Positions 1-64,000 of a DNA stretch of 64,000 nt are shown one piece after another. The stretch is from a bacterium A37T11 (lineage in GTDB: Bacteria > Bacteroidota > Bacteroidia > Sphingobacteriales > Sphingobacteriaceae), in the NCBI GenBank assembly GCA_900109895.1, contig FOBR01000010.1, positions 62,001-126,000 of the forward strand, in the 5' to 3' direction. Below the pieces are notes generated by a model. That model made no database searches and was not told the origin of the DNA. It saw nothing but the letters and a program-made list of their open reading frames with translations. The position numbers and the translations under genes were made by a program. Positions within the stretch are counted from its first letter, which is position 1; every line of letters begins with the position of its first letter.

Positions 1-2
1 TT

Positions 3-620
3 TGTGTTGGCGTTGGCTTTTTGCTCACATTGGTTATCTTTTTTGGACCACGTCGTCAAACCTACATATCGCGGGTACAAACCTTTATGGGCAGTGGCGA
101 AAAAGAAATAGATCCTGACAAATCGTTTCAGTCCAATCACGCCAAAATAGCCATTGCAACCGGAGGCCTGTTTGGCAAAGGCCCAGGTAATAGCACACAG
201 CGAAACATGTTGCCCCATCCATACTCAGACTTTATCTTTGCTATTATTATAGAAGAATATGGGGTGGTAGGTGGAGTTACCTTGGTTATAATTTATTTGG
301 TCTTTATGTATCGTTGCATACGCATCGTTACCCAAAGCCCTAAAGCCTTTGGCGCTTTACTAGCTGCAGGTCTTGGCTTCAGTCTTACACTACAAGCATT
401 TGCCAATATGGCCGTTGCCGTGGGCTTAGGGCCAGTAACCGGCATACCCTTACCCTTAGTCAGCATGGGAGGTACTTCCATATTATTTACGAGCATAGCA
501 TTTGGCATTATATTAAGTGTCAGCAGAAATGTAGACGAAGTAAAAAGCTCCACGGCAATGACAAAAGATAAAACAAGCAACGGGAAAGTGATAGTGGGAG
601 AAATCCCCGAGATGATTTGA
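3..620 (+). CDS. ftsW: FtsW, lipid II polymerase of the divisome (5' end cut by window)
   Basis: This is the C-terminal half of FtsW, the SEDS-family septal peptidoglycan polymerase of the inner membrane. The reading frame is open from the window edge, so the start lies outside; the TTG at 21 is not a credible start. Visible family marks are the extracellular GGLFGKGPG stretch, the HPYSDFIF segment, and the last transmembrane helices with GIPLPLVSMGGTS, which is the SEDS signature near the C terminus. The tail after the final helix is short and charged. murG starts 19 bases downstream, as in the conserved division and cell-wall cluster. RodA is a relative, but the neighbours fix it as FtsW. 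Confidence 0.95.
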   Translation, partial: CVGVGFLLTLVIFFGPRRQTYISRVQTFMGSGEKEIDPDKSFQSNHAKIAIATGGLFGKGPGNSTQRNMLPHPYSDFIFAIIIEEYGVVGGVTLVIIYLVFMYRCIRIVTQSPKAFGALLAAGLGFSLTLQAFANMAVAVGLGPVTGIPLPLVSMGGTSILFTSIAFGIILSVSRNVDEVKSSTAMTKDKTSNGKVIVGEIPEMI

Positions 621-639
621 GTATAAAAGTAGTGATAAG

Positions 640-1740
640 ATGGCAAAACGGGTGATCATAAGCGGAGGCGGCACAGGCGGACATATTTTTCCTGCCGTGG
701 CCATTGCCAATGCGCTGCAACGAGTGGCTCCAGACACGGAGATCTTGTTTGTGGGCGCAAATGGCCGCATGGAGATGGACAAAGTTCCCGCTGCCGGATA
801 TAAAATCATAGGCCTGGACATACAAGGCATAAACCGTAATTCATTATGGAAAAACCTGCTGCTACCCTTTAAACTTATGCAAAGTATCTCCCGGGCCCGG
901 CAAATCATCCGTGATTTTAAGCCCGATGTAGCCGTTGGAGTAGGCGGATACGCCTCCGGCCCGCTTTTAATGGCCGCCGGAAACATGGGAATCCCAACCC
1001 TGATACAAGAACAAAATTCTTACGCAGGTATCACAAACAAACGCCTTGGAAAAAAAGCCAAACGTATCTGCGTAGCTTTTGAGGGCATGGAAGCATTTTT
1101 CCCTGCCGAAAAGATCATGTTTACCGGCAATCCTATCAGGCAAGAATCAGTCGATATCCGTGGAAAAGACTTTGAAGCAAAAGAATTATTAAGTCTTTCT
1201 TCGCAAAAGAAGACCCTATTGGTCACTGGAGGAAGTCTTGGGGCCAGAACTTTAAACAAAAGCATACTGGCCGGCATAGAAAGCTTAAGAGAAGCCAATG
1301 TACAGGTCATTTGGCAATGTGGAAGTTACTATTATGATAACCTCAAAAATTATGAAGCATTAGCCGGAGCAGACCACATTAAGCTAACAGCATTTTTGCA
1401 CCGTATGGATCTGGCCTATGCCGCGGCCGATATCATTATTGCCAGGGCAGGGGCCGGAACCATTGCTGAACTCTGTGCCGTTGGCAAACCAGTTATCCTG
1501 GTACCCTCGCCCAATGTAGCAGAAGACCACCAAACCAAAAATGCCCAAGCGCTGGAGGAGAAAGGAGCAGCCATCGTGGTTAAAGATAATGATGCCAGTG
1601 ACCAGTTAGTTACAACAGCCCTTCAACTTCTTCAGCAAAAAGAAAAAATGAAACAACTTTCACAGCATATCCACCAACTGGCCATCCTCAACGCAGATGA
1701 GGTCATTGCCCGTGAAGTTTTAAAATTAGCCGACAAATGA
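640..1740 (+). CDS. murG: MurG, lipid II synthase (GlcNAc transferase)
   Basis: MurG transfers GlcNAc from UDP-GlcNAc to undecaprenyl-pyrophosphoryl-MurNAc-pentapeptide (lipid I) on the inner face of the membrane, giving lipid II. The 366-residue length is normal for this GT28 enzyme. The N-terminal glycine-rich loop GGGTGGHIFPA (about residues 9-19) and the donor-site segment ARAGAGTIAEL followed by PSPNVAEDHQ in the C-terminal domain are both intact. It lies between ftsW and murC; its TGA overlaps the murC ATG as ATGA, so the two are probably translationally coupled. Confidence 0.97.
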   Translation: MAKRVIISGGGTGGHIFPAVAIANALQRVAPDTEILFVGANGRMEMDKVPAAGYKIIGLDIQGINRNSLWKNLLLPFKLMQSISRARQIIRDFKPDVAVGVGGYASGPLLMAAGNMGIPTLIQEQNSYAGITNKRLGKKAKRICVAFEGMEAFFPAEKIMFTGNPIRQESVDIRGKDFEAKELLSLSSQKKTLLVTGGSLGARTLNKSILAGIESLREANVQVIWQCGSYYYDNLKNYEALAGADHIKLTAFLHRMDLAYAAADIIIARAGAGTIAELCAVGKPVILVPSPNVAEDHQTKNAQALEEKGAAIVVKDNDASDQLVTTALQLLQQKEKMKQLSQHIHQLAILNADEVIAREVLKLADK

Positions 1741-3092
1741 AAATTGACCAAATCAAACAGGTATTTCTTTTAGGCATAGGCGGTATCGGGATGAGCGCCC
1801 TGGCAAGGTATTTTGGCCATGCAGGCTGTTTGGTAGCAGGCTATGATAAAACGCGGACTACGCTAACGGATGAACTCGAAAACGAAGGAATTGAGGTATT
1901 TTACACCGATGACGTTACACAAATCCCCAACGTGTTCAAACAAGCTAATGAGCATACCCTGATTATTTATACCCCAGCCGTCCCGAAAGACCTTGCCATA
2001 TTACACTTATTGCAAAAGGCCGGGCATAAACTCTATAAACGATCAGAAGTGCTGGGTATCATTAGCAAAGACCGTTTTACCATCGCCGTTGCAGGCACCC
2101 ATGGCAAAACCACCACTTCAAGCCTCATTGCCCACATACTAACAGACAGCGGATACCAATGTTCAGCTTTTTTAGGAGGAATTACAGTAAACTATAATAC
2201 AAACGTATTATTTTCTACTAACAATACCCTAGTGGTCGAAGCCGATGAGTACGACCGGTCCTTCCTCACGTTGCACCCAAATATAGCCATCGTAACCTCC
2301 ACTGATGCCGATCATCTGGATATCTATGGAGATAAAGAACACATGTTGCAATCCTTTGAACTTTTCCTCCGGCAAGTAGCAAGCAATGGCAAGAAAATTA
2401 TTCGCAAAGGACTGCAGCTTCCATACGACATCCGCTATGCCGCAGGGGAAATTGCCGACGCCTACGCAGTCAACATCCGCGTAGAAGCCGGAAATTTTTA
2501 CTTTGACTATGAACATGGCAGCGAACGCTTAGAACAGATTCATTTAGGCATACCCGGCAAGCATAATGTTGAAAACGCCGTAGCCGCCATCACTGCGGCC
2601 AGACAAATAGGCATCAATGATGCCGCCATAGTAAAAGCCTTGGCCACTTTTAGAGGAGTAAAGCGGCGTTTTGAATACATCATCAAGAATACCCGGCATA
2701 TTTATATAGATGACTATGCCCACCATCCCGAAGAACTCCGGGCCAGCATCGGAGCCGTAAAAAGCCTATATCCGGATAAGCCACTCACAGTGATATTTCA
2801 ACCGCACCTTTATAGCCGCACGCGCGATTTCGCAGCGGGTTTTGCAGAGGTGCTTGCTATGGCCGATAAACTATACCTCATGGATATTTACCCGGCCAGG
2901 GAACTACCCATTAAAGGCATCACTTCATCGTGGTTGTTAGCGCAGGTTCAGCTGGCAGACAAACACCTGCTAACTGCAGACAACATAATTCAACAGGTAG
3001 CTATTGATCAGCCAGAACTATTACTAACCGTCGGCGCAGGCGATATTGACCGCTTAGTCCAACCATTAAAGGAGGTATTAACACATGATTGA
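1737..3092 (+). CDS. murC: MurC, UDP-N-acetylmuramate--L-alanine ligase
   Basis: MurC adds L-alanine to UDP-MurNAc with ATP, the first step of the cytoplasmic stem-peptide pathway. It has the UDP-binding GIGGIGMS (residues 13-20), the Mur-ligase ATP loop GTHGKTTTS (120-128), the acidic EADEYDRSF segment and the C-terminal DDYAHHPEE motif typical of MurC. Length (451) is normal. The start overlaps the end of murG by four bases and the end overlaps ftsQ by eight, so it sits inside one transcript. The AHHP motif favours MurC over the related Mpl ligase, as do the neighbours. Confidence 0.97.
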   Translation: MKIDQIKQVFLLGIGGIGMSALARYFGHAGCLVAGYDKTRTTLTDELENEGIEVFYTDDVTQIPNVFKQANEHTLIIYTPAVPKDLAILHLLQKAGHKLYKRSEVLGIISKDRFTIAVAGTHGKTTTSSLIAHILTDSGYQCSAFLGGITVNYNTNVLFSTNNTLVVEADEYDRSFLTLHPNIAIVTSTDADHLDIYGDKEHMLQSFELFLRQVASNGKKIIRKGLQLPYDIRYAAGEIADAYAVNIRVEAGNFYFDYEHGSERLEQIHLGIPGKHNVENAVAAITAARQIGINDAAIVKALATFRGVKRRFEYIIKNTRHIYIDDYAHHPEELRASIGAVKSLYPDKPLTVIFQPHLYSRTRDFAAGFAEVLAMADKLYLMDIYPARELPIKGITSSWLLAQVQLADKHLLTADNIIQQVAIDQPELLLTVGAGDIDRLVQPLKEVLTHD

Positions 3093-3915
3093 ACGGCTTA
3101 AGCACACCAATTGGCAGGCCGTCGTTAACGGCATAATTTGGATCATTAGTTTGGCGGGCCTTGTTACCCTGATGAGTTTCATCGGTATAAAAAGTAAGCA
3201 ATCGGTGTGTACCAATGTGCGCGTAATCATTCCCGGCGAACAATCCTTTGTTGAACGCGCAGACATAGACCAGCTACTCAAAAAACAACACGGGGCGTTG
3301 GTAGGAAGAAGCCTGCAGAATATCCCAGTCCATACCATTGAAAGCGAATTAAAAAGCAATCCATTTGTCGAAAAGGTATTGGTCTATATGGATATGGATG
3401 GCGTCATCAACATCCAGATCAGTCAGCGTGAAGCCCGTATAAGGATCATAAATCAAGCCGGAGCAGATTTTTATGTGGATCAACATGGATTAAAAATGCC
3501 GACCAGCCTAAAATATGCCCCAAAAGTCATCACAGCTAACGGATATATTACTGAACCCTATAATAATCGGTTAGATACCATAAAAACCACATCGGTCAAA
3601 GACCTCTATCTGGCGGCAACCTTTATCCAAAAGGATAGCCTTTGGAATGAGCAGGTGGAGCAATTATATGTCGATGAAAATCAGGATATCGAGCTTATAT
3701 CACGTGTTGGTAACCAGAAAATCATTTTAGGAACTGCTGACAGCCTGGATGTCAAATTCGAAAAACTTATGCTTTTTTATAAGCAAATCATACCCCGTAC
3801 TGGCTGGGATGCCTATAAAACGGTCAATTTAAAATTTGCCAACCAGATCGTTTGCGAAAAAGCAAACACAAACAACATTGAAAATCGTAGTAATAATAGT
3901 ATAATAAGTCAATAA
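3085..3915 (+). CDS. ftsQ: FtsQ/DivIB-type cell division protein
   Basis: This is a bitopic inner-membrane division protein that in other bacteria links FtsA/FtsZ to FtsB, FtsL and the septal synthase. There is one transmembrane segment at about residues 10-32, followed by a POTRA-like periplasmic region (roughly 45-115, with the SELKSNPFVEKVLVY stretch) and a longer beta domain. The sequence is poorly conserved as usual for FtsQ; the assignment rests on topology and on its place between murC (8-base overlap) and ftsA (2-base gap). The hydrophilic asparagine-rich C terminus is not conserved. Confidence 0.9.
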   Translation: MIERLKHTNWQAVVNGIIWIISLAGLVTLMSFIGIKSKQSVCTNVRVIIPGEQSFVERADIDQLLKKQHGALVGRSLQNIPVHTIESELKSNPFVEKVLVYMDMDGVINIQISQREARIRIINQAGADFYVDQHGLKMPTSLKYAPKVITANGYITEPYNNRLDTIKTTSVKDLYLAATFIQKDSLWNEQVEQLYVDENQDIELISRVGNQKIILGTADSLDVKFEKLMLFYKQIIPRTGWDAYKTVNLKFANQIVCEKANTNNIENRSNNSIISQ

Positions 3916-3917
3916 TC

Positions 3918-5261
3918 ATGGAAAAGAGAACCGCTGTAAGTCAGGATGCGCCTATCGTTGTAGGGCTTGACATTGGCACAACAAAAATCTGTGTTACCGT
4001 TGGCCGCAGGAGCGGCAAAAATAAAATTGAGGTATTAGGCGTGGGCAAAGCAGAGTCGTCGGGCGTGAGCCGCGGCGTTGTTGCCAACATCCAGAAAACC
4101 GTTACCAGTATTGTCCAAGCCGTCGAAGAAGCGGCAAGTCAATCAAATGTCGACATTAAAGTCGTTAATGTAGGCATCGCAGGCCAGCACATTAAAAGCT
4201 TGCAGCACCGGGGTATTTTAACCCGTAAAGATGACAGCGAAATCGGGCGGAAAGATATTGAAAAACTGATCGAGGACATGTATAAGCTGGTACTTCCTCC
4301 AGGAGAAGAAATCATTCATGTACTACCGCAGGAATTTACCATTGACAATGAGCCAGGCATCAAAGACCCCATCGGAATGGCAGGCAGGCGTATGGAAGCA
4401 AATTTTCATATCATTTCAGGGCATGTCAGCGCCGTTAAGAACATCAAGAAATGCGTGGAACACGCCAGGCTTGAAGCCCAGGAATTAATCCTTGAACCTT
4501 TGGCATCATCCGAAGCCGTGCTTGACGAAGCCGAAAAAGATGCAGGCGTCGTGCTGGTCGATATCGGTGGTGGTACCACAGATGTAGCCATCTTTCATGA
4601 AGGCATCATCCGTCACACCGCAGTAATTCCACTTGGCGGCAATATTGTCACGGAAGATATCAAGCAAGGCTGTGCAGTATTGCGCAACCAAGCAGAATTG
4701 TTAAAGGTACGTTTCGGTTCGGCACTGGCCGACGAAAACAAAGACAACGAGATCATTTGCGTACCTGGCCTTCGCGGCCGTGACCATAAAGAAATTTCAG
4801 TAAAAAATCTGGCCTATATTATACAGGCCCGTATGGAAGAGATCATTGAACACGTATATTATGAGATCAAATCATCCGGATATGAACGCAAGCTTATCGG
4901 AGGTATTGTCATTACCGGAGGCGGTGCACAGCTAAAACATTTGGTGCAATTGGTAGAATATGTTACGGGCCTGGATTGCCGCGTCGGATTTCCGAACGAA
5001 CACCTGGCCAAGAATGACCTGTTGCCCAAAAATATTTATGACGAGTTGAAGAGCCCCTTATATGCCACAGGTATTGGCCTGCTAATAAAAGGAATAGAAT
5101 CTGTAGAATATGAACAGCTTGTCAATGAGTTGCCTGACAAACAACAAGTAAAAGACATTGCAGAAAGCCGTTACAAAGCAAACAGTCTATTAAATTGGTT
5201 CAAAAGCATCATCAAAGACGGTAATGAGTTTGAAAATGACGACTATCTGAAATTTAAATAG
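3918..5261 (+). CDS. ftsA: FtsA, actin-like membrane tether of the Z ring
   Basis: FtsA is an actin-fold ATPase that anchors FtsZ to the membrane and recruits the divisome. The phosphate 1 loop GLDIGTTK (residues 16-23) and phosphate 2 loop VDIGGGTTD (214-222) are intact, and the GGIVITGGGAQL adenosine-site stretch follows in the last third. A hydrophobic/basic helix with SLLNWFKSIIK near residues 425-435 is the expected membrane-targeting sequence. Length 447 is slightly long for the family because of an acidic tail. ftsQ ends two bases upstream. A 139-bp gap with DnaA-like sites separates it from ftsZ. Confidence 0.97.
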   Translation: MEKRTAVSQDAPIVVGLDIGTTKICVTVGRRSGKNKIEVLGVGKAESSGVSRGVVANIQKTVTSIVQAVEEAASQSNVDIKVVNVGIAGQHIKSLQHRGILTRKDDSEIGRKDIEKLIEDMYKLVLPPGEEIIHVLPQEFTIDNEPGIKDPIGMAGRRMEANFHIISGHVSAVKNIKKCVEHARLEAQELILEPLASSEAVLDEAEKDAGVVLVDIGGGTTDVAIFHEGIIRHTAVIPLGGNIVTEDIKQGCAVLRNQAELLKVRFGSALADENKDNEIICVPGLRGRDHKEISVKNLAYIIQARMEEIIEHVYYEIKSSGYERKLIGGIVITGGGAQLKHLVQLVEYVTGLDCRVGFPNEHLAKNDLLPKNIYDELKSPLYATGIGLLIKGIESVEYEQLVNELPDKQQVKDIAESRYKANSLLNWFKSIIKDGNEFENDDYLKFK

Positions 5262-5322
5262 TTTTCAACAAGTAGGCTTTTTTCAACATTATGAACACAT
5301 GTGGATAACTATTGTTGAAAAA
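5262..5322. promoter_or_regulatory. Cluster of DnaA-box-like sites upstream of ftsZ
   Basis: The ftsA-ftsZ gap holds a perfect DnaA box (TTATCCACA read on the minus strand) at 5300-5308. Around it are two direct copies of TTTTCAACA (5262-5270 and 5280-5288) and one inverted copy (5313-5321); each is one base away from the relaxed box TTWTNCACA. The last two copies form an inverted repeat whose centre is the perfect box. Seen: the sites and their symmetry. Inferred: DnaA-dependent control of ftsZ. Confidence 0.5.
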
Positions 5323-5400
5323 GTACTATTATTACACTACGAAAATTGATTAGGAAAACAATTTGTATCACGCTCTCTTTGAGATAAATACAGTAATAAT

Positions 5401-7011
5401 ATGTCGTTTAAATTTGAAATGTTAAAGGAACAATCTTCAATTATTAAGGTAATTGGAGTCGGTGGAGGCGGAGGAAATGCTGTCAATCATATGTACAAAC
5501 AAGGAATCAGCGGAGTTGATTTCATTATTTGTAATACAGATGCACAAGCACTTGAACTAAGCCCCATTCCAAATAAGGTACAATTAGGAGCCAGTCTCAC
5601 AGAAGGTATGGGAGCAGGTTCAGATCCAGACGTGGGCGAAAACTCGGCCATCGAAAGTATCGAAGACATCAAACGAATGATCGGGACCAACACCAAGATG
5701 CTGTTTATTACAGCGGGTATGGGCGGCGGTACCGGTACCGGAGCCAGCCCTGTGTTAGCCAAGGCAGCCAAAGAATTAGGGATTCTTACGGTAGCCATCG
5801 TAACCACCCCCTTTGGTTTTGAAGGTAAAAGAAGACGAATCCAAGCAGAAGAAGGCTTAAGCGAACTGCGCAAATACGTAGATTCGTATCTGGTAATCTC
5901 CAATGACCGGCTGCGCGAAATCTTCGGAAACCTCACCATGAGCGCGGCATTTGCGAAGGCAGACGATATTTTGACCACCGCCGCAAAAGGCATTGCAGAG
6001 ATCATTACCATTCCGGGCTATGTCAATGTAGATTTTAAAGACGTCCGCACCGTCATGAACGACAGTGGTGTCGCCATCATGGGCAATGATAAGGCCGATG
6101 GTGAAGACCGCGCATTAAAGGCAGTCGAAGGAGCCCTTGCGTCGCCATTGTTAAAAGACAATGAAATCGAAGGAGCCCGGTATATCCTCCTGAACATCAC
6201 GTCAGGATTAAAAGAAGTTACCATGGACGAGGTAGCGGTCATTACCGATTACATACAAGAAAAAGCCGGCTTATCTGCTGATCTAATCTGGGGAAATTGT
6301 GTAGACGAAACGCTCGAAGACAAACTTTCAGTAACTATAATTGCAACCGGATTTCAAACGATCGAAGAACGCCGCAAAGAGCGCGAAAATGAGCGGATTG
6401 AAATACCCTTGGTACCCGAAAATACACCATTGGTAAAGCCGGTTAACCAGTTCACCGCAGCGCCAGTGACTCAAAAGAACACCTTTCAGGCAGTACAGGA
6501 ACAAGCCAAAGTTTCATCTCCGAATGTACAGCCAGATTTGTTTGGGTCTTATGCAACAGACCAGGTTATTCGTCACACCCTTTCCGAAGAAGAGCCCGCA
6601 GCACCAGAGCCAGAAGCTACGGATTACCAGCTAAAAGTTGCTGAGTCTGAATTCAGTTTTGGTGTCCCTGAAAACATTATTGAGGAAACACAACCCGTCA
6701 CCTTTCAGGAAGAAAATATCCAAGCCCTGGAAGTCAATCCAGACCTGGGTAAAAACGATGAAGTGGTAGAAGACCAGCTTCAAAAAACAAAAGAGCGTAT
6801 CCTGCGTCTCAAAGAACTTAGCATTAAGTTACGGTCGGCAAATGGTCTTCAGGAGCTGGAAACTGAACCAGCATATCGCCGTAAACAAATGTCGTTAGAT
6901 CAAGTACCTCACTCTTCCGAGTCGCAGGTTTCCCGTTTTACCCTTTCAGCTGAAGATGGTATTACGGAAATCAGGCCCAATAATTCCTTCTTGCACGACA
7001 ACGTAGATTAA
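5401..7011 (+). CDS. ftsZ: FtsZ, tubulin-like division GTPase
   Basis: FtsZ polymerises at mid-cell and organises septum synthesis. The N-terminal GVGGGGGNAVNHM loop (about 19-31) and the tubulin signature GGGTGTGAS (108-116) are intact, as are the T7-loop region and C-terminal GTPase subdomain up to about residue 325. A long, acidic, low-complexity linker of about 170 residues follows, ending in a short conserved-looking tail (SFLHDNVD) that should bind FtsA. At 536 residues it is longer than the E. coli protein, which is common in this phylum. It ends the division operon and is followed by a strong terminator. Confidence 0.97.
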   Translation: MSFKFEMLKEQSSIIKVIGVGGGGGNAVNHMYKQGISGVDFIICNTDAQALELSPIPNKVQLGASLTEGMGAGSDPDVGENSAIESIEDIKRMIGTNTKMLFITAGMGGGTGTGASPVLAKAAKELGILTVAIVTTPFGFEGKRRRIQAEEGLSELRKYVDSYLVISNDRLREIFGNLTMSAAFAKADDILTTAAKGIAEIITIPGYVNVDFKDVRTVMNDSGVAIMGNDKADGEDRALKAVEGALASPLLKDNEIEGARYILLNITSGLKEVTMDEVAVITDYIQEKAGLSADLIWGNCVDETLEDKLSVTIIATGFQTIEERRKERENERIEIPLVPENTPLVKPVNQFTAAPVTQKNTFQAVQEQAKVSSPNVQPDLFGSYATDQVIRHTLSEEEPAAPEPEATDYQLKVAESEFSFGVPENIIEETQPVTFQEENIQALEVNPDLGKNDEVVEDQLQKTKERILRLKELSIKLRSANGLQELETEPAYRRKQMSLDQVPHSSESQVSRFTLSAEDGITEIRPNNSFLHDNVD

Positions 7012-7034
7012 CAAGAGCCATATTTGTTCTCTAT

Positions 7035-7077
7035 AACGCTGTTTTACCTAAATCAATGGGTAAAACAGCGTTTTTTG
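7035..7077 (+). terminator. Intrinsic terminator after ftsZ
   Basis: A perfect 14-bp stem (7035-7048 with 7059-7072) and a 10-base loop are followed by a T run. It closes the ftsW-ftsZ transcript. Confidence 0.9.
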
Positions 7078-7372
7078 TTATAAAAGCCTTTTTAAAATAA
7101 AATATTTTAACAAAAACTCAAACTTTTTATAGGAAGGAATTTTACTTTTTTTAAAACAAAATCTAGTTTGCATATTCTCAGTAATTTTCTGAAAATAAAT
7201 GTGTTGTAAATATAAGGTTATTTTAGATGTGCTAAAAACAAGTAGATTGTGGAAAAAAATTAGCATTTCAAGGCCTTTTTGAATAACTAATAATTTTTTT
7301 TTACAAAAAAAGATTCTACTTTTAGCCCACATATACATTATTAACTTATTAAAAAACTAAAAAGTATTAACT
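7078..7372. other. AT-rich gap before the histone-like gene
   Basis: About 295 bases of very AT-rich DNA with many A and T runs and no credible reading frame. It must carry the promoter of the histone-like gene, but I could only find a weak TACTTTTA box at 7317-7324 with no matching upstream TTG at normal distance. The A/T tracts suggest bent DNA. Confidence 0.5.
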
Positions 7373-7558
7373 ATGGCAAGTATTGGAAAGTTCAATGAGT
7401 TGAAAAGCTTAATCGAAGGCTTAGACGGCGACGCAGACAAATTCTTTAACAAAGGCAATAGTGCCGCTGGTACAAGGGTAAGAAAAGGTCTGCAGGATGT
7501 AAAAAATTTGGCGCAAGAAATCCGCTTGGAAATTCAGGAAGCAAAGAATAGCAAGTAA
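7373..7558 (+). CDS. Histone H1-like DNA-associated protein (Hc1-like)
   Basis: A 61-residue protein of the small histone H1-like group found widely in Bacteroidota. It begins with a mixed-charge helical region (GKFNELKSLIEGLDGD) and has a middle stretch FNKGNSAAGTRVRKGLQ, which resembles the N-terminal helical part of chlamydial Hc1; the lysine/alanine-rich tail seen in larger relatives is missing. Proteins of this group are thought to bind DNA or the nucleoid, but their role is poorly known. It is a single-gene unit, set off by a long AT-rich leader and a terminator that also serves the convergent lpdA transcript. Confidence 0.8.
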   Translation: MASIGKFNELKSLIEGLDGDADKFFNKGNSAAGTRVRKGLQDVKNLAQEIRLEIQEAKNSK

Positions 7559-7600
7559 GCTTTAGGCAAAAGGCCAAATGCCTGGTTTGCCATAATTAAA

Positions 7601-7635
7601 AAAAAGCCCCAACCAAACGGTTAGGGCTTTTTGCT
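7601..7635. terminator. Bidirectional terminator between histone-like gene and lpdA
   Basis: A-run, 14-bp stem with one mismatch (arms 7601-7614 and 7619-7632) and a T run. The odd base pair is C-A on the plus RNA but a G-U wobble on the minus RNA, so it works slightly better for the leftward lpdA transcript. Confidence 0.85.
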
Positions 7636-7649
7636 TTGCAGCTAAAAAG

Positions 7650-9056
7650 CTACATATGTATAGCACGGTTAGCAGTAGCTGCCATGGCAGCTTCTTTTAG
7701 CGCTTCCGTAAAAGTTGGATGGGCATGGCAAGTACGGGCAATATCTTCAGCCGACGCGCGGTATTCCATCGCGATGACAGCTTCGGCTATCATGTCAGCC
7801 GCACGCGGCCCAATCATGTGCACGCCCAATACTTCATCCGTATCAGCATCCGCCAAAACTTTAATAAAACCATCCGTGTCACCGCTGGCTTTAGCCCGGC
7901 CACTGGCCTTAAAAGGAAAAGAACCCGTTTTATATTTTTTTCCAGACTCCTTTAATTGTTCCTCCGTCTGGCCCACACTAGCCACCTCAGGCCAGGTATA
8001 AACCACACCAGGAATCAAATTATAGTTTATATGTGGTTTTTGGCCGGCTATCTGTTCAGCCACCAACACCCCTTCATCCTCTGCTTTGTGGGCCAGCATC
8101 GCACCCTTAATCACATCGCCAATAGCATATACACCAGCCACAGAAGTTTCAAGTCGCTCGTTCACCGGAATCTTCCGGCCGCGTTCCTCCAAAGATATCC
8201 CAATTTTATCCAGTCCCAGGTTATCCGTATAGGCTACCCGTCCTACAGAAACAATGGAATAGTCCCCTTCAAGAATCACCTTTTCACCCTTCGGGCTATC
8301 AGCATACACAACAACCTTTTTGCCTTTTGTCTCAGCACCCGTTACCTTGTGGCTTAAGTAAAACTCAAAACCCAACGTCTTTTTAAGTACCCGCTGTAAC
8401 TCTTTACCTAAGCCGGCATCCATCGTTGGGATGATGGAGGAAGCAAATTCAACCACAGAAACCTTTGAACCCAGGCGGGCATACACCGATCCAAGTTCCA
8501 GCCCAATCACGCCCCCGCCTATTACAATCAGGTGTTTGGGCACCTCTTTTAAATTAAGCGCCTCGGTTGAAGTAATGATCCGTTTTTTGTCAATAGGAAG
8601 AAAAGGCAGGTGCACCGGCTTAGAACCCGTGGCAATGATTACATTTTTACCCGAAATGGTTTCTTCCTTGCCATCTGCTTTGGATACCTTAACGGTATTC
8701 TTATCAATAAAAGAGCCTACACCAATAAAAGAGGTTATCTTATTCTTTTTAAAGAGAAACTCAATGCCTGACGTATTTTGTTTAACCACATCGTCCTTCC
8801 GGGCAATCATTTGTTTCATATCAACCTTCAGGTCCTTAAGTCCAATTCCATGAACGGCAAAGTTATGCGCCGCATTGTGATAATGTTCAGAAGAATCAAG
8901 AAGGGCTTTTGAAGGAATACAACCTACATTGAGGCAAGTACCACCAAAAGTGTTGTATTTTTCAATGATAGCTGTATTTAAACCTAATTGGGCGCAGCGG
9001 ATGGCGGCAACATAACCACCAGGTCCGCTTCCGATAATTATAACATCGTATTGCAT
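7650..9056 (-). CDS. lpdA: Dihydrolipoyl dehydrogenase (E3)
   Basis: This FAD enzyme reoxidises dihydrolipoamide of the 2-oxoacid dehydrogenase complexes with NAD. I chose the ATG at 9056 (MQYDVIIIGSGPGG), which puts the FAD-binding glycine motif at the N terminus; the upstream ATG at 9080 would overlap the preceding gene and add eight unconserved residues. The redox-active pair is C41 and C46 in GGTCLNVGCIPSK, the NAD-binding motif is IGGGVIGLELGS, and the C-terminal HAHPT carries the catalytic histidine. Length is 468. It lies 10 bases after the azurin gene and is probably co-transcribed with it. sucA and sucB, likely partners, are 6 kb away. Confidence 0.95.
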   Translation of the reverse strand: MQYDVIIIGSGPGGYVAAIRCAQLGLNTAIIEKYNTFGGTCLNVGCIPSKALLDSSEHYHNAAHNFAVHGIGLKDLKVDMKQMIARKDDVVKQNTSGIEFLFKKNKITSFIGVGSFIDKNTVKVSKADGKEETISGKNVIIATGSKPVHLPFLPIDKKRIITSTEALNLKEVPKHLIVIGGGVIGLELGSVYARLGSKVSVVEFASSIIPTMDAGLGKELQRVLKKTLGFEFYLSHKVTGAETKGKKVVVYADSPKGEKVILEGDYSIVSVGRVAYTDNLGLDKIGISLEERGRKIPVNERLETSVAGVYAIGDVIKGAMLAHKAEDEGVLVAEQIAGQKPHINYNLIPGVVYTWPEVASVGQTEEQLKESGKKYKTGSFPFKASGRAKASGDTDGFIKVLADADTDEVLGVHMIGPRAADMIAEAVIAMEYRASAEDIARTCHAHPTFTEALKEAAMAATANRAIHM

Positions 9057-9066
9057 AGAGCAGCTA

Positions 9067-9615
9067 CTATTCAGCCACAATATGGCCTTGCATTACCCCA
9101 TAATGACCAGGAAAACTGCACATAAACTCGTAAGCACCTTTATCCTTCAGCGTAAACTCGATATTATCTGTTTCACCAGGACCTAATAATTTAGTATGAG
9201 CTACGATGGAAGAAGCAAAAGTAGCAGGAATATAATCTTCAGCCTTAGCTTTAATGGCTTCACCTGCCACTGCAGCAAGGTCAGTATTCGGAATCAATAT
9301 TACCACATTATGGCCCATCGCTTCCTTCGGTAAGGATCCGGCATTCTTGAAAGTTAGTTTTACGGATTCACCAGCCTTCACCTTAAATAAGGTTTTGTCA
9401 TACTTCATTTGATCATTCGCTGTCAGCGAAATAGTATTGCTTACCGCAACTGTATCAAGACCTGGAATATCTGGTGTCTGCTCAGCAGGAGCAGCACTTT
9501 GCGTTTCAGTCGTTTGTGTAGAATCTGCTGATGAATTACTGTTTGAATTTCCACCTCCGCATGCAACCAAATACAGGGCTACTGCCAATGCTGGTGCTAA
9601 AAATAATTTTTTCAT
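9067..9615 (-). CDS. Azurin-type cupredoxin lipoprotein
   Basis: A small blue-copper electron carrier. Residues 1-18 form a lipoprotein signal and C19 (LVAC) is the lipidation site, followed by a Ser/Asn/Thr/Gln-rich spacer of about 30 residues that would hold the domain away from the membrane. The cupredoxin domain (about 55-182) has all four type 1 copper ligands of azurin: H102 in GHNVV, then C166, H171 and M175 in the C-terminal CSFPGHYGVM loop. Likely partner is a respiratory enzyme such as a cytochrome oxidase, but none is in the window. A well-formed promoter lies upstream and lpdA follows 10 bases downstream. Confidence 0.92.
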   Translation of the reverse strand: MKKLFLAPALAVALYLVACGGGNSNSNSSADSTQTTETQSAAPAEQTPDIPGLDTVAVSNTISLTANDQMKYDKTLFKVKAGESVKLTFKNAGSLPKEAMGHNVVILIPNTDLAAVAGEAIKAKAEDYIPATFASSIVAHTKLLGPGETDNIEFTLKDKGAYEFMCSFPGHYGVMQGHIVAE

Positions 9616-9637
9616 ATAGTTTTATATTATTACCACA

Positions 9638-9669
9638 CAAAAGTATCATTCTTTATCTAAAATATCAAA
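9638..9669 (-). promoter_or_regulatory. Bacteroidota-type promoter of azurin-lpdA
   Basis: Read on the minus strand: TTTG at 9669-9666, 20 bases, then TACTTTTG at 9645-9638, an exact match to the -33/-7 pattern. The start of transcription would be near 9631, about 16 bases before the azurin ATG. Confidence 0.75.
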
Positions 9670-9685
9670 TTAGTTCAAATTTGGT

Positions 9686-9693
9686 TACTTTTG
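9686..9693 (+). promoter_or_regulatory. -7 box for the LtaS-like gene
   Basis: TACTTTTG fits TAnnTTTG exactly but has no TTG at the usual distance upstream. Transcription from it would start only about 10 bases before the ATG at 9709, giving a nearly leaderless mRNA. It faces away from the azurin promoter. Confidence 0.4.
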
Positions 9694-9708
9694 TGACGGC
9701 CAAATGAA

Positions 9709-11604
9709 ATGGAAAAATCATTATTGCATCGTACGTCACAATTTTTTTACGATATAATCAAATATTATACCTTTTGGGTCATCCTTTCAATGGTTGACCG
9801 GTTTATTCATATCATCTATTTTTACCAAAAAATGAAAGGCATCAATTTGGCAGACTTTTGCCAGTTGCTGTTAAGAGGCGGTCGTATGGACGCTTCCATG
9901 GCAGGCTACATCACCTGTTTCCCTTTTTTGCTATTTACAATCGCCTATATATTTCCTGGTCTTCATTTACGCAATGTATTAAAAGCATACACCTGGCTGG
10001 TTTTATTCTTTTTTGCCCTGGTATCTGTCATAGATATTAACATCTATCGGGAGTGGGGCGAAAAGATGTCATACAAAGTGATCCGGTTGTTTTTAGATAG
10101 CCCACGTGAGGCTATCATCTCCTCATCGTCCAGCCCGCTGTTGCTTTCTGCAGCTATCGGATTGTTCATTTATTCCGTAGGTTTCCTGCTATATACCAGG
10201 CTTTCCGAGCAACTATTACATGTGCGAGGCCGGATGCAATGGTTTACCTATATTCCTGCATTTTTTCTTGGAGCTTTTTTATTGTTTTACGTAATTAGGA
10301 GCGGGCTCAAAACGTCGCCATTAAATCCAAGCATGGCCTATTTTTCTTCGCGCCCTGTGTACAATCATTTGGCAGTTAACACCCAATGGTACTTGCTTGA
10401 TGATGTTTTAAGATCTTCAAAAGGGCGTCAGGATAATTTTTACCACGTTATGGATGACACGGTTGCCAGAGCGTTACTGGCACCCCTCTTCAAAAAACAA
10501 TATCAGCCGGCCTATTCTTTTTTGACCACAGATAGACCAAATGTGGTGTTTATAATTATGGAAAGTTTTACAGCAGATCTCATCGAGCGCCTTGGGGGCG
10601 AAAAAGGCATTAGCCCCCATTTTGAAACGCTCATAGACCAAGGGCTGTTCTTTAACCATATCTATGCAGCATCAGACCGATCTGACAAAGGCATCATCGC
10701 CATCCTCAGCGCGTTCCCAGCGCAGGGTAAAAAAAGCATCATCCTGAATGTAAATAAACATGAACACTTACCGGGCCTGGGGCAGGAGCTTAAACAGCAG
10801 CACTATAGCACCTCATTTTATTATGGGGGTGTGAGTGAATTTTATAATTTTAAAAGCTATATGCTGGCACACGGATATGATCGCGTCACAGATCAGTTTA
10901 GTTTCGCACGGGCAGAAGCGCAATCCAATTGGGGCGTATATGACGGCTTGGTTTTCCGCCGCCAGTTACAAGACCTGCGCCATGAAAAACAGCCATTTTT
11001 TTCAACCTTATTTACCATTAGCAATCACGAGCCATTTCAACTACCAGGACATCATCAATATGGTAACAAAACTAATTCGGATGCCTTTAAAAGTACAGCA
11101 TATTATACAGATAGCGTCCTTTATGACTACCTGGAGCAAGCAAAAAAAGAAAGCTGGTATCAAAATACGCTTTTCGTCATGGTGGCCGATCACGGCCATA
11201 GGCTTCCATTGGAAAAGTGGGAATCATATCACCCAAACCGGTACCGCATTCCATTGTTACTGTTTGGTGCGGCCATCAAACCCGCTTACCGCGGTACCGT
11301 AGTTGAGAAAATAGGCAATCAAACGGACCTGGTCGCTACCCTTCTGGACCAAATGCACCTAAGCAGTGCCCGGTACCCGTGGAGCAGGGATTTGTTGGAC
11401 ACAACGGTGGCACCATTTGCTTTTTTTGACTGGCAAAATGGATTTGGCGTGGTCACCCCACAGCAGCAACTGACGTATGACCAAGAAGGCAAAATGATGG
11501 CCTACAAAAAAAATGAAGGCTTGCCAGAAGCTGAAGATCAAACCTTACTTACCAAGGCCAAAGCCTATATGCAGCTCATCTATAATGATTATCTTCATTA
11601 CTAG
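9709..11604 (+). CDS. LtaS/OpgB-type membrane phosphotransferase (sulfatase fold)
   Basis: The N-terminal third has about five transmembrane helices (within residues 15-205); the rest is an alkaline-phosphatase/sulfatase-fold domain predicted outside the membrane. Metal ligands are suggested by E285 in IIMESF and by VADHGHR near residue 495. The segment ASDRSDKG (321-328) lies where LtaS has its threonine nucleophile, making S325 the probable nucleophile. In Gram-negatives such enzymes move phosphoglycerol or phosphoethanolamine from phospholipids to surface glycans; the substrate here is unknown. Its stop shares the palindrome CTAG with the stop of the convergent gene (11601-11604). The family call is firm, the substrate is not. 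Confidence 0.85.
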   Translation: MEKSLLHRTSQFFYDIIKYYTFWVILSMVDRFIHIIYFYQKMKGINLADFCQLLLRGGRMDASMAGYITCFPFLLFTIAYIFPGLHLRNVLKAYTWLVLFFFALVSVIDINIYREWGEKMSYKVIRLFLDSPREAIISSSSSPLLLSAAIGLFIYSVGFLLYTRLSEQLLHVRGRMQWFTYIPAFFLGAFLLFYVIRSGLKTSPLNPSMAYFSSRPVYNHLAVNTQWYLLDDVLRSSKGRQDNFYHVMDDTVARALLAPLFKKQYQPAYSFLTTDRPNVVFIIMESFTADLIERLGGEKGISPHFETLIDQGLFFNHIYAASDRSDKGIIAILSAFPAQGKKSIILNVNKHEHLPGLGQELKQQHYSTSFYYGGVSEFYNFKSYMLAHGYDRVTDQFSFARAEAQSNWGVYDGLVFRRQLQDLRHEKQPFFSTLFTISNHEPFQLPGHHQYGNKTNSDAFKSTAYYTDSVLYDYLEQAKKESWYQNTLFVMVADHGHRLPLEKWESYHPNRYRIPLLLFGAAIKPAYRGTVVEKIGNQTDLVATLLDQMHLSSARYPWSRDLLDTTVAPFAFFDWQNGFGVVTPQQQLTYDQEGKMMAYKKNEGLPEAEDQTLLTKAKAYMQLIYNDYLHY

Positions 11605-12623
11605 TCAAGGCTAACCCGCTTTTTAAGGCTATAACTTTGGCCAATATTATAGCGCAGCATAAACTGCTCCTGGTTATCCATGGCCCCATTCGTAAAATGA
11701 AAGCTGGCAATAAATTTCCCTTCCAGGTTTTTAAAGCGTAGTGCGGCCCAGCCAAATTCCAGGCGATTATACGATTTTGTATTATAAAGCCGGTCCCCAT
11801 TGGCGATATCCTGTTTTTCCCCGGCATAAAAAGTATCAAAGATGGAAAACCGCCGGTATTCCATATACAAATGTGCAAGTACTCCTTTAGGCACATTCCA
11901 TCCAGGATGGTTACGATGACGATCAAACGACATTAGCAGACCTGCATTCAGATCGAGCGAATCGAGAAACGTATGATGGCTCAGGTTGGCTCCAATATTC
12001 ACATTGACGGCAGCATTATCGCGCAAAGGGCGCGTAGAGTCTGGAATCATGGCACCCGCATCGTGAAATAAAGTCGCATAATCGCTAAGGTATAGAACCC
12101 CAGCATTAAATTTCCCTGAAAGACCTACCAAAAATTGTTCCCGAGCTGTTTCAGTTTGCCTGCTTGTCCAGTCAATCCAAAGCTGCTGCATCACATGCTG
12201 GTTTGCATAGCGGAGCAACAACCCTTCAATATTCGGGCGGTAATACATCAGCGTGTCATTTAAAATGGCCCGGGGTACATCTTTTAACAAGTCATAACGG
12301 GGAAACATCCCGATGTAAAAGTCAAAACCTTTGTCTTTAAAATTATAATAGATTACCGGATTCACTTTGTCCAATCCCTTAGAAGAGCCAAATTCATGCA
12401 GAAAACTCGCACCTACCCGAAGATGGTGTACGCTGTCTATCTGTAAACCTATTTCGGGTGAAAGGCGGATGCCCAGGATTGACTGCGAGTAGCCATTCGA
12501 ATTATTATATTCCCTATTGTCAGCAAAACCAAAAGTATTCACCTTCCACTCCAGTCGTTGCTGGGCCGAAACCCGTACTTGCAGTGCTGCCAGTACACAC
12601 AAAAAAAACAAACGTTTCATCAT
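11601..12623 (-). CDS. Exported beta-barrel-like protein of unknown function
   Basis: A 340-residue protein with a clear Sec signal peptide (MMKRLFFLCVLAALQVRVSA, cleavage before QQ). The mature part is rich in aromatic residues and alternating patterns (for example GFDFYIGMFPRYDLL, LEFGWAALRFKNLEGKF) as in outer-membrane beta barrels, and it ends in a hydrophobic strand rather than an aromatic terminus. I do not recognise the family. Its ATG overlaps the TGA of the upstream glycosyltransferase (ATGA at 12623-12620), so the two are likely translated together and may act on the same surface glycan. Confidence 0.7.
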   Translation of the reverse strand: MMKRLFFLCVLAALQVRVSAQQRLEWKVNTFGFADNREYNNSNGYSQSILGIRLSPEIGLQIDSVHHLRVGASFLHEFGSSKGLDKVNPVIYYNFKDKGFDFYIGMFPRYDLLKDVPRAILNDTLMYYRPNIEGLLLRYANQHVMQQLWIDWTSRQTETAREQFLVGLSGKFNAGVLYLSDYATLFHDAGAMIPDSTRPLRDNAAVNVNIGANLSHHTFLDSLDLNAGLLMSFDRHRNHPGWNVPKGVLAHLYMEYRRFSIFDTFYAGEKQDIANGDRLYNTKSYNRLEFGWAALRFKNLEGKFIASFHFTNGAMDNQEQFMLRYNIGQSYSLKKRVSLD

Positions 12624-14329
12624 AAAACTTCAATTGTATATTTATCACTATTTCTCGATCCAACAAAAGGGTCCGTACGTACAGAGAAAATCAGTAAGTA
12701 CTTGCCCGGCAAATCGGGGGCTATAATCCGGGCATCGATAAATTTTGTCTGCCCGGGGGCAATAACCAACCCCTTATAGTCGGCCCCAATTTCTGCATAA
12801 TGACCACGTTCATAAGCCTGTGTGGCATACCCATATTCTAATATGCAAGGCCATTTTGCGCCAGTATTTGAAAAGTTGATCGTATCACGGTAAGGATTGC
12901 TAATATATAGGCGAATGGCCTGTTCGGCACCGGCTGTCGTGCGCTTAATTAAACCTTCAGCCCTGATCGTCAATTTTTGATAAATCCGCACCCTATCCAG
13001 CATTTGGCCGTAAAAGGTGCCCTTGCTGGTTTTAATGGTATCCTGGCCTGCCATATCCATTGACCATCCACGCACGTAATAGGCACTTTTGTGCTGCAGG
13101 CTGTCTTCAATAGGCCACCTGTCAAATTGCGTCTTCCGGTAATCACGTCCATCATAGGCCATACCTTTGGTCGTATTATTATAAAAATCATATACGGAGG
13201 CATCCTGGAAGCCTCCGTCAATAATTGTGTACCCATCTCCAGCTTTTTCGTGAATTGCATGGGCAAATTTCTGGTTGCCGTTAAAGCTTTTCAGAGCAGG
13301 GAGCTTCTTCAAGCCAGGCAAAGGTATCAGCAATAACAAACGCACTAATAGTAGCAGGGCAATATCTAAATAAGTAAGCTTAATAAACCAGCGGGGTACT
13401 TGCGAAAAGTCTTTAAAATAAATGGCCGAAAGCAAAAAAAAGGCAATAAAAGCCAACAAGGTCCAATGGGGCTGAACATTCCCCTTCAGCGTGCTGACCA
13501 GGAAAAAAAGCATGATGCCGAAAAAGTTTACTTTTAGTGCGCGTAAAAATGGATCAGTTGCTTTGAACCGAAACACTTTATAATACAAAAACCAACCAGT
13601 CAAAGGGCCTGCCACCAGCAGCTGCCCCAATATAAAATCACTGCTGTAATTAAATTTATAAGGTTTTGCAGATCGATCTATAATATGGAAGTGTATAGAC
13701 GGATAGCCGTTATGTATTTGCCAAAAAATATGGGGCAAGTACAAGGCGAAGGACCCAACCAGGATGAACCAAAGGGAAGGCCTTTTTAATATCGTCCAGT
13801 TAGCCAGCACACAGCAGCCAAGAACAAGTACCGCATGATACTTGCTATAAAGCATTCCTGACACAATCAAAATCATCAACATAGCCAGCCAGTAGCTATC
13901 CTGTTTCAGGTAGCGATGGTAGGCATAAAAAAAGAGCACACTAAAAAAAAACAACGGGCTGTCGGGTGTGGTAATAAAGCCATATACATGGAAAAGCACG
14001 ATGCCGCTAAACAATAAAATAAACAAGCGTACACTAACGCCATACGGCTTCACAATCTGCCAAAGAAAATAAATGGCAAGGGCGTCAGTGAGTACGGTAA
14101 CCAGGCGCAACGTAAATGGAGCATGAAAAAAAAACATGCCCGCCCGGATAAAAAGTGCCACCATGGGAGGATGGTCAAAATAGCCCCAATCCAGGAATTG
14201 CGCATACAACCAATAATATGCTTCATCATCATGCAGCTCGGTAAAAGCTGCTTGCACGAGGTTGAGCAGGAGCCAGATACCTAAAAACGTAAATAATAAA
14301 GATTTTCCTGTATGCCTCAACTTGATCAT
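12620..14329 (-). CDS. GT39/ArnT-type integral membrane glycosyltransferase
   Basis: A polytopic membrane enzyme (about 10-12 helices in the first 370 residues) followed by a soluble domain of about 190 residues. The first outer loop carries DDEAYYW (34-40) and DHPP (52-55), the acid pair and DHPP motif of the PMT/ArnT superfamily, which uses polyprenyl-phosphate sugars on the outer face of the inner membrane. The closest annotated type is the dolichyl-phosphate-mannose or lipid A arabinosyl transferase group. GtrA, a likely flippase for polyprenyl-phosphate sugars, is encoded immediately upstream (7-base gap), which fits a shared pathway. Acceptor unknown. Confidence 0.85.
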   Translation of the reverse strand: MIKLRHTGKSLLFTFLGIWLLLNLVQAAFTELHDDEAYYWLYAQFLDWGYFDHPPMVALFIRAGMFFFHAPFTLRLVTVLTDALAIYFLWQIVKPYGVSVRLFILLFSGIVLFHVYGFITTPDSPLFFFSVLFFYAYHRYLKQDSYWLAMLMILIVSGMLYSKYHAVLVLGCCVLANWTILKRPSLWFILVGSFALYLPHIFWQIHNGYPSIHFHIIDRSAKPYKFNYSSDFILGQLLVAGPLTGWFLYYKVFRFKATDPFLRALKVNFFGIMLFFLVSTLKGNVQPHWTLLAFIAFFLLSAIYFKDFSQVPRWFIKLTYLDIALLLLVRLLLLIPLPGLKKLPALKSFNGNQKFAHAIHEKAGDGYTIIDGGFQDASVYDFYNNTTKGMAYDGRDYRKTQFDRWPIEDSLQHKSAYYVRGWSMDMAGQDTIKTSKGTFYGQMLDRVRIYQKLTIRAEGLIKRTTAGAEQAIRLYISNPYRDTINFSNTGAKWPCILEYGYATQAYERGHYAEIGADYKGLVIAPGQTKFIDARIIAPDLPGKYLLIFSVRTDPFVGSRNSDKYTIEVL

Positions 14330-14335
14330 GAACTG

Positions 14336-14728
14336 TCAGGACGCAAAGGTATACATATAATTGGCCAAAAAATTCCAGATGGAAACCAACGCAACCGCGC
14401 CTAACTTCGCCAGGTAAAAATTAATTTTCAAACGGTCGTTCAACACATAAACAATCGCATTGTTCACGGCCAGGCCGATGACAGCAATTATAAAAAATTT
14501 TGAAAACTCCATAAGTCGGGCCTCATGGCCGTTAGCCATAAATGTCCAATAACGGTTTAAAAAATAGTTACTAATAGTAGCCAGCACAAACCCCAATGAA
14601 TTGGCCAGGTATTTATGCAACCCCAGTTTTTCCTTACATACATAGGTAACCCCAAAGTCTACCAGCATCCCTGATAAACCGACAATTCCGAATTTAATGA
14701 ATTTCAGGAAAAACCCGGGACTAAACAT
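14336..14728 (-). CDS. GtrA-family membrane protein
   Basis: A 130-residue protein with four transmembrane helices and the GtrA opening FIKFGIVGLSGMLVDFG. GtrA proteins are thought to flip polyprenyl-phosphate-linked sugars or otherwise help surface glycosylation. The ATG at 14728 is preferred because it starts just before the domain and leaves a 10-base gap after sucB; the longer frame from 14773 would overlap sucB by 35 bases and adds residues outside the family. It reads into the membrane glycosyltransferase, so the two probably form a functional pair. Confidence 0.85.
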   Translation of the reverse strand: MFSPGFFLKFIKFGIVGLSGMLVDFGVTYVCKEKLGLHKYLANSLGFVLATISNYFLNRYWTFMANGHEARLMEFSKFFIIAVIGLAVNNAIVYVLNDRLKINFYLAKLGAVALVSIWNFLANYMYTFAS

Positions 14729-14738
14729 TTTCAGGCCC

Positions 14739-16040
14739 CTAAACGCCCAGCAGTAGGCGTGAAGGATCTTCAAGCAACTGTTTTACGCGTACAAGGAAAC
14801 TGACAGATTCACGTCCATCCACAATACGATGATCATATGAAAGGGCAATATACATCATCGGTCTAATCACCACCTGCCCATTAATAGCAACGGGGCGCTC
14901 AATAATATTATGCATACCTAAAATAGCCGATTGAGGAGCATTGATGATGGGTGTAGACATCATCGAACCGAAAACACCACCATTGGTGATCGTAAATGTA
15001 CCGCCAGTCATTTCATCAATAGTTAATTTATTATCCCGTGCCTTTCCCGCAAGGGTGGCCACAGCTTTTTCAATTTCATCCAGAGAAAGAGACTCTGCAT
15101 TCCGGATAACAGGGACTACAAGACCTTTAGGAGCCGATACAGCGATCGAAATATCTGCAAAATCGCTGTACACAATCTCATTGTCGTCAATACGCGCATT
15201 CACTGCAGGCCACTCTTTCAAGGCAACCGTAACCGCCTTCGTAAAGAAAGACATAAAACCAAGGCCTACCCCAAACTTTTCCTTAAACTTATCTTTGTAT
15301 TTAGCGCGCAGATCCATCACCGGTTTCATATCCACCTCATTAAAAGTGGTCAGCATGGCCGTTTCATTTTTAACAGTTACCAAGCGTTTGGCTACCGTTT
15401 TACGCAAGGATGACATCTTTTCCCGGCGTTCATTGCGGCTACCAGGAGCTGCGCTGACAACTGCAGCCGGAGCGGCAGGTTTGTTTTCTGCTGGAGCAGA
15501 AACAGCACTTGGCGCTTTAGGCTTGGCGTTTTCCGCAGATAGAGCATCTTCTTTCGTAATACGGCCATCCTTACCAGTACCTTTGATACCAGCGGGATCA
15601 ATTCCTTTTTCTTTTAAAATTTTAGCAGCAGCAGGAGAGGGAGTACCAGCCGCATAACTGTCTTCACTTTCTGCATCGATAGGAGCAGGGCTACTTGCTG
15701 GAGCAGCAACGGCTACAGCTGCCGGAGCAGCGTTTGAAGCTTGCGGAGCACTTTCAGCTTTAGGCTTTTCGCCTTCCGCTTTCGGGCTTTCCGCTTTCGT
15801 AGCAGAGCCTTCTTCAATCGTAGCAACCACGGCACCAATTTCAAGGGTGTCACCTTCCTGGGCCACAATTTTTAATATACCCGCTTTTTCGGCAGGAAGT
15901 TCAAAAGTAGCTTTGTCCGATTCCAATTCGGCAATGTTTTCATCCATTTCCACAAAGTCACCATCTTTTTTCAGCCATTGAGAAAGGGTTACTTCTGTGA
16001 TAGACTCACCGACGGTCGGTACTTTTATTTCTAAACTCAT
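14739..16040 (-). CDS. sucB: Dihydrolipoyllysine succinyltransferase, E2 of 2-oxoglutarate dehydrogenase
   Basis: The E2 core of the 2-oxoglutarate dehydrogenase complex of the TCA cycle. Domain order: lipoyl domain (1-75) with the lipoylated lysine K43 in ESDKATFE; Ala/Pro-rich flexible linker; peripheral subunit-binding domain (about 129-168); second Ala/Pro linker; catalytic acyltransferase domain with [10 protein letters not shown] (402-411), where H404 and D408 are catalytic. Length 433 is normal. Gene order sucA-sucB with a 20-base gap supports the 2-oxoglutarate rather than pyruvate complex. Confidence 0.95.
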
Positions 16041-16060
16041 AATTATTCAATCCTATTATA

Positions 16061-18952
16061 TTAATCTACTTTAGCAGCTACTTTCGTATTTTTCTTAACC
16101 TCCTCAGCAACCCTTTTACCAGCAGTCTTAGTTTTACCAGCAGTTTTAGATTTGACAGCCGCGGGTTTAGCAGCCCCGTTTGATGCAGCTTTTACCTCTA
16201 CGGCAGCCACACCATTATCAAAAGCACGCGCCACCAGGGCCAATTGTTGCGCAATATGCTGTTTAGCATATCCGGTGGCCGTACTGCTTGCTTCCTTGCG
16301 GGAAATTACTTCCAGTGAAATTGACCGGTTACGTAATTTACGGCATATATATGGCCAGCCACCCATATTTTCTGGTTCTTCCTGCACCCAGAAAAGGTCC
16401 TTCGCATTTTTATATTTATTTTTAATAGAACGAAGCTTGTCCATAGGAGTCGGGTACAGCTGTTCCACACGAACAATGGCCACATCCTTTCGTTTATCCG
16501 CCTGCTGTTTTTCTAACAAATCATAATAAACCTTGCCGGTACAAAATAACAGCCTGGTCACCTTGTCTGTAGTCACAAATGAATCATCAATCACCTCCTG
16601 AAATTGTCCTTTGGTAAAATCAGTCAGCGGGCTAACAACCTTTGGATGGCGCAACAAACTTTTTGGTGTAAAAATAATAAGCGGCTTGCGGAAATCCCGG
16701 TGTAACTGGCGACGCAGAATGTGAAAGAAATTAGCCGGAGTGGTACAATTAGCAATCTGAATGTTGTTATCAGCGCAAAGTTCCAAAAAGCGCTCTACAC
16801 GGGCAGAAGAATGTTCAGGTCCCTGGCCTTCCAAGCCATGGGGCAAAAACATCACCAAGCCATTAGAACGGCGCCATTTAGTCTCAGCACTCGATATATA
16901 TTGGTCAACAATCGTTTGGGCACCGTTATAGAAATCGCCAAACTGAGCCTCCCAAATTGTTAACGATTGCGGGTTTGCCAGGGCATAACCATACTCAAAA
17001 CCCAATACCCCATACTCAGAAAGAAGCGAGTTAAAAACATGGAAGTTCACATTTCCATCATTTATCTGTTGTAAAGGCACATATTCTTCCTCAGAATCTT
17101 CCAGCGTGAGTACAGAATGTCGGTGAGAAAAAGTACCCCGCTTAACATCCTGACCACTAAGCCTAACCCTAAAACCCTCACTCAGCAAAGTACCATAAGC
17201 CATAAGTTCACCCATAGCCCAGTCATAAACCTTCGTTTCAGACATCTTAAGGCGCTCTTCAAACAATTTGGATATCTTACGAAAAAATTTCTTATCGGTT
17301 GGGAGCGTACTGATTTGTTTGGCGAGTTCTAAAAATTTCTTTTCCGGAAAACCTGTCTTTGCCGGCACAAAAATATCTTCATACTTAGCCTTCCGCAACC
17401 CTTTCCAGGCGCCAGAATACATGGGGTTGTCTGGAGGAAGGTTAGCTTCTTCTTTCGATTCGTCCAAGCGCGCCTGTAACAAAGCCCTGAAGTCCTTCTC
17501 CATTTCTTTCGCCAGGCCCGCATCCACGCTTCCTTGCTCCAACAACTTCTTATTATAAATCTCGCGGGGATTTGGATGCTGCTCTATGGCCTTATATAAT
17601 AAAGGTTGCGTAAACTTAGGCTCGTCAGCCTCATTGTGTCCATATCTGCGGTAACACAACAAGTCAATAAACACGTCAGTATGGTATTTTTGACGGTATT
17701 CAACCGCCATATCAATAGCAAAAACCAACGCTTCCGGATCATCACCATTCACATGGAACACCGGTGAAAGCGTTACCTTAGCAATATCTGTACAATACGT
17801 AGAAGAACGTCCATCCTTAAAGTTTGTCGTAAACCCAACCTGATTGTTCACCACAATATGGATCGTACCACCCGTTTTATAGCCTTCAAGCCTTGACATT
17901 TGCAGCACTTCGTAAACAATGCCCTGTGCAGCCACAGCAGCATCCCCGTGTATCAGGATCGGAGCGATGCGCGAAGAATCGCCTTCATATTTCATATCCA
18001 GTTTGGAGCGCACAATGCCTTCCACCACCGGGTCAACCGTTTCCAGATGCGAAGGATTGGGCACCAAGCTCAAGTGCACATCCTTACCGGCATAGGTCTT
18101 AATGTCTGTAGAATAACCCAAATGGTATTTCACATCACCGCCAAAATCCTGCTCGGCCGAATCCGCATACGTCTTGCCCTCAAATTCAGAAAAAACGGTT
18201 TCGTATGATTTATTCAGAATATTAGTAAGCACATTCAGGCGGCCGCGGTGCGCCATACCAATCACAAACTCTTCTATCCCCAAGTCAGCACCTTTATTAA
18301 TAACCGAATCAAGGGCTGGGATCAAACTTTCGGCACCCTCCAGTGAAAAACGTTTTTGACCCAAAAATTTCGTTCCCAGGAAATTTTCAAAAACAACCGC
18401 TTCGTTTAGCTTTTGAAGGATCCGCTTTTTCTCATCCAATGAAAAGTTAGGCTGGTTGCGCGTACTTTCCATATGGGTTTGTAACCATTTAATTTTATCC
18501 GGGCTCCGGATAAACGTAAACTCAGCGCCAATACTGCGACAATACGTTTCTTCAATCAGCGCACGGATGTCGCGCAGCTTGGCAGGGCCCAGACCCACTT
18601 CCACGCCGGCATTAAATACAGTGTCCATATCCGCCTCACTCAGGCCAAACGTTTCCAGCTCCTTTCCCGGATAATACTTGCGGCGTTGCCGCACCGGATT
18701 CGTTTCTGTAAACAAATGACCCCGGTCCCGATAGCCGTTAATCATGTTCAGCACATTGATCTCCTTTAAAAAGTGTGCTGGGATGTCTTCGGAAGAAGCG
18801 GCCCCCTGTGGTGGGGTATCTTGGCCAAAATCAAAACCTTCAAAAAATTTTTGCCAGCCAAAATCAACTGATTCAGGATCTTTTTGGTAAGATTGGTAGA
18901 GTGAATCTATGTACGCTGAGTCAGCGTTACTTAAATAAGAAAGCGTGTCCAT
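16061..18952 (-). CDS. sucA: 2-oxoglutarate dehydrogenase E1 with basic C-terminal tail
   Basis: The thiamine-diphosphate E1 that decarboxylates 2-oxoglutarate and hands the succinyl group to E2. It has the N-terminal YLSNADSAYIDSLY helix that docks on E2, the MAHRGRLNVL segment, HGDAAVAAQG, and a C-terminal transketolase-like domain with LPHGLEGQGPEHSSAR. The homologous part ends near residue 910. The last 46 residues (918-963) are a Lys/Ala/Thr-rich tail with 11 lysines that does not belong to the usual enzyme. The gene heads the sucAB pair and lies 35 bases after the photolyase gene. Confidence 0.95.
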   Translation of the reverse strand: MDTLSYLSNADSAYIDSLYQSYQKDPESVDFGWQKFFEGFDFGQDTPPQGAASSEDIPAHFLKEINVLNMINGYRDRGHLFTETNPVRQRRKYYPGKELETFGLSEADMDTVFNAGVEVGLGPAKLRDIRALIEETYCRSIGAEFTFIRSPDKIKWLQTHMESTRNQPNFSLDEKKRILQKLNEAVVFENFLGTKFLGQKRFSLEGAESLIPALDSVINKGADLGIEEFVIGMAHRGRLNVLTNILNKSYETVFSEFEGKTYADSAEQDFGGDVKYHLGYSTDIKTYAGKDVHLSLVPNPSHLETVDPVVEGIVRSKLDMKYEGDSSRIAPILIHGDAAVAAQGIVYEVLQMSRLEGYKTGGTIHIVVNNQVGFTTNFKDGRSSTYCTDIAKVTLSPVFHVNGDDPEALVFAIDMAVEYRQKYHTDVFIDLLCYRRYGHNEADEPKFTQPLLYKAIEQHPNPREIYNKKLLEQGSVDAGLAKEMEKDFRALLQARLDESKEEANLPPDNPMYSGAWKGLRKAKYEDIFVPAKTGFPEKKFLELAKQISTLPTDKKFFRKISKLFEERLKMSETKVYDWAMGELMAYGTLLSEGFRVRLSGQDVKRGTFSHRHSVLTLEDSEEEYVPLQQINDGNVNFHVFNSLLSEYGVLGFEYGYALANPQSLTIWEAQFGDFYNGAQTIVDQYISSAETKWRRSNGLVMFLPHGLEGQGPEHSSARVERFLELCADNNIQIANCTTPANFFHILRRQLHRDFRKPLIIFTPKSLLRHPKVVSPLTDFTKGQFQEVIDDSFVTTDKVTRLLFCTGKVYYDLLEKQQADKRKDVAIVRVEQLYPTPMDKLRSIKNKYKNAKDLFWVQEEPENMGGWPYICRKLRNRSISLEVISRKEASSTATGYAKQHIAQQLALVARAFDNGVAAVEVKAASNGAAKPAAVKSKTAGKTKTAGKRVAEEVKKNTKVAAKVD

Positions 18953-18987
18953 TTAGTTTTAAAAACAATGATGCGCAAAGTTATGAA

Positions 18988-20304
18988 TTATCCTTGGGAA
19001 TGCGGTGCAAAATGATGACCATTTTTTTCACGCGTATTGAGCCAATATTTTTCGTAGTTACCTTTTGGATCAAATCCCGCGCGCAGTTTTTTAAGGTCAG
19101 TCTGTTTGTTATCACGTAAACTACTGCCCACACCCGCCACATGTGCCCAGTTACCGTAATTGCTGGCAGGCGCATAATCAATCAGCATTTCCTCAAAATA
19201 CGCTGCGCCCCATAGCCAGCTTACCTTCAATTCGAAAATCAGGTATGAAGCACAAATTTCCCGCATTTTTTGTGGCATATAACCTGTTCTGTTCAGCTGC
19301 AACATACCCGCATCCACCAAACTATCGCCGGTAGCCCCTTCCTTCCAACGTTCAAAGCTCTCACCGGCATTATCTGCCACCGGCGGCATCTGTGTGGAGA
19401 AACCCGTTTCAGTAAAAAATCGGTTACCATGTTTTTTAAACATAAAACGGTAATAATCCCGCCACCACAAACCCATCAACATTTGGTTGGACAGCGGCTT
19501 GGCAAGTCCCCTTGCCTCCGCAGCCCTAATGGCAAAATACAAAGTATGTGGCGAAAGGCAGCCCATAGCCAGCCAAGGCGATAATAAGGAACTATCCCCC
19601 ATTGGGGCCCCATCTGGCAGGCTGGCACCTGTAAAATAGCTGTCCATGCGTTTTAAAGCCTCAGTTTCGCCCCCGATAAAGTCAGATCCTGAAACCGCGA
19701 TCTCATGTTCGGTATACAGTAGGTCAGCCAAAGAAGGTAATTCAGAATGTTCCAAGTTTTCTGGCACATTTACAGTCGATGGAGTAGGAAAACTAGGCCT
19801 AATAATACTTTCGCGCTCTGTTTTTTTCCGAAAACTGGCAAAAGCATCCGGAATATCTTTTATCGGAAAGGGCAAATCCTCCTTATGGTATAACGTATGC
19901 CCAATAAAATGCTTCAAATTCAGCTTTTGTTTCCACAAAGCCTCTTCTACCAGCATTGACAACTGTGTTTCTTCAACGGCCACCTCCCGGTGATGATACA
20001 CCTCATCCACCTCATACTCATCGGCAATTTTAGGAATCAAAATTTCCGGATAACCATATACCGTTAGTAAGTCGCCGCCAAGGGCCTGCAAATTTTCCTT
20101 CAGGTTCGTCACACTTTCAAGGATAAATCGGGCCCGGTTCACCCCTGTTTTTTGACCGCCATACGGAGCTTCGGCATAATGCCGGGGGTCAAAGCAATAA
20201 ACCGGAACCACCTCATCCGCACGTTGCGCGGCCTGATAAAGTATCTCATTGTCCCGCACCCGCAAATCATTTCGAAACCAAACTAAAATGGTCCTCTTGC
20301 TCAT
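18988..20304 (-). CDS. DASH-type cryptochrome/photolyase
   Basis: A flavoprotein of the photolyase/cryptochrome family. The N-terminal alpha/beta domain starts with LVWFRNDLRVRDNE and has VPVYCFDPR, both typical of the DASH group, which repairs cyclobutane dimers in single-stranded or looped DNA using blue light. The helical FAD domain contains LWWRDYYRFMFKKHG and YGNWAHVAGVG. Length 438 fits. A tryptophan in that last motif region belongs to the usual electron-transfer path. It is probably the first gene of the leftward transcript that may continue into sucA (35-base gap). Confidence 0.88.
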   Translation of the reverse strand: MSKRTILVWFRNDLRVRDNEILYQAAQRADEVVPVYCFDPRHYAEAPYGGQKTGVNRARFILESVTNLKENLQALGGDLLTVYGYPEILIPKIADEYEVDEVYHHREVAVEETQLSMLVEEALWKQKLNLKHFIGHTLYHKEDLPFPIKDIPDAFASFRKKTERESIIRPSFPTPSTVNVPENLEHSELPSLADLLYTEHEIAVSGSDFIGGETEALKRMDSYFTGASLPDGAPMGDSSLLSPWLAMGCLSPHTLYFAIRAAEARGLAKPLSNQMLMGLWWRDYYRFMFKKHGNRFFTETGFSTQMPPVADNAGESFERWKEGATGDSLVDAGMLQLNRTGYMPQKMREICASYLIFELKVSWLWGAAYFEEMLIDYAPASNYGNWAHVAGVGSSLRDNKQTDLKKLRAGFDPKGNYEKYWLNTREKNGHHFAPHSQG

Positions 20305-20375
20305 TATATATTATTAATATAAGCCCTATGGCACACTACAAGAATAAGGCCGTCAGTAAATAAATCGTAAAAATA

Positions 20376-20383
20376 CAAATATA
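20376..20383 (-). promoter_or_regulatory. -7 box upstream of the photolyase gene
   Basis: TATATTTG on the minus strand, an exact TAnnTTTG match about 72 bases before the ATG; no clear TTG partner upstream. The rest of the 250-base gap (20305-20554) shows nothing else I can support. Confidence 0.35.
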
Positions 20384-20554
20384 AACGCTGTTTATGCGCA
20401 TATAAAGAAGCATTTTAGTTACTTTGTAACTGTAACGGCATAAATTTACATTATATTGAACAATTTCAAGCCTTAACTTAAACCCATAAAAACAGAATCA
20501 ATTGTTAATTGTTTTAACTTAAACAGGCACGTCTCCAGCAAAAAGGAGAAATTT

Positions 20555-21424
20555 ATGAAAATATTAATTTCCGGTATGAACAATTATCTTGGCAAAAAAC
20601 TAGCGTTACATTTAGCTGGTCAAGATCATGAAGTTGCTTGTCTGGTACGCCACAAGGCATTTTCAAACGCCGAATTTGAAAAATACGACAATCTATCCAT
20701 ATTACAGGCAGATCTTCTTCGGGAAACTTATGGATCAAATATGCCCCTTCGCACAGATGTGGCCTTTTATGTTAATGAAATTAGTTCAGAAAGAGGGGGA
20801 ATATACCGGGACATGGAGTTGATCTCATTGCAAAACTATATTAAAAAATTGAGACGTATATCCTGTGAACACCTTATATACCTCACACGGCTGCGTTCGC
20901 CCATAGCCGAAGATGCACTCCAAATGCTGCACAAGAGTTATATTCCGTTTACTGTAGTACGCACCAGCAACATCATTGGCAAAGAGTCGACCTTAATGAA
21001 CATTATGGGCAAACTAACCTCCAATAAAGTTATTTTGGCTAGCTCCCTTATTGCTAAGAGCCGAACCCAACCCATTGCCTTAAAAGACGTATTTTCTTAT
21101 CTCAAATTTATGATCATGAATGCCCAGGTATTTGATCGCAAGTTTGACCTAGGTGGGCCAGACAGCCTCTCCTATGAAGAAATGGTGCAGAAATACCTTG
21201 AAATTTGTCAAATTAAGCACCGACACATCATCCAATTACCGATAAAAAACGGATGCCTCCCAGACCTGTTGCTAAGTTTTAGTACAGGACTTAGCCGTCC
21301 AAGCGCCCGGGCGTTTCTAAAAACAGCCAGTTACGATCTGCTTTGCGAAGAAGACGGATTACAGGAAATTTTCCCTTATCAAGCCACCCGTTTTGTTGAA
21401 GCGGTAAAACTAGCCATTAGTTAA
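20555..21424 (+). CDS. Atypical SDR / NmrA-like NAD(P)-binding protein
   Basis: A 289-residue Rossmann-fold protein. It begins like an extended short-chain dehydrogenase (MKILISGMNNYLGKKLALHL), but the glycine motif is GMNNYLG instead of GxxGxxG, and the YxxxK catalytic pair is not evident, so it may bind NAD(P) or a regulator without being an active dehydrogenase. Similar to NDUFA9- or NmrA-type proteins. A good AGGAG lies 7 bases before the ATG, unusual in this genome where most genes lack one. Monocistronic, convergent with the FKBP gene (18-base gap). Function unknown. Confidence 0.7.
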   Translation: MKILISGMNNYLGKKLALHLAGQDHEVACLVRHKAFSNAEFEKYDNLSILQADLLRETYGSNMPLRTDVAFYVNEISSERGGIYRDMELISLQNYIKKLRRISCEHLIYLTRLRSPIAEDALQMLHKSYIPFTVVRTSNIIGKESTLMNIMGKLTSNKVILASSLIAKSRTQPIALKDVFSYLKFMIMNAQVFDRKFDLGGPDSLSYEEMVQKYLEICQIKHRHIIQLPIKNGCLPDLLLSFSTGLSRPSARAFLKTASYDLLCEEDGLQEIFPYQATRFVEAVKLAIS

Positions 21425-21442
21425 CACAAAGCCTCAAATACC

Positions 21443-22048
21443 TTATTTTTTAATATAAGGTTTAATATCGGTCAGTTCAATGGTAAAATCCATCGGTGAA
21501 TTTGCAGGAAATACAGAAGAGGATTGGTTTCCATAAGCATAATAAGAAGGCAAAATTATTCTGATCTTTCCTCCCTTTTGAAGACCATTCTCTGTAATTC
21601 CATTCAACGGATAATCAGTCAAACCACCTGACTGGTGGATCGTTTTTGGGCCTAGTGCAATCGCCCAACCATAAATCGTAGAATTAAAGTTGAATTTGTA
21701 ATTTTCTTCTTGACCAAATGTGGTTCCATTCAATAATTTTCCGGTATACTTAGCAATAAGTGTATCAGCTCTAAATCCTACGGTATTATTTAACGTATCC
21801 AACTTGTATTCAAAATTACCCGTACCCGGGTTATCCAAAACATAATAAATAACATCGCCAGCTACGTCAGAAAGTTTGTGAGCTTGAGCAATTCCCGTCA
21901 GGCCTTGCTGGGCAATATAATCTTCAATAAGTGGCTTCTCGATGCCCAATTGGGTAGCAGCATCATAAGTATTATCATCACCTTTAATACAAGCACCAAA
22001 GGAAATAATACCTACCAATGCCGCTAATAAAACATTTAATTTTTTCAT
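21443..22048 (-). CDS. FKBP-type peptidyl-prolyl isomerase lipoprotein
   Basis: Residues 1-19 form a lipoprotein signal with C20 (SFGAC) as the lipidated residue. The C-terminal 90 residues match the FKBP fold, with the strands around KGGKIRIILPSYYAYG and the final FTIELTDIK, which are the most conserved parts in this group. The N-terminal region, about residues 25-100, is divergent. Such lipoproteins assist folding of periplasmic or outer-membrane proteins. No operon partner is seen. Confidence 0.82.
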   Translation of the reverse strand: MKKLNVLLAALVGIISFGACIKGDDNTYDAATQLGIEKPLIEDYIAQQGLTGIAQAHKLSDVAGDVIYYVLDNPGTGNFEYKLDTLNNTVGFRADTLIAKYTGKLLNGTTFGQEENYKFNFNSTIYGWAIALGPKTIHQSGGLTDYPLNGITENGLQKGGKIRIILPSYYAYGNQSSSVFPANSPMDFTIELTDIKPYIKK

Positions 22049-22240
22049 TTTTTTTAATGATTTGTAAAGTTATAGAATTATTTAAGTTTTAATATTAAAT
22101 TACATTATTTAACACTTGTTGACATTTAAAGCCAACATTTCTAATTAAAACGGTACAACTACCAAAAATGCTACAATTTATTGAAAGCTGAAAATTATAA
22201 GCCTACAAATAGCACGCCGCCATCCCATTCATAAAAGACA

Positions 22241-22248
22241 TATATTTG
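22241..22248 (+). promoter_or_regulatory. -7 box of the esterase gene
   Basis: TATATTTG, exact TAnnTTTG, 17 bases before the ATG at 22266. No clear -33 element. Confidence 0.4.
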
Positions 22249-22265
22249 TACAGGTAATTAGAACA

Positions 22266-23180
22266 ATGACTACGTTAAATAGTTATAATAGCCAAAGTTT
22301 TCGCAGCAGGCTGCTACGCACAGCTTTTTATATATTTAAGCGTTTTATAAAATTAAAGGCGCCCAGCCAGGCATACAGGTTAAAAAAGCGCTCAGACCGG
22401 CCGGTGCCTCCGGTCAGTTTGCTCAGGGGCATCAATGCCCATTCTCACAAATTATGCGGAAGAAATGTCTTTTCCCTAAGTCCAGCCCGCACCAAGTCCC
22501 AAAAAAAACTAATCTTTTTCCATGGGGGAGGTTATGTCCTTAATTTTAGCTATTTTCATTGGAAGTTAATCACCCGTCTGGTGAAAATGACCGGTTATAC
22601 CATTATAGCGCCAGACTACCCCTTACTGCCAGCCATCTATAAAGAGCGGCTGAACATGGGGCTTCAGCTATACCGAGATCTGCTTAAAAAGGATGATGCA
22701 GCAGATATTGTATTCATGGGAGACTCTTCCGGAGGCAACCTGGCCTTATCGCTGGCGCAACTATTGGCGCACGAAGGCATGCCTCAGCCCGCACAAATCA
22801 TCCTGCTGTCACCCTGGCTGGATGTGACCATGAGCAACCCTGCAATCCATGCGATAGGCAAGCACGACCCTGTGTTGTCGGCTGGCGACAATACCCTGGG
22901 AAAACTTCACGCAGGTGACCGCGATTTAACCGACTACCTGGTAAGCCCTCTCTATGGTTCCTTAAAAGACCTCGGTAAGCTTTCACTGTTTACGGGTACC
23001 GACGATATATTGAACCCCGATGCCCGGCTCCTTTATAGCAAGGCTAAAGCAGAAGATACCCCTCTAAATTTTTTTGAGTACGAGCACATGATCCACGACT
23101 GGATTCTCTTTCCCATCCCCGAAGCATCGCATGCTTTTAAACAAATTGTACAGTTACTGTCAAATAACAATTTTACCTAG
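22266..23180 (+). CDS. Alpha/beta hydrolase of the hormone-sensitive lipase family
   Basis: An esterase/lipase-like hydrolase of 304 residues. The oxyanion-hole motif HGGG is at 86-89, the nucleophile is S154 in GDSSG (152-156), the acid is in GTDDILNPDA and the histidine is in YEHMIHDW, so the catalytic triad is complete. There is no classical signal peptide; the basic N terminus before the lid is typical of the family. Substrate cannot be told from sequence. It stands alone, with a -7 box just upstream. Confidence 0.87.
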   Translation: MTTLNSYNSQSFRSRLLRTAFYIFKRFIKLKAPSQAYRLKKRSDRPVPPVSLLRGINAHSHKLCGRNVFSLSPARTKSQKKLIFFHGGGYVLNFSYFHWKLITRLVKMTGYTIIAPDYPLLPAIYKERLNMGLQLYRDLLKKDDAADIVFMGDSSGGNLALSLAQLLAHEGMPQPAQIILLSPWLDVTMSNPAIHAIGKHDPVLSAGDNTLGKLHAGDRDLTDYLVSPLYGSLKDLGKLSLFTGTDDILNPDARLLYSKAKAEDTPLNFFEYEHMIHDWILFPIPEASHAFKQIVQLLSNNNFT

Positions 23181-23264
23181 AAAGTTGTAGCTATAATTCA
23201 TTCATTCAAAAAATCTGGGCATCCCTGGCTAAAAGAAAGAAATAATTTTCATATATATTTTTTT

Positions 23265-23300
23265 AACCACTTCTCCTATAAAAGCAGCGGGTGGTTTTTG
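23265..23300 (+). terminator. Possible weak terminator after the esterase gene
   Basis: AACCAC at 23265-23270 pairs with GTGGTT at 23291-23296, followed by a short T run. The 20-base loop makes it weak. The remainder of 23181-23438 is AT-rich with nothing else evident. Confidence 0.35.
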
Positions 23301-23438
23301 TTATACGGAATTATGAGTTAAAATTATTTAAAACAATCGTTTGTGTAAAAAAATATTTGTTTAAAAGTTTTGAAATTTTTATAATTGAATAAAATTTAAG
23401 CGAATTTTTTATTAAGGTAATCTTATTTTATTTTAAAA

Positions 23439-24008
23439 ATGATGCCTAACACTGAAAAAAATACTAAATTTGAAAATAATAATTACGAAAACGCTTTAAT
23501 TACTGACTTATTAGCCGGAGATAAGCTAGCTTTTGAAAAATTATATCGCATTTATAAGCCAATGCTATATGGTGGAGTAATAAAAATGGTCAAAATTTCA
23601 GAAATCGCAGATGAAATTGTGCAAAGTTCATTTATACGCATATGGGAACAACATGCACGCATCGATCCGTTAAAATCCTTTAAATCCTATTTATTTACCA
23701 TAGCCAAACACCTGGTTTATGACTATTTCCATCAAGAGGCGAGCAAACGCCATATGGAATCCAACCTCCAAGCTACCACAACCGAAATATACCAACATGT
23801 GGAGGAAGACATCATCAATAAAGAAGCCACGGCTATTTTAATGAACAATATTGAAAAATTACCTCCGCAACGTAAGCAAGTATACAAATTATGCAAAATT
23901 GAAGGAAAAAGTTATCAGGAGGCCGCGCATATGCTGGGTATTTCTTGCTCCACTATTAGTGACCATATTGTCAAAGCCACCAAATTTCTTCAATCAGCAA
24001 TTCGGTAA
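23439..24008 (+). CDS. ECF sigma factor (FecI type) of uptake locus 1
   Basis: A 189-residue sigma factor of the Bacteroidota FecI-like group. Region 2 covers about residues 28-95 (FEKLYRIYKPMLYGG, IADEIVQSSFIRIWE) and region 4 about 130-185 (LPPQRKQVYKLCKIEGKSYQEAA, then the helix-turn-helix GISCSTISDHI). It should be held inactive by the FecR protein encoded next (85-base gap) and released when the STN domain of SusC signals substrate binding. Target promoters are likely those of the SusC/SusD genes downstream. Confidence 0.92.
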   Translation: MMPNTEKNTKFENNNYENALITDLLAGDKLAFEKLYRIYKPMLYGGVIKMVKISEIADEIVQSSFIRIWEQHARIDPLKSFKSYLFTIAKHLVYDYFHQEASKRHMESNLQATTTEIYQHVEEDIINKEATAILMNNIEKLPPQRKQVYKLCKIEGKSYQEAAHMLGISCSTISDHIVKATKFLQSAIR

Positions 24009-24093
24009 CTTTAAATAATTATTTTAAAAAAAAATTAAGTAGGAGCAGAGGAATCCCTTACTTTTTCAGTATTAGGAATAAAAGCACTAATAC

Positions 24094-25251
24094 GTGAGCA
24101 AAAAACAACATATAGATGCCTTATTTGAAAAATTTGTCGCAGGTAACTGTACAAAGGAAGAAGAAGATATCATGTGGCAATATTTCAACGATCTCTCTCA
24201 GCGGAACTATATGGAATCGCTCATCTCACAGGAGTTAGAAAATAATAGTCAGCCAAATCAAGCTACTGTTAAATTAATTAAGAGAGAAAACGTTCAGCCA
24301 TTCCAGCTCATCAAATGGGCAGTGGCCGTCTTGGTTTTGTTAATTCCAGCAGCACTATTAATCCATGAGTATAATATAAAAAAGGGAAAAAATGCATCCG
24401 TTGGCGCTAAGCAGTCATTAGAAATCTTTTCTGGCGGCAATAAGGCTACGTTAACACTGGCAAACGGTACAAAAGTCCTGTTGGATACCTTGAAAAAAAA
24501 TGACATTGAAGAAGATAGAGGGGTTCAAATCAGTAAAACAGCGGATGGGTCACTAGTATATAATTCCATAAACCAAGGTCTGGCATCGAAAAAAGAAGCG
24601 TCCGCAATGAACACGTTAGAAACGCCCAGAGGGGGGCAATGTCATATTATATTGCCAGACGGTACCCAAGTGTGGCTAAATGCTGCCTCTACATTAACCT
24701 ATCCAACAAATTTCACCGGGAACGAACGAAAGGTTTTTTTGAAGGGAGAAGGATATTTTGAAGTAAATCACACTATAACAAGCAAAGAGCGACCATTTAT
24801 TGTACAAACACTCCATCAACAAGTGCAAGTTTTAGGTACACGTTTTAATGTGAATGCTTATGAAAATGAGCCTAATCTTAAAACAACACTATTACAAGGA
24901 AGTGTGCGTATAGTGGCAGGGAATAGCTCCAGGATACTATTACCGGGCCAACAATCCAGTTATACAAAAGATAAATTGGAGGTTTCACTCGTAGACACTG
25001 AAACGGTAATAGATTGGAAAAATGGCGATTTCATTTTCGCAGGTGAAAGCTTGCCAACTATCATGCGAAGAATAGCCCGATGGTATGATGTGAAGGTCGT
25101 ATTTCAGGATAACATAAAGAGTGATGAGTTTGGGGGGCAAATATCCAGAAAGAAAAATCTTTCGAAAGTCTTGCGAATACTGGAGCTATCAGGAGATGTC
25201 ACCTTCAAAATCAAAGACAAAACTATACTTGTATCAAAAAGAATAGAATAG
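24094..25251 (+). CDS. FecR-type anti-sigma factor of uptake locus 1
   Basis: A single-span inner-membrane regulator. The cytoplasmic part (1-70) should bind the sigma factor, a transmembrane helix covers about 72-92, and the periplasmic FecR domain runs from about 180 to 290 (LPDGTQVWLNAASTLTYP, GEGYFEVNH, VLGTRFNVNAYE), followed by a domain that contacts the STN domain. The start is GTG at 24094. The order sigma-FecR-SusC is the standard trans-envelope signalling set. Confidence 0.92.
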   Translation: MSKKQHIDALFEKFVAGNCTKEEEDIMWQYFNDLSQRNYMESLISQELENNSQPNQATVKLIKRENVQPFQLIKWAVAVLVLLIPAALLIHEYNIKKGKNASVGAKQSLEIFSGGNKATLTLANGTKVLLDTLKKNDIEEDRGVQISKTADGSLVYNSINQGLASKKEASAMNTLETPRGGQCHIILPDGTQVWLNAASTLTYPTNFTGNERKVFLKGEGYFEVNHTITSKERPFIVQTLHQQVQVLGTRFNVNAYENEPNLKTTLLQGSVRIVAGNSSRILLPGQQSSYTKDKLEVSLVDTETVIDWKNGDFIFAGESLPTIMRRIARWYDVKVVFQDNIKSDEFGGQISRKKNLSKVLRILELSGDVTFKIKDKTILVSKRIE

Positions 25252-25350
25252 TCATGTTGTAACATGTTGTATAAGAGAGTATAATGGTGTAATCAAAAAA
25301 TTGAAAAACTATGATAAGAGAGAGAAATAATTAATCCAGTGGTGAAAACC

Positions 25351-25386
25351 AAAAAAAAACCGGATCCCGTTGGCCGCGGAATCCGG
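25351..25386 (-). terminator. Antisense-facing intrinsic terminator in fecR-susC gap
   Basis: Hairpin 25360-25386 has six outer pairs, one mismatch, three more pairs and a wobble closing a five-base loop. On the minus strand it is followed by nine T residues (25359-25351). It does not make sense as a terminator of the rightward operon, because the A/T run lies on the wrong side. Confidence 0.75.
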
Positions 25387-25447
25387 AAAATATTTGGGAT
25401 CGACTTCATCCAACTATTGCGAAATTAAATTTAATATTCACCCAAAT
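25351..25447 (-). ncRNA. Predicted antisense RNA over the susC leader, locus 1
   Basis: On the minus strand a TATATTTG box (25460-25453) with a TTTA 19 bases upstream could start a transcript near 25447. A very strong terminator ends it at 25351, giving about 97 nt. It would be fully antisense to the fecR-susC intergenic region up to the susC start. Locus 3 has the same layout. Antisense RNAs of this kind are known for Bacteroides uptake loci (DonS type). No transcript evidence is available here. Confidence 0.45.
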
Positions 25448-25459
25448 TTTTACAAATAT

Positions 25460-28400
25460 ATGCATTATCGTTTATTAAATAAACTTAGATATGCCGGGAG
25501 CTATAAGCGTTCAGGTATATTAGAACAGATTATCATGCGAATGAAAATTACATCCCTGTTGGTATGTGTGGCATGTATTCAAGTCTATGCAACAGCATTT
25601 GGACAGCGAATTACATTAAGTAAAAAACACGCTTCAATGGTAGAAATGTTCAGGGAAATCAGGAAGCAGGGAGAAGTAGATTTTATCTATAAAATCATAC
25701 AGTTAGCACAAGCAAAACCTGTAGATATCGAAGTTAAGGATATGCCCCTTGATCAAGTACTTCAGTTGGTTTTTAAAGACCAGCCAATCGATTATATGAT
25801 AGACAATAAAACGATCATTATTCGCGATAAAAAAATAAAAACAACACTTTACAATCAGGAATATATTAAAGTTTTCGGCACGGTGAGCGATTCATCCGGA
25901 GTTTTAAAGGGAGTCAATATCACGGTGAAAGGTTTCACCAATACAGGGACCGCTACCGATGGTGATGGAAAATACACCTTAGAAGTCCCTATAGGGTCTG
26001 TCATACAATTTCATATTCTCGGCTACAAGGATCAGGAATATACAGTTGCGAAAGAAGGTAAATTAAATGTTCTAATGAAGCCCGAAGAAGCCCAGTTGGA
26101 TGAAATCGTAGTCGTTGGTTACGGTACGCAGAAGAAAATAAACTTAACAGGCGCCATCGTTTCAGTCAAGACCGACCAGCTAACCAAAATACCGGCTGCT
26201 AATTTATCAAATGTGCTGGCTGGGCGAATTCCCGGGGCCACGGTAGTTGGCACATCAGGGTTGGCAGGGGCATCAGCGTCTGTACGTATCAGAGGAAGTT
26301 TTGGGGAACCACTGTACGTAATTAATGGGGTTATCAAAACAAAAGCAGATTTTGATGCACTGGATGTTAATGAAGTCGAGAGTATTAACGTGCTGAAAGA
26401 TGCAGCAAGCGCATCCATTTATGGATCAAGGGCAGGCAATGGCGTCATAGTCATAACCACAAAAAAAGGACTTCTCCAAAAGCCAACGTTTGATTATCAA
26501 GGGTCCTATTCGTTTTCTAATCCAACACGTCCTTTACAGGATTATACCGCTACGCAAGAAATTGAATATGATAATCAGGTAGCGGCAACCATGGGGCAAC
26601 CCAAGCCTTATGGCCAGGACATCTACGATTATTTTAAAGATAAGAATTACCGGATCAATGATTATATATGGCAAACCCCAACCGTACAGCAACATAACCT
26701 AGGTGTGCGGGGTGGAACCGAAAAGATTTTATATAATCTCTCTTTGGGGTACCATAGCGAAGATGGGTCTTATAAAAACTTAAATTATGACCGCTATAAT
26801 TTTCGGTCAAATGTAGTTGCCAATATATCCAAACGCATCAAACTAAGCGCTGACCTGAGTGGAAACCAACGCAGTTATAACCGTTGGTATTGGCCCTACG
26901 ACGGAGCGGAAAATGCCAATGTCAGCGATTTCTACAGGGCTACTTTTAATTGGAGCCGGTTGTATCCATTTTACGTGGATGAACAAGGAAACCCAACCAC
27001 AAATACCGATGCTTTTCCCGTAACACCCGGGGCATGGCATCCAGTTGAACTGGTACTTCATGGAGGTACCAGGGATATAGATTATCGGAATTTTGATGGC
27101 ATCCTTCGTTTTGACGTAGATCTTAGTGATATACTGGACGGTTTAAGCACTAGTTTCCAAGGCCAGTACAACGGTATGGATAAAAGTTCAAAAGCCCTGG
27201 TTTTATTTAACAAAGCATATTTATTTCAATCGGCTAGCGCTACCAACAAATTTATCCCCGGGCCCATTGACCCTACCAAAATAAATTTGCACAATCTGAG
27301 TGCAAATTACCCAAATATTACCGAAGAAGGTAACTTCTACCATTCGTATCAGTATAACTGGTATTTACAATACGATAAAACTTTTGGAAAGCATGAAATA
27401 TCGGCGCTGGGGGTATACGAACAGATGAAAGATAATGGACGGTATATGAATGGTCGGGCAGATGACCTTTTGTCATCGCAAATAGACCAAATATACAATA
27501 CCTCTACGGATGCAACAAAAAGATGGTTTGACGGATATGAGTCAGAAACGGCTCGGGCATCGTGGATTGGCCGCGTGCACTATGGATATGACCAAAAGTA
27601 CATGGTTGAATTTTCTTTTCGTTATGATGGCAATTATAAATTTGCCCCTGGGCAGCGTTGGGGGTTCTTTCCTTCGGTCTCTGCGGCTTGGAGACTGTCA
27701 GAAGAACCATTCCTAAAAGACGTGCATTGGCTTAGCAATTTAAAACTCAGAGGTTCCTATGGAACCACAGGAAATGACAATCCAAGCGGGAATGAAAGCG
27801 AGTCGCTTCCTGGCTTTTTATGGAGCCAAATGTATGAAAAAAGTACAGGTTATGTGTTCGGAACGGCTTATAGTGATGGTCTTGCCCCGGGGGCGTTACC
27901 TAATCCATACATTACTTGGGCAACATCCAAAATGTATGATGCCGGTTTAGAATACGGTTTTTTCAATAATAAACTTTATGGAGAGGTGGATGTATTTAAA
28001 CGCACACTTAGCGACATCCTGGGCACTAGGCTCGGTTCAACCCCATCCACACTTGGAGCTACCCTGCCTTCTGTTAATTATGCGAAAGAATCATGGAAAG
28101 GTTTTGAAGTGTCATTAAACTATGACACCCAAATAGGCAATGTTAAGCTTTCAAGCTATGGAAGCTTAGGTTATGCCATAGATAAATGGGACACTTATGA
28201 CGAAGCGGCCGCCTATACTGACGGTACGTACAAAGATAACTGGCGAAGCGTTATCGGCAAGCCCCGCGACCGGGTTTACGGACTCATCTCAAAAGGGATC
28301 ATCCGCACGCAACAAGAATTGGATAATCTACCAGAAGGATTTACCCAATTCGGCAGAACACCTAAATTGGGTTATCTATTGTTTGAAGACATCAGAGGAC

Positions 28401-28948
28401 AAAACTTCACTGAGGGGCCAGATGGAAAGATTGACGATAACGATTATACCTATCTTTCTAACAACGGATCGCCCCGCATCAACTATGGGGTGGGATTCCG
28501 CTTATCCTACAAAGGTTTTTCATTTAATGCCCACTTTCAGGGGGTAGGATCGTATGACCGGATGGTAAGTACAATGAATGGCGGGGGCGTGTTCCAGTCA
28601 GACCGCCCCTATTTCTCGCTTTGGTCCAGCAACTATTGGACGCCCGAAAATCCAAACGCAAAGTATCCACGGGTATCAGGAGAATGGATGCAGCCAGATA
28701 TTGGCGGCGGGGCATCCACTTTTTGGCTTAGGAACGGGGCATACCTTCGGTTAAAAAATGTGGATCTGGGCTATGACCTGCCGGGCCATTGGTTTAAACG
28801 CATTGGCATAGAACGAGTACAACTATTTGTGAACGCTACCAACCTGTTCAGTATATCAGGAATGCCTGAATACGATCCCGAACAAAACACCCTAGACAGT
28901 TACCCGTTGATGAGGACGTACACCGGTGGCCTAAACATCACATTTTAA
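25460..28948 (+). CDS. SusC/RagA TonB-dependent transporter with STN domain, locus 1
   Basis: An outer-membrane importer of about 1162 residues. I take the ATG at 25460; the open frame begins at a TTG at 25370 but that part overlaps the hairpin and is not protein-like. A signal region ends at TAFGQ. Next are an STN domain for FecR signalling (about 50-125), a CarboxypepD_reg-like beta domain (VFGTVSDSSGVLKGVNITVKG), the TonB plug (DEIVVVGYGTQKK, LKDAASASIYGSRAGNGVI) and a 22-strand-type barrel ending in an aromatic residue (NITF). SusD follows after 12 bases. The substrate is probably an oligosaccharide, given the hydrolase in the operon. Confidence 0.93.
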   Translation: MHYRLLNKLRYAGSYKRSGILEQIIMRMKITSLLVCVACIQVYATAFGQRITLSKKHASMVEMFREIRKQGEVDFIYKIIQLAQAKPVDIEVKDMPLDQVLQLVFKDQPIDYMIDNKTIIIRDKKIKTTLYNQEYIKVFGTVSDSSGVLKGVNITVKGFTNTGTATDGDGKYTLEVPIGSVIQFHILGYKDQEYTVAKEGKLNVLMKPEEAQLDEIVVVGYGTQKKINLTGAIVSVKTDQLTKIPAANLSNVLAGRIPGATVVGTSGLAGASASVRIRGSFGEPLYVINGVIKTKADFDALDVNEVESINVLKDAASASIYGSRAGNGVIVITTKKGLLQKPTFDYQGSYSFSNPTRPLQDYTATQEIEYDNQVAATMGQPKPYGQDIYDYFKDKNYRINDYIWQTPTVQQHNLGVRGGTEKILYNLSLGYHSEDGSYKNLNYDRYNFRSNVVANISKRIKLSADLSGNQRSYNRWYWPYDGAENANVSDFYRATFNWSRLYPFYVDEQGNPTTNTDAFPVTPGAWHPVELVLHGGTRDIDYRNFDGILRFDVDLSDILDGLSTSFQGQYNGMDKSSKALVLFNKAYLFQSASATNKFIPGPIDPTKINLHNLSANYPNITEEGNFYHSYQYNWYLQYDKTFGKHEISALGVYEQMKDNGRYMNGRADDLLSSQIDQIYNTSTDATKRWFDGYESETARASWIGRVHYGYDQKYMVEFSFRYDGNYKFAPGQRWGFFPSVSAAWRLSEEPFLKDVHWLSNLKLRGSYGTTGNDNPSGNESESLPGFLWSQMYEKSTGYVFGTAYSDGLAPGALPNPYITWATSKMYDAGLEYGFFNNKLYGEVDVFKRTLSDILGTRLGSTPSTLGATLPSVNYAKESWKGFEVSLNYDTQIGNVKLSSYGSLGYAIDKWDTYDEAAAYTDGTYKDNWRSVIGKPRDRVYGLISKGIIRTQQELDNLPEGFTQFGRTPKLGYLLFEDIRGQNFTEGPDGKIDDNDYTYLSNNGSPRINYGVGFRLSYKGFSFNAHFQGVGSYDRMVSTMNGGGVFQSDRPYFSLWSSNYWTPENPNAKYPRVSGEWMQPDIGGGASTFWLRNGAYLRLKNVDLGYDLPGHWFKRIGIERVQLFVNATNLFSISGMPEYDPEQNTLDSYPLMRTYTGGLNITF

Positions 28949-28960
28949 TAATAAAGCAGT

Positions 28961-30727
28961 ATGATGAAAAAGATGAAATATTACAATCATAAAACAGGCC
29001 TTTTTTTAAGTTTTATAATGGCTTTGTTTGTTGTCCTTTCCTGCAGTAAAGTTTTGGATGATGTTAAGAATCTAAGCAGTTATCCGGAGTCAGGCACTTT
29101 TGATGATCAAGCCACAGCAAACTCCTATTTAAGCAACCTATATGCCAGTACGCTTACAGGCTGGCCAGTAAATATGGGAAACAATGCCGATGAAAGCGGC
29201 GGCATCAACGATGCGAATTGGGTCACTACCGACAATGCCATCATGAAGTTCTGGCCCTATGATGTAGTGCGAAAAATTAATATACTCCTAAAAGAGCTTC
29301 CCAATGGAGCGGTGGCTGAAGATGCCAAAACAGCCATGATAGGCCAGGCTAAATTTTTGAGGGCTTTTATATACTTCAAAATGGTGGTATACCACGGCGG
29401 AGTGCCCATTATTCAAGTGCCGCAGGAATTGACGGATGACCTGATGGTAAAGAGGAATACAACAGCAGAATGCTTTGACTTTATTATTAAGGACCTGGAT
29501 GAGGCATTCGCTATGTTGCCGGCTAAATACGATGGAAATAACCGGGGCCGCATTGACCAGGCGTGTGTCAAAGCCTTTAAAGGCCGGGTGTTATTGTACA
29601 AAGCATCGCCCCAGTTCAACTCAGCACATCCTTACGACAATACCTACTGGGCTGCAGCTTATACAACCAATGCCGATGCAAAACAATTTTTGGACGAACA
29701 CGGTTATGGCCTGCTAGACGACTATACATCGGTATTTGAAACAAAAGGGCATAAGGAAAACATCCTTTCAGTAATCTATGTCAATCCCAGCAAGACCAAT
29801 GGCAGGCAGGAAGACGCTGTGAGGCCCCTGTCAGAATCAAAGAATGCAACCGGTGCCGACCAGCCGATCTGGTCATTGGTTGAGGCCTACCCCATGAAAG
29901 ATGGAAAAATGCCCGGAGACCCAACTTCCGCGTATAATTACGACGAAAAAACCTTTTGGAAAAACCGCGATCCGCGATTTGATGCGACCATTGTATGGAA
30001 TGGGGCCGAGTATGAATTAAGTGGCATCACCGGAAGGCGCCAGTATACCATGTCGGGTATTGCCAAATCAATGGACGCCTTTGGGTATGTAGTACAAGGT
30101 GAAAATGAATACCGTACCGGCTTGTATTGCAGAAAAGGGATTATGGAACAACTACCATCCACCTCCGTAACGCTCAATGACATTGACTGGCCGGAGATCA
30201 GGTATGCAGAAGTCCTGTTTAATTATGCGGAGGCGGCTAACGAAACCGGAAAGCCGGATGAAGCACTGGCTGTCCTGAAAGCGGTCAGGAAAAGAGCAGG
30301 AATTGACCCCGGCCCTGACGGGATGTATGGTTTAAAAAATAGCATGAGCCAGGATCAAATGAGGGAAGCCATCCTGGCTGAAAAACAAATTGAGTTTGCA
30401 TTTGAGGGCACACGTTTCTGGGACCTGCGGAGGCACCGCTTGCTTAACCGGCTCAATGGCATGCACAAATACGGCGTAATGGCCATGAAGGTAAACGGGC
30501 ATAGCCTGGAACAAATCACTACAGATGACATTGCCAAGGCAAGCACCTTCCAGTTATTGCCTGAGAATTTTGACTACAATATCGTTGAACTAATCACCAA
30601 CGGGCCAAAAGAAATGGTTATGCCAGCCAGCTACTATTTCTTTCCCATACAACTCAATAACATCAATCAAAACCCCAACCTGGAACAGAACATCGGCTGG
30701 GGCGGCACATTTAATCCAGAATTATAA
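28961..30727 (+). CDS. SusD-like surface lipoprotein, locus 1
   Basis: The substrate-binding lid of the SusC transporter. The N terminus is a lipoprotein signal with a lipobox ending at VLSCSK. The body has the helical TPR-type fold of SusD (KAFKGRVLLYKASPQFN region) and the C-terminal AILAEKQIEFAFEGTRFWDLRRH motif that is almost invariant in the family. 588 residues. It is followed after one base by the glycoside hydrolase gene, so all three are one transcript. Confidence 0.93.
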   Translation: MMKKMKYYNHKTGLFLSFIMALFVVLSCSKVLDDVKNLSSYPESGTFDDQATANSYLSNLYASTLTGWPVNMGNNADESGGINDANWVTTDNAIMKFWPYDVVRKINILLKELPNGAVAEDAKTAMIGQAKFLRAFIYFKMVVYHGGVPIIQVPQELTDDLMVKRNTTAECFDFIIKDLDEAFAMLPAKYDGNNRGRIDQACVKAFKGRVLLYKASPQFNSAHPYDNTYWAAAYTTNADAKQFLDEHGYGLLDDYTSVFETKGHKENILSVIYVNPSKTNGRQEDAVRPLSESKNATGADQPIWSLVEAYPMKDGKMPGDPTSAYNYDEKTFWKNRDPRFDATIVWNGAEYELSGITGRRQYTMSGIAKSMDAFGYVVQGENEYRTGLYCRKGIMEQLPSTSVTLNDIDWPEIRYAEVLFNYAEAANETGKPDEALAVLKAVRKRAGIDPGPDGMYGLKNSMSQDQMREAILAEKQIEFAFEGTRFWDLRRHRLLNRLNGMHKYGVMAMKVNGHSLEQITTDDIAKASTFQLLPENFDYNIVELITNGPKEMVMPASYYFFPIQLNNINQNPNLEQNIGWGGTFNPEL

Positions 30728-30728
30728 A

Positions 30729-33521
30729 ATGACAGGCCTGCATAAATCACTTACAGTAATCATCGGGTTCTATTTATGGACCAGTAGCTGTTACGCACAA
30801 ATGGCACAAGGAAAGGATGACTGGTTATTAAAACCAGTCACCCAGGTGCCGGTTTTAGTAAAGAACACCGATGGGCAGCTGGTATTAAAAAACGGGCTTA
30901 TCTCGCGCACCTTTACCACCAGTCCGGGTGGCGCTACAGTTGGGTTTGATAATCTGACCACCGGAGAATCATTACTGCGATCGGTGTCGCCAGAAGCAAC
31001 CGTATGGATCAATGGCTATAAACTGAAGGTAGGGGGCCTCACCGGCCAGCCCATCCATAATTACCTCGATCCGGCTTGGCTCAAGTTCATGAAGGCCGAT
31101 CCGTTGGCCATGGAACTAGTTTCGTGGGACACGGCCGCCATACAAGAACGCTTTCCATGGAAACCGCGCGAAAAGTGGATACCACAACCCACACAACAAC
31201 CCAAAGGGCTTTCTGTCACCTTTACCTACAAAGCAACCAACGAATTTATCAGTCGTTATGCCAAAGAGCTGAATGAAAACGCACAGCGGGAAAAACTATT
31301 TACAGATGAATTTTTAACCTTGTCACCAGGGTGGAAATTGACAGGCACAGGCCTTACCGTCAAAAGTTCGTTTATCAATGAAGGGAAAGCCGGGGAAATG
31401 ATGGGGCCACAAGAACAACCCGTATACGCAGAACGGAATATCCCGGCAGGTAGCCAGGTCATTATAGCCAAAATTAACGCCGGCACAGACCGCTCCACAC
31501 AGACCGGTCCGGGTATAACCCTGCTCTATGGCGACGGCAAAACCATAAAATTTAACCTTTCACCCGGTGACAGCAAGTTTCTGGTAACAAGCACCGACGG
31601 CCAACAGGCCTTCCCCGGTATGGATCCCGGAAAATCTTATTATTTGCGGATCGGTTTAGAACCCGGGCGAGTAATTTTTTCCACCTCCGAAGATGGAACG
31701 CTATACAACCAGTTATCAGTAAAGAAAAATAGCCAACATCCGGTAAAGCTTAGGGTAGGCAAAACCAGTTCCGCCGGAGACGATGCGTTGAAGGGGGTGC
31801 CAGGGCCAATGGCGCGCAGCCATATCGAGTATGTAACCATATTGGGTAGCCCGGGCACCGGGGCGAATAACCTTGATTTCCTTAACCATGTAACGGTGCG
31901 CATACACTATGAACTATACAAAGGCCTTCCCCTTATCAGCAAATGGGTCACCGTTGAAAATGACTCAGAAAAAGAACTAATTGTAAACAATATACGTACA
32001 GAACAATTAGCCGTTGCAGAAGCAGAAAGCGCCGTAGAACAACAAGATCGTTGGGAATTAACCCCTATTTTTGCTCAAAGTGATTTTTCATTTGGTGCCT
32101 CCACGCCCGTTAGCGCGTCAGAAAACGGCTGCATTAGCTGGAGGGATGACACTACGTATACCACCCAGGTTAATTATGAGTTAAAGACACCAGCTTTACT
32201 GGTTTGCGAACCAAAACATGGAATAGGGCAAGAAATCGCGAAAGGCAAACCATTCGAAAGTATGCGGATGTGGGAAATGCTGTATGATAGCCCAAATCGT
32301 GAACGCCGGGGATTAGAAGAGAAAAAAATGTACCGCAGCATCGCACCGTGGGTACAAGAAAATCCCATCATCATGCACGTAAGTAACGCAGATGATGCAT
32401 CGGTCAAAAAGGCCATTGACCAAAGTGCCGATGTAGGATTTGAAACAGTGATCATGACCTTTGGCAGCGGCTTCAATCCGGAAGATACCAGCCTTGCAAA
32501 CATTCAGCGCATGAAAAAGCTGGAGCAATATGCCTCAGGCAAAGGTGTTGCATTGGGAGGTTATTCCCTGCTGGCCAGTCGTAGTATTGATCCGGCTAAC
32601 GATGTGGTTATGCCAGCCGGTATGAAACCTACATTTGGTAATTCTCCATGCTTGTTAAGTGCATGGGGTGATCAGTATTTTCATAACCTTTATAACTTTT
32701 ATGAAAAAACCGGCCTGGACCTATTGGAACATGACGGTTCCTATCCGGGGGATGTATGTGCATCCACCACCCATCCGGGGCATCGGGGATTGGAAGACTC
32801 CCAATGGAAGCAATTTGTGCGCATTCGCGATTATTATCGCTGGTGCCGGTCAAAAGGCATCTATCTGAATATCCCCGACTGGTATTTCTTAAACGGAGGT
32901 ACCAAAACCAGTATGGGCTACCGGGAAACCAATTGGTCTCTGCCCAGAGCCTATCAGGAAATCATTGAGCGGCAAAACATCTATGACGGCACCTGGGAGA
33001 AAACCCCATCCATGGGGTGGATGTTTGTGCCATTAGTACAGTACCATGGCGGCGGCGACGCAGCAACCATTGAACCACTCAAAGAACACCTGCCCCATTA
33101 TGAGCAAAGGCTGGCCAATCTGTTTGGTGCCGGTGTACAAGCATGCTATCGGGGGCCTGAGCTATACGATAGTCCTGAAACCCGCCTGGTCGTAAAAAAA
33201 TGGGTTGATTTTTATAAACGTCACCGCCGCATACTGGATGCAGATATTATACACCTGCGTCGCCCCGACGGGCGTGACTACGACGGTATCCTGCATGCCG
33301 ACCCCCAAGGGCAGGAAAAAGGATTGATCATGCTATACAACCCGCTTGATACGGCTATCCATCGCAAAATTTCCATAGACCTTTATTATACCGGTTTACA
33401 GAATCAAGCACAAATCAGTGAACAGGACGGACCCTTCCGGAAAGTTACATTAAACGGAAGCCACCTTGATCTGGAAACCCTTATACCCGCAAAAGGCCAA
33501 ACGTGGATTGTCGTAAAATAA
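30729..33521 (+). CDS. Exported glycoside hydrolase, alpha-galactosidase-like TIM barrel
   Basis: A 930-residue exported enzyme (signal peptide ending near SCYAQ). Order: beta-sandwich N-terminal domain, an inserted lectin-like region at about residues 200-385 (KLTGTGLTVKSSF, LLYGDGKTIKFNL, YYLRIGLEPG), then a (beta/alpha)8 barrel starting near 560, and a C-terminal beta domain. The barrel has LDLLEHDGSYPG, with D669 where GH27/GH36/GH31 enzymes keep their nucleophile; R-D-Y-Y-R-W and the WYFLNGG segment follow. I cannot place it in a numbered CAZy family by eye. It is the degradative partner of locus 1. Confidence 0.75.
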   Translation: MTGLHKSLTVIIGFYLWTSSCYAQMAQGKDDWLLKPVTQVPVLVKNTDGQLVLKNGLISRTFTTSPGGATVGFDNLTTGESLLRSVSPEATVWINGYKLKVGGLTGQPIHNYLDPAWLKFMKADPLAMELVSWDTAAIQERFPWKPREKWIPQPTQQPKGLSVTFTYKATNEFISRYAKELNENAQREKLFTDEFLTLSPGWKLTGTGLTVKSSFINEGKAGEMMGPQEQPVYAERNIPAGSQVIIAKINAGTDRSTQTGPGITLLYGDGKTIKFNLSPGDSKFLVTSTDGQQAFPGMDPGKSYYLRIGLEPGRVIFSTSEDGTLYNQLSVKKNSQHPVKLRVGKTSSAGDDALKGVPGPMARSHIEYVTILGSPGTGANNLDFLNHVTVRIHYELYKGLPLISKWVTVENDSEKELIVNNIRTEQLAVAEAESAVEQQDRWELTPIFAQSDFSFGASTPVSASENGCISWRDDTTYTTQVNYELKTPALLVCEPKHGIGQEIAKGKPFESMRMWEMLYDSPNRERRGLEEKKMYRSIAPWVQENPIIMHVSNADDASVKKAIDQSADVGFETVIMTFGSGFNPEDTSLANIQRMKKLEQYASGKGVALGGYSLLASRSIDPANDVVMPAGMKPTFGNSPCLLSAWGDQYFHNLYNFYEKTGLDLLEHDGSYPGDVCASTTHPGHRGLEDSQWKQFVRIRDYYRWCRSKGIYLNIPDWYFLNGGTKTSMGYRETNWSLPRAYQEIIERQNIYDGTWEKTPSMGWMFVPLVQYHGGGDAATIEPLKEHLPHYEQRLANLFGAGVQACYRGPELYDSPETRLVVKKWVDFYKRHRRILDADIIHLRRPDGRDYDGILHADPQGQEKGLIMLYNPLDTAIHRKISIDLYYTGLQNQAQISEQDGPFRKVTLNGSHLDLETLIPAKGQTWIVVK

Positions 33522-33598
33522 TATAACTAGTAAACCCATTTCAAAACGCAGGGGAAATTCCGGAGTTATTTTAAATGCAGTGAATGGTTTTATTGTTA

Positions 33599-33660
33599 TG
33601 CGGAGAATAAATGGTTTATTCGCCGCAAAATTGCGGAGAATAAACCCTATATTTGCCGCA
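33599..33660. promoter_or_regulatory. Paired palindromic operator and -7 box of the Fic gene
   Basis: The 13-mer TGCGGAGAATAAA occurs at 33599-33611 and again at 33632-33644. The first copy faces an inverted copy at 33615-33627 (one mismatch, 3-base spacer); the second faces a partial one, TTTGCCGCA, at 33652-33660. A TATATTTG box (33648-33655) lies within the second palindrome, so a protein bound there would block transcription. A good AGGAGG (33668-33673) lies only two bases before the ATG, which is unusually close. Confidence 0.65.
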
Positions 33661-33675
33661 TAGGAACAGGAGGTA

Positions 33676-34767
33676 ATGGCAACATACATCTATCAAAACA
33701 AAAACTGGACAGATTTTACCTGGCAGGACAAGGTAATTAATATTCTCTTTGGAGAAGTACGGCACCTTCAGGGCAAAATTACCGGTCAAATGAGCTCTTT
33801 AGGATTTTTCCTACAAGAGGAAGCTAACCTTACAACGCTTACGCTTGATGTGGTAAAATCTTCAGAAATTGAAGGAGAGCAACTTAATTACGACCAAGTA
33901 CGGTCTTCCATCGCCAGGCGTTTGGGATTAGAAGTAGCAGGCTTGGTACCAGCTAACAGAAACGTGGAAGGGGTGGTTGAAATGATGTTAGATGCTACCC
34001 AAAATTACAAGCAGCCATTAAGTGAAGACAGGCTGTTTGGCTGGCATTCAGCATTGTTTCCTGCCGGTAGGAGCGGGATGTATAAAATAGAAGTAGGGCG
34101 CTACCGAACCGGCGAAATGCAGGTGGTTTCGGGAGCCATGGGAAAAGAGAAAATTCATTTTGAAGCAGTACCAGCCCAAATGGTGAAGGAAGAAATGGAT
34201 AAATTCCTAAATTGGTTAAATGATGATAGGGTTATCGACCCGGTACTAAAATCGGCCATTGCCCACTTTTGGTTTATCATTATTCACCCATTTGATGATG
34301 GAAATGGCAGAATAGCCCGCGCAATTTCTGATTTATTACTAGCCCGTGCCGATGGCAGCCCCAAACGTTATTATAGTATGTCGCGGCAGATATTGGAAGA
34401 ACGAAATCGGTATTATGAAGTGTTACAAAAAGTTCAGCATAGCAACGGAGATATTACCGAATGGTTAGACTGGTTTCTTCATTGCCTAAAAAACGCTTTG
34501 GAGGAAACCCTCATCACGCTGCAGAAAGTAGTACATAAAGCAGAATTCTGGAAACGGCACGAACATACATCCCTAAACGAACGGCAGCGGCTAATGCTAA
34601 ACAAATTGTTAGACGGTTTTGAAGGCAAGCTCAAATCCTCCAAATGGGCTAAAATAGCCAAATGTTCAGCAGACACAGCCTTGCGCGATATAAAAGACCT
34701 GATTGATAAAGGTATCTTACAACAGGAACAACAAGGAGGCCGTAGCACAAATTACGAGCTCACTTAA
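33676..34767 (+). CDS. Fic-domain AMPylator with N-terminal inhibitory helix and C-terminal winged helix
   Basis: Fic proteins transfer AMP (or related groups) to a target hydroxyl. The active-site motif HPFDDGNGR (204-212) is complete. An N-terminal inhibitory motif SxxxEG is present at residues 62-67 (S62, E66, G67), making this a self-inhibited, class II-type Fic. The N-terminal 60 residues look like the DUF4172 leader. The last 60 residues (about 300-360, RLMLNKLLDG, CSADTALRDIKDLIDKG) form a winged helix-turn-helix, so the protein could bind the palindromes in front of its own gene. No separate antitoxin gene is present. Codon use matches the neighbours. Confidence 0.92.
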   Translation: MATYIYQNKNWTDFTWQDKVINILFGEVRHLQGKITGQMSSLGFFLQEEANLTTLTLDVVKSSEIEGEQLNYDQVRSSIARRLGLEVAGLVPANRNVEGVVEMMLDATQNYKQPLSEDRLFGWHSALFPAGRSGMYKIEVGRYRTGEMQVVSGAMGKEKIHFEAVPAQMVKEEMDKFLNWLNDDRVIDPVLKSAIAHFWFIIIHPFDDGNGRIARAISDLLLARADGSPKRYYSMSRQILEERNRYYEVLQKVQHSNGDITEWLDWFLHCLKNALEETLITLQKVVHKAEFWKRHEHTSLNERQRLMLNKLLDGFEGKLKSSKWAKIAKCSADTALRDIKDLIDKGILQQEQQGGRSTNYELT

Positions 34768-34779
34768 GTTAATTAGTTA

Positions 34780-34859
34780 TTCATAATTTAATCACCGCAA
34801 CCCCCTTCACCGTCGTAAAGTACCGTTGATCCTTGTCATGCGGGCTGGTGGGGTTGGTC
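34780..34859 (-). repeat. 80-bp duplicate of the 3' end of the XRE gene (copy A)
   Basis: This stretch repeats 35568-35647 with three mismatches in 80 bases. It encodes, on the minus strand, the last 26 codons of the same C-terminal domain (QRYFTTVKGVAVIKL-type end). Upstream of it the similarity stops abruptly, so it is a gene remnant left by a recombination or replacement event. Confidence 0.85.
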
Positions 34860-34906
34860 TTTGCTATGGTTTATAGATTACCTATTGATTTTAGATTCAT
34901 AGCTTA

Positions 34907-34999
34907 TTATTTCAAAATAGGGTTTCGCTTGGCATGAAATATAGAGACAATTGCCACTTTTTCTTTGTCCGGAAAATGGAGTAATGGTACATTTTTAGG
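34907..34999 (-). pseudogene. C-terminal remnant of a RelE/ParE-type toxin
   Basis: Just after the antitoxin gene, the minus strand reads about 30 codons ending in VAIVSIFHAKRNPILK and a TAA. The hydrophobic strand plus HxKRNP ending is the C-terminal signature of RelE/ParE toxins. A TGA lies immediately before it in frame and the other two thirds of a toxin are missing. The toxin is therefore deleted, with only its end left. Seen: the motif and stop; inferred: the family. Confidence 0.6.
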
Positions 35000-35016
35000 T
35001 CAATAAGCAGCGTATA

Positions 35017-35253
35017 TTATATTTGTCGTTTATTAATTTCGTTGTCTATGTCATCCATTGTATACCCAACTTCTCCACGATCCAGCCAAGACTTTACCCG
35101 GTCGTCAAATTCACGTATTACATCTTTATTTTCCCACCAGTTTATGCCAGCCACCGCTGCTGCGTCCACCGCCTGATAAATCGAGGGCAGATTTTCGTCG
35201 CTGGCGTTATTAATTAACTGATGGAGCTTTTCCCTTAATGTCGACGTATTCAT
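35017..35253 (-). CDS. Antitoxin-like protein of a broken toxin-antitoxin module
   Basis: A 78-residue acidic protein with a helical N terminus (STLREKLHQLINNAS) and a WWENKDVIREFDDRVKSWLDRGE middle, of the type found in front of RelE/ParE toxins in Bacteroidota. Start at 35253 is chosen because AGGAG lies seven bases upstream and the promoter and palindromes sit just before it; the longer frame from 35295 would run through them. The toxin that should follow is reduced to a remnant. It may survive as an orphan antitoxin that neutralises a related toxin elsewhere. Confidence 0.7.
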   Translation of the reverse strand: MNTSTLREKLHQLINNASDENLPSIYQAVDAAAVAGINWWENKDVIREFDDRVKSWLDRGEVGYTMDDIDNEINKRQI

Positions 35254-35263
35254 ATTGATCTCC

Positions 35264-35308
35264 TTTCTTCGAAGAAACAAATTTACGTAAATCATTTCAT
35301 AAAAGCAA
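35264..35308 (-). promoter_or_regulatory. Promoter and palindromic operators of the antitoxin gene
   Basis: Minus strand: TTG at 35308-35306, 20 bases, then TAAATTTG at 35285-35278. Two perfect palindromes overlap it: ATTTACGTAAAT (35281-35292) and TTTCTTCGAAGAAA (35264-35277). This is the layout expected for an antitoxin that represses its own operon. Confidence 0.7.
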
Positions 35309-35355
35309 TGCCCCCGAGGCGGGTATGGTCATGATACCTGGGTTGCCAACCGAAA

Positions 35356-35541
35356 TCAGGCCGTGACGCGCGGGCCAGTTTTTAGATTGCGGCCAAAATT
35401 TGTTTTTAGAATGGCCATCATAATATCTTTACCGAATATGGCCCGCCAGATAGGTAATACCCTACGGTATAAGATCTGTGAGAAAAAAGCGGCTAATTGA
35501 TTGACACCTTCAGGTGTCTTAACTAAACGACATTGACCCAT
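35356..35541 (-). other. Short open frame of doubtful coding value
   Basis: A 61-codon frame in the 315-base gap between the antitoxin and the XRE gene. The peptide is basic and slightly hydrophobic (LAAFFSQILYRRVLPIW) and I do not recognise it. It could be a scrap of a lost gene in this disturbed strip. Apart from the antitoxin promoter nothing else is seen in the gap. Confidence 0.25.
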
Positions 35542-35567
35542 AATTCAAAAACATCCCTAATTCATCC

Positions 35568-35647
35568 TTCATAATTTAATCACCGCAACCCCCTTCACCG
35601 TCGTAAAATACCGTTGATCCTTATCATGCGGGCTGGCGGGGTTGGTC
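35568..35647 (-). repeat. 80-bp repeat copy B (3' end of the XRE gene)
   Basis: The in-place partner of 34780-34859, three mismatches. Here it is joined to the complete gene, so this is the parental arrangement. Confidence 0.85.
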
Positions 35648-36171
35648 ATGCTGATCCAGCCAGCGTCCAGGGTCAGTTTGAGCAGTTTGTTAAAATTGAC
35701 GGTGTATTTAGACAGGCCAAATTTATCGCGCAGGGCGCTTTTGCGCAGCCTGGCGTTGTGGCAGTATGTCAGCATCAGGTAGAGGCGGTTGGTGTCGGCA
35801 GGGGAGAGGGCCTGGCTAATGGACTTGCCCAGGGCTTTTTTTACTTGCCCCTTTACTTGTTCTTCCTGTGCAGGCGAGAGCACAAAACCACCCGCCGCAG
35901 GCTCGGGTGGGGTACCTGTAATGATGGTGGAGAAGATCTCTTCCTTGGTTTTGTTGAGGCCACGGAAGATTTTTAAGAGAATTTTGAGACTTATATTTAA
36001 CGAGCCACTTTCGTATTTTCTCATAGTTGCGCTGTCAATATCTATTTTATTTCCAAAGGTTTCAGCACTGCTATATCCAAGAATCTTCCTTTCTCTTCTA
36101 ATAAATTCACCAATAGATTTTAAAAGCTCTTCAAGTTCTTTATCGAGTGGTTTGCCGTTAATTTTGCTCAT
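35569..36171 (-). CDS. XRE-family regulator with C-terminal winged-helix-like domain
   Basis: A 200-residue protein. The ATG at 36171 is chosen because the helix-turn-helix domain begins just after it and an inverted repeat lies directly upstream; the upstream frame to 36240 would run through that repeat. An XRE/HTH_3 domain covers about residues 15-75 (KILGYSSAETFGNKIDIDSATMR motif region). After a linker, a second domain (about 125-200) looks like a winged helix (LRKSALRDKFGLSKYTV, ending GVAVIKL). No neighbouring toxin is seen. It may regulate itself and possibly the uptake locus to its right. Confidence 0.8.
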   Translation of the reverse strand: MSKINGKPLDKELEELLKSIGEFIRRERKILGYSSAETFGNKIDIDSATMRKYESGSLNISLKILLKIFRGLNKTKEEIFSTIITGTPPEPAAGGFVLSPAQEEQVKGQVKKALGKSISQALSPADTNRLYLMLTYCHNARLRKSALRDKFGLSKYTVNFNKLLKLTLDAGWISMTNPASPHDKDQRYFTTVKGVAVIKL

Positions 36172-36173
36172 GA

Positions 36174-36203
36174 ATAAAATAACTATTGTATTCGTTATTT
36201 TAT
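36174..36203. promoter_or_regulatory. Inverted repeat at the start of the XRE gene
   Basis: Perfect 10-bp arms ATAAAATAAC (36174-36183) and GTTATTTTAT (36194-36203) with a 10-base spacer. It starts three bases before the XRE ATG, a good position for an autoregulatory operator. Confidence 0.55.
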
Positions 36204-36226
36204 CAGGATAAATAATGATCGTTTTA

Positions 36227-36258
36227 TTTGGATGTTTCACATTTGATATCTATATTTG
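36227..36258 (+). promoter_or_regulatory. Rightward promoter between XRE gene and uptake locus 2
   Basis: TTTG at 36227-36230, 20 bases, TATATTTG at 36251-36258: an exact Bacteroidota promoter. Start would be near 36265, leaving a leader of about 400 bases before susC at 36662. Confidence 0.55.
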
Positions 36259-36325
36259 TCCTGTAACAATTATTTTTATGAATTAAAGAATTATACATAA
36301 TTAACAAGTAGACAATTAAGATAGT

Positions 36326-36577
36326 TTAGGTTTTTCCAAACCAACGCTCGTCATCCGAAACCGGCAGTTTCACGTACACGGGCGATAGGAAAAACCCATT
36401 GCAGTTATTGCCCAAATATCCGCAGTAATGCGTATATTTGGCAAGCTGTAATCGGGTCCTGTCGTTATACTGCGTGCAAGCTCCTGCCGGTGCTAGGATG
36501 GCAGTGACGGGACCCATTATAGCAACTATGACAACAATCCTTACCAACACCGGCAGTTCCCTTAAAAATCGATTCAA
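36326..36577 (-). CDS. Possible small exported cysteine-containing protein
   Basis: The minus strand has an open frame that from a TTG at 36577 gives 83 residues: a basic start, a hydrophobic core (LPVLVRIVVIVAIMGPVTAIL) and an APAGA cleavage-like site, then about 50 residues with three cysteines (CTQYND, YCGYLGNNC). It resembles a signal peptide with a short mature peptide. It lies next to SusC-SusD-TlpA locus 2, where another small exported protein is found on the far side. The lack of an ATG start and of recognisable homology keeps confidence low. The rest of the 490-base gap holds two candidate promoters. Confidence 0.35.
   Translation of the reverse strand: MNRFLRELPVLVRIVVIVAIMGPVTAILAPAGACTQYNDRTRLQLAKYTHYCGYLGNNCNGFFLSPVYVKLPVSDDERWFGKT
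36408..36440 (+). promoter_or_regulatory. Second candidate promoter for uptake locus 2
   Basis: TTG at 36408-36410, 22 bases, TATATTTG at 36433-36440. It overlaps the doubtful small leftward reading frame; if real it gives a leader of about 215 bases before susC. Confidence 0.4.
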
Positions 36578-36661
36578 AAATATTATTAAATCGCCCGTAT
36601 GACCGGGGCGTCCCCTCAGGGTTATACCACTATTTTTTTTAATCAAATTATTTAAAATCAA

Positions 36662-39631
36662 ATGAATAAAAAATACATACTATTCGTTCTGGGATATCTA
36701 TGCCTTTTTGGCGGCCTGTATGCCCAGAAAAAAGATACGCTGCACCTATCCAAGGATACCATTCAATTGGAGGAAGTCATCGTATCCACGGGCTATCAAA
36801 TCATCCCCAAGGAACGGGCTACCGGCAGTTTTGATTTTGTGGACAGCGCCTTATTTAACAGGCGTGTCAGTACCAATGTGCTGGACCGTATTGAAAACCT
36901 GACCCCAGGCGTACTGTTTGATCGCCGTCCCAATGCTAATGATGCGTTGCTCATCCGTGGGCGAAGCACCATCTTTGCAGAGGCGGCACCCTTGATTGTG
37001 GTCGATAACTTTCCCTATGAAGGCGACCTTTCAAACATCAACCCGAATGATGTTTCCTCGGTCACCGTGCTCAAAGACGCGGCCGCAGCCAGCATCTGGG
37101 GCGCACGCGCTGGCAATGGGGTCATCGTCATCACCACCAAGAAGGGCAGGAGCAGTACTACCAGTATCCAGGTCAATAGCAATGCAACCATTCAGCAGCG
37201 CCCGGATCTGTCCCGCCTGCCTATCATGAACAGTGGGGATTACATCGACGTAGAAGAAGAATTGTTCAAACAAGGGTACTATAAGGGTATGCTGGCCAAT
37301 ACCACCACCTATCCCGTACTTAGCCCTGTTGTAGAAATCCTGGCCCGGGTAGGAAAAGACCTGACCGAAGTCCAGGCAAACGCCCTAATCGCACCGCTCA
37401 GGCAACAAGACTACCGTCATGACCTTAGCCGGTATTTTTACCAAACCGACCTCAACCAGCAGCACGCCGTTAACCTGAGCGGCCGAACCGATCGTATTAA
37501 TTACCTCATCAGTACCGGCTATGACGACAATAAGGCCAGCCTGGTGGGCAGCAAGCAGCAGCGTTTTAACCTGCGCAGCCAAACCAGCATCCAGTTCAAT
37601 GCCCGGCTTCGGGCACAAGTAGGCGTGTTGTTTACTCAAAATACCAGCTCCATGGGCCAGAACGACGGCTACCGCATCAATCGCGGCAGCCCCATCGGGC
37701 TTTATCCCTATGCCGACCTGGTAGATGATCAGGGCAATGCCTTGGTCATTCCCTACCTTTACCGCAGCACCTATGTTGACACCGCAGGGCACGGTAAACT
37801 GCTGGATTGGAAATACCGTCCCTATGCCGAGATCAACGCACGGGACTACCGCGACCAGACCCGGGATATGGTGATGAACAGCACCATCAGCTACCAGCTA
37901 TTCCCCTGGCTCAGCGCAGACCTGCGCTATCAGTACGAATATCAGCAAGACCTGGTGACCGATCTGCAAACCCAGGAATCCTTTTATACCCGCAACCTTA
38001 TTAACAAATTCTACCGCCCAGGAGCCGCCAATGAATTTCCCGTACCTAAAGGAAATATCCTGTATACCGATGATGACCATGTGCGGTCGCACCAGGGCCG
38101 GTTGCAGTTAAACGTTCAAAATGATTGGGGCAGCGAACACCAGCTCAGCGGAATTGCCGGCTATGAAATACGGGATACCCGCACCACGGGCAACGGCTAC
38201 ACGCAATATGGTTACCAGCAGGACGGCAGCATCACGCGCAGCAATATGAACTTTGAAGACCGCTTCCCCTTTTACTACAACCCACGCAACTCATCAACCA
38301 TCCCCAATAGCCAATCTGTGAGCGAAAAATTGGACCGCTTTCTTTCTTACTACGCTAACGCAGCCTATACCTATGCCGGCCGCTACACCGTGTCTGCCAG
38401 CGGCCGCAACGATGCCGCCAACTTATTTGGCCTGCAGACCAACCAAAAAGGTACCCCACTATGGTCAGTGGGTGCAGCCTGGCAACTCCATAAAGAAGGC
38501 TTCTATTCATGGGATGGGTTGCCTGTACTCAAACTGCGGGCCACCTATGGCCATAATGGCAACATCGCCCGTACCAGCTCGGCACTGGCCACTGTCAAAT
38601 ACCGCAGCCTCGGTATCATTCCTGAAAACTCTGCCGAGCTGGCATCCCTGCCCAATGCGCAATTACGCTGGGAGAAAGTGAAGATGCTCAATGCTGCCAT
38701 CGACTTTGCTACCAAGGGCAGCTGGCTAAGCGGTACCATTGAATACTACCATAAACATGCCACCGACCTGATGGGAGAGGCTCCATTGGATCCCACCTAT
38801 GGCGCCGCGGTATTTTATGGCAATGTTGCCGATATGAATGGTCACGGAGTGGACATTAACCTGCAGATCCAACCAACGAAGGGACCGATCCAATGGACCG
38901 GAACCATGCTATTCAGCTATGCAAAAACGGAAGTATCCAAGTATCTGATGCCGGAGAGTTCCGGGCTCAATTATTTAAGTGCTAACTTGATTACCCCTGT
39001 GGTAGGCCAGCCACTGTTCTCGGTGTATAGCTTCCCTTCACCAGGGCTCAATACCTCTGGTGATCCCATCGGCTATCTGAACGGGGCTGAAAGTACCAAT
39101 TATAAGACTATCCGTAACACTACACCACTCGATTCCATGAAATACCATGGATCAGCTCAGCCAACTGTTTTCGGGGCTTTTATGAATACTTTCAGGGTCA
39201 AGAACTTTAGCGTGTCGGTCAATATCAGCTACAAGCTGAACTATTATTTCCGGCGAAGTTCCATTCAATATGGCAATCTCTTTGCCGGCTGGAGCAACCA
39301 TGCCGACTTTGCCAAACGCTGGCAGCAGCCCGGCGATGAACAGACTACCACGGTGCCTGCGATGCATTACCCAAACCCTTCCGGTCGGGATGAGTTTTAC
39401 CGCGACAGCGAAGTGCTCGTGGAGCGGGCCGATAACATCCGGCTGGAAGACATTCAGCTTAGCTATAACGTCCCGCTAAAGACCTCAGCTTTAAAAATGC
39501 TCACCGTCTATGCTTATGCCAGTAACCTAGGCACACTATGGGTGCGTAACAACCAACACATTGACCCGCTATATCCCGATATACCCGGGGCAGGTAAGAG
39601 CTTATCATTAGGCATCAATGCCACTTTTTAA
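36662..39631 (+). CDS. Short SusC/RagA transporter without STN domain, locus 2
   Basis: A 989-residue TonB-dependent transporter. After the signal peptide (ending GLYAQ) the protein goes straight into the plug (QLEEVIVSTGYQ, PKERATGSFDFVDS, VLKDAAAASIWGARAGNG) and the barrel, ending NATF. Both the STN signalling domain and the CarboxypepD_reg-like domain are missing, and no FecI/FecR pair lies nearby, so it cannot use the usual trans-envelope signalling. Its plug is very like that of the locus 3 SusC (51765-55295): both share GYQxxPKERATGSFxFVD. SusD follows immediately. Confidence 0.92.
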   Translation: MNKKYILFVLGYLCLFGGLYAQKKDTLHLSKDTIQLEEVIVSTGYQIIPKERATGSFDFVDSALFNRRVSTNVLDRIENLTPGVLFDRRPNANDALLIRGRSTIFAEAAPLIVVDNFPYEGDLSNINPNDVSSVTVLKDAAAASIWGARAGNGVIVITTKKGRSSTTSIQVNSNATIQQRPDLSRLPIMNSGDYIDVEEELFKQGYYKGMLANTTTYPVLSPVVEILARVGKDLTEVQANALIAPLRQQDYRHDLSRYFYQTDLNQQHAVNLSGRTDRINYLISTGYDDNKASLVGSKQQRFNLRSQTSIQFNARLRAQVGVLFTQNTSSMGQNDGYRINRGSPIGLYPYADLVDDQGNALVIPYLYRSTYVDTAGHGKLLDWKYRPYAEINARDYRDQTRDMVMNSTISYQLFPWLSADLRYQYEYQQDLVTDLQTQESFYTRNLINKFYRPGAANEFPVPKGNILYTDDDHVRSHQGRLQLNVQNDWGSEHQLSGIAGYEIRDTRTTGNGYTQYGYQQDGSITRSNMNFEDRFPFYYNPRNSSTIPNSQSVSEKLDRFLSYYANAAYTYAGRYTVSASGRNDAANLFGLQTNQKGTPLWSVGAAWQLHKEGFYSWDGLPVLKLRATYGHNGNIARTSSALATVKYRSLGIIPENSAELASLPNAQLRWEKVKMLNAAIDFATKGSWLSGTIEYYHKHATDLMGEAPLDPTYGAAVFYGNVADMNGHGVDINLQIQPTKGPIQWTGTMLFSYAKTEVSKYLMPESSGLNYLSANLITPVVGQPLFSVYSFPSPGLNTSGDPIGYLNGAESTNYKTIRNTTPLDSMKYHGSAQPTVFGAFMNTFRVKNFSVSVNISYKLNYYFRRSSIQYGNLFAGWSNHADFAKRWQQPGDEQTTTVPAMHYPNPSGRDEFYRDSEVLVERADNIRLEDIQLSYNVPLKTSALKMLTVYAYASNLGTLWVRNNQHIDPLYPDIPGAGKSLSLGINATF

Positions 39632-39641
39632 AACAGAAAAA

Positions 39642-41060
39642 ATGAAACAAATGAAATCGAACGTATATTTCATCATCGTTGTTGGCCTACTTTTAGCCAG
39701 TTGCAATAAAGAAAAATACTTGGACGCCAAACCAGACATGGGCCTTATTGTGCCCAATAACCTGGACGACCTTCAAGCCATTTTGGACAATACTTGGTTT
39801 ATGAATGGCAAAGAAGGTCAAAGTTATCCCGGTTTATCTCCTCAGTTGGGCGAGCTGGCATGCGACGAACATTTTACAGGTCGTTCCAGTTTTTATACTA
39901 ACATTGCCACCTGGGTAAAGAAATGCTATACCTGGAGCAGCGAAGACCCCTATGAAGGCAATACGATAACAGATTGGAATGACCCCTACCGGTCCATACT
40001 ATATGCTAATCTGGTTTTGGAGAGCCTCCAAACACAAGAGAATGCTATCAGCCAAAGCGAGCGTGGGCTACAACTCAAAGCCAGCGCACTGTTTTATCGC
40101 GCGCATATGTATTATCAGCTGGCCCAGGTTTTTGCCAAACCCTACAATGAAGCCTCGTCCACCACCGATCCCGGAATCGTCTTGCGGCAACAAGCAGATG
40201 TCAATGAAAAACTGAAACGGGCCAGTGTCCAGCAAACTTACTCGGAAATCATTCAGGATCTTACTTGGGCAGCGGCGCATTTACCTATACAGCCGCTTTA
40301 TAAAACACGGCCATCCCGTCAAGCAGCGTTAGGTTTATTAGCCAGAACCCACCTCACCATGGGCAACTATGATCGTGCCTTGGCCTATACAGACAGTTGT
40401 CTCACACTGTCCCCGAGTCTAATTGACTACAACACCTTGGATTCAACCAGTTCCCACCCTTTCTCCCCATTTAATGAAGAAGTGATTTTTTCCTGTACCT
40501 TAAGTACGGGAAATACTTTATTTCCATTAGTTGACGGTATGATGGCTGTCGACAGCATATTATATTTGACGTATGATAATCATGATTTGCGTCGCGCCAT
40601 TTATTATATGCCATTTACAGATGCAACAGCAAAAGGAATGGCGTATAAAGGATCTTATGATGGTAGTCCGCTATATTTTTCAGGAGTGGCCAGAGACGAG
40701 ATGTACCTCATTAGAGCCGAGTGTCGGGCACGTATGGGGCAAACCGGCCCTGCGTTGGATGATCTGAATACCTTATTGGCTACACGTTTCAAAACAGGAC
40801 ATTTTGTCCCGATCACTTTGGACAACGCAGACCAGGTATTGGAGCAGGTACTAGCAGAACGGCGCAAGGAACTCGTATTCCGCGGACTTCGTTGGGTAGA
40901 TCTGCGGCGCTTAAACACCGATCCGCGATTTACGAAGACGCTTGTCCGTGAGGTGGAGGGCCAACACTATGAGCTGCCTCCAAACGATCCCCGGTATGTC
41001 TTTCCTATCCCCAGTGATGTCATCGCGCTAAATCCCGAAATGCCCCAAAATGAACGGTAG
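39642..41060 (+). CDS. SusD-like lipoprotein, locus 2
   Basis: A 472-residue SusD/RagB homologue. ATG at 39642 is chosen because it gives a proper lipoprotein signal (lipobox LLASC); an upstream in-frame ATG at 39618 lies inside susC. The helical core and C-terminal VLAERRKELVFRGLRWVDLRR motif are intact. It resembles the locus 3 SusD in its start (KYLDAKPD... NNLDDLQAIL) and in its C-terminal FPIPSDVIALNPEMPQN-type end. It pairs with the short SusC; the TlpA-like gene starts two bases after its stop. Confidence 0.92.
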   Translation: MKQMKSNVYFIIVVGLLLASCNKEKYLDAKPDMGLIVPNNLDDLQAILDNTWFMNGKEGQSYPGLSPQLGELACDEHFTGRSSFYTNIATWVKKCYTWSSEDPYEGNTITDWNDPYRSILYANLVLESLQTQENAISQSERGLQLKASALFYRAHMYYQLAQVFAKPYNEASSTTDPGIVLRQQADVNEKLKRASVQQTYSEIIQDLTWAAAHLPIQPLYKTRPSRQAALGLLARTHLTMGNYDRALAYTDSCLTLSPSLIDYNTLDSTSSHPFSPFNEEVIFSCTLSTGNTLFPLVDGMMAVDSILYLTYDNHDLRRAIYYMPFTDATAKGMAYKGSYDGSPLYFSGVARDEMYLIRAECRARMGQTGPALDDLNTLLATRFKTGHFVPITLDNADQVLEQVLAERRKELVFRGLRWVDLRRLNTDPRFTKTLVREVEGQHYELPPNDPRYVFPIPSDVIALNPEMPQNER

Positions 41061-41062
41061 CC

Positions 41063-42385
41063 ATGAGAAATTTAAATAATATACATTGGCTGTACACAAT
41101 CCTGTTGATGCTAGTATATGTTCCGATAGGGGCACAAACCAAGAATGTAGCCATACACATCGGCGATACCATTCCAGATGGACAAGTACAGCTGCTGAAT
41201 GCTGGCCTATCAACGGCCACCCTGTTCGATTACCGAGGCAAGTGGCTTATCCTGGACTTTTGGTCTACCTACTGTCTGGCGTGCATTGGGTCTTTTCCAA
41301 AACTGGAACACTTGCAGCAGCAGTATAGCGATCAACTGAACCTTCTTTTGGTAGTCAGTGACAAGCCGGGGACCGAACAAAAGTACCGTGATTTTTTGAC
41401 GATGCGCGCTTCGCGTCACATGCCGTTAGGCTTGCCCACCGTCATCAATGACACCCAGCTGGTCGCTTGGTTCCCCCATAAGGGATTACCACACGTAGTT
41501 TGGATAGATCCGGAAGGAGTAGTGCGAGCCATAACCGGTGGCCCGCCATTGAATACCGAAAATGTGAAGGCGTTGATCACAGGAAAGGTTTCCACCGTTA
41601 ACGACATAGCCACCGATCATATCGTGAATGAAGAGATTGAAAAACCGGTGATCTACCGCTCTCAATTGTGGGGTTTTGATCCTTCAAGCCCAGGATCTGA
41701 CAATACTCTAATTCTGGCTGATTCAATTCGAACTCATATTATAATGGCTAATCGTTTTCTTCCGATGATGTTGCTGGAATTGTTCCGGCGGAAATTCCCT
41801 GATCAGTTTACGACTGGTATCGTTGCCGACTATGCCGATAAACAAATCATCGTGAAAACCTCAAAGCCCATTAGGGCTATTTTTGACCGGTTTTATCGAC
41901 TTAGACGCGGAGAGATCTCTAATGATCTGGTAGACTATTTCAGCTATGAAGTCGTTCTTCCCAAAATATATGATGTGCCAGCTTCATTAGCTATCATGCT
42001 AGCCGACCTGGAGCGGGTTTTTCAGGTCCAAATAGCAGTTGAAAAGCGAAAGGTCCCGGTACTGAACCTTGTCCAAACCAGAGAAGTCAAGCTAAAGACT
42101 GGCTTTCCCACAACCCGAAGTTTTATAGAAGTTTTGTCTGAAAATGGAAAACAACATTTATCAGGAACCAATATTTCCATCAGCACAGTCGTTAACACGA
42201 TCAATACCCGGTTTAATTTTCCTTTTATCAAGAACGGGACGATGGCAGAAGACTCTATTGACTTGGATCTGTATCTCTCAGCAGATGCTACCTGGGCTGA
42301 CCTTAATCTGGAGTTCGGCAAATACGGGCTGACTCTAAAGCCGACAATACAGGAGTTGGAGGTGATTGTGATCAGCGATCGTTAA
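41063..42385 (+). CDS. Exported TlpA-like thioredoxin with extra C-terminal domain, locus 2
   Basis: A 440-residue exported protein (signal ending PIGAQ). The thioredoxin-like domain (about 35-170) has the redox motif C71-L-A-C74 and a cis-proline-type GLPHVVWIDPEG segment. A second region (about 215-440) ends with FGKYGLTLKPTIQELEVIVI, which resembles the C-terminal end of the TIGR03435 soil-type domain. Such a fusion links a disulfide reductase or oxidase to an unknown periplasmic module. It is cotranscribed with SusC/SusD, suggesting that the imported ligand has a thiol, a disulfide or another reducible group. Confidence 0.8.
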   Translation: MRNLNNIHWLYTILLMLVYVPIGAQTKNVAIHIGDTIPDGQVQLLNAGLSTATLFDYRGKWLILDFWSTYCLACIGSFPKLEHLQQQYSDQLNLLLVVSDKPGTEQKYRDFLTMRASRHMPLGLPTVINDTQLVAWFPHKGLPHVVWIDPEGVVRAITGGPPLNTENVKALITGKVSTVNDIATDHIVNEEIEKPVIYRSQLWGFDPSSPGSDNTLILADSIRTHIIMANRFLPMMLLELFRRKFPDQFTTGIVADYADKQIIVKTSKPIRAIFDRFYRLRRGEISNDLVDYFSYEVVLPKIYDVPASLAIMLADLERVFQVQIAVEKRKVPVLNLVQTREVKLKTGFPTTRSFIEVLSENGKQHLSGTNISISTVVNTINTRFNFPFIKNGTMAEDSIDLDLYLSADATWADLNLEFGKYGLTLKPTIQELEVIVISDR

Positions 42386-42393
42386 AAACAATT

Positions 42394-42428
42394 AGGGCGC
42401 CGTTGTGGGCGCCCTTTAAGATTTTTTA
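42394..42428. terminator. Terminator of locus 2
   Basis: GC-rich 8-bp stem AGGGCGCC (42394-42401) with GGCGCCCT (42408-42415), 6-base loop and a T-rich tail. It lies between convergent genes and may serve both. Confidence 0.85.
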
Positions 42429-42447
42429 AGAAAACCGACACCTCCGA

Positions 42448-42837
42448 TTAGGGATTGTATCGGGCGTACGTACCAGATGAATGGGTTGTATTCAACTCGT
42501 AAACTCCTGGCGAGGTCTCGGTACACTCACTTTCCGGAAAACCAACCGCACAATAGTACATGGTGCCGGCATTACACAGCGAGTTTTGGTCCTTTGATCC
42601 TGCACTTGTGTCAAAATTTGACAATGCTGAGCTGGTTTGACCAGCGGCGAGCACAGGAAACCAAATGATGTCCTCTGTTTTGGTTTTCGCTTTGACGTTG
42701 GTTTTCACCGCTGCCTTTTTCTCAATTTTGGCTTTTTTGCCTTGGTCATTTCCATCTTTGAACGACTCCAATCCAAAGAAGTTGATCAGAACAAGTGTTC
42801 CGACCAATAGATAACGATTAAAAAGATACCGTTTCAT
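42448..42837 (-). CDS. Small exported cysteine-containing protein (DUF6520-like)
   Basis: 129 residues with an N-terminal hydrophobic signal (LLVGTLVLINFFGLES), a lysine-rich middle (KKAKIEKKAAVKTNVKAK) and a C-terminal region with three cysteines (LCNAGTMYYCAVGF, SECTETS) ending in YARYNP. The layout is like the DUF6520 group of small exported Bacteroidota proteins often found near TlpA and SusC/SusD genes; I am not certain of the family. It faces the TlpA-like gene across the terminator, and could be a substrate of that redox protein. Confidence 0.6.
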   Translation of the reverse strand: MKRYLFNRYLLVGTLVLINFFGLESFKDGNDQGKKAKIEKKAAVKTNVKAKTKTEDIIWFPVLAAGQTSSALSNFDTSAGSKDQNSLCNAGTMYYCAVGFPESECTETSPGVYELNTTHSSGTYARYNP

Positions 42838-43090
42838 TGGCGTATCATTTTAAATATTGATGTCTGCCTACTATCGGGCGTCGGCTTTCCCTCTCACCTA
42901 ACCGGCATGCGGCCGCTTTCTTTTCCGGGTTTCCCAGGTAAACCCTGCCTTCATAAAGAATGGGCGGCGTGGCGGGTGGCGGTGATGTTTTCATACTGCT
43001 AAATTACATCAGAAACCACCCGTTATATTTGTTACATAACACTACAAATACATTGATTTTAAGCTTATGATGTCCGTTTTTATCCAATTT

Positions 43091-44041
43091 TCAAACATCC
43101 TTCGCATTCCTCCCAAAAAACAGCTTAAACGCCTTGCTAAAAATCTCAATTTGGCGGTACCCCAGTGCAAAGCCCACTTGTCCCACTTGTTTTTTCTCCA
43201 CCGCCAGTAAATGCCAAGCCCGCCACATGCGTAAGTGCAGCGCATGCTGATAAATGCTTAGGCCAAATGCTTTCAGGTAATGCCGGTTGGCCGTCCGTAA
43301 CGTGAGCTTTTTAAAAGTTTTAGCCAGGGAAGCTTCCTGCATCGATTCGTAATCATTGTAATTATCGTGTACATATAGCCAAATTTCCAGGGCCAGCCCA
43401 TGTTCTTGGCGGATCTGATCCAGATAGGCCCCGTGCAGCTTAAATAGGTAATTTTCAAGTTTAGCTTCCAGCAAGCTGGGCATGGCAGGCCTACAATGGG
43501 CAATCCGGTTCAGTAAAAAATCGACATCCGAATCCGGCACTACGCAAGGTAGCGCATCGCAATAGTGCCGTTCAAAAAGTTTCTGTTGCAAATAATAATA
43601 GGTATAAAATACAGACTGGGCTTCCTCGTACCATTCAGTTGCCATACAAATTACCTGCAGGCACACTGTTTGGCTTTCCAGCAGCACTTCATATTCCCCT
43701 TCATCCAACGCCGCCATAAAAAACAAACCCTCCGTTAGCGTTATCAACGGCAGTTGTTCTTTACAAAACATCAACTCCCCACTTTTAAGGTAAAATATAT
43801 AGAGGCCAGCTTTCTTAACGCGCACACCCAGCGCCAGCACACCAATCTGCTGGCATGCCAGCAGCCCCACAAAATAATCCCTGCTTTCCAAATGCTGCAC
43901 AAACAGCGCCGCCGAAGCACTTTTCCGCAACCGCCCACCCCCATAAGGAAGGGGATACTGACAAAAACCAGGCACATGGATGCCGGTACTTTCATCAGAA
44001 AGCTCCGGCTCCTTAAAAAAGATCTGTAAATGTTTATTCAT
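43091..44041 (-). CDS. AraC-family transcription regulator
   Basis: 316 residues. The C-terminal 100 residues hold the two helix-turn-helix motifs of the AraC family (SLAKTFKKLTLRTANRHYLKAFG and the conserved VGQVGFALGYRQIEIFSKAFKLFFGRNAKD). The N-terminal part is a divergent sensing domain with many aromatic and leucine residues and six or more cysteines. Target genes are unknown; it is transcribed towards the small exported protein gene. The 253-base gap after its end (42838-43090) shows nothing clear. Confidence 0.85.
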   Translation of the reverse strand: MNKHLQIFFKEPELSDESTGIHVPGFCQYPLPYGGGRLRKSASAALFVQHLESRDYFVGLLACQQIGVLALGVRVKKAGLYIFYLKSGELMFCKEQLPLITLTEGLFFMAALDEGEYEVLLESQTVCLQVICMATEWYEEAQSVFYTYYYLQQKLFERHYCDALPCVVPDSDVDFLLNRIAHCRPAMPSLLEAKLENYLFKLHGAYLDQIRQEHGLALEIWLYVHDNYNDYESMQEASLAKTFKKLTLRTANRHYLKAFGLSIYQHALHLRMWRAWHLLAVEKKQVGQVGFALGYRQIEIFSKAFKLFFGRNAKDV

Positions 44042-44082
44042 CGTTTTTTGGTAATTGGTTACGGTATTCTTTTGTAAGCTGC

Positions 44083-44131
44083 CTCGCTGGCGCGCGAGTT
44101 TCGTTCGCTGGCGCGCGCGTGCCGCGCGTGC
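44083..44131. repeat. GC-rich micro-repeats
   Basis: TCGCTGGCGCGCG occurs at 44083-44095 and 44104-44116, followed by two tandem copies of GCGCGTGCC (44114-44131). The GC content is far above the surroundings. The rest of the gap 44042-44431 holds a hairpin and a promoter. Confidence 0.7.
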
Positions 44132-44339
44132 CTTACCCTATGGCGGCCTTAACTTTATTACAAAACCTACCACTTTCCTTGGTTGAGGGGAAGCTGCGGC
44201 AGCCTTGCAGGGGATTAAAAGATAAGGATTTGGGTACTGCTGTTTTTTCAATGTCTTTTTATCTTAGTCTGATGATGAGTTTGTTAACTCATTACGCATG
44301 CCAATATAAAATAACCATATCATATCCGACAAAAAGTTT

Positions 44340-44361
44340 AGGGTGGGGATTTTCCCACCCT
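44340..44361. terminator. GC-rich hairpin upstream of the 74-residue gene
   Basis: AGGGTGGG (44340-44347) pairs perfectly with CCCACCCT (44354-44361), loop GATTTT, followed by AT-rich sequence. It may insulate the gene from upstream transcription; no T run of full length follows, so terminator strength is uncertain. Confidence 0.5.
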
Positions 44362-44379
44362 ATATTTATATAGCCATTA

Positions 44380-44414
44380 TTTGTTTTTTTATTAAAAATT
44401 GTTATGTATATTTG
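44380..44414 (+). promoter_or_regulatory. Promoter of the 74-residue gene
   Basis: TTTG at 44380-44383, 23 bases, TATATTTG at 44407-44414. Start would be near 44420, about 12 bases before the ATG at 44432. Confidence 0.5.
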
Positions 44415-44431
44415 GTAAGCAAACATGAATT

Positions 44432-44656
44432 ATGGCGTACAAAGAACCCTTCCTGCACCAACCCTTTCATGAGCTGGGCTTTAGCCGTGAGTTTTGTGTG
44501 GTCAATGAACAGCTGGGTTTCTTCACACTGAACGATCTGCTGCAGCATACCCCCGAGTACTTGCGCAATTTACCTGCCTTCAGTCGTGATATGCTGCTGG
44601 AATACGTTAATTTTATGGAAAATAAAGGGGTAGGGGATTATTTGGATGGGCTTTGA
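44432..44656 (+). CDS. Small protein with a helix-hairpin-helix-like region
   Basis: A 74-residue protein of unknown function. The C-terminal half (FTLNDLLQHTPEYLRNLPAF followed by a helix) looks like the helix-hairpin-helix type fold of the RNA polymerase alpha C-terminal domain (start helix, LL, T, L, LPxF), which binds DNA. It has its own promoter. Its last seven codons are repeated 1.87 kb away at 46503-46524, next to another gene, which marks it as the site where the following module was inserted or duplicated. Confidence 0.6.
   Translation: MAYKEPFLHQPFHELGFSREFCVVNEQLGFFTLNDLLQHTPEYLRNLPAFSRDMLLEYVNFMENKGVGDYLDGL
44632..44653 (+). repeat. 22-bp direct repeat, left copy
   Basis: Identical to 46503-46524. 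It lies at the very end of the 74-residue gene. The pair bounds a 1.85-kb module made of the palindromic repeats, the truncated ATPase gene and the broken higA. Confidence 0.8.
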
Positions 44657-44674
44657 TAAATTTTGTCCCTTTCT

Positions 44675-44788
44675 TAAATTTTGACTGCTCTTCGCGGCTA
44701 GGAAAACCGCTTCACGAGCCTCGGTCTCGTTACGCTATTTTCCTTAGGCCGCTCATAGCAGCACAAAATTTAATAGGGAAGTCGTAAC
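44675..44788 (+). repeat. 114-bp palindromic repeat, left copy
   Basis: One base differs from 45979-46092 (position 44782). The first 98 bases are an imperfect palindrome: ends TAAATTTTG and CAAAATTTA (44675-44683, 44764-44772), then CTGCT/AGCAG, GCGGC/GCCGC and AGGAAAA/TTTTCCT steps, and a central ACGAG/CTCGT stem (44714-44718, 44726-44730). Looks like a MITE or REP-type mobile element. It starts 18 bases after the 74-residue gene and ends 7 bases from the ATPase stop. Confidence 0.85.
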
Positions 44789-44795
44789 ATAAAGT

Positions 44796-45962
44796 TTAGG
44801 ATGTAAAAATTTCAGACATCCATTGCAAATTTGGTTTCTTTATTTCTGCAATTAATAAAGGTATGGCCTTCCGAACTTCTTCATTCGGTATCTGCAGGTC
44901 ATAGCTGCTTTCTTCTTCGTCAAAGGATTTAATGGTTAAGTAACCCGCCTGGAACATTAACCCAATGCTGTTGAGCTTTTCGATGGTCTGCCCATCTGTA
45001 AAAGTGTCAGGCACTCCAATGGCATCTTTCAGCACCGTTTCAAGGTTCGTGCCTGTATTGAGTAGTTTTAATAGGAATGTGGGAGTACCGGTACTATACC
45101 AGAATGGTCTGTATAGGCTTTTTTCAAACAAAAGCAACACCGAATAGGGATTGTAGACAAAAGTCTTTCCGTCCCAGCTATATCCGTTGTACCAATATTT
45201 AATGTCAGCAAGAATTTCTGCTTTTGATTTATTCTTTTTCTCAGCCAGCCTATCAATATAGCCGGCGAAAAAGTTTTCCAGTTCTTGCTGGTTATAACCA
45301 CAGATGCCACCAAAAGAGGCATCCAGGCTGATTTCATTGAGGTTGTTAAAACCCGAGAAAATAGAGGTTTGGCTAACTTTGGTAATGCCGGTAACCATCA
45401 GGAATTTCAATGAGGCTGCAGACGCCTTCAGCGCCCCATAGAAAGTTTGCAGTACTGCGCGGATCTCATCCGCTTTTTTTTCGTCATGAATGGCGTCCAA
45501 AATAGGTTTATCGTACTCATCTACAAGTACGACTACCTGTTTTCCAGTCTTTAGATAAAGCCGTTCTATCAACATGCTCAGCATGTCAGATGGAGACTTT
45601 TCATAACCTTCAAGCAATACCTCGTTTCTTTCGGCAATGGTTTCCAGCACACGGACCAATCCCAATTTCAACGTATCCGTGCTTTCCGAATTCAAGGTCA
45701 TGTCCAACTTCAGCACCGGATAGGTTTCCCATTCAATCTTGTCTTCAATATACAACCCTTTAAAAAGTTCCTTTTTTCCTTCGAAAATGGCTTTAATGGT
45801 GCTTAAAAGCAAGCTTTTTCCAAAACGGCGCGGGCGGCTCAGGAAGAATGTTTTTCCACCGGACTTTAACATTTTGTAGATATAAGCTGTTTTATCTACG
45901 TAAATGCTGTCCAGTGAAGAAAAATCCTCAAAACTATCTAAACCGATGGGCAATCCTTTCAT
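44796..45962 (-). CDS. Truncated AAA-ATPase-like protein lacking its nuclease domain
   Basis: 388 residues closely similar to the first 375 of the 524-residue protein at 57362-58936. It keeps the AAA-ATPase_like part with P-loop RPRRFGKS (43-50) and the VVLVDEYDKP Walker B segment near 140-150, and the switch to an unrelated tail occurs after NEEVRKAI. The C-terminal PD-(D/E)XK nuclease domain is missing; the coding end lies seven bases from one palindromic repeat and the ATG lies 16 bases from the other. It is best seen as a 3'-truncated gene; any residual activity would be ATP binding only. Confidence 0.8.
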   Translation of the reverse strand: MKGLPIGLDSFEDFSSLDSIYVDKTAYIYKMLKSGGKTFFLSRPRRFGKSLLLSTIKAIFEGKKELFKGLYIEDKIEWETYPVLKLDMTLNSESTDTLKLGLVRVLETIAERNEVLLEGYEKSPSDMLSMLIERLYLKTGKQVVVLVDEYDKPILDAIHDEKKADEIRAVLQTFYGALKASAASLKFLMVTGITKVSQTSIFSGFNNLNEISLDASFGGICGYNQQELENFFAGYIDRLAEKKNKSKAEILADIKYWYNGYSWDGKTFVYNPYSVLLLFEKSLYRPFWYSTGTPTFLLKLLNTGTNLETVLKDAIGVPDTFTDGQTIEKLNSIGLMFQAGYLTIKSFDEEESSYDLQIPNEEVRKAIPLLIAEIKKPNLQWMSEIFTS

Positions 45963-45978
45963 GCCGCTAAGATAAGAA

Positions 45979-46092
45979 TAAATTTTGACTGCTCTTCGCG
46001 GCTAGGAAAACCGCTTCACGAGCCTCGGTCTCGTTACGCTATTTTCCTTAGGCCGCTCATAGCAGCACAAAATTTAATAGGGAAGCCGTAAC
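45979..46092 (+). repeat. 114-bp palindromic repeat, right copy
   Basis: Direct repeat of 44675-44788 with one mismatch. The upstream flank of the ATPase gene is shared with the paralogue at 58936-58960 only up to the edge of this element, so the element replaced the native promoter region of the truncated gene. Confidence 0.85.
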
Positions 46093-46136
46093 CTATGCAG
46101 ATCGTCATCTTAAATTAAGAAAATATTTATCAAAAC

Positions 46137-46167
46137 TTGTAACTACTAAGGTTACATCTTATCTTTG
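46137..46167 (+). promoter_or_regulatory. Promoter and operator of the broken higA
   Basis: TTG at 46137-46139, 20 bases, TATCTTTG at 46160-46167. The inverted repeat TGTAAC-N7-GTTACA (46138-46143, 46151-46156) lies between the boxes, as expected for a self-repressing antitoxin. Transcription would begin almost at the ATG. Confidence 0.65.
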
Positions 46168-46171
46168 GGAT

Positions 46172-46496
46172 ATGGCTATGTTTGCACCTGCTCACCCCGG
46201 AGAGCTGATCAAAGAAACGATTGAGGGAATAAAGGAAGAAACCAATAGCAAATTGACGTTGGAGGATGTGGCAAAAGGGTTACTTATTAGCCGTAAAACG
46301 TTATCTGCACTAATTAACGGAAAGCAGAAGGTCACTCCTGAATCCTGAAATGGCTTTGAAGTTAGCAAAGGCATTTAATACCAGCGCAGACTTCTGGCTG
46401 CGTGTGCAGGAAAATTATGATTTGTATGTCGCCAAAAAGAAAGTAGACACCAGTAAAATCCGCATTTTCTGGTCCAGGTCTGTGGCAGCTCTATAA
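46172..46496 (+). pseudogene. higA: HigA-type antitoxin gene with a 7-bp duplication frameshift
   Basis: The frame opens as a typical HigA (MFAPAHPGELIKETIEG, then LEDVAKGLLISRKTLSALING helix-turn-helix). At VTPE the heptamer TCCTGAA is repeated in tandem (46336-46342, 46343-46349), causing an immediate TGA. Removing one copy restores the family sequence PEMALKLAKAFNTSADFWLR to a TAA at 46496. No higB toxin lies upstream or downstream. The N-terminal 53 residues with the full DNA-binding domain could still be made. Confidence 0.85.
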
Positions 46497-46502
46497 TAAG
46501 GC

Positions 46503-46524
46503 AGGGGATTATTTGGATGGGCTT
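46503..46524 (+). repeat. 22-bp direct repeat, right copy
   Basis: Identical to 44632-44653; here it follows the higA remnant and abuts the 3' end of the gene at 46528. Similarity continues weakly a few bases further upstream. Confidence 0.8.
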
Positions 46525-46527
46525 AAA

Positions 46528-47646
46528 TTAATTCATATTCCTCCGCAACCAATCCCCCATATCCCGCAACCATCCCTGAAGCGTGTTCTTGATTAAATTA
46601 TCCCGTACATTGAATTTTTTCAGGATGCTGTGGGCTTGCAGGTGATTGCGTTCACGGCTGCTGAAATTTTTGGATAACTTAATGGATAAGGTTTCCAGGT
46701 TTCGCTCGGTAGTGAGCCCCAGGTCGTATAACATCTTTTCAAATACGGCCAGTTCCGTGACATTCATATTGCGTTTAATGGTCTGGTTGTTGGCCGCAAG
46801 GCCGGCTTCATCTTCCCATTCATCCTCGTCCGCTGGCGATCGCGTCCACGCGAGTGCCAACCTGTCTTCCACCCATCCCTTTAATTCGTCCAGCAACTTA
46901 TTCCCTTCCGGTCGGTAAGAAAGGGACGACACCAAGCCAAACTGGCCGAAATACCGTTCCTGTTCATCCAGCCATTGCAACTGTTCTTCAGGGGTGCCCA
47001 GTTGGGCGTAGGTGGCATTCAGCTTATTGGCAATGTAGGTAAACACCCTGCTGCTGTTCATGTCCAGCCGGATCAAGGCTTCAATGAGTGGGGTTTCCGA
47101 CACCCCAGTTACCTTTTCCAGTTTATCCAAGTATTGTTCCAAATAGCGGTGGTCGTGCTGGCGGTAGCGCACGTGCATGGCAGAAAGCAGGTGCAGGGGT
47201 TTTTCGCAGAGATCCAGCAGGGTTATGCTGCAGCCCTGTTCTTCCAGTCCCCGCCTAATAACTGCCCAACGATTCGTTAGCTGGTCAGCCGTCATGATCC
47301 TGTAGCTATGGGACAACGGAGCGACCTCATTAGCCGAATGGTTCGTATTGCGCAGCAAGTGTTCGTTTAATCTATGCATCAGGTGGCAATAGGGGAGGAC
47401 TGCTTGTTTATCTTCCGTGGCGGCAAATAATTCATTGTCCAGATCTACAATCCGTTCTAATTGGATGTGCAGGTATTGGGACGATTGCCAGGGGTATGGG
47501 TAGGAGAGGGACGTGGACAAGATGGCGTTTTCGGTATTTAGGGTTTCTGTGATTAGGGCTTCCAGGTCGGCGGATGTTAAAAGATTTTCTGTGGCCTTAT
47601 GGACTAAGCCTTGGATGAGTTTTGTTAAAGAGGAGATGCTGTTCAT
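46528..47646 (-). CDS. Hypothetical cytoplasmic protein
   Basis: A 372-residue soluble, mostly helical protein without signal peptide or membrane segments. I do not recognise it. It contains many leucine-rich helices, an acidic stretch SPADEDEWEDEAG near 270, and a basic C-terminal end (LQGWLRDMGDWLRRNMN). The region TELAVFEKMLYDLGLTTERNLETLSIKLSKNF resembles an arm of DNA-binding or partner-binding helices only in composition. It lies just outside the module bounded by the 22-bp repeats. Codon use is like the genome, so it looks like a real gene. Confidence 0.6.
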   Translation of the reverse strand: MNSISSLTKLIQGLVHKATENLLTSADLEALITETLNTENAILSTSLSYPYPWQSSQYLHIQLERIVDLDNELFAATEDKQAVLPYCHLMHRLNEHLLRNTNHSANEVAPLSHSYRIMTADQLTNRWAVIRRGLEEQGCSITLLDLCEKPLHLLSAMHVRYRQHDHRYLEQYLDKLEKVTGVSETPLIEALIRLDMNSSRVFTYIANKLNATYAQLGTPEEQLQWLDEQERYFGQFGLVSSLSYRPEGNKLLDELKGWVEDRLALAWTRSPADEDEWEDEAGLAANNQTIKRNMNVTELAVFEKMLYDLGLTTERNLETLSIKLSKNFSSRERNHLQAHSILKKFNVRDNLIKNTLQGWLRDMGDWLRRNMN

Positions 47647-47736
47647 GGTTGTTTTTTAATGTTGTAATAATTATGTCGTTTTGATATAACTTTATCGATG
47701 CGGCCCTGAGTGCGGGGCTGTGGGAGGCATCTTTTA

Positions 47737-47835
47737 TTATGGCATCCGGTTAATGAGCATCTGGTCTATTACATAAGCTAAAAAGATTACGATCAGTGCA
47801 AAGCTGCCCATTTGGATATCTTCTTGCCAGTCCAT
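47737..47835 (-). CDS. Predicted 32-residue single-span membrane protein
   Basis: The minus strand reads a start with MDWQEDIQMG, a hydrophobic helix (SFALIVIFLAYVI) and a short polar tail DQMLINRMP ending in TAA. Acidic start, membrane helix and charged tail are typical of small membrane proteins. It lies 68 bases after the DsbD-N-like gene on the same strand and could be the last gene of the locus 3 transcript. No homologue is known to me. Confidence 0.4.
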   Translation of the reverse strand: MDWQEDIQMGSFALIVIFLAYVIDQMLINRMP

Positions 47836-47903
47836 GTTTGCTTATTTCGTTATGCTAAATTATTTCCATTCTTAAGATATTGCCTGTCAGCGTGTGCCTC
47901 CTG

Positions 47904-48377
47904 TTACCGTAAATTTTCCGGGCCATAATACTTAAATGGGCCGGTCTCCACGCCGATCGCCGTGGTTCCATGAGCCATCCTAACGACCGCCGATTCTAAA
48001 ACGTCAGCCAGTTTCGTTGCGCGGTCATAACCATATACATGGAAGTACTCCATCATGAGAGCTTCTTCAAACGCAGTGTGCAGCTTGGGCTCTATCACTT
48101 TGCCCGTTTTACTATAATCCTTGGATGGTGTAAATTTAAAACTGGTTTTTATCGGGCCACCATCGCCTTGGTTAACGGAATAGATATGCCTGCCTTCATC
48201 GATGGTTGCCTTGAAAAAAAGCACTGCTTCAGTGGCAGAAGTTCTCTTTGCAACGTAGCTCATTTTAACGGGGGCTTCGATCTGCGCAAAACAGCTTGTT
48301 TTGATAAATAAGCCCAATAAAAAGGCTATTGTTATTTTAAGTGTAGCTAATAAAAGTTGGGACTCATGATTGGCCAT
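47904..48377 (-). CDS. Exported protein with DsbD-N-like domain, odd C terminus
   Basis: Start at 48377 gives a signal peptide (LLLATLKITIAFLLGLF, cleavage after CFAQ). The mature protein begins like the N-terminal immunoglobulin-like domain of DsbD or the PF11412 DsbC-type domain: PVKMSYVAKRTSATEAVLFF, IDEGRHIYS, GGPIKTSFKFTPS. After about residue 108 the sequence departs from that family (GYDRATKLADVLESAV...), and the cysteine-bearing end of the domain is missing. It may be a truncated or rejoined gene. Its position after TlpA genes fits a role in periplasmic thiol chemistry. Confidence 0.6.
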   Translation of the reverse strand: MANHESQLLLATLKITIAFLLGLFIKTSCFAQIEAPVKMSYVAKRTSATEAVLFFKATIDEGRHIYSVNQGDGGPIKTSFKFTPSKDYSKTGKVIEPKLHTAFEEALMMEYFHVYGYDRATKLADVLESAVVRMAHGTTAIGVETGPFKYYGPENLR

Positions 48378-48460
48378 AATATAACCCTGTGGTACTTTAA
48401 AGCAGGCAATTATTGATTCTTGTTCTTTATATTCGAAATCCATAGCGTACTGATTTATAT

Positions 48461-48783
48461 TTAATACAATTTCGTTCTGCTTTTTATTTTCCGGATACTG
48501 ATGTTGATAGCTCCAGGGGACATCCCAATATAATATGAATATTGTAATACACCCTCAGAAACGAGCATATTAATTATTATTTGGACAATCCGCGGCCTTA
48601 GAATAATTACTGTGAACTTAGCTTGCCCGTTAATAAAACTTAATGTATCTATAGATCTCCCATTTTTTAAAATGAACTTTGAAAATTGAGGTGCAATATT
48701 TAAGGTAAAGTCGACAACGTAATTCTGAGCTAAAGAAACCGAATAAAAACACGCGACTATTATAGCAAATAGATTTTTTTCAT
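48461..48783 (-). pseudogene. Frameshifted, truncated TlpA-family N-terminal domain
   Basis: Four bases after the TlpA stop an ATG is followed by seven A (48780-48774 on the minus strand) and then a stop in frame. With one more A the frame runs 107 residues: a signal peptide MKKNLFAIIVACFYSVSLAQ, then strands with IDTLSFINGQAKF, RPRIVQI and MSPGAINI, as in the DUF4369-type N-terminal domain of TlpA proteins. The thioredoxin domain is absent. The open part is in the same frame as the upstream TlpA, separated only by its TAG. Either a decaying gene, a slippery on/off tract or an error in the A run. The flanking DNA to 48378 shows nothing else. Confidence 0.6.
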
Positions 48784-48787
48784 AAGT

Positions 48788-50371
48788 CTATTTGGTTTTG
48801 CGTAGAAGCTCTTTTAAATTATTGACTAAGCTATTCTTATCCCTAAGGATTGTTCCATAAGATGAAATATTTCCCTTTTGGTCAATTATCATTGGGAAAG
48901 GGGCGCTACTAATGCCATAGAACGTTATAAGTGGATGTTTCAATCCCTGGCCATTTGTATTCAAATTAATTGCTTCATTTGATGTGTATATCCCACTTTC
49001 AAGTCCATCTTTCCACTTAGTCAAATTGGAATCATAATTTACCGTAATAAAAATTATATTTGGGTTAGATTTGAAGTCTCTCTCTACATCTTTTAAGACA
49101 TATTTATAATACTTAGCACACGCAGAACAACCGTTAAACCAAAAATCCAAAAAGACAATCTTGTCTTTGAAATCTGCAAGAGAAACTATTGTGCCGTTTT
49201 TATCCTGTAATTTAAATTGATATGCTGGACTTCCTACTAAAAGTCCCATTAATCCTTTCATTACATTCTTGTAATATGAATCATTCACGATTGTAGTAGT
49301 CTCCTCATAAATACTATTAATGTGAGGAATAGATTTATTGTAGTCATACAGGAACTTCGTCAAGATTTTATCTCTAAACGGAATATTTTTTATTGATTTT
49401 AAATTAGTGAATAATGCCAAATCGTCTGCGGAAGGTGATAAATCTGACAGGTAACTAAATCTCTTCAAATAGAAAAGTGGATAGGACTTAGAAATTAGTT
49501 GTGCCTCTTCTGAAATATACGGCAATTTCCTACTTAGCATTTGTTCCTTGAAAATTTTTATATTTCTTTTTCCTTGGGTTGTTTTGTCTGCTTCATTTGG
49601 GTATACTATCTTCCTAATATTGAATTCATTGTATTTAGATAATTCTGACTCACTGACTAAATCTGCCTTTAGAATATCGTATGCAACATTTGTTAAAAGC
49701 GATCTGAATGATTCTATTAAATGAAGCCCACCAGAGATTGCTTTATCAAAAGCATTATTCTCCTGATATTTTCCGGTGAAACTTAAAGAGGCACTATCAC
49801 TATTATCAAGCAGATTTAACCATCCCATTAGATAATCTAATTGAAATCTGCAAGTATACTTTGCTGAACCAAGTCCTTCAAATGTTGGAGTATAAGTTGT
49901 TTCGTAAAAAGCAGTTAAAGGATGATGATAAGCTGTAATACTCATGTTAATTTGATCACCTGGCTCCATTAAATACATTCTCAGGAAATCATTAAACATA
50001 TCATAGCGATTAAAAAAAGTTTTTTGCCCAATATTATTGGTAGTAAATCCCCTAACTACCTTTGTTCCTAAACTAAAATATTGTGGTTTTGAAACATCAG
50101 GTATGGTAAAGTAAAAATTACCATCCTTGGCCCTGGCAGAAAAAATTTCACTATGTTTCAACTTAATGTCAGTAGTATTTGATAGCGCGTGGTCGTAACA
50201 TAAAACCCACAACGTATCTACATTTGCTTTATCACCGCCGAAATTGTTAACTAAGGTTATCGTAAAGTTGACCCTGTTGGTATCTGTTCTATTTGAATTT
50301 ATCGCTAATGCATCTGGTGGTAAAAAAAAGTTAAAATAGCAAATTATTACTAACAAATATGAATATTTCAT
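48788..50371 (-). CDS. Exported TlpA-family thioredoxin-like protein, locus 3
   Basis: 527 residues with a signal peptide (ending PDALA), a long N-terminal region in place of DUF4369 (with VNFTITLVNNFGGDK, strands and helical part up to about 375), and a C-terminal thioredoxin domain. The redox motif is C415-S-A-C418 in FWFNGCSACAKYY, and PFPMIIDQKGNI supplies the cis-proline loop. Such proteins reduce disulfides in the periplasm or on the cell surface. It is the third gene of the SusC-SusD-TlpA set, four bases after SusD. Confidence 0.85.
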   Translation of the reverse strand: MKYSYLLVIICYFNFFLPPDALAINSNRTDTNRVNFTITLVNNFGGDKANVDTLWVLCYDHALSNTTDIKLKHSEIFSARAKDGNFYFTIPDVSKPQYFSLGTKVVRGFTTNNIGQKTFFNRYDMFNDFLRMYLMEPGDQINMSITAYHHPLTAFYETTYTPTFEGLGSAKYTCRFQLDYLMGWLNLLDNSDSASLSFTGKYQENNAFDKAISGGLHLIESFRSLLTNVAYDILKADLVSESELSKYNEFNIRKIVYPNEADKTTQGKRNIKIFKEQMLSRKLPYISEEAQLISKSYPLFYLKRFSYLSDLSPSADDLALFTNLKSIKNIPFRDKILTKFLYDYNKSIPHINSIYEETTTIVNDSYYKNVMKGLMGLLVGSPAYQFKLQDKNGTIVSLADFKDKIVFLDFWFNGCSACAKYYKYVLKDVERDFKSNPNIIFITVNYDSNLTKWKDGLESGIYTSNEAINLNTNGQGLKHPLITFYGISSAPFPMIIDQKGNISSYGTILRDKNSLVNNLKELLRKTK

Positions 50372-50375
50372 AATT

Positions 50376-51752
50376 CTATCTATTATTTTGGGGAATTCCG
50401 GTTAATTGAATTTCTTGTATTGGAATAGGAAACGCATATCTTGAATTGTTGGGTGGAAGGGTATATATTTGTCCATTTAGCGATCTAGTAAGCGTTTTAG
50501 CAAATCTCGGATCCTTATTCAAGCGTCTTAAATCCGACCACCTAAGACCGCGGTATATTAATTCTTTTCTTCGTTCAACTAATATCTGCTTAAGCGCATC
50601 TTCCGCGCTAGATGATGTTCGATTTTTATATAACGTTAGGCCGGTGACCTTGTCAATCGCCCAGCGCTTGACCAATAGAGCATTCAAATCATCCATAGCA
50701 CTACTTTGATCTCCTGATCTAGCCCTTGTTTCTGCTCTGATCAAATACATTTCATCAGTTGTAAGCCCATTACTTGGATTACCAGAGAGATTACCATAAC
50801 TTCCCTGATACAGGACCGATCCATTAGTGCCAGTCCTAAAAAACATGATTTTTCTTAAGTCATTTTTGTCATAAGAATTGTATAGTGCAGTATCTATTGA
50901 TAGATTTATATTTCCACTACTTCTTTGATTATTTTCAAATAATACCTCAACGTTCTGTTTACGAGATAAAGGATATGTCTGGGAAGCATTAATTGTGTTA
51001 TAATCACAAAGGGTGCTATATAATTTCAAAGAAGAATCTGCATTACTTCCCGCCTGTTCGTAATTTTGCATAGTTAAATAAACACGTGCTAAAAGTGCAT
51101 ATACTGCAGGCTTTCCAGGTAACGTTGGGATTTTTAGATTAAAGTCATTGGGTAGTAGAATAAGGGCAGTGTTCAAGTCTTTAATAATTTGGTCATAAGT
51201 CTCCTTAACCGTACTCCGTTGAACTTTCGCAGTAAGATCAGGAGTCAGTCTCAAAACAATACTCAAATCATGATCCGAAGTATTTTGATCATACGGTTGA
51301 CCAAATTGATCTTGTAAGTTAAAGAATGTAAGTGCCCGAAAAAATAAAGCATGTGCTTTTGTCGTATTATATTGTTGATCCTTTGGTAAATTTTTTAAAT
51401 TGGATAATCCGTCCAATACAACATTGCTATAATAAATAGTTCTATATCCGTAATTCCAATCGATTGAGGTTTCGCCTTGGAATATATCTTTTGAACATAT
51501 ATAACTGTTTCTAAGTTGATTAACAACGAATCCTTGCCAAGAAGTAAAACTATACAATACATTGTCAGTTGAATAATCGGGCAATTCCGGCGCGCCCACG
51601 TTCATAAAACTAACAAAGTTCAAAAGATACTGAAGATCATTAATTTCGGTTGGAATTGTTAGCCGACTGTCCGGAACTTTATCCAAATATTTTTTGCAAG
51701 ATGATAGATAAAACGTCGATATAAATATTATGAATATACTATATTTTTTCAT
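50376..51752 (-). CDS. SusD-like lipoprotein, locus 3
   Basis: 458 residues with a lipobox (YLSSC) and the SusD core. The C-terminal QILVERRKELIYRGLRWSDLRR motif and the FPIPIQEIQLTGIPQN end are like those of the locus 2 SusD, as is the start KYLDKVPDSRLTIPTEINDLQYLL. It sits 12 bases after SusC and four bases before TlpA. Binds ligand as the lid of the SusC barrel. Confidence 0.92.
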   Translation of the reverse strand: MKKYSIFIIFISTFYLSSCKKYLDKVPDSRLTIPTEINDLQYLLNFVSFMNVGAPELPDYSTDNVLYSFTSWQGFVVNQLRNSYICSKDIFQGETSIDWNYGYRTIYYSNVVLDGLSNLKNLPKDQQYNTTKAHALFFRALTFFNLQDQFGQPYDQNTSDHDLSIVLRLTPDLTAKVQRSTVKETYDQIIKDLNTALILLPNDFNLKIPTLPGKPAVYALLARVYLTMQNYEQAGSNADSSLKLYSTLCDYNTINASQTYPLSRKQNVEVLFENNQRSSGNINLSIDTALYNSYDKNDLRKIMFFRTGTNGSVLYQGSYGNLSGNPSNGLTTDEMYLIRAETRARSGDQSSAMDDLNALLVKRWAIDKVTGLTLYKNRTSSSAEDALKQILVERRKELIYRGLRWSDLRRLNKDPRFAKTLTRSLNGQIYTLPPNNSRYAFPIPIQEIQLTGIPQNNR

Positions 51753-51764
51753 GATTTCTTTGAA

Positions 51765-54700
51765 TTAAAAATTTACTTTTACTCCCCCACTGATTGTAAA
51801 AGGTATAAGATAGGAATACCCATATCCAGGAATTTGATCGGGATCTACATGATCTTTATTCGCCCTCCACAATATCCCGATATTATCACCAATCAAATAA
51901 ATCTGTAGACTTTCAAAAGGCAACCTTTTATATTGTTTTTTATTTAGATCGTAACTCACACGGATATCTTTTAAACGAATATGATCTCCTTTGTCTATCA
52001 AGGCTTCTGATAACTGATAGAAAACATCTCGATTAAAATCTCCTGGGTAAACCATTGAAGGAACATGGGTTGCTTTTTCATCTCCTGCTTGTTGCCACCG
52101 TTTTTCATAATCGTTATTGCCCAGCGTAGAACCGTTAAAAACATCAGTATAGGAAATTGAAGGTTTTCTAAAGAAATATCCAAATTTATACGTAATGTTA
52201 GCTGATAAAGAGATGTTTTGAAATGAAAAAGTATTCATGAAATTACCAAAAACCGGAGGTAGTTGAGATCCGCTGTACACTAACTCTGAACTATTTAACG
52301 AATTTATTATAGAAGTATAATTTTTACTAATTTCTCCATTTAAATAGCCTTGAGGATCACCATTCGAAGGGTCAAGTCCTTTCCATTTATAACTAAAAAG
52401 CGAACCAACTGGTTTCCCCACTACCGGGCTTCCAGCAACTATATCGCCATTACTCACCGGATCTAATTTATAATCCGTTATTTGATTCTTAGAGATACTA
52501 AATTGAATGGAAGACAACCACTTAAATCGTTCATCGATTGCTTTTGCATTGATAACGAAATCGAAGCCATAGCCCTTCATATCTGAGGTATTACCCCGAT
52601 AACTGGAAAATCCGGATGAAGGCGGTAACACCGCATCTCCAATTAAGTCAACACCTTTTTTTTTATAGTAATCTAAACTTCCAAAAACTCTCTCATTATT
52701 TAGAATCGAAAAATCAAATCCAAAATTAAACTGTTTTGATGTCTCCCATCTGAGATCAGGATTTGGTGGATTAACCACAGAACTGCTTTGCTGGCCATAT
52801 CGGGTGACTGTTCCTAATTGAGTTGTCAGTAATGCAGCTATTCTTCTGTTAACATTTCCATTATAACCATATGTGGTTCTGACTTTTATTGATGGTAACC
52901 AATTTAAATGATAAAAAGGCTCTCTGCTTAAATCCCAACTGAACCCAGATGACCAAAAAGGTGCTATTTTTTGATTTGCATTCACACCAAATATGTTTGC
53001 TCCATCTTTTCTGCCACTTAAAGAGAACGTGTACCGGCTTAAGTAGCTATATGCAACATTTCCAAAGTAAGAAACAAATCGATCATTTAACTCACTTAGG
53101 CCGTCTTTGTTACTTATTTGTTGATTATATCCTGTAACCGGATTTATATAGTATGAAACATAATCCAAATTCGGTACACTTGATAAATGTTCCTTGTCAA
53201 AAGCATAAAATCTCGATGATTGTTCATTGGTAGAGATATTGTTAACTTCAGCGCCGGCAATTCCTGTAATCCAATGTTTATCCCAACTCTGATCATAATT
53301 GATTTGAAAACGTCCATGCTGACCAGTGTATGAGTTAGTTTGTTTATCTAAAATGGCACCCAAAGGAACCGGCCTGTTAACCGAACCATCAGCATTAATG
53401 GAACTAAACCCATTGATATAATCCCTTGTAAAATAAGTGTTTTCGCTGTAAAAATTATCCGTTGTATTTTCACCTTTCGAGTATTGGTATTTCAAATCGG
53501 CACTTAAATTCTTGGTTATATGGTATAACAGTCCAAAGTTTAACTTGTAGTCTACATTTTTTGTTACATTATCAGCGAAATCTAATTCATCCAAAGGTCG
53601 ATAACTCCAGTCTAATAACTTACCTTGTCCAACTGTATCAATCAATGGACTTATATATTTGTTAATTTTTAACGCCTGACCATTTTCGTCTGCCAAACTT
53701 GCGTAAGGATACAATATTCCGCTTCCCTGACTAATAGAATTGGGCGTTATTCCATTATTTTTATTTTTGACTTTCGTGAATACTAAATTTGTAGTGAGCT
53801 CAAGTTTTTCTTTTGCAAACGAATAATTATTCGTTGCGTTAAAAGTAATTCGATTATTGTCGTCTCCCCTAAGGTTACTCAAGGATTTATCATAACCTCC
53901 AAATATAAAATATCTATTATGAGCATCACCCCCTCTTAGGGTTGCACTGTATTGTTGTATTACTGATTTTCGGAATAAGTATTTAGAAAAATCTGTTTTT
54001 ACATCCTTCTCTCCGAATTTATTCAATTCTTCCTGCAAGGCTAGGTTCGATAAATTACCCTTTCGATTTTCAATCATTGCATTGATTGCAGGGGTAAAGG
54101 CATTAACTGAATATGAATCATCAATGTAAGGATCGTAATACCCATTGTTAAACAAATACTTTTCGATTTGGATATAATCTTTACTATTCAATATTGGTGA
54201 ATATGAAAGATCCGGTTTGCCTATAATTGAAATGTTGAAGTTTACTTCTATGGAAACCGACTGATTATATTTACCTTTTTTGCTGGTTATAACAATCACG
54301 CCATTTGCAGCTTTCGCTCCCCAAATTGATGCAGCAGCAGCATCCTTCAATACTGTTATATCCTCTATTGCGTTAGGATTGATATTGGTAAGATCACCGT
54401 CATAAATAAAATTATCTAATACGATGATAGGATCAGCATTTGAATAGATAGTACTCCGGCCCCTGATATTTATTCCCAAGGTGCCATCCCCTGATAAACT
54501 TGACGTATTTGGGTCAAAAAGTAAGCCACTCGTAACCCCTTTTAATCGACTTAAAATATCCGGCCCTACCGTCCGATTCAAGGTTATATTATCTACAAAA
54601 CTAAACGAGCCCGTAGCCCTTTCTTTTGGTAAAGTTTGATACCCTGTGTTTACAATGACCACCTCATTTAATTTACTTGATGTGGTACGCAGCACAATAT

Positions 54701-55295
54701 TTTGGAAAGACAGGTTCTCGGTTACCTTAAATGTATAAGGTGTAAATCCGATAAAAGTTACCGTTACCTCTGAGCCGGATTGGGCCGAAAAAGTAAATTG
54801 GCCATCCTTATCAGTAAGTAGATTATTGGTTTGGCCTTTGATTGTAATAGTGGCTCCGGGCAGTGCTGCACCGGTGGTGTCTGTTACACGACCGGTTATG
54901 GTGATATTCTTTTTGGCCATCTCCGGCCTGGATTCATTTTGTTCAGGATGGCTGATACGGGCAAAGAGAGATTTATTTTTCCTCTCCAACATTATATTTT
55001 TTTCTACCAAACGATAGCCCAGCGGCTGATCCCGGAAAACAGTTTTTAAAAATTCCTCCAGCGGCATGTCTGTTGCAGATACCGTTACCGACTTACTGTC
55101 TTCCAGCATACGCATATTGCCCACCAGTCCATAGCCTGTTTGTTTGCGCACGGCTTGCAATACCTCTGCTAGCGGAAGATATTTCCCCTTAAGCGTGACT
55201 GTTTGTGAATAACTGGCGGCACTGAGATGCAGGAAGCCGCCTAATAGAAGGAGTATGACTAATTTCATTACCCTGAATATGTAATTTTTATTCAT
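51765..55295 (-). CDS. SusC/RagA TonB-dependent transporter with STN domain, locus 3
   Basis: 1176 residues. A signal peptide (MKLVILLLLGGFLHLSAASYSQ) is followed by an STN domain (about 32-105), a CarboxypepD_reg-like domain (ITGRVTDTTGAALPGATITIKG) and the plug (VIVNTGYQTLPKERATGSFSF, LKDAAAASIWGAKAANGVI) and barrel ending KVNF. The plug and parts of the barrel are closely related to locus 2 SusC, which lacks the first two domains. STN and the FecI/FecR genes upstream indicate ligand-induced self-regulation. An antisense RNA is predicted over its leader. Confidence 0.93.
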   Translation of the reverse strand: MNKNYIFRVMKLVILLLLGGFLHLSAASYSQTVTLKGKYLPLAEVLQAVRKQTGYGLVGNMRMLEDSKSVTVSATDMPLEEFLKTVFRDQPLGYRLVEKNIMLERKNKSLFARISHPEQNESRPEMAKKNITITGRVTDTTGAALPGATITIKGQTNNLLTDKDGQFTFSAQSGSEVTVTFIGFTPYTFKVTENLSFQNIVLRTTSSKLNEVVIVNTGYQTLPKERATGSFSFVDNITLNRTVGPDILSRLKGVTSGLLFDPNTSSLSGDGTLGINIRGRSTIYSNADPIIVLDNFIYDGDLTNINPNAIEDITVLKDAAAASIWGAKAANGVIVITSKKGKYNQSVSIEVNFNISIIGKPDLSYSPILNSKDYIQIEKYLFNNGYYDPYIDDSYSVNAFTPAINAMIENRKGNLSNLALQEELNKFGEKDVKTDFSKYLFRKSVIQQYSATLRGGDAHNRYFIFGGYDKSLSNLRGDDNNRITFNATNNYSFAKEKLELTTNLVFTKVKNKNNGITPNSISQGSGILYPYASLADENGQALKINKYISPLIDTVGQGKLLDWSYRPLDELDFADNVTKNVDYKLNFGLLYHITKNLSADLKYQYSKGENTTDNFYSENTYFTRDYINGFSSINADGSVNRPVPLGAILDKQTNSYTGQHGRFQINYDQSWDKHWITGIAGAEVNNISTNEQSSRFYAFDKEHLSSVPNLDYVSYYINPVTGYNQQISNKDGLSELNDRFVSYFGNVAYSYLSRYTFSLSGRKDGANIFGVNANQKIAPFWSSGFSWDLSREPFYHLNWLPSIKVRTTYGYNGNVNRRIAALLTTQLGTVTRYGQQSSSVVNPPNPDLRWETSKQFNFGFDFSILNNERVFGSLDYYKKKGVDLIGDAVLPPSSGFSSYRGNTSDMKGYGFDFVINAKAIDERFKWLSSIQFSISKNQITDYKLDPVSNGDIVAGSPVVGKPVGSLFSYKWKGLDPSNGDPQGYLNGEISKNYTSIINSLNSSELVYSGSQLPPVFGNFMNTFSFQNISLSANITYKFGYFFRKPSISYTDVFNGSTLGNNDYEKRWQQAGDEKATHVPSMVYPGDFNRDVFYQLSEALIDKGDHIRLKDIRVSYDLNKKQYKRLPFESLQIYLIGDNIGILWRANKDHVDPDQIPGYGYSYLIPFTISGGVKVNF

Positions 55296-55308
55296 TAACT
55301 TTGTTTGG

Positions 55309-55404
55309 TTTGGATAGTTAATACCTTATTATTTGTCAGAAAATGGATAAGCACTGATATCCGGACTATTTGGGGAAGGGGATCGAAGACCTTCCCCTCT
55401 TTTT
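55309..55404 (+). ncRNA. Predicted antisense RNA over the susC leader, locus 3
   Basis: On the plus strand TAACTTTG (55296-55303), an exact -7 box with CTG 20 bases upstream (one base from TTG), directly abuts the susC start codon at 55295. A transcript from near 55309 would end at the T run at 55404, about 96 nt, antisense to the susC 5' leader. Same layout and length as at locus 1. No expression evidence. Confidence 0.45.
55372..55404 (+). terminator. Antisense-facing intrinsic terminator in fecR-susC gap
   Basis: GGGGAAGG (55372-55379) pairs perfectly with CCTTCCCC (55390-55397), followed by TCTTTTT. It faces against the leftward operon. Confidence 0.75.
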
Positions 55405-55464
55405 AAGACGCCAGTCTGAACGTCTGTGAGGGTTATGTTTTCATATGTTCTGAATTTATAGGGT

Positions 55465-56652
55465 TTATGGCTGGCCTCCTTTCCCGCCAATAATGACCAA
55501 TTTCTTCCCTGGTTCCAGCCGGTATTTGATTTCATTGGCTTCTAACAGGTTCAGCACGGTCTTGATCTGGCTATTGCGCAGCAGGTCTCCGAAAAATTCG
55601 ATATCAGGTGCTTTGCCTTCGTAGATTACTTCAAAGTTATACCAGCGGGATAGTTCACGCAGGGCTTGTTCCAGATTTTTGTGGTTGAAGTCAAAACGAC
55701 CGTTGCGCCACGCTGTTTCGTTATCTACATTGACTGTGCTAATCGTTAGGCTGTCCCCTTTAACCACGGCTTGTTGCTTTGGCTTTAAAAGTTGTAGGTT
55801 GTACGTTTTACGTTTTACGTTTTCCGATCTGACCTGGACTTTCCCTTCTACAAGGGTTGTTTTCTCGCTGGTTTCGTTTGAATAGGCACTCAGATTAAAG
55901 GATGTAGCCAATACCAGAACCTCTTGCTTTGGGGTTTTTACCTTAAATGGTTTGCCTTTTACATCGGCTATTTGAAAGAATGCTTCGCCTTCTAAAAAGA
56001 CCTCTCTTTTATCTTCAGTAAACCTGGAAGGATATTTTAACGTACTGGCTGCGTTGAGCCAAACCTTTGTTCCGTCACTAAGAATTATCTGATACTGTCC
56101 CCCCTTCGGGGTTGTTAATGTTAAAGAAGTGGGCAGAGATGTTTCGGCTCCGCTCGCTTCCTTCCCACCGTCCTCGCTCAACATGACGTTCTTTATAATT
56201 TCGCCGTTGTTGTATTTAATATTTTCGTCGTTGACGATAATCCCGCTTTGCGCACTATCTAAGGCTAACTTTGTGCCGTCGGCTAATGTCAGGGTTGCTT
56301 GGTTATATCCCGGGATGATTGCTTGATTTACGATGGTTGATTTACGATTTACGATGGCTCCGCTTCGATAAAAGTATAGGCTGGTAGCTAGTGACACGAT
56401 GAAAAGGGCTGCCGCGCTGGTTAACCAGATAAGCCGGTGGGGTTTCTTTTGGATTACTGGCCGGGTTTTGTCAAGGATGTTTTGCTGCAAACGCCTAAAC
56501 ACGGCTGCTTCCTCTTCCGGTCCTTCGGCAGGCCACGCTACTTCTTCATGGTTAAAGGAGTGGTACCAGGCCAGCAGCTCATCGCGCTCCGCTTCGGTTG
56601 CTGAACCACCAAGGTATTGTTCAAGAAGGTATTTTAAATGCGTATGCTCCAC
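55465..56652 (-). CDS. FecR-type anti-sigma factor, locus 3
   Basis: 395 residues: cytoplasmic helical N terminus, a transmembrane helix at about 74-95, then a periplasmic FecR domain (LSDGTKVWLNAASTLKYPS, GEAFFQIADVKG, VLATSFNLSAYS) and the C-terminal domain that meets the STN domain of SusC. Standard partner of the sigma factor encoded 76 bases upstream and of the SusC encoded downstream. Confidence 0.92.
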   Translation of the reverse strand: MEHTHLKYLLEQYLGGSATEAERDELLAWYHSFNHEEVAWPAEGPEEEAAVFRRLQQNILDKTRPVIQKKPHRLIWLTSAAALFIVSLATSLYFYRSGAIVNRKSTIVNQAIIPGYNQATLTLADGTKLALDSAQSGIIVNDENIKYNNGEIIKNVMLSEDGGKEASGAETSLPTSLTLTTPKGGQYQIILSDGTKVWLNAASTLKYPSRFTEDKREVFLEGEAFFQIADVKGKPFKVKTPKQEVLVLATSFNLSAYSNETSEKTTLVEGKVQVRSENVKRKTYNLQLLKPKQQAVVKGDSLTISTVNVDNETAWRNGRFDFNHKNLEQALRELSRWYNFEVIYEGKAPDIEFFGDLLRNSQIKTVLNLLEANEIKYRLEPGKKLVIIGGKGGQP

Positions 56653-56728
56653 GTTTTTTACCTATTATAGCTGTAAGTAACGCGAAGGGGGCTGTTACCC
56701 TTAGTCCGGTTGAAAAATAATAAAAAAG

Positions 56729-57310
56729 CTATAGCAGGGGCAGACCAAATGCCGTGACCATCAGCAGATCATTATCGTTGAGGTTATTTTTGATGGTTTT
56801 GATAGCTTTGCTCAGGTGTGCTTCGACGGTTTTTTCGGCTATATCCATCTTTTGAGCTATTTCACGGTTGTTAAGGCCATCCGTTCGGCTATAAATAAAT
56901 ACCAGACGGCATTTTTCAGGAAGGTTCTCCACAATGCCATCGATGTATTCCTGCAGGAAGCGCGCATAGACTTGCTCATGGTCATAGGTAATAGCTGCTG
57001 GGGAATAATGCTGTGCTGCCAGTTCTTTGCGGTGCAAATCACGTTGCAGGGTGCGGAAAACCGAAAACTTAATGGAGGTAGCAAGGTAAGCCTCCAGCGA
57101 TTTAATCGCCACATCTTGCCGCTTTTCCCAGAGTGAAACGAAAACTTCCTGCACCACTTCCTCAGCAAGGGCTTTATCACGGCTATAATTATAAGCCATC
57201 GCCAGTAATTTTCGTTTAAATCGCTCATAAATTTGCGTAAAAGCGCCATGATCGCCTTCTTTTAACAAAGAAGTCAGCTGTTCATCCGTCATTTTGCTTA
57301 AGTTGCGCAT
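56729..57310 (-). CDS. ECF sigma factor (FecI type), locus 3
   Basis: 193 residues. Region 2 runs from about 20 to 90 (FTQIYERFKRKLLAMAYN, AEEVVQEVFVSLWEKR) and region 4 from about 125 to 180 (LPEKCRLVFIYSRTDGLNNREIAQKMDIAEKTVEAHLS). It is expected to drive SusC locus 3 when its FecR releases it. A -7 box lies just upstream. Confidence 0.92.
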   Translation of the reverse strand: MRNLSKMTDEQLTSLLKEGDHGAFTQIYERFKRKLLAMAYNYSRDKALAEEVVQEVFVSLWEKRQDVAIKSLEAYLATSIKFSVFRTLQRDLHRKELAAQHYSPAAITYDHEQVYARFLQEYIDGIVENLPEKCRLVFIYSRTDGLNNREIAQKMDIAEKTVEAHLSKAIKTIKNNLNDNDLLMVTAFGLPLL

Positions 57311-57329
57311 ATTTATGAACTTTGAATTA

Positions 57330-57337
57330 CAAAATTA
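57330..57337 (-). promoter_or_regulatory. -7 box of the locus 3 sigma factor gene
   Basis: TAATTTTG on the minus strand, an exact TAnnTTTG match 20 bases before the ATG; no TTG at the right distance. Confidence 0.35.
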
Positions 57338-57361
57338 AGAATTTAATATGTAATATGTGAT

Positions 57362-58936
57362 TTACAGACCAACAACTTCTTCCTCAAATGCCAGACCACC
57401 CTTTGAAAAGGCTAATGCCAGTAAGTGTACAGTTTTTCCCTGGTTCAGGTAAGGCTTATGATAGCTAGTTTCTTTAATCTGGTTCATGGCTGTAGTGAGT
57501 GCTGCTGATGCCCCCTTTTTTGGTGCAGCATATTTGATCTCTACGACATACACGTGTGCTTTAAATGATAATACAGCATCCGTTCGCCCGCCTCCATGTG
57601 TGCTTTCGCCAGTATGATCAATACCTGATAAGATCATGGCTAATTGGAAGAGGGCTTGGTAATGGCTCTCGTTTTTATTGGAATCGTGGGTATTGTGGGT
57701 GGTATTCGAAAGCAGGATATCCAGGTTTTCTACTGCCAATGCCGTGTTTCCCTCACTAAATGCCAGCCGAATGTTCTTGCTCAGTACATGCAAATTGCTG
57801 ATGTTGTCTTGGTAAATATCGGTTAAAACCAATTCTGAAATGGCCTTACGTACTTCCTCATTAGGTATCTTCAATACATAACTGCTCTCTTCTTCGTCAA
57901 ATGATTTGATGGTTAAATAACCTGCTTGAAACAATAATCCAATGCTATTGAGTTTTTCGATGGTCTGCCCGTCAGTAAAAGTGTCCGGTACATTAATCGA
58001 GTCTTTTAGTACAGTTTCCAGGTTATTGCCAGTATTAAGTAGTTTTAATAAGAAGGTTGGTGTACCCGTACTATACCAGAAAGGCTTGTACAAGTTTTTT
58101 TCAAATAATAACAAAACAGAATACGGGTTGTAAACAAAAACCTTTCCGTCCCAGCTGTAACCGTTATACCAGTATTTAATATCAGTAAGTACTTCTGCTT
58201 TTGATTTATTCTTTTTCTCAGCAAACTTGTCAATATGACCGGTAAAAAAGTGTTCCAATTCTTGTTGGCTATACCCACAAATACCGGCAAAGGAAGTATC
58301 CAGGCTGATGTCATTTAGGTTATTAAAGCCCGAAAAAATGGAGGTTTGGCTGACTTTTGTAATGCCTGAGACCATTAAAAATTTCAACACGGAAGAAGAC
58401 GCTTTTAAAACGCCATAAAAAGTTTGCAGAATTGCACGTATCTCATCGGCATTTTTTAAATCATGAATGGCGTCCAGAATAGGTTTGTCGTACTCGTCTA
58501 CAAGTACAACTATTTGTTTATAAGTCTTTTCGTGAAGCTGATGGATCATTCTGGATAGAAAGGATGCGGGGATATCAACGTCAATATCCAGACCCTCAGC
58601 CACAGCCATATCCTGTAATTTATTCAATAAGCTCTTTTTGAACTCGGGCACTGAGGTTATATCCAGCCCGCTCATATCCAACTTTAACACCGGGTATGTT
58701 TCCCATTCAATCTTGTCTTCGATGAAAAGTCCCTTGAACAACTCTTTTTTACCTTCAAAGATTGCCTTGATGGTACTTAAGAACAAACTTTTTCCAAAAC
58801 GCCGTGGACGGCTCAGAAAAAAAGCCCGGCCGCTGCTCGAAATCATTTGAAGCATATATGCCGTTTTATCGACATATACGCCATTATCCGCTACCAGATT
58901 TTCAAAACTATCCTGTCCGATGGGCAATCCTTTCAT
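57362..58936 (-). CDS. AAA-ATPase-like protein with C-terminal PD-(D/E)XK nuclease domain
   Basis: 524 residues of the widespread AAA-ATPase_like plus nuclease (PF09820 with DUF1703) group. Residues 1-280 hold the ATPase with RPRRFGKS (43-50) and VVLVDEYDKP (about 142-151). The C-terminal domain (about 385-524) keeps the nuclease residues D453 and E466-I-K468 in VVEIKYA. The family is common in Bacteroidota, often in many copies; a role in mobile elements or defence has been suggested but is unproven. This is the complete paralogue of the truncated gene at 44796-45962. Confidence 0.85.
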   Translation of the reverse strand: MKGLPIGQDSFENLVADNGVYVDKTAYMLQMISSSGRAFFLSRPRRFGKSLFLSTIKAIFEGKKELFKGLFIEDKIEWETYPVLKLDMSGLDITSVPEFKKSLLNKLQDMAVAEGLDIDVDIPASFLSRMIHQLHEKTYKQIVVLVDEYDKPILDAIHDLKNADEIRAILQTFYGVLKASSSVLKFLMVSGITKVSQTSIFSGFNNLNDISLDTSFAGICGYSQQELEHFFTGHIDKFAEKKNKSKAEVLTDIKYWYNGYSWDGKVFVYNPYSVLLLFEKNLYKPFWYSTGTPTFLLKLLNTGNNLETVLKDSINVPDTFTDGQTIEKLNSIGLLFQAGYLTIKSFDEEESSYVLKIPNEEVRKAISELVLTDIYQDNISNLHVLSKNIRLAFSEGNTALAVENLDILLSNTTHNTHDSNKNESHYQALFQLAMILSGIDHTGESTHGGGRTDAVLSFKAHVYVVEIKYAAPKKGASAALTTAMNQIKETSYHKPYLNQGKTVHLLALAFSKGGLAFEEEVVGL

Positions 58937-58969
58937 GCGGCTAAGATAAGCATTAATTTTTTCTGTTGG

Positions 58970-59010
58970 TAGTAAAAATAACTCCCCACGCTTAGTGGCG
59001 GGGAGTTATT
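58970..59010 (-). terminator. Terminator of uptake locus 4
   Basis: Eleven-bp stem AATAACTCCCC (58977-58987) with GGGGAGTTATT (59000-59010), a 12-base loop that can pair further, and T-rich sequence on the minus strand. It lies two bases after the SusD stop codon. Confidence 0.88.
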
Positions 59011-59012
59011 AT

Positions 59013-60530
59013 TTACGGATTTTGATCGCTTGCCTTTAAGGCGGCATTAGCATCGAGTTCGTCCTGCGGTATTTTATAGAGGAACGTTGGATCCTGGTCT
59101 TCTTTATTGATGGCTGCCGGAGGAAGCGGGAAATTATTCGCTTTATTGGTGGCATTCAAAAGGTCCCACCCGGTGTGGTTGCCGTCACCCGTTGGGCGGT
59201 GCAGACCTGTTTTTAGCCGCTTGATATCCAGGTAAGAGCGGCCCTCTCCCCAAAGCTCAATGCGTCGCTGCAGCAAAATTTCGTTTAAAAGTGCCTGTCC
59301 GCTTAAATTGCTGATAGAATAGGCCGGGTAGCGTGTTTGGATAAGTTCTGCTAGCACACTACGGGCCGAATTTTCATCCCCGGTACGGTAATCAGCCTCT
59401 GCTTCGATTAAATAGGCCTCGGCGGCGCGAATAAATAGGTAATCGGAGGCCCAGTTACCGGCTACACGAAGGCGTAATTTATGTTGGTCCAAAGGGGGGT
59501 CTGCTACGGTACCGGCAGCTATGGTCGTAAATAACTCTTTACGCACATCCCCATCGGCAATCTGGTCATATAAGGCTTTGGTAATTTTCTTTTGTTTGCC
59601 AAAGGATGCATACCCTCCAGAGGCAATGTCCATCTGTGAATAGAATGAAGCATAAGAGGTTTGTTGTTCGGCATTAACTTCTACACCCCAAATGTATTCG
59701 GGGCCGTTTACCGTGTTGAAGATGGTACCACCCAGATATTGGGCACGTGTGGCCGGAATGATGCCCTGCCTGGCGGCTGCAGCATGTTCCTTGGCCGTGG
59801 GGTAATCTTCTTGCTGCAGGGCTGCCAGGGCATGGATGGCATGGACCGTGCGCACATCAATGTGGGAAGGGTGGCTGCGGGTTTTGCCTTCCAATAAGGT
59901 TTGCGCCTGCACAAGGTCCGCATTGATCTGGTCATATACTTGCTGCACGGTACCACGGCCTGCACCATCGGCGCTTGGTGCAGAATACAGCGGTACACCT
60001 GGTTTGTTTTCATTGCCTTTATAGGTGTGCTGGTAAAAATTGATGAGGTAAAAATAGCTGTATGCCCGTAAGCACAGCGCCTGACCTTTAATATTATCCT
60101 TTTCTTCCTGCAACCCGGTAATCTGATCGATGTTGGCAATAATGCGGTTGGCATTATTGATTACTTTGTAATAATAATCCCAAGCACGGCCAGTGCGCGA
60201 TGCAAGGGAGGTTAAAGCCAAGCCGGTAAAATTGTAGTCTGCGTCAAAATGGGTTGGCCCGCCTTTGTGTACCACCATGTCCAAACCGTAGAGGTCTGAC
60301 GCCAGGTCCTGCGATTTTTGCCCAAAGGCATAATGGGTAAATCCAAAAGTGTATAAAATGCGGTAGGTTCCATCCAAGGCAACCTGGGCACCATCGAGGG
60401 TAGCGAAGACCGTTTCTCCGGAGACCGCATCGGTGGGATTGGTTTTTAAATAATCTTTTCCGCATCCTGCTGCCATTAGCAAGAAAAGAACCGGAATGAT
60501 AGTTCTGATATGTTTTATAAGCTTTTTCAT
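59013..60530 (-). CDS. SusD-like lipoprotein, locus 4
   Basis: 505 residues with a lipoprotein signal (lipobox MAAGC) and the start YLKTNPTDAVSGETVFATLDGAQVALDGTYR, typical of a large SusD subgroup. The C-terminal ILLQRRIELWGEGRSYLDIKR motif is complete. It lies 12 bases after SusC and ends the operon at a strong terminator. No enzyme gene follows, so the substrate cannot be guessed. Confidence 0.92.
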   Translation of the reverse strand: MKKLIKHIRTIIPVLFLLMAAGCGKDYLKTNPTDAVSGETVFATLDGAQVALDGTYRILYTFGFTHYAFGQKSQDLASDLYGLDMVVHKGGPTHFDADYNFTGLALTSLASRTGRAWDYYYKVINNANRIIANIDQITGLQEEKDNIKGQALCLRAYSYFYLINFYQHTYKGNENKPGVPLYSAPSADGAGRGTVQQVYDQINADLVQAQTLLEGKTRSHPSHIDVRTVHAIHALAALQQEDYPTAKEHAAAARQGIIPATRAQYLGGTIFNTVNGPEYIWGVEVNAEQQTSYASFYSQMDIASGGYASFGKQKKITKALYDQIADGDVRKELFTTIAAGTVADPPLDQHKLRLRVAGNWASDYLFIRAAEAYLIEAEADYRTGDENSARSVLAELIQTRYPAYSISNLSGQALLNEILLQRRIELWGEGRSYLDIKRLKTGLHRPTGDGNHTGWDLLNATNKANNFPLPPAAINKEDQDPTFLYKIPQDELDANAALKASDQNP

Positions 60531-60542
60531 GTGCTTTGATAG

Positions 60543-63500
60543 TTATAAACCAATGGATAAACCCAGTGTAAATGTCCTGACCGGTAGATAGGTCCAGTCT
60601 GATACACCGCTAAATGATTGTTGGGGGTCGCTCCCTTTTCGTCCGCTGAATAAATAGGCATTGTCAATGTGCGCAAATAATTGTGCATTTGATAGCTTGG
60701 CCTTAGTAAGCAGGCTGGTGGGTAGCGTATAGTTCAAGCTGATGTTCTTGATGTTAAGGTAGCTGGCATCATACAAAAAGCGGGTTGACTCTCCGCTTTG
60801 GGTAGTAAGGGCGTTTTGCAGCCTCGGCACGTCTGTGACCTGCCCCGGTGTTTGCCACCGCTTCAGGATATCTGTATCCCAATGAATGCCATAGGTGCCA
60901 CTATGCATCAGCTGTGCATAATTGCCATCGTAAAAGTACCCTCCTTTTGAAAAGTTAAGCAAAAAGGAGAGCTCCCAATTTTTGTAGCGTAAGGTGTTTC
61001 GCAAGCCTCCGCTGAAATCGGGGATGGCACTACCCTGAAAGTAAAAACTTCCTTCATAAATGTTATTGGTAGTAACCCGTTGACCGGTAGCATTACCATT
61101 GGCGTCAATAACGTCTTTGTAATAGAGGGCATCGCCATTTTGAGGATCTACACCAGCATATTCCCGTAGATAAAACCGATACCGATCTTGCCCTTCAACT
61201 AATTTGTGCAGATTGTCTGGATCAACAATGCCATTTTCTCTGTTTTCTTCCGGCAACTTGGTGATTTTATTCTTGAAATGACTAAAGCTCAGGTCTACCC
61301 GCCAATCGAGCGATGTATGCCTGATCAGGTGATAGCCCAACATCAGGTCAATTCCGGTGTTGGTCATGGATCCGGCATTTTTGCTGATGGATGAAATGCC
61401 GGTAGATAGCGCCAGTGGTACACTGAATAACAGGTTTTTGGTGCTGCGTTTATACCATTCAATACTACCTTCAAAACGCTTTTTGAAAAGCGAAAAATCG
61501 ATTCCAGTATTGAAGGTGGCATTTTTTTCCCAGGTTAAGGTCTCGTTGGGCAGCGAAACGATCACTGCACCAGGGTTGCTGGCATTGTTCCAGCCTAATT
61601 CATAGAGGCTTTGCCAGGCGTAATAATTGGCCGTGTTATCTGCTTTTAGTAGTCCTTCGTTTCCCTGTTCACCGTAAGAGGCTTTTAACTTCAGCTCGTC
61701 TATCCAGGTAGAGCCTGCCAGAAAACGTTCTTGCGATAGTCGCCAGCCTCCTCCCACTGACCAAAAACTGCCCCATTGCGCATTGCCGGATGTTTCGTTT
61801 CCGGGGAAAAACCTGGAATTTCCGTCCCTGCGGAAGCTTCCGGAAAACAGATAACGGTCTTTAAAACTATAGTTGACCCGGCTAAAAAAGCCTTCAATTC
61901 GCAGACTTTGCACATACGAATTGGCACCCGTGATGTTGGCAGCAGAAGTAAGCTCGGAGGTGCCCGGAAACGGAAATCCCGCTTTTGTGGCAGAAACAAA
62001 GTTTTGTTTGAACTGGTAGTTTTCGTGACCTACCAGTGCGGTGATATGTTGCTGGCCCAGTTGGTTGTCATAGGTCAGCACCTGGTTAAAGGTGAAGGAT
62101 AACCGGCGGACACTTGATTTTACAGATTGCCCGCCAATGCTTGCTGCGTCACCGAATTGTGAGTTTTGATATTCTGTTTGATAACTATTAAAATAATTGC
62201 CTCCAAGACTGGTTTTAAACGTTAGATTTTTAATTATTTTAGCTTCTATAAAAGTATTGGCGTTTACATTGCCGTCTTGCGTATTGCGGTCGTCCAAGGC
62301 GAGCGATCCCAGTAGGTTTGCGTTGCTTCCATAGGGTCTTGCTCCGTATTGTCCAGGAACACCCCAGTCCAGCACCTTATCGCCGGTATTGGGATCTTTC
62401 AGGATGTTTCCGTTTTCATCCCGCTGCCAAATGGGATAGATAGGGCCTATTTGCCGTGAAAAATAGAACGGGTTGGTGGTGTAGGTGCCTCCGGAGGGTA
62501 CGTTTTTATCATCACCCAAAGCGCCATCAATGCCCAATCCGGCCGTTAACCAAGTCGATGGTTTGGTAGTTACGTTTACACGGCCCGTGTAACGTTTATA
62601 ACCGGAAAATTTGGCCAAGCCGGGTTCATTCAGATAGCCTAAAGATAGGTAATAACTCCCCGTTTGGCTACCGCCGGCCGCATTTATCTGATAGTCCTGG
62701 CGAAAAGGGGTTTGATAGAGTTCTTTTTGCCAGTCGTCATTCCATAATAAGGATGCATTTGGATTGAATTTGCCATTGGCCAGTACAACCTGATCATCCG
62801 CAACATTGGTGGAGTTGTAAATTAACCCTGGTATAAGTTCTTTAGAGGCTTGTTCATTGATGGCGTCGGTTAACAGGCTTAGGTCGCCCCCAACTATCCG
62901 GTTTCGGGTGGCTTCCCAAGCCAATTCATAATATTGCTGCTGTGACACCCGATCATATTCTGGAATGGCACGGTTTTGAAAACCCATGCGTACATTGGCA
63001 TTTAGTGTCGGTTTGCCGCCTGCAGATCCGGTTTTGGTGGTTACCATAATGACTCCATTTGCACCCCTGGAGCCATACAGTGCAGTAGCAGATGCATCTT
63101 TAAGTACGGTTATTGCGGCAATGTCGTCAGTAGAAAGTGAGACTAAGGAGCCGGCATAGGGCACACCATCGACTACATATAGCGGGCTGCTGCTGGCGCT
63201 ATAAGAACCTACACCCCGTATTTGGATTTGCGCGTCAGTGCCCGGATCGCCACCTCCATTGGTAGCCATCAGTCCGGGGACCAAACCATCCAGGGTACGG
63301 GTAAAAGATGTGACACGTTGATTAGCCAGGATATCGGAGCCAATGCTTGTTTCTGAGCCAACAAATGCCGTTTTCTTAACGGTTCCGTAAGGTAACTGGA
63401 CCAAAACTTCTTCCAGCTCGCTAGGGTCGGCTTGTAAAACTACGGACACAATTTCGGCTGCTGCCTTTACCCGTTGGGTTATATAGCCTACAAAGCTTAT

Positions 63501-63998
63501 TTCCAACAGGGCATCGACTGGCACATTTTCCAGGGTAAAGTTGCCGTTATGATCACTTTGAGTTTGCTGGGTGGTTCGTAACCCCGATGGGCTAAGTACG
63601 GCGATACTTGCGCCAGCTAAGGCATGGCCAATGCTGTCAACTACCCGCCCTTTTACCTGCAAAATGGCCCGGATGAACGGAGTTTCTGCTGGCCTTTCCA
63701 ATAAAATGTTTCTATCGACTAAGCGATAGGAAAGGGGCTGGCCTTTAAAAACAGTCTCTAGTAACAGGCTAAGCGGCACTTTCTCGGCTTGTAGCTGCAG
63801 CGATGGGCTGTTGCTCAATAGGTCAATATTTCCAAGCACCCGATAGCCAGTCTGTTCCCGGATGGCGTCAAATACCTGCAACAGGGAAAGGTTTTTACCT
63901 TTCAGCGTGACTGTTTGCGAATACGTATGGGCGCTGATTTGTAAAAATGCGCCAAACAAAAGCAGGGTGATAAGTTTCATTACCCTATAATAGTAAGT
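60543..63998 (-). CDS. SusC/RagA transporter with STN domain, locus 4 (5' end probably outside window)
   Basis: At least 1145 residues. The frame is still open at the window edge: the codons before the ATG at 63980 read YYYRV, like the FRV just before MKL in locus 3, so the true start is probably a few codons beyond the window. Domains: signal (MKLITLLLFGAFLQISAHTYSQ), STN (about 22-95), CarboxypepD_reg-like (VKGRVVDSIGHALAGASI), plug (LEEVLVQLPYGTVKK, LKDASATALYGSRGANGVI) and barrel ending LSIGL. The STN implies a FecI/FecR pair upstream, outside this window. Confidence 0.93.
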   Translation of the reverse strand, partial: TYYYRVMKLITLLLFGAFLQISAHTYSQTVTLKGKNLSLLQVFDAIREQTGYRVLGNIDLLSNSPSLQLQAEKVPLSLLLETVFKGQPLSYRLVDRNILLERPAETPFIRAILQVKGRVVDSIGHALAGASIAVLSPSGLRTTQQTQSDHNGNFTLENVPVDALLEISFVGYITQRVKAAAEIVSVVLQADPSELEEVLVQLPYGTVKKTAFVGSETSIGSDILANQRVTSFTRTLDGLVPGLMATNGGGDPGTDAQIQIRGVGSYSASSSPLYVVDGVPYAGSLVSLSTDDIAAITVLKDASATALYGSRGANGVIMVTTKTGSAGGKPTLNANVRMGFQNRAIPEYDRVSQQQYYELAWEATRNRIVGGDLSLLTDAINEQASKELIPGLIYNSTNVADDQVVLANGKFNPNASLLWNDDWQKELYQTPFRQDYQINAAGGSQTGSYYLSLGYLNEPGLAKFSGYKRYTGRVNVTTKPSTWLTAGLGIDGALGDDKNVPSGGTYTTNPFYFSRQIGPIYPIWQRDENGNILKDPNTGDKVLDWGVPGQYGARPYGSNANLLGSLALDDRNTQDGNVNANTFIEAKIIKNLTFKTSLGGNYFNSYQTEYQNSQFGDAASIGGQSVKSSVRRLSFTFNQVLTYDNQLGQQHITALVGHENYQFKQNFVSATKAGFPFPGTSELTSAANITGANSYVQSLRIEGFFSRVNYSFKDRYLFSGSFRRDGNSRFFPGNETSGNAQWGSFWSVGGGWRLSQERFLAGSTWIDELKLKASYGEQGNEGLLKADNTANYYAWQSLYELGWNNASNPGAVIVSLPNETLTWEKNATFNTGIDFSLFKKRFEGSIEWYKRSTKNLLFSVPLALSTGISSISKNAGSMTNTGIDLMLGYHLIRHTSLDWRVDLSFSHFKNKITKLPEENRENGIVDPDNLHKLVEGQDRYRFYLREYAGVDPQNGDALYYKDVIDANGNATGQRVTTNNIYEGSFYFQGSAIPDFSGGLRNTLRYKNWELSFLLNFSKGGYFYDGNYAQLMHSGTYGIHWDTDILKRWQTPGQVTDVPRLQNALTTQSGESTRFLYDASYLNIKNISLNYTLPTSLLTKAKLSNAQLFAHIDNAYLFSGRKGSDPQQSFSGVSDWTYLPVRTFTLGLSIGL

Positions 63999-64000
63999 TA

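Follow-up and report, generated by a model that had tools for sequence, protein, structure and literature searches.

A predicted antisense RNA gene between fecR and susC in a Sphingobacteriaceae bacterium, probably related to the DonS RNAs of Bacteroides

The DNA analysed here (the window) is a stretch of 64,000 nucleotides from contig FOBR01000010.1 of bacterium A37T11, a member of the Sphingobacteriaceae. By open reading frame calls and Pfam matches its locus 3 is a minus-strand operon of an ECF-type sigma factor gene, fecR, an STN-domain susC and susD. The sigma-70 family factor of ECF type (56729-57310) has region 2 and region 4 domains, fecR (55465-56652) encodes FecR and FecR_C domains, susC (51765-55295), the presumed target of the RNA discussed below, encodes STN, carboxypeptidase-regulatory-like, plug and barrel domains, and susD occupies 50376-51752. 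Just upstream of the sigma factor gene, and on the same strand, is a gene with AAA-ATPase_like and PDDEXK_9 domains (57362-58936).

The fecR-susC gap of locus 3 is 169 bases long and carries, both on its plus strand, a putative promoter box and a terminator that opposes the operon. The box, TAACTTTG (55296-55303), starts right after the CAT at 55293-55295 that is the susC ATG reversed, and it fits TAnnTTTG, which excerpts of PMC7366714 give as the -7 motif of the primary sigma factor. The intrinsic terminator (55372-55404) is made up of hairpin 2 (55372-55397) and a T tail; its parts are GGGGAAGG (55372-55379), a 10-nt loop, CCTTCCCC (55390-55397) and TCTTTTT (55398-55404), with a dG of -14.6. 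An antisense RNA complementary to the susC leader is predicted to extend from a putative start at 55308 to 55404, about 97 nt, and to fold (-29.6 kcal/mol) into two hairpins, the first of which pairs the 5' arm GUUUGGAUA (55308-55316) with the 3' arm UAUCCGGAC (55358-55366). The preliminary description of the window had placed an exact -7 box against the susC start codon on the antisense strand and a strong terminator facing the operon, and both are indeed there; its RNA of 96 nt was nearly the same size as the one predicted here. A simple sigma-70 promoter and terminator scanner did not list this terminator (the loop of 10 exceeds the scanner's limit of 8), and its promoter part is unfit for Bacteroidota. 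Directly on the fecR side of the terminator lies a palindrome, AGACG...CGTCT (55406-55425), which recurs in gaps 32, 49, 59, 61, 73 and others, with AGACGT in 8 of 53 against 0.7 expected; it is possibly an operator or part of an ECF promoter. When the gaps were searched for an ECF promoter of susC, no motif proved consistent; the only element noted, a GACGT...GCGTC palindrome, is confined to a minority of gaps.

The same antisense layout is found at locus 1 of the window, on the minus strand, where a box TATATTTG (25453-25460), antisense to susC, is followed by a predicted RNA at 25352-25449 that includes a terminator (25360-25386) and its T tail. As had been noted earlier, the primary sequences of the locus 1 and locus 3 candidates differ; structural model R3 (see below) nonetheless matches both, at locus 1 with an E-value of 2.0e-4 (C19:87352-87449:-, C19 being our label for the contig). 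Locus 2, which has neither STN nor FecR and which had been described as lacking the layout, has no antisense terminator (L340). One further susC lies at the right edge of the window, and its antisense RNA, by model match, is just beyond that edge (C19:126020-126114, or 64020-64114 in window numbering). The preliminary description had assigned the device to "STN-type SusC loci", an assignment that is firm for the STN domain at locus 3 only, the matches at locus 1 (22.9 bits) and at the right-edge susC (23.9 bits) both being below the Pfam cut-off of 28.4. The feature common to all susC loci of the window that have the antisense layout is FecR rather than STN.

Orthologues of this exact locus are scarce: among 251 genomes of the same family only its own genome has a match to the locus 3 FecR at E<=1e-110, and a search with the locus 3 susC found six loci of 23-38% identity. 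Conservation was therefore tested across paralogues and genera. The genome of A37T11 (5.09 Mb in 60 contigs) has 80 FecR matches, around each of which 6.5 to 16.3 kb was examined; five genomes of the same family have 17 to 32, and FecR-type signalling importers are thus strongly expanded here. A long open frame starts within 400 bases of the fecR stop at 78 of the 80 loci. Terminators were sought with a strict RNAfold-based detector (dG<=-12 and a T-rich tail) in gaps of 50-350 bases that precede an open reading frame of at least 800 amino acids, with crude longest-frame gene calls on 1.18 Mb around the FecR genes rather than on the whole genome. Sixty-one of the 80 loci are within these limits (two of three more, with a smaller downstream frame, also have the terminator), and an antisense terminator is present in 55 of these 61 gaps and a sense terminator in one. 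In 202 other codirectional gaps there are 19 antisense and 23 sense terminators (Fisher 3e-33), a conservative control because four of the 19 are themselves family members whose fecR is mis-split or apart from susC. The 64 gaps before fecR have four antisense terminators and one sense terminator, and dinucleotide-shuffled copies of the 61 gaps have an antisense terminator in 21 of 305 cases. Over all 80 FecR loci the strict antisense terminator is found at 63. The comparison of all fecR-susC gaps that had been proposed from the window therefore favours the idea that the layout is not due to chance and that it belongs to a general device of susC loci, with recurrence at FecR-linked susC as the supported part.

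The linkage to FecR was examined with a SusC list drawn up with TIGR04056, in which 56 of 230 first-look candidates were scored: 23 are FecR-linked, 32 are not, and one, C47, which has an FecR_C remnant before susC, was set aside. The 32 listed FecR-less susC genes and locus 2 of the window form a control set of 33, and within 250 nt upstream of susC not one of the 33 has an antisense terminator; the same procedure finds one at 62 of 78 FecR-linked susC genes, 48 of the 62 also having the box (Fisher 1.9e-16). Of the FecR loci, 17 are without a strict terminator. At eight of them no more than about 40 bases separate the fecR stop from the susC start; at two (77 and 30) the hairpin is there but its tail is weaker; and at two (12 and 43) fecR is followed by a small gene, beyond which, ahead of susC, comes the antisense terminator. 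At loci 23, 50, 56, 60 and 66 the gap is roomier and the terminator is still apparently absent. SusD follows at 62 of the 63 loci with a terminator and at 14 of the 17 without, so its presence does not explain the difference between the two groups. At locus 43 (C17, L073:4702-5235) the gene that separates fecR from susC is NusG-like (PF02357, E 4.2e-12), and the antisense RNA is still directly before susC (model match C17:217291-217386). At locus 12 (C29, L042) a protein of 125 residues, with no Pfam match at E<=0.001, is encoded about 130 bases past the fecR stop, between fecR and a susC-like frame. Locus 54 (C16, L084) has a tandem duplication of about 130 nt before susC that includes the -7 box.

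The putative promoter of the antisense unit recurs with the terminator. On the antisense strand TAnnTTTG stands 40-110 nt upstream of the strict terminator at 49 of the 63 loci, mostly abutting or near the susC start codon, and the bin of 60-79 nt holds 35 boxes against an expectation of about 0.8; at the other 14 loci an exact TAnnTTTG is missing from the expected position. The sense strand of the same loci has eight boxes, scattered over 300 nt. Other genes often have the sense box ahead of them (28 of 147) and seldom the antisense box (5 of 147); in 61 fecR-susC gaps, over the 60 nt that precede the first ATG, the sense box occurs twice and the antisense box 17 times. A translation motif of the sense strand was considered as the source of CAAAnnTA and was not supported when checked on other genes. 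No -33 motif was seen upstream of the antisense -7 boxes at the loci of this genome; in Flavobacterium johnsoniae, too, none was found, according to excerpts of PMC7366714.

Between box and terminator, the predicted RNAs mostly form two hairpins, their 5' end (as with GUUUGGAUA at locus 3) pairing with a segment just before the terminator (there UAUCCGGAC), and in 45 of 49 RNA bodies the outermost pair encloses 70% or more of the length, where shuffles lead one to expect 19.6. The predicted length is 78-128 nt in 46 of the 49, and the middle region varies between loci. A first alignment (A1) was of poor quality and contained one wrongly cut sequence, and a MAFFT alignment of 40 RNAs gave a consensus fold that left hairpin 1 unpaired; a seed of 13 sequences with a hand-given structure was used in their place. 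In a set of 27 sequences, all from this genome, changes on both sides affect 13 of 19 pairs (60 cells, 11.1 when shuffled), and in a set of 72 from many genera they affect 18 of 19, including all nine pairs of hairpin 1 (222 cells, 48.8 when shuffled), counts that lean to the structure, which was drawn from the same sequences and to which the alignments were then fitted. When the partner is slid by 1-3 columns in the 72 sequences, pairing drops from 95.6% to 36-48%. Alignment A5 includes two mirror-strand rows (L260 1560-1672 and L341 1543-1631). The box test, the comparison of strands and the FecR linkage of model matches are independent of the hand-given structure. As judged from these alignments, the two-hairpin fold of the putative RNA is conserved and covaries across paralogues and genera.

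Three covariance models, R1 (13 seeds), R2 and R3, were used for genome scans; their E-values are rough (short calibration). R1 has 23 matches at E<1e-5 in the whole 5.1-Mb genome of A37T11, all antisense before a susC, 13 of the 23 being the seeds themselves; by coordinates 22 are in fecR-susC gaps and one is directly before susC beyond a NusG-like gene. The locus 3 RNA is one of the seeds (C19:117306-117405, window 55306-55405). At E up to 10 the matches number 29, of which two are without FecR nearby (C50:9701, E 0.96, and C12:1513, E 9.1). R3 has 32 matches in this genome, locus 1 included, each beside FecR by coordinates except one, before the susC of locus 43. R2 finds members in at least 19 of 61 genomes and 12 of 25 genera of the same family, and in at least five of 198 genomes of a phylum sample (this genome being included in both), figures that are lower bounds since scans of more than 40 genomes had stricter filters. 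Among 34 chosen genomes R3 has matches in 17. It has two in G500, a genome of the family of Prevotella denticola (a family to which GTDB assigns Bacteroides as well), and the two lie in fecR-susC gaps on the antisense strand; Pedobacter ginsengisoli has one model match, likewise placed, and a Prolixibacteraceae MAG has 17 matches at 16 distinct sites. Prevotella denticola itself, a Flavobacteriaceae MAG and a Chitinophagaceae MAG have none at E<=0.1. Sixty matches outside the genome of A37T11 were examined with their DNA, and 57 are antisense between FecR and SusC frames; of the other three, L389 lies next to FecR where its contig ends, L355 mirrors a site already counted, and L248 has neither gene. 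The box, which is absent from the model, begins 9-12 nt before the RNA at 24 of 31 sites, where the chance is 0.007 per site. In one genome (G006) two tandem antisense matches (C19:470713-470824 and 471027-471135 of that genome; L252, L395) lie between the same fecR and susC.

The layout was also sought outside this genome by terminator alone, in a survey that leaves out L178, L200 and L205 (orientation ambiguous) and L177 and L196-L198. In five genera of the same family a strict terminator is present at 20 of the best 30 of 120 FecR matches (L147-L176, five genomes), and 16 of the 20 also have the box at 40-110 nt. With looser criteria (dG<=-9 and 4 T, figures without a shuffle control) an antisense hairpin is found at six of six FecR loci in G281, seven of ten in G307, six of eight in G016 and nine of 16 in G278; for the family of P. 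denticola the layout is patchier, with such hairpins in 18 of 37 gaps and the box in eight of these. As far as model matches and predicted hairpins indicate, the layout is present in other genera and families, including the Prolixibacteraceae and the family of P. denticola.

Cao et al. (2016, J Bacteriol 198:2410) reportedly described a DonS family of cis-antisense RNAs of polysaccharide utilization loci (PULs) in Bacteroides fragilis. Excerpts of PMC7366714 present DonS as the representative of a family of cis-antisense RNAs of 78-128 nt that are divergent to susC and lower its expression. We consider it likely that the fecR-susC gap of locus 3 contains a small gene of this type, that is, one for a predicted cis-antisense repressor of susC, and the RNA is probably a brake on the import gene until the food signal arrives. 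The primary sigma factor would transcribe it from the -7 box at the susC start codon, and its pairing partner would be the stretch of susC leader that lies between about 13 and about 110 nt ahead of that codon; pairing would repress susC through a block of translation or cleavage of the duplex, perhaps aided by polymerase collision. Hairpin 1 would bury the 5' end and so stabilise the RNA, and the locus-specific loop region would be displayed for pairing. Since sense terminators are nearly absent from the gaps, transcription of the sigma-fecR operon could run on into susC, and this, with the occurrence of the RNA only at FecR-linked susC genes, suggests as its purpose the silencing of such a leak until the ECF sigma factor has been set free and there is more sense than antisense RNA. 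Depending on where susC transcription starts and where the ECF promoter lies, the predicted antisense RNA may miss the induced mRNA.

An antisense unit that acts by transcriptional interference or as a roadblock, its RNA being dispensable, would suit a promoter that is sited at the susC start codon and directed against susC transcription; collision alone needs no conserved, covarying RNA fold, and we think this reading improbable, if the least so of the alternatives. The RNAs might also target many susC messages in trans, or be bound through their common hairpin by one protein, and nutrient use would be ranked in this way. Their terminators have a GTG...CAC apex in 23 of 63 cases (none of 33 ordinary gene terminators of the same DNA has it), which may be where a protein binds or may reflect shared ancestry, and some non-cognate leaders pair strongly, the best of them (close paralogues) at -81.1 kcal/mol. 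Cognate duplexes, however, average -109 kcal/mol, non-cognate ones -19.5 and those with shuffled leaders -15.1, and the middle region differs from locus to locus, so that the RNA should act mainly on its own locus and action in trans is quite unlikely.

We give about equally little credence to the view that there is no antisense transcript and that the hairpins work on the sense strand, as a susC mRNA leader that governs stability, processing or translation. That strand has the same inverted repeats and also a stable terminator stem, and the words CCAAAC and TATCCA, which are enriched before the susC start codon, could in principle be sense elements. Several strand-specific properties point instead to the antisense side. 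The strongest hairpins of 46 fecR-susC gaps, chosen with no requirement for T's, have 5.4 A's in the eight positions of their sense 5' flank (the antisense T tail), and 52 hairpins of other gaps have 3.3. Without the terminator, the 49 RNA bodies have a mean folding z-score of -2.34 on the antisense strand (29 below -2) and -0.48 on the sense strand (three below -2), the antisense energy being the lower in all 49, and at 30 of 31 sites in other genomes the whole RNA also folds more strongly in the antisense direction. Finally, it is on the antisense strand that TAnnTTTG is rightly placed, and its sense-strand reading, CAAAnnTA, is rare before other genes. Least probable of all is that the hairpin 1 inverted repeat is a DNA operator instead of an RNA structure, for although its arms are conserved words close to the start codon, double changes at every pair of the hairpin and U-G pairs in the stem whose sense-strand counterparts would be C-A fit an RNA helix, and an operator gives no reason for a strand difference in folding energy.

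The covariance model and the FecR rule (an RNA at most FecR-linked susC genes that have room for it, and at none of the 33 FecR-less ones) would allow antisense RNAs to be predicted from sequence in unstudied Bacteroidota, and they point to where existing RNA-seq should be inspected; the silencing of sigma-fecR read-through into susC is offered as a testable reason for the device. A wider and more speculative proposal, to which we hold only tentatively, is that a structured RNA family extends over the class as a near-regular third regulatory part beside the ECF sigma factor and FecR in FecR-SusC systems, DonS being an example. Dozens of RNAs residing in the same genome, built on a single frame but with loops specific to each locus, would then determine each importer's threshold; by way of an RNA-binding protein that recognises the hairpin they have in common, they might also rank nutrient use.

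No known RNA family accounts for these RNAs in Rfam release 15, which has no match in the window at gathering scores and none in 14 member loci at E up to 2; the only Rfam match in the locus 3 gap is HCV_SL669 on the minus strand, at chance level (15.4 bits against a gathering score of 80). Among the portions of open-licence literature searched, no description of the fold, the FecR linkage or the taxonomic spread was found. As for PUL antisense RNAs themselves, excerpts report them for 15 PULs of B. fragilis (PMC9723704), call the mechanism of DonS unknown (PMC11697453), and for B. thetaiotaomicron list 10 PUL-associated antisense RNAs in 2020 (PMC7366714) and 32 in 2024 (PMC10994844), with both positive and negative correlations with the cognate susC (PMC10994844); 52% of the cis-antisense RNAs of that species have a canonical primary-sigma promoter (PMC7366714), and the authors call for functional characterisation of PUL antisense RNAs (PMC10994844). 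The B. thetaiotaomicron RNAs resemble those predicted here in being antisense to susC homologues; theirs are known from RNA-seq, several having been seen by northern blot, and the excerpts compared mention no common structure or sequence model for them. With DonS, as described in those excerpts, the RNAs predicted here share their place, antisense at the start of a susC homologue (at locus 3 and in the 57 other-genome matches noted above), and a length range that holds both the 97 nt of locus 3 and all but three of the 49 predicted RNAs. TAnnTTTG and an intrinsic terminator are present as well, and to take both as features of the DonS kind is our own reading rather than a quoted definition. 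They differ from DonS, as so described, in that they occur at most FecR-linked susC genes, and at none of the FecR-less control genes, of a genome outside Bacteroides; they also have a covarying two-hairpin fold in common, which DonS might share. By length, place, orientation and promoter motif the antisense RNAs predicted here are a probable new member of the DonS kind, and the RNA of locus 3 is probably a relative of the Bacteroides DonS antisense RNAs.
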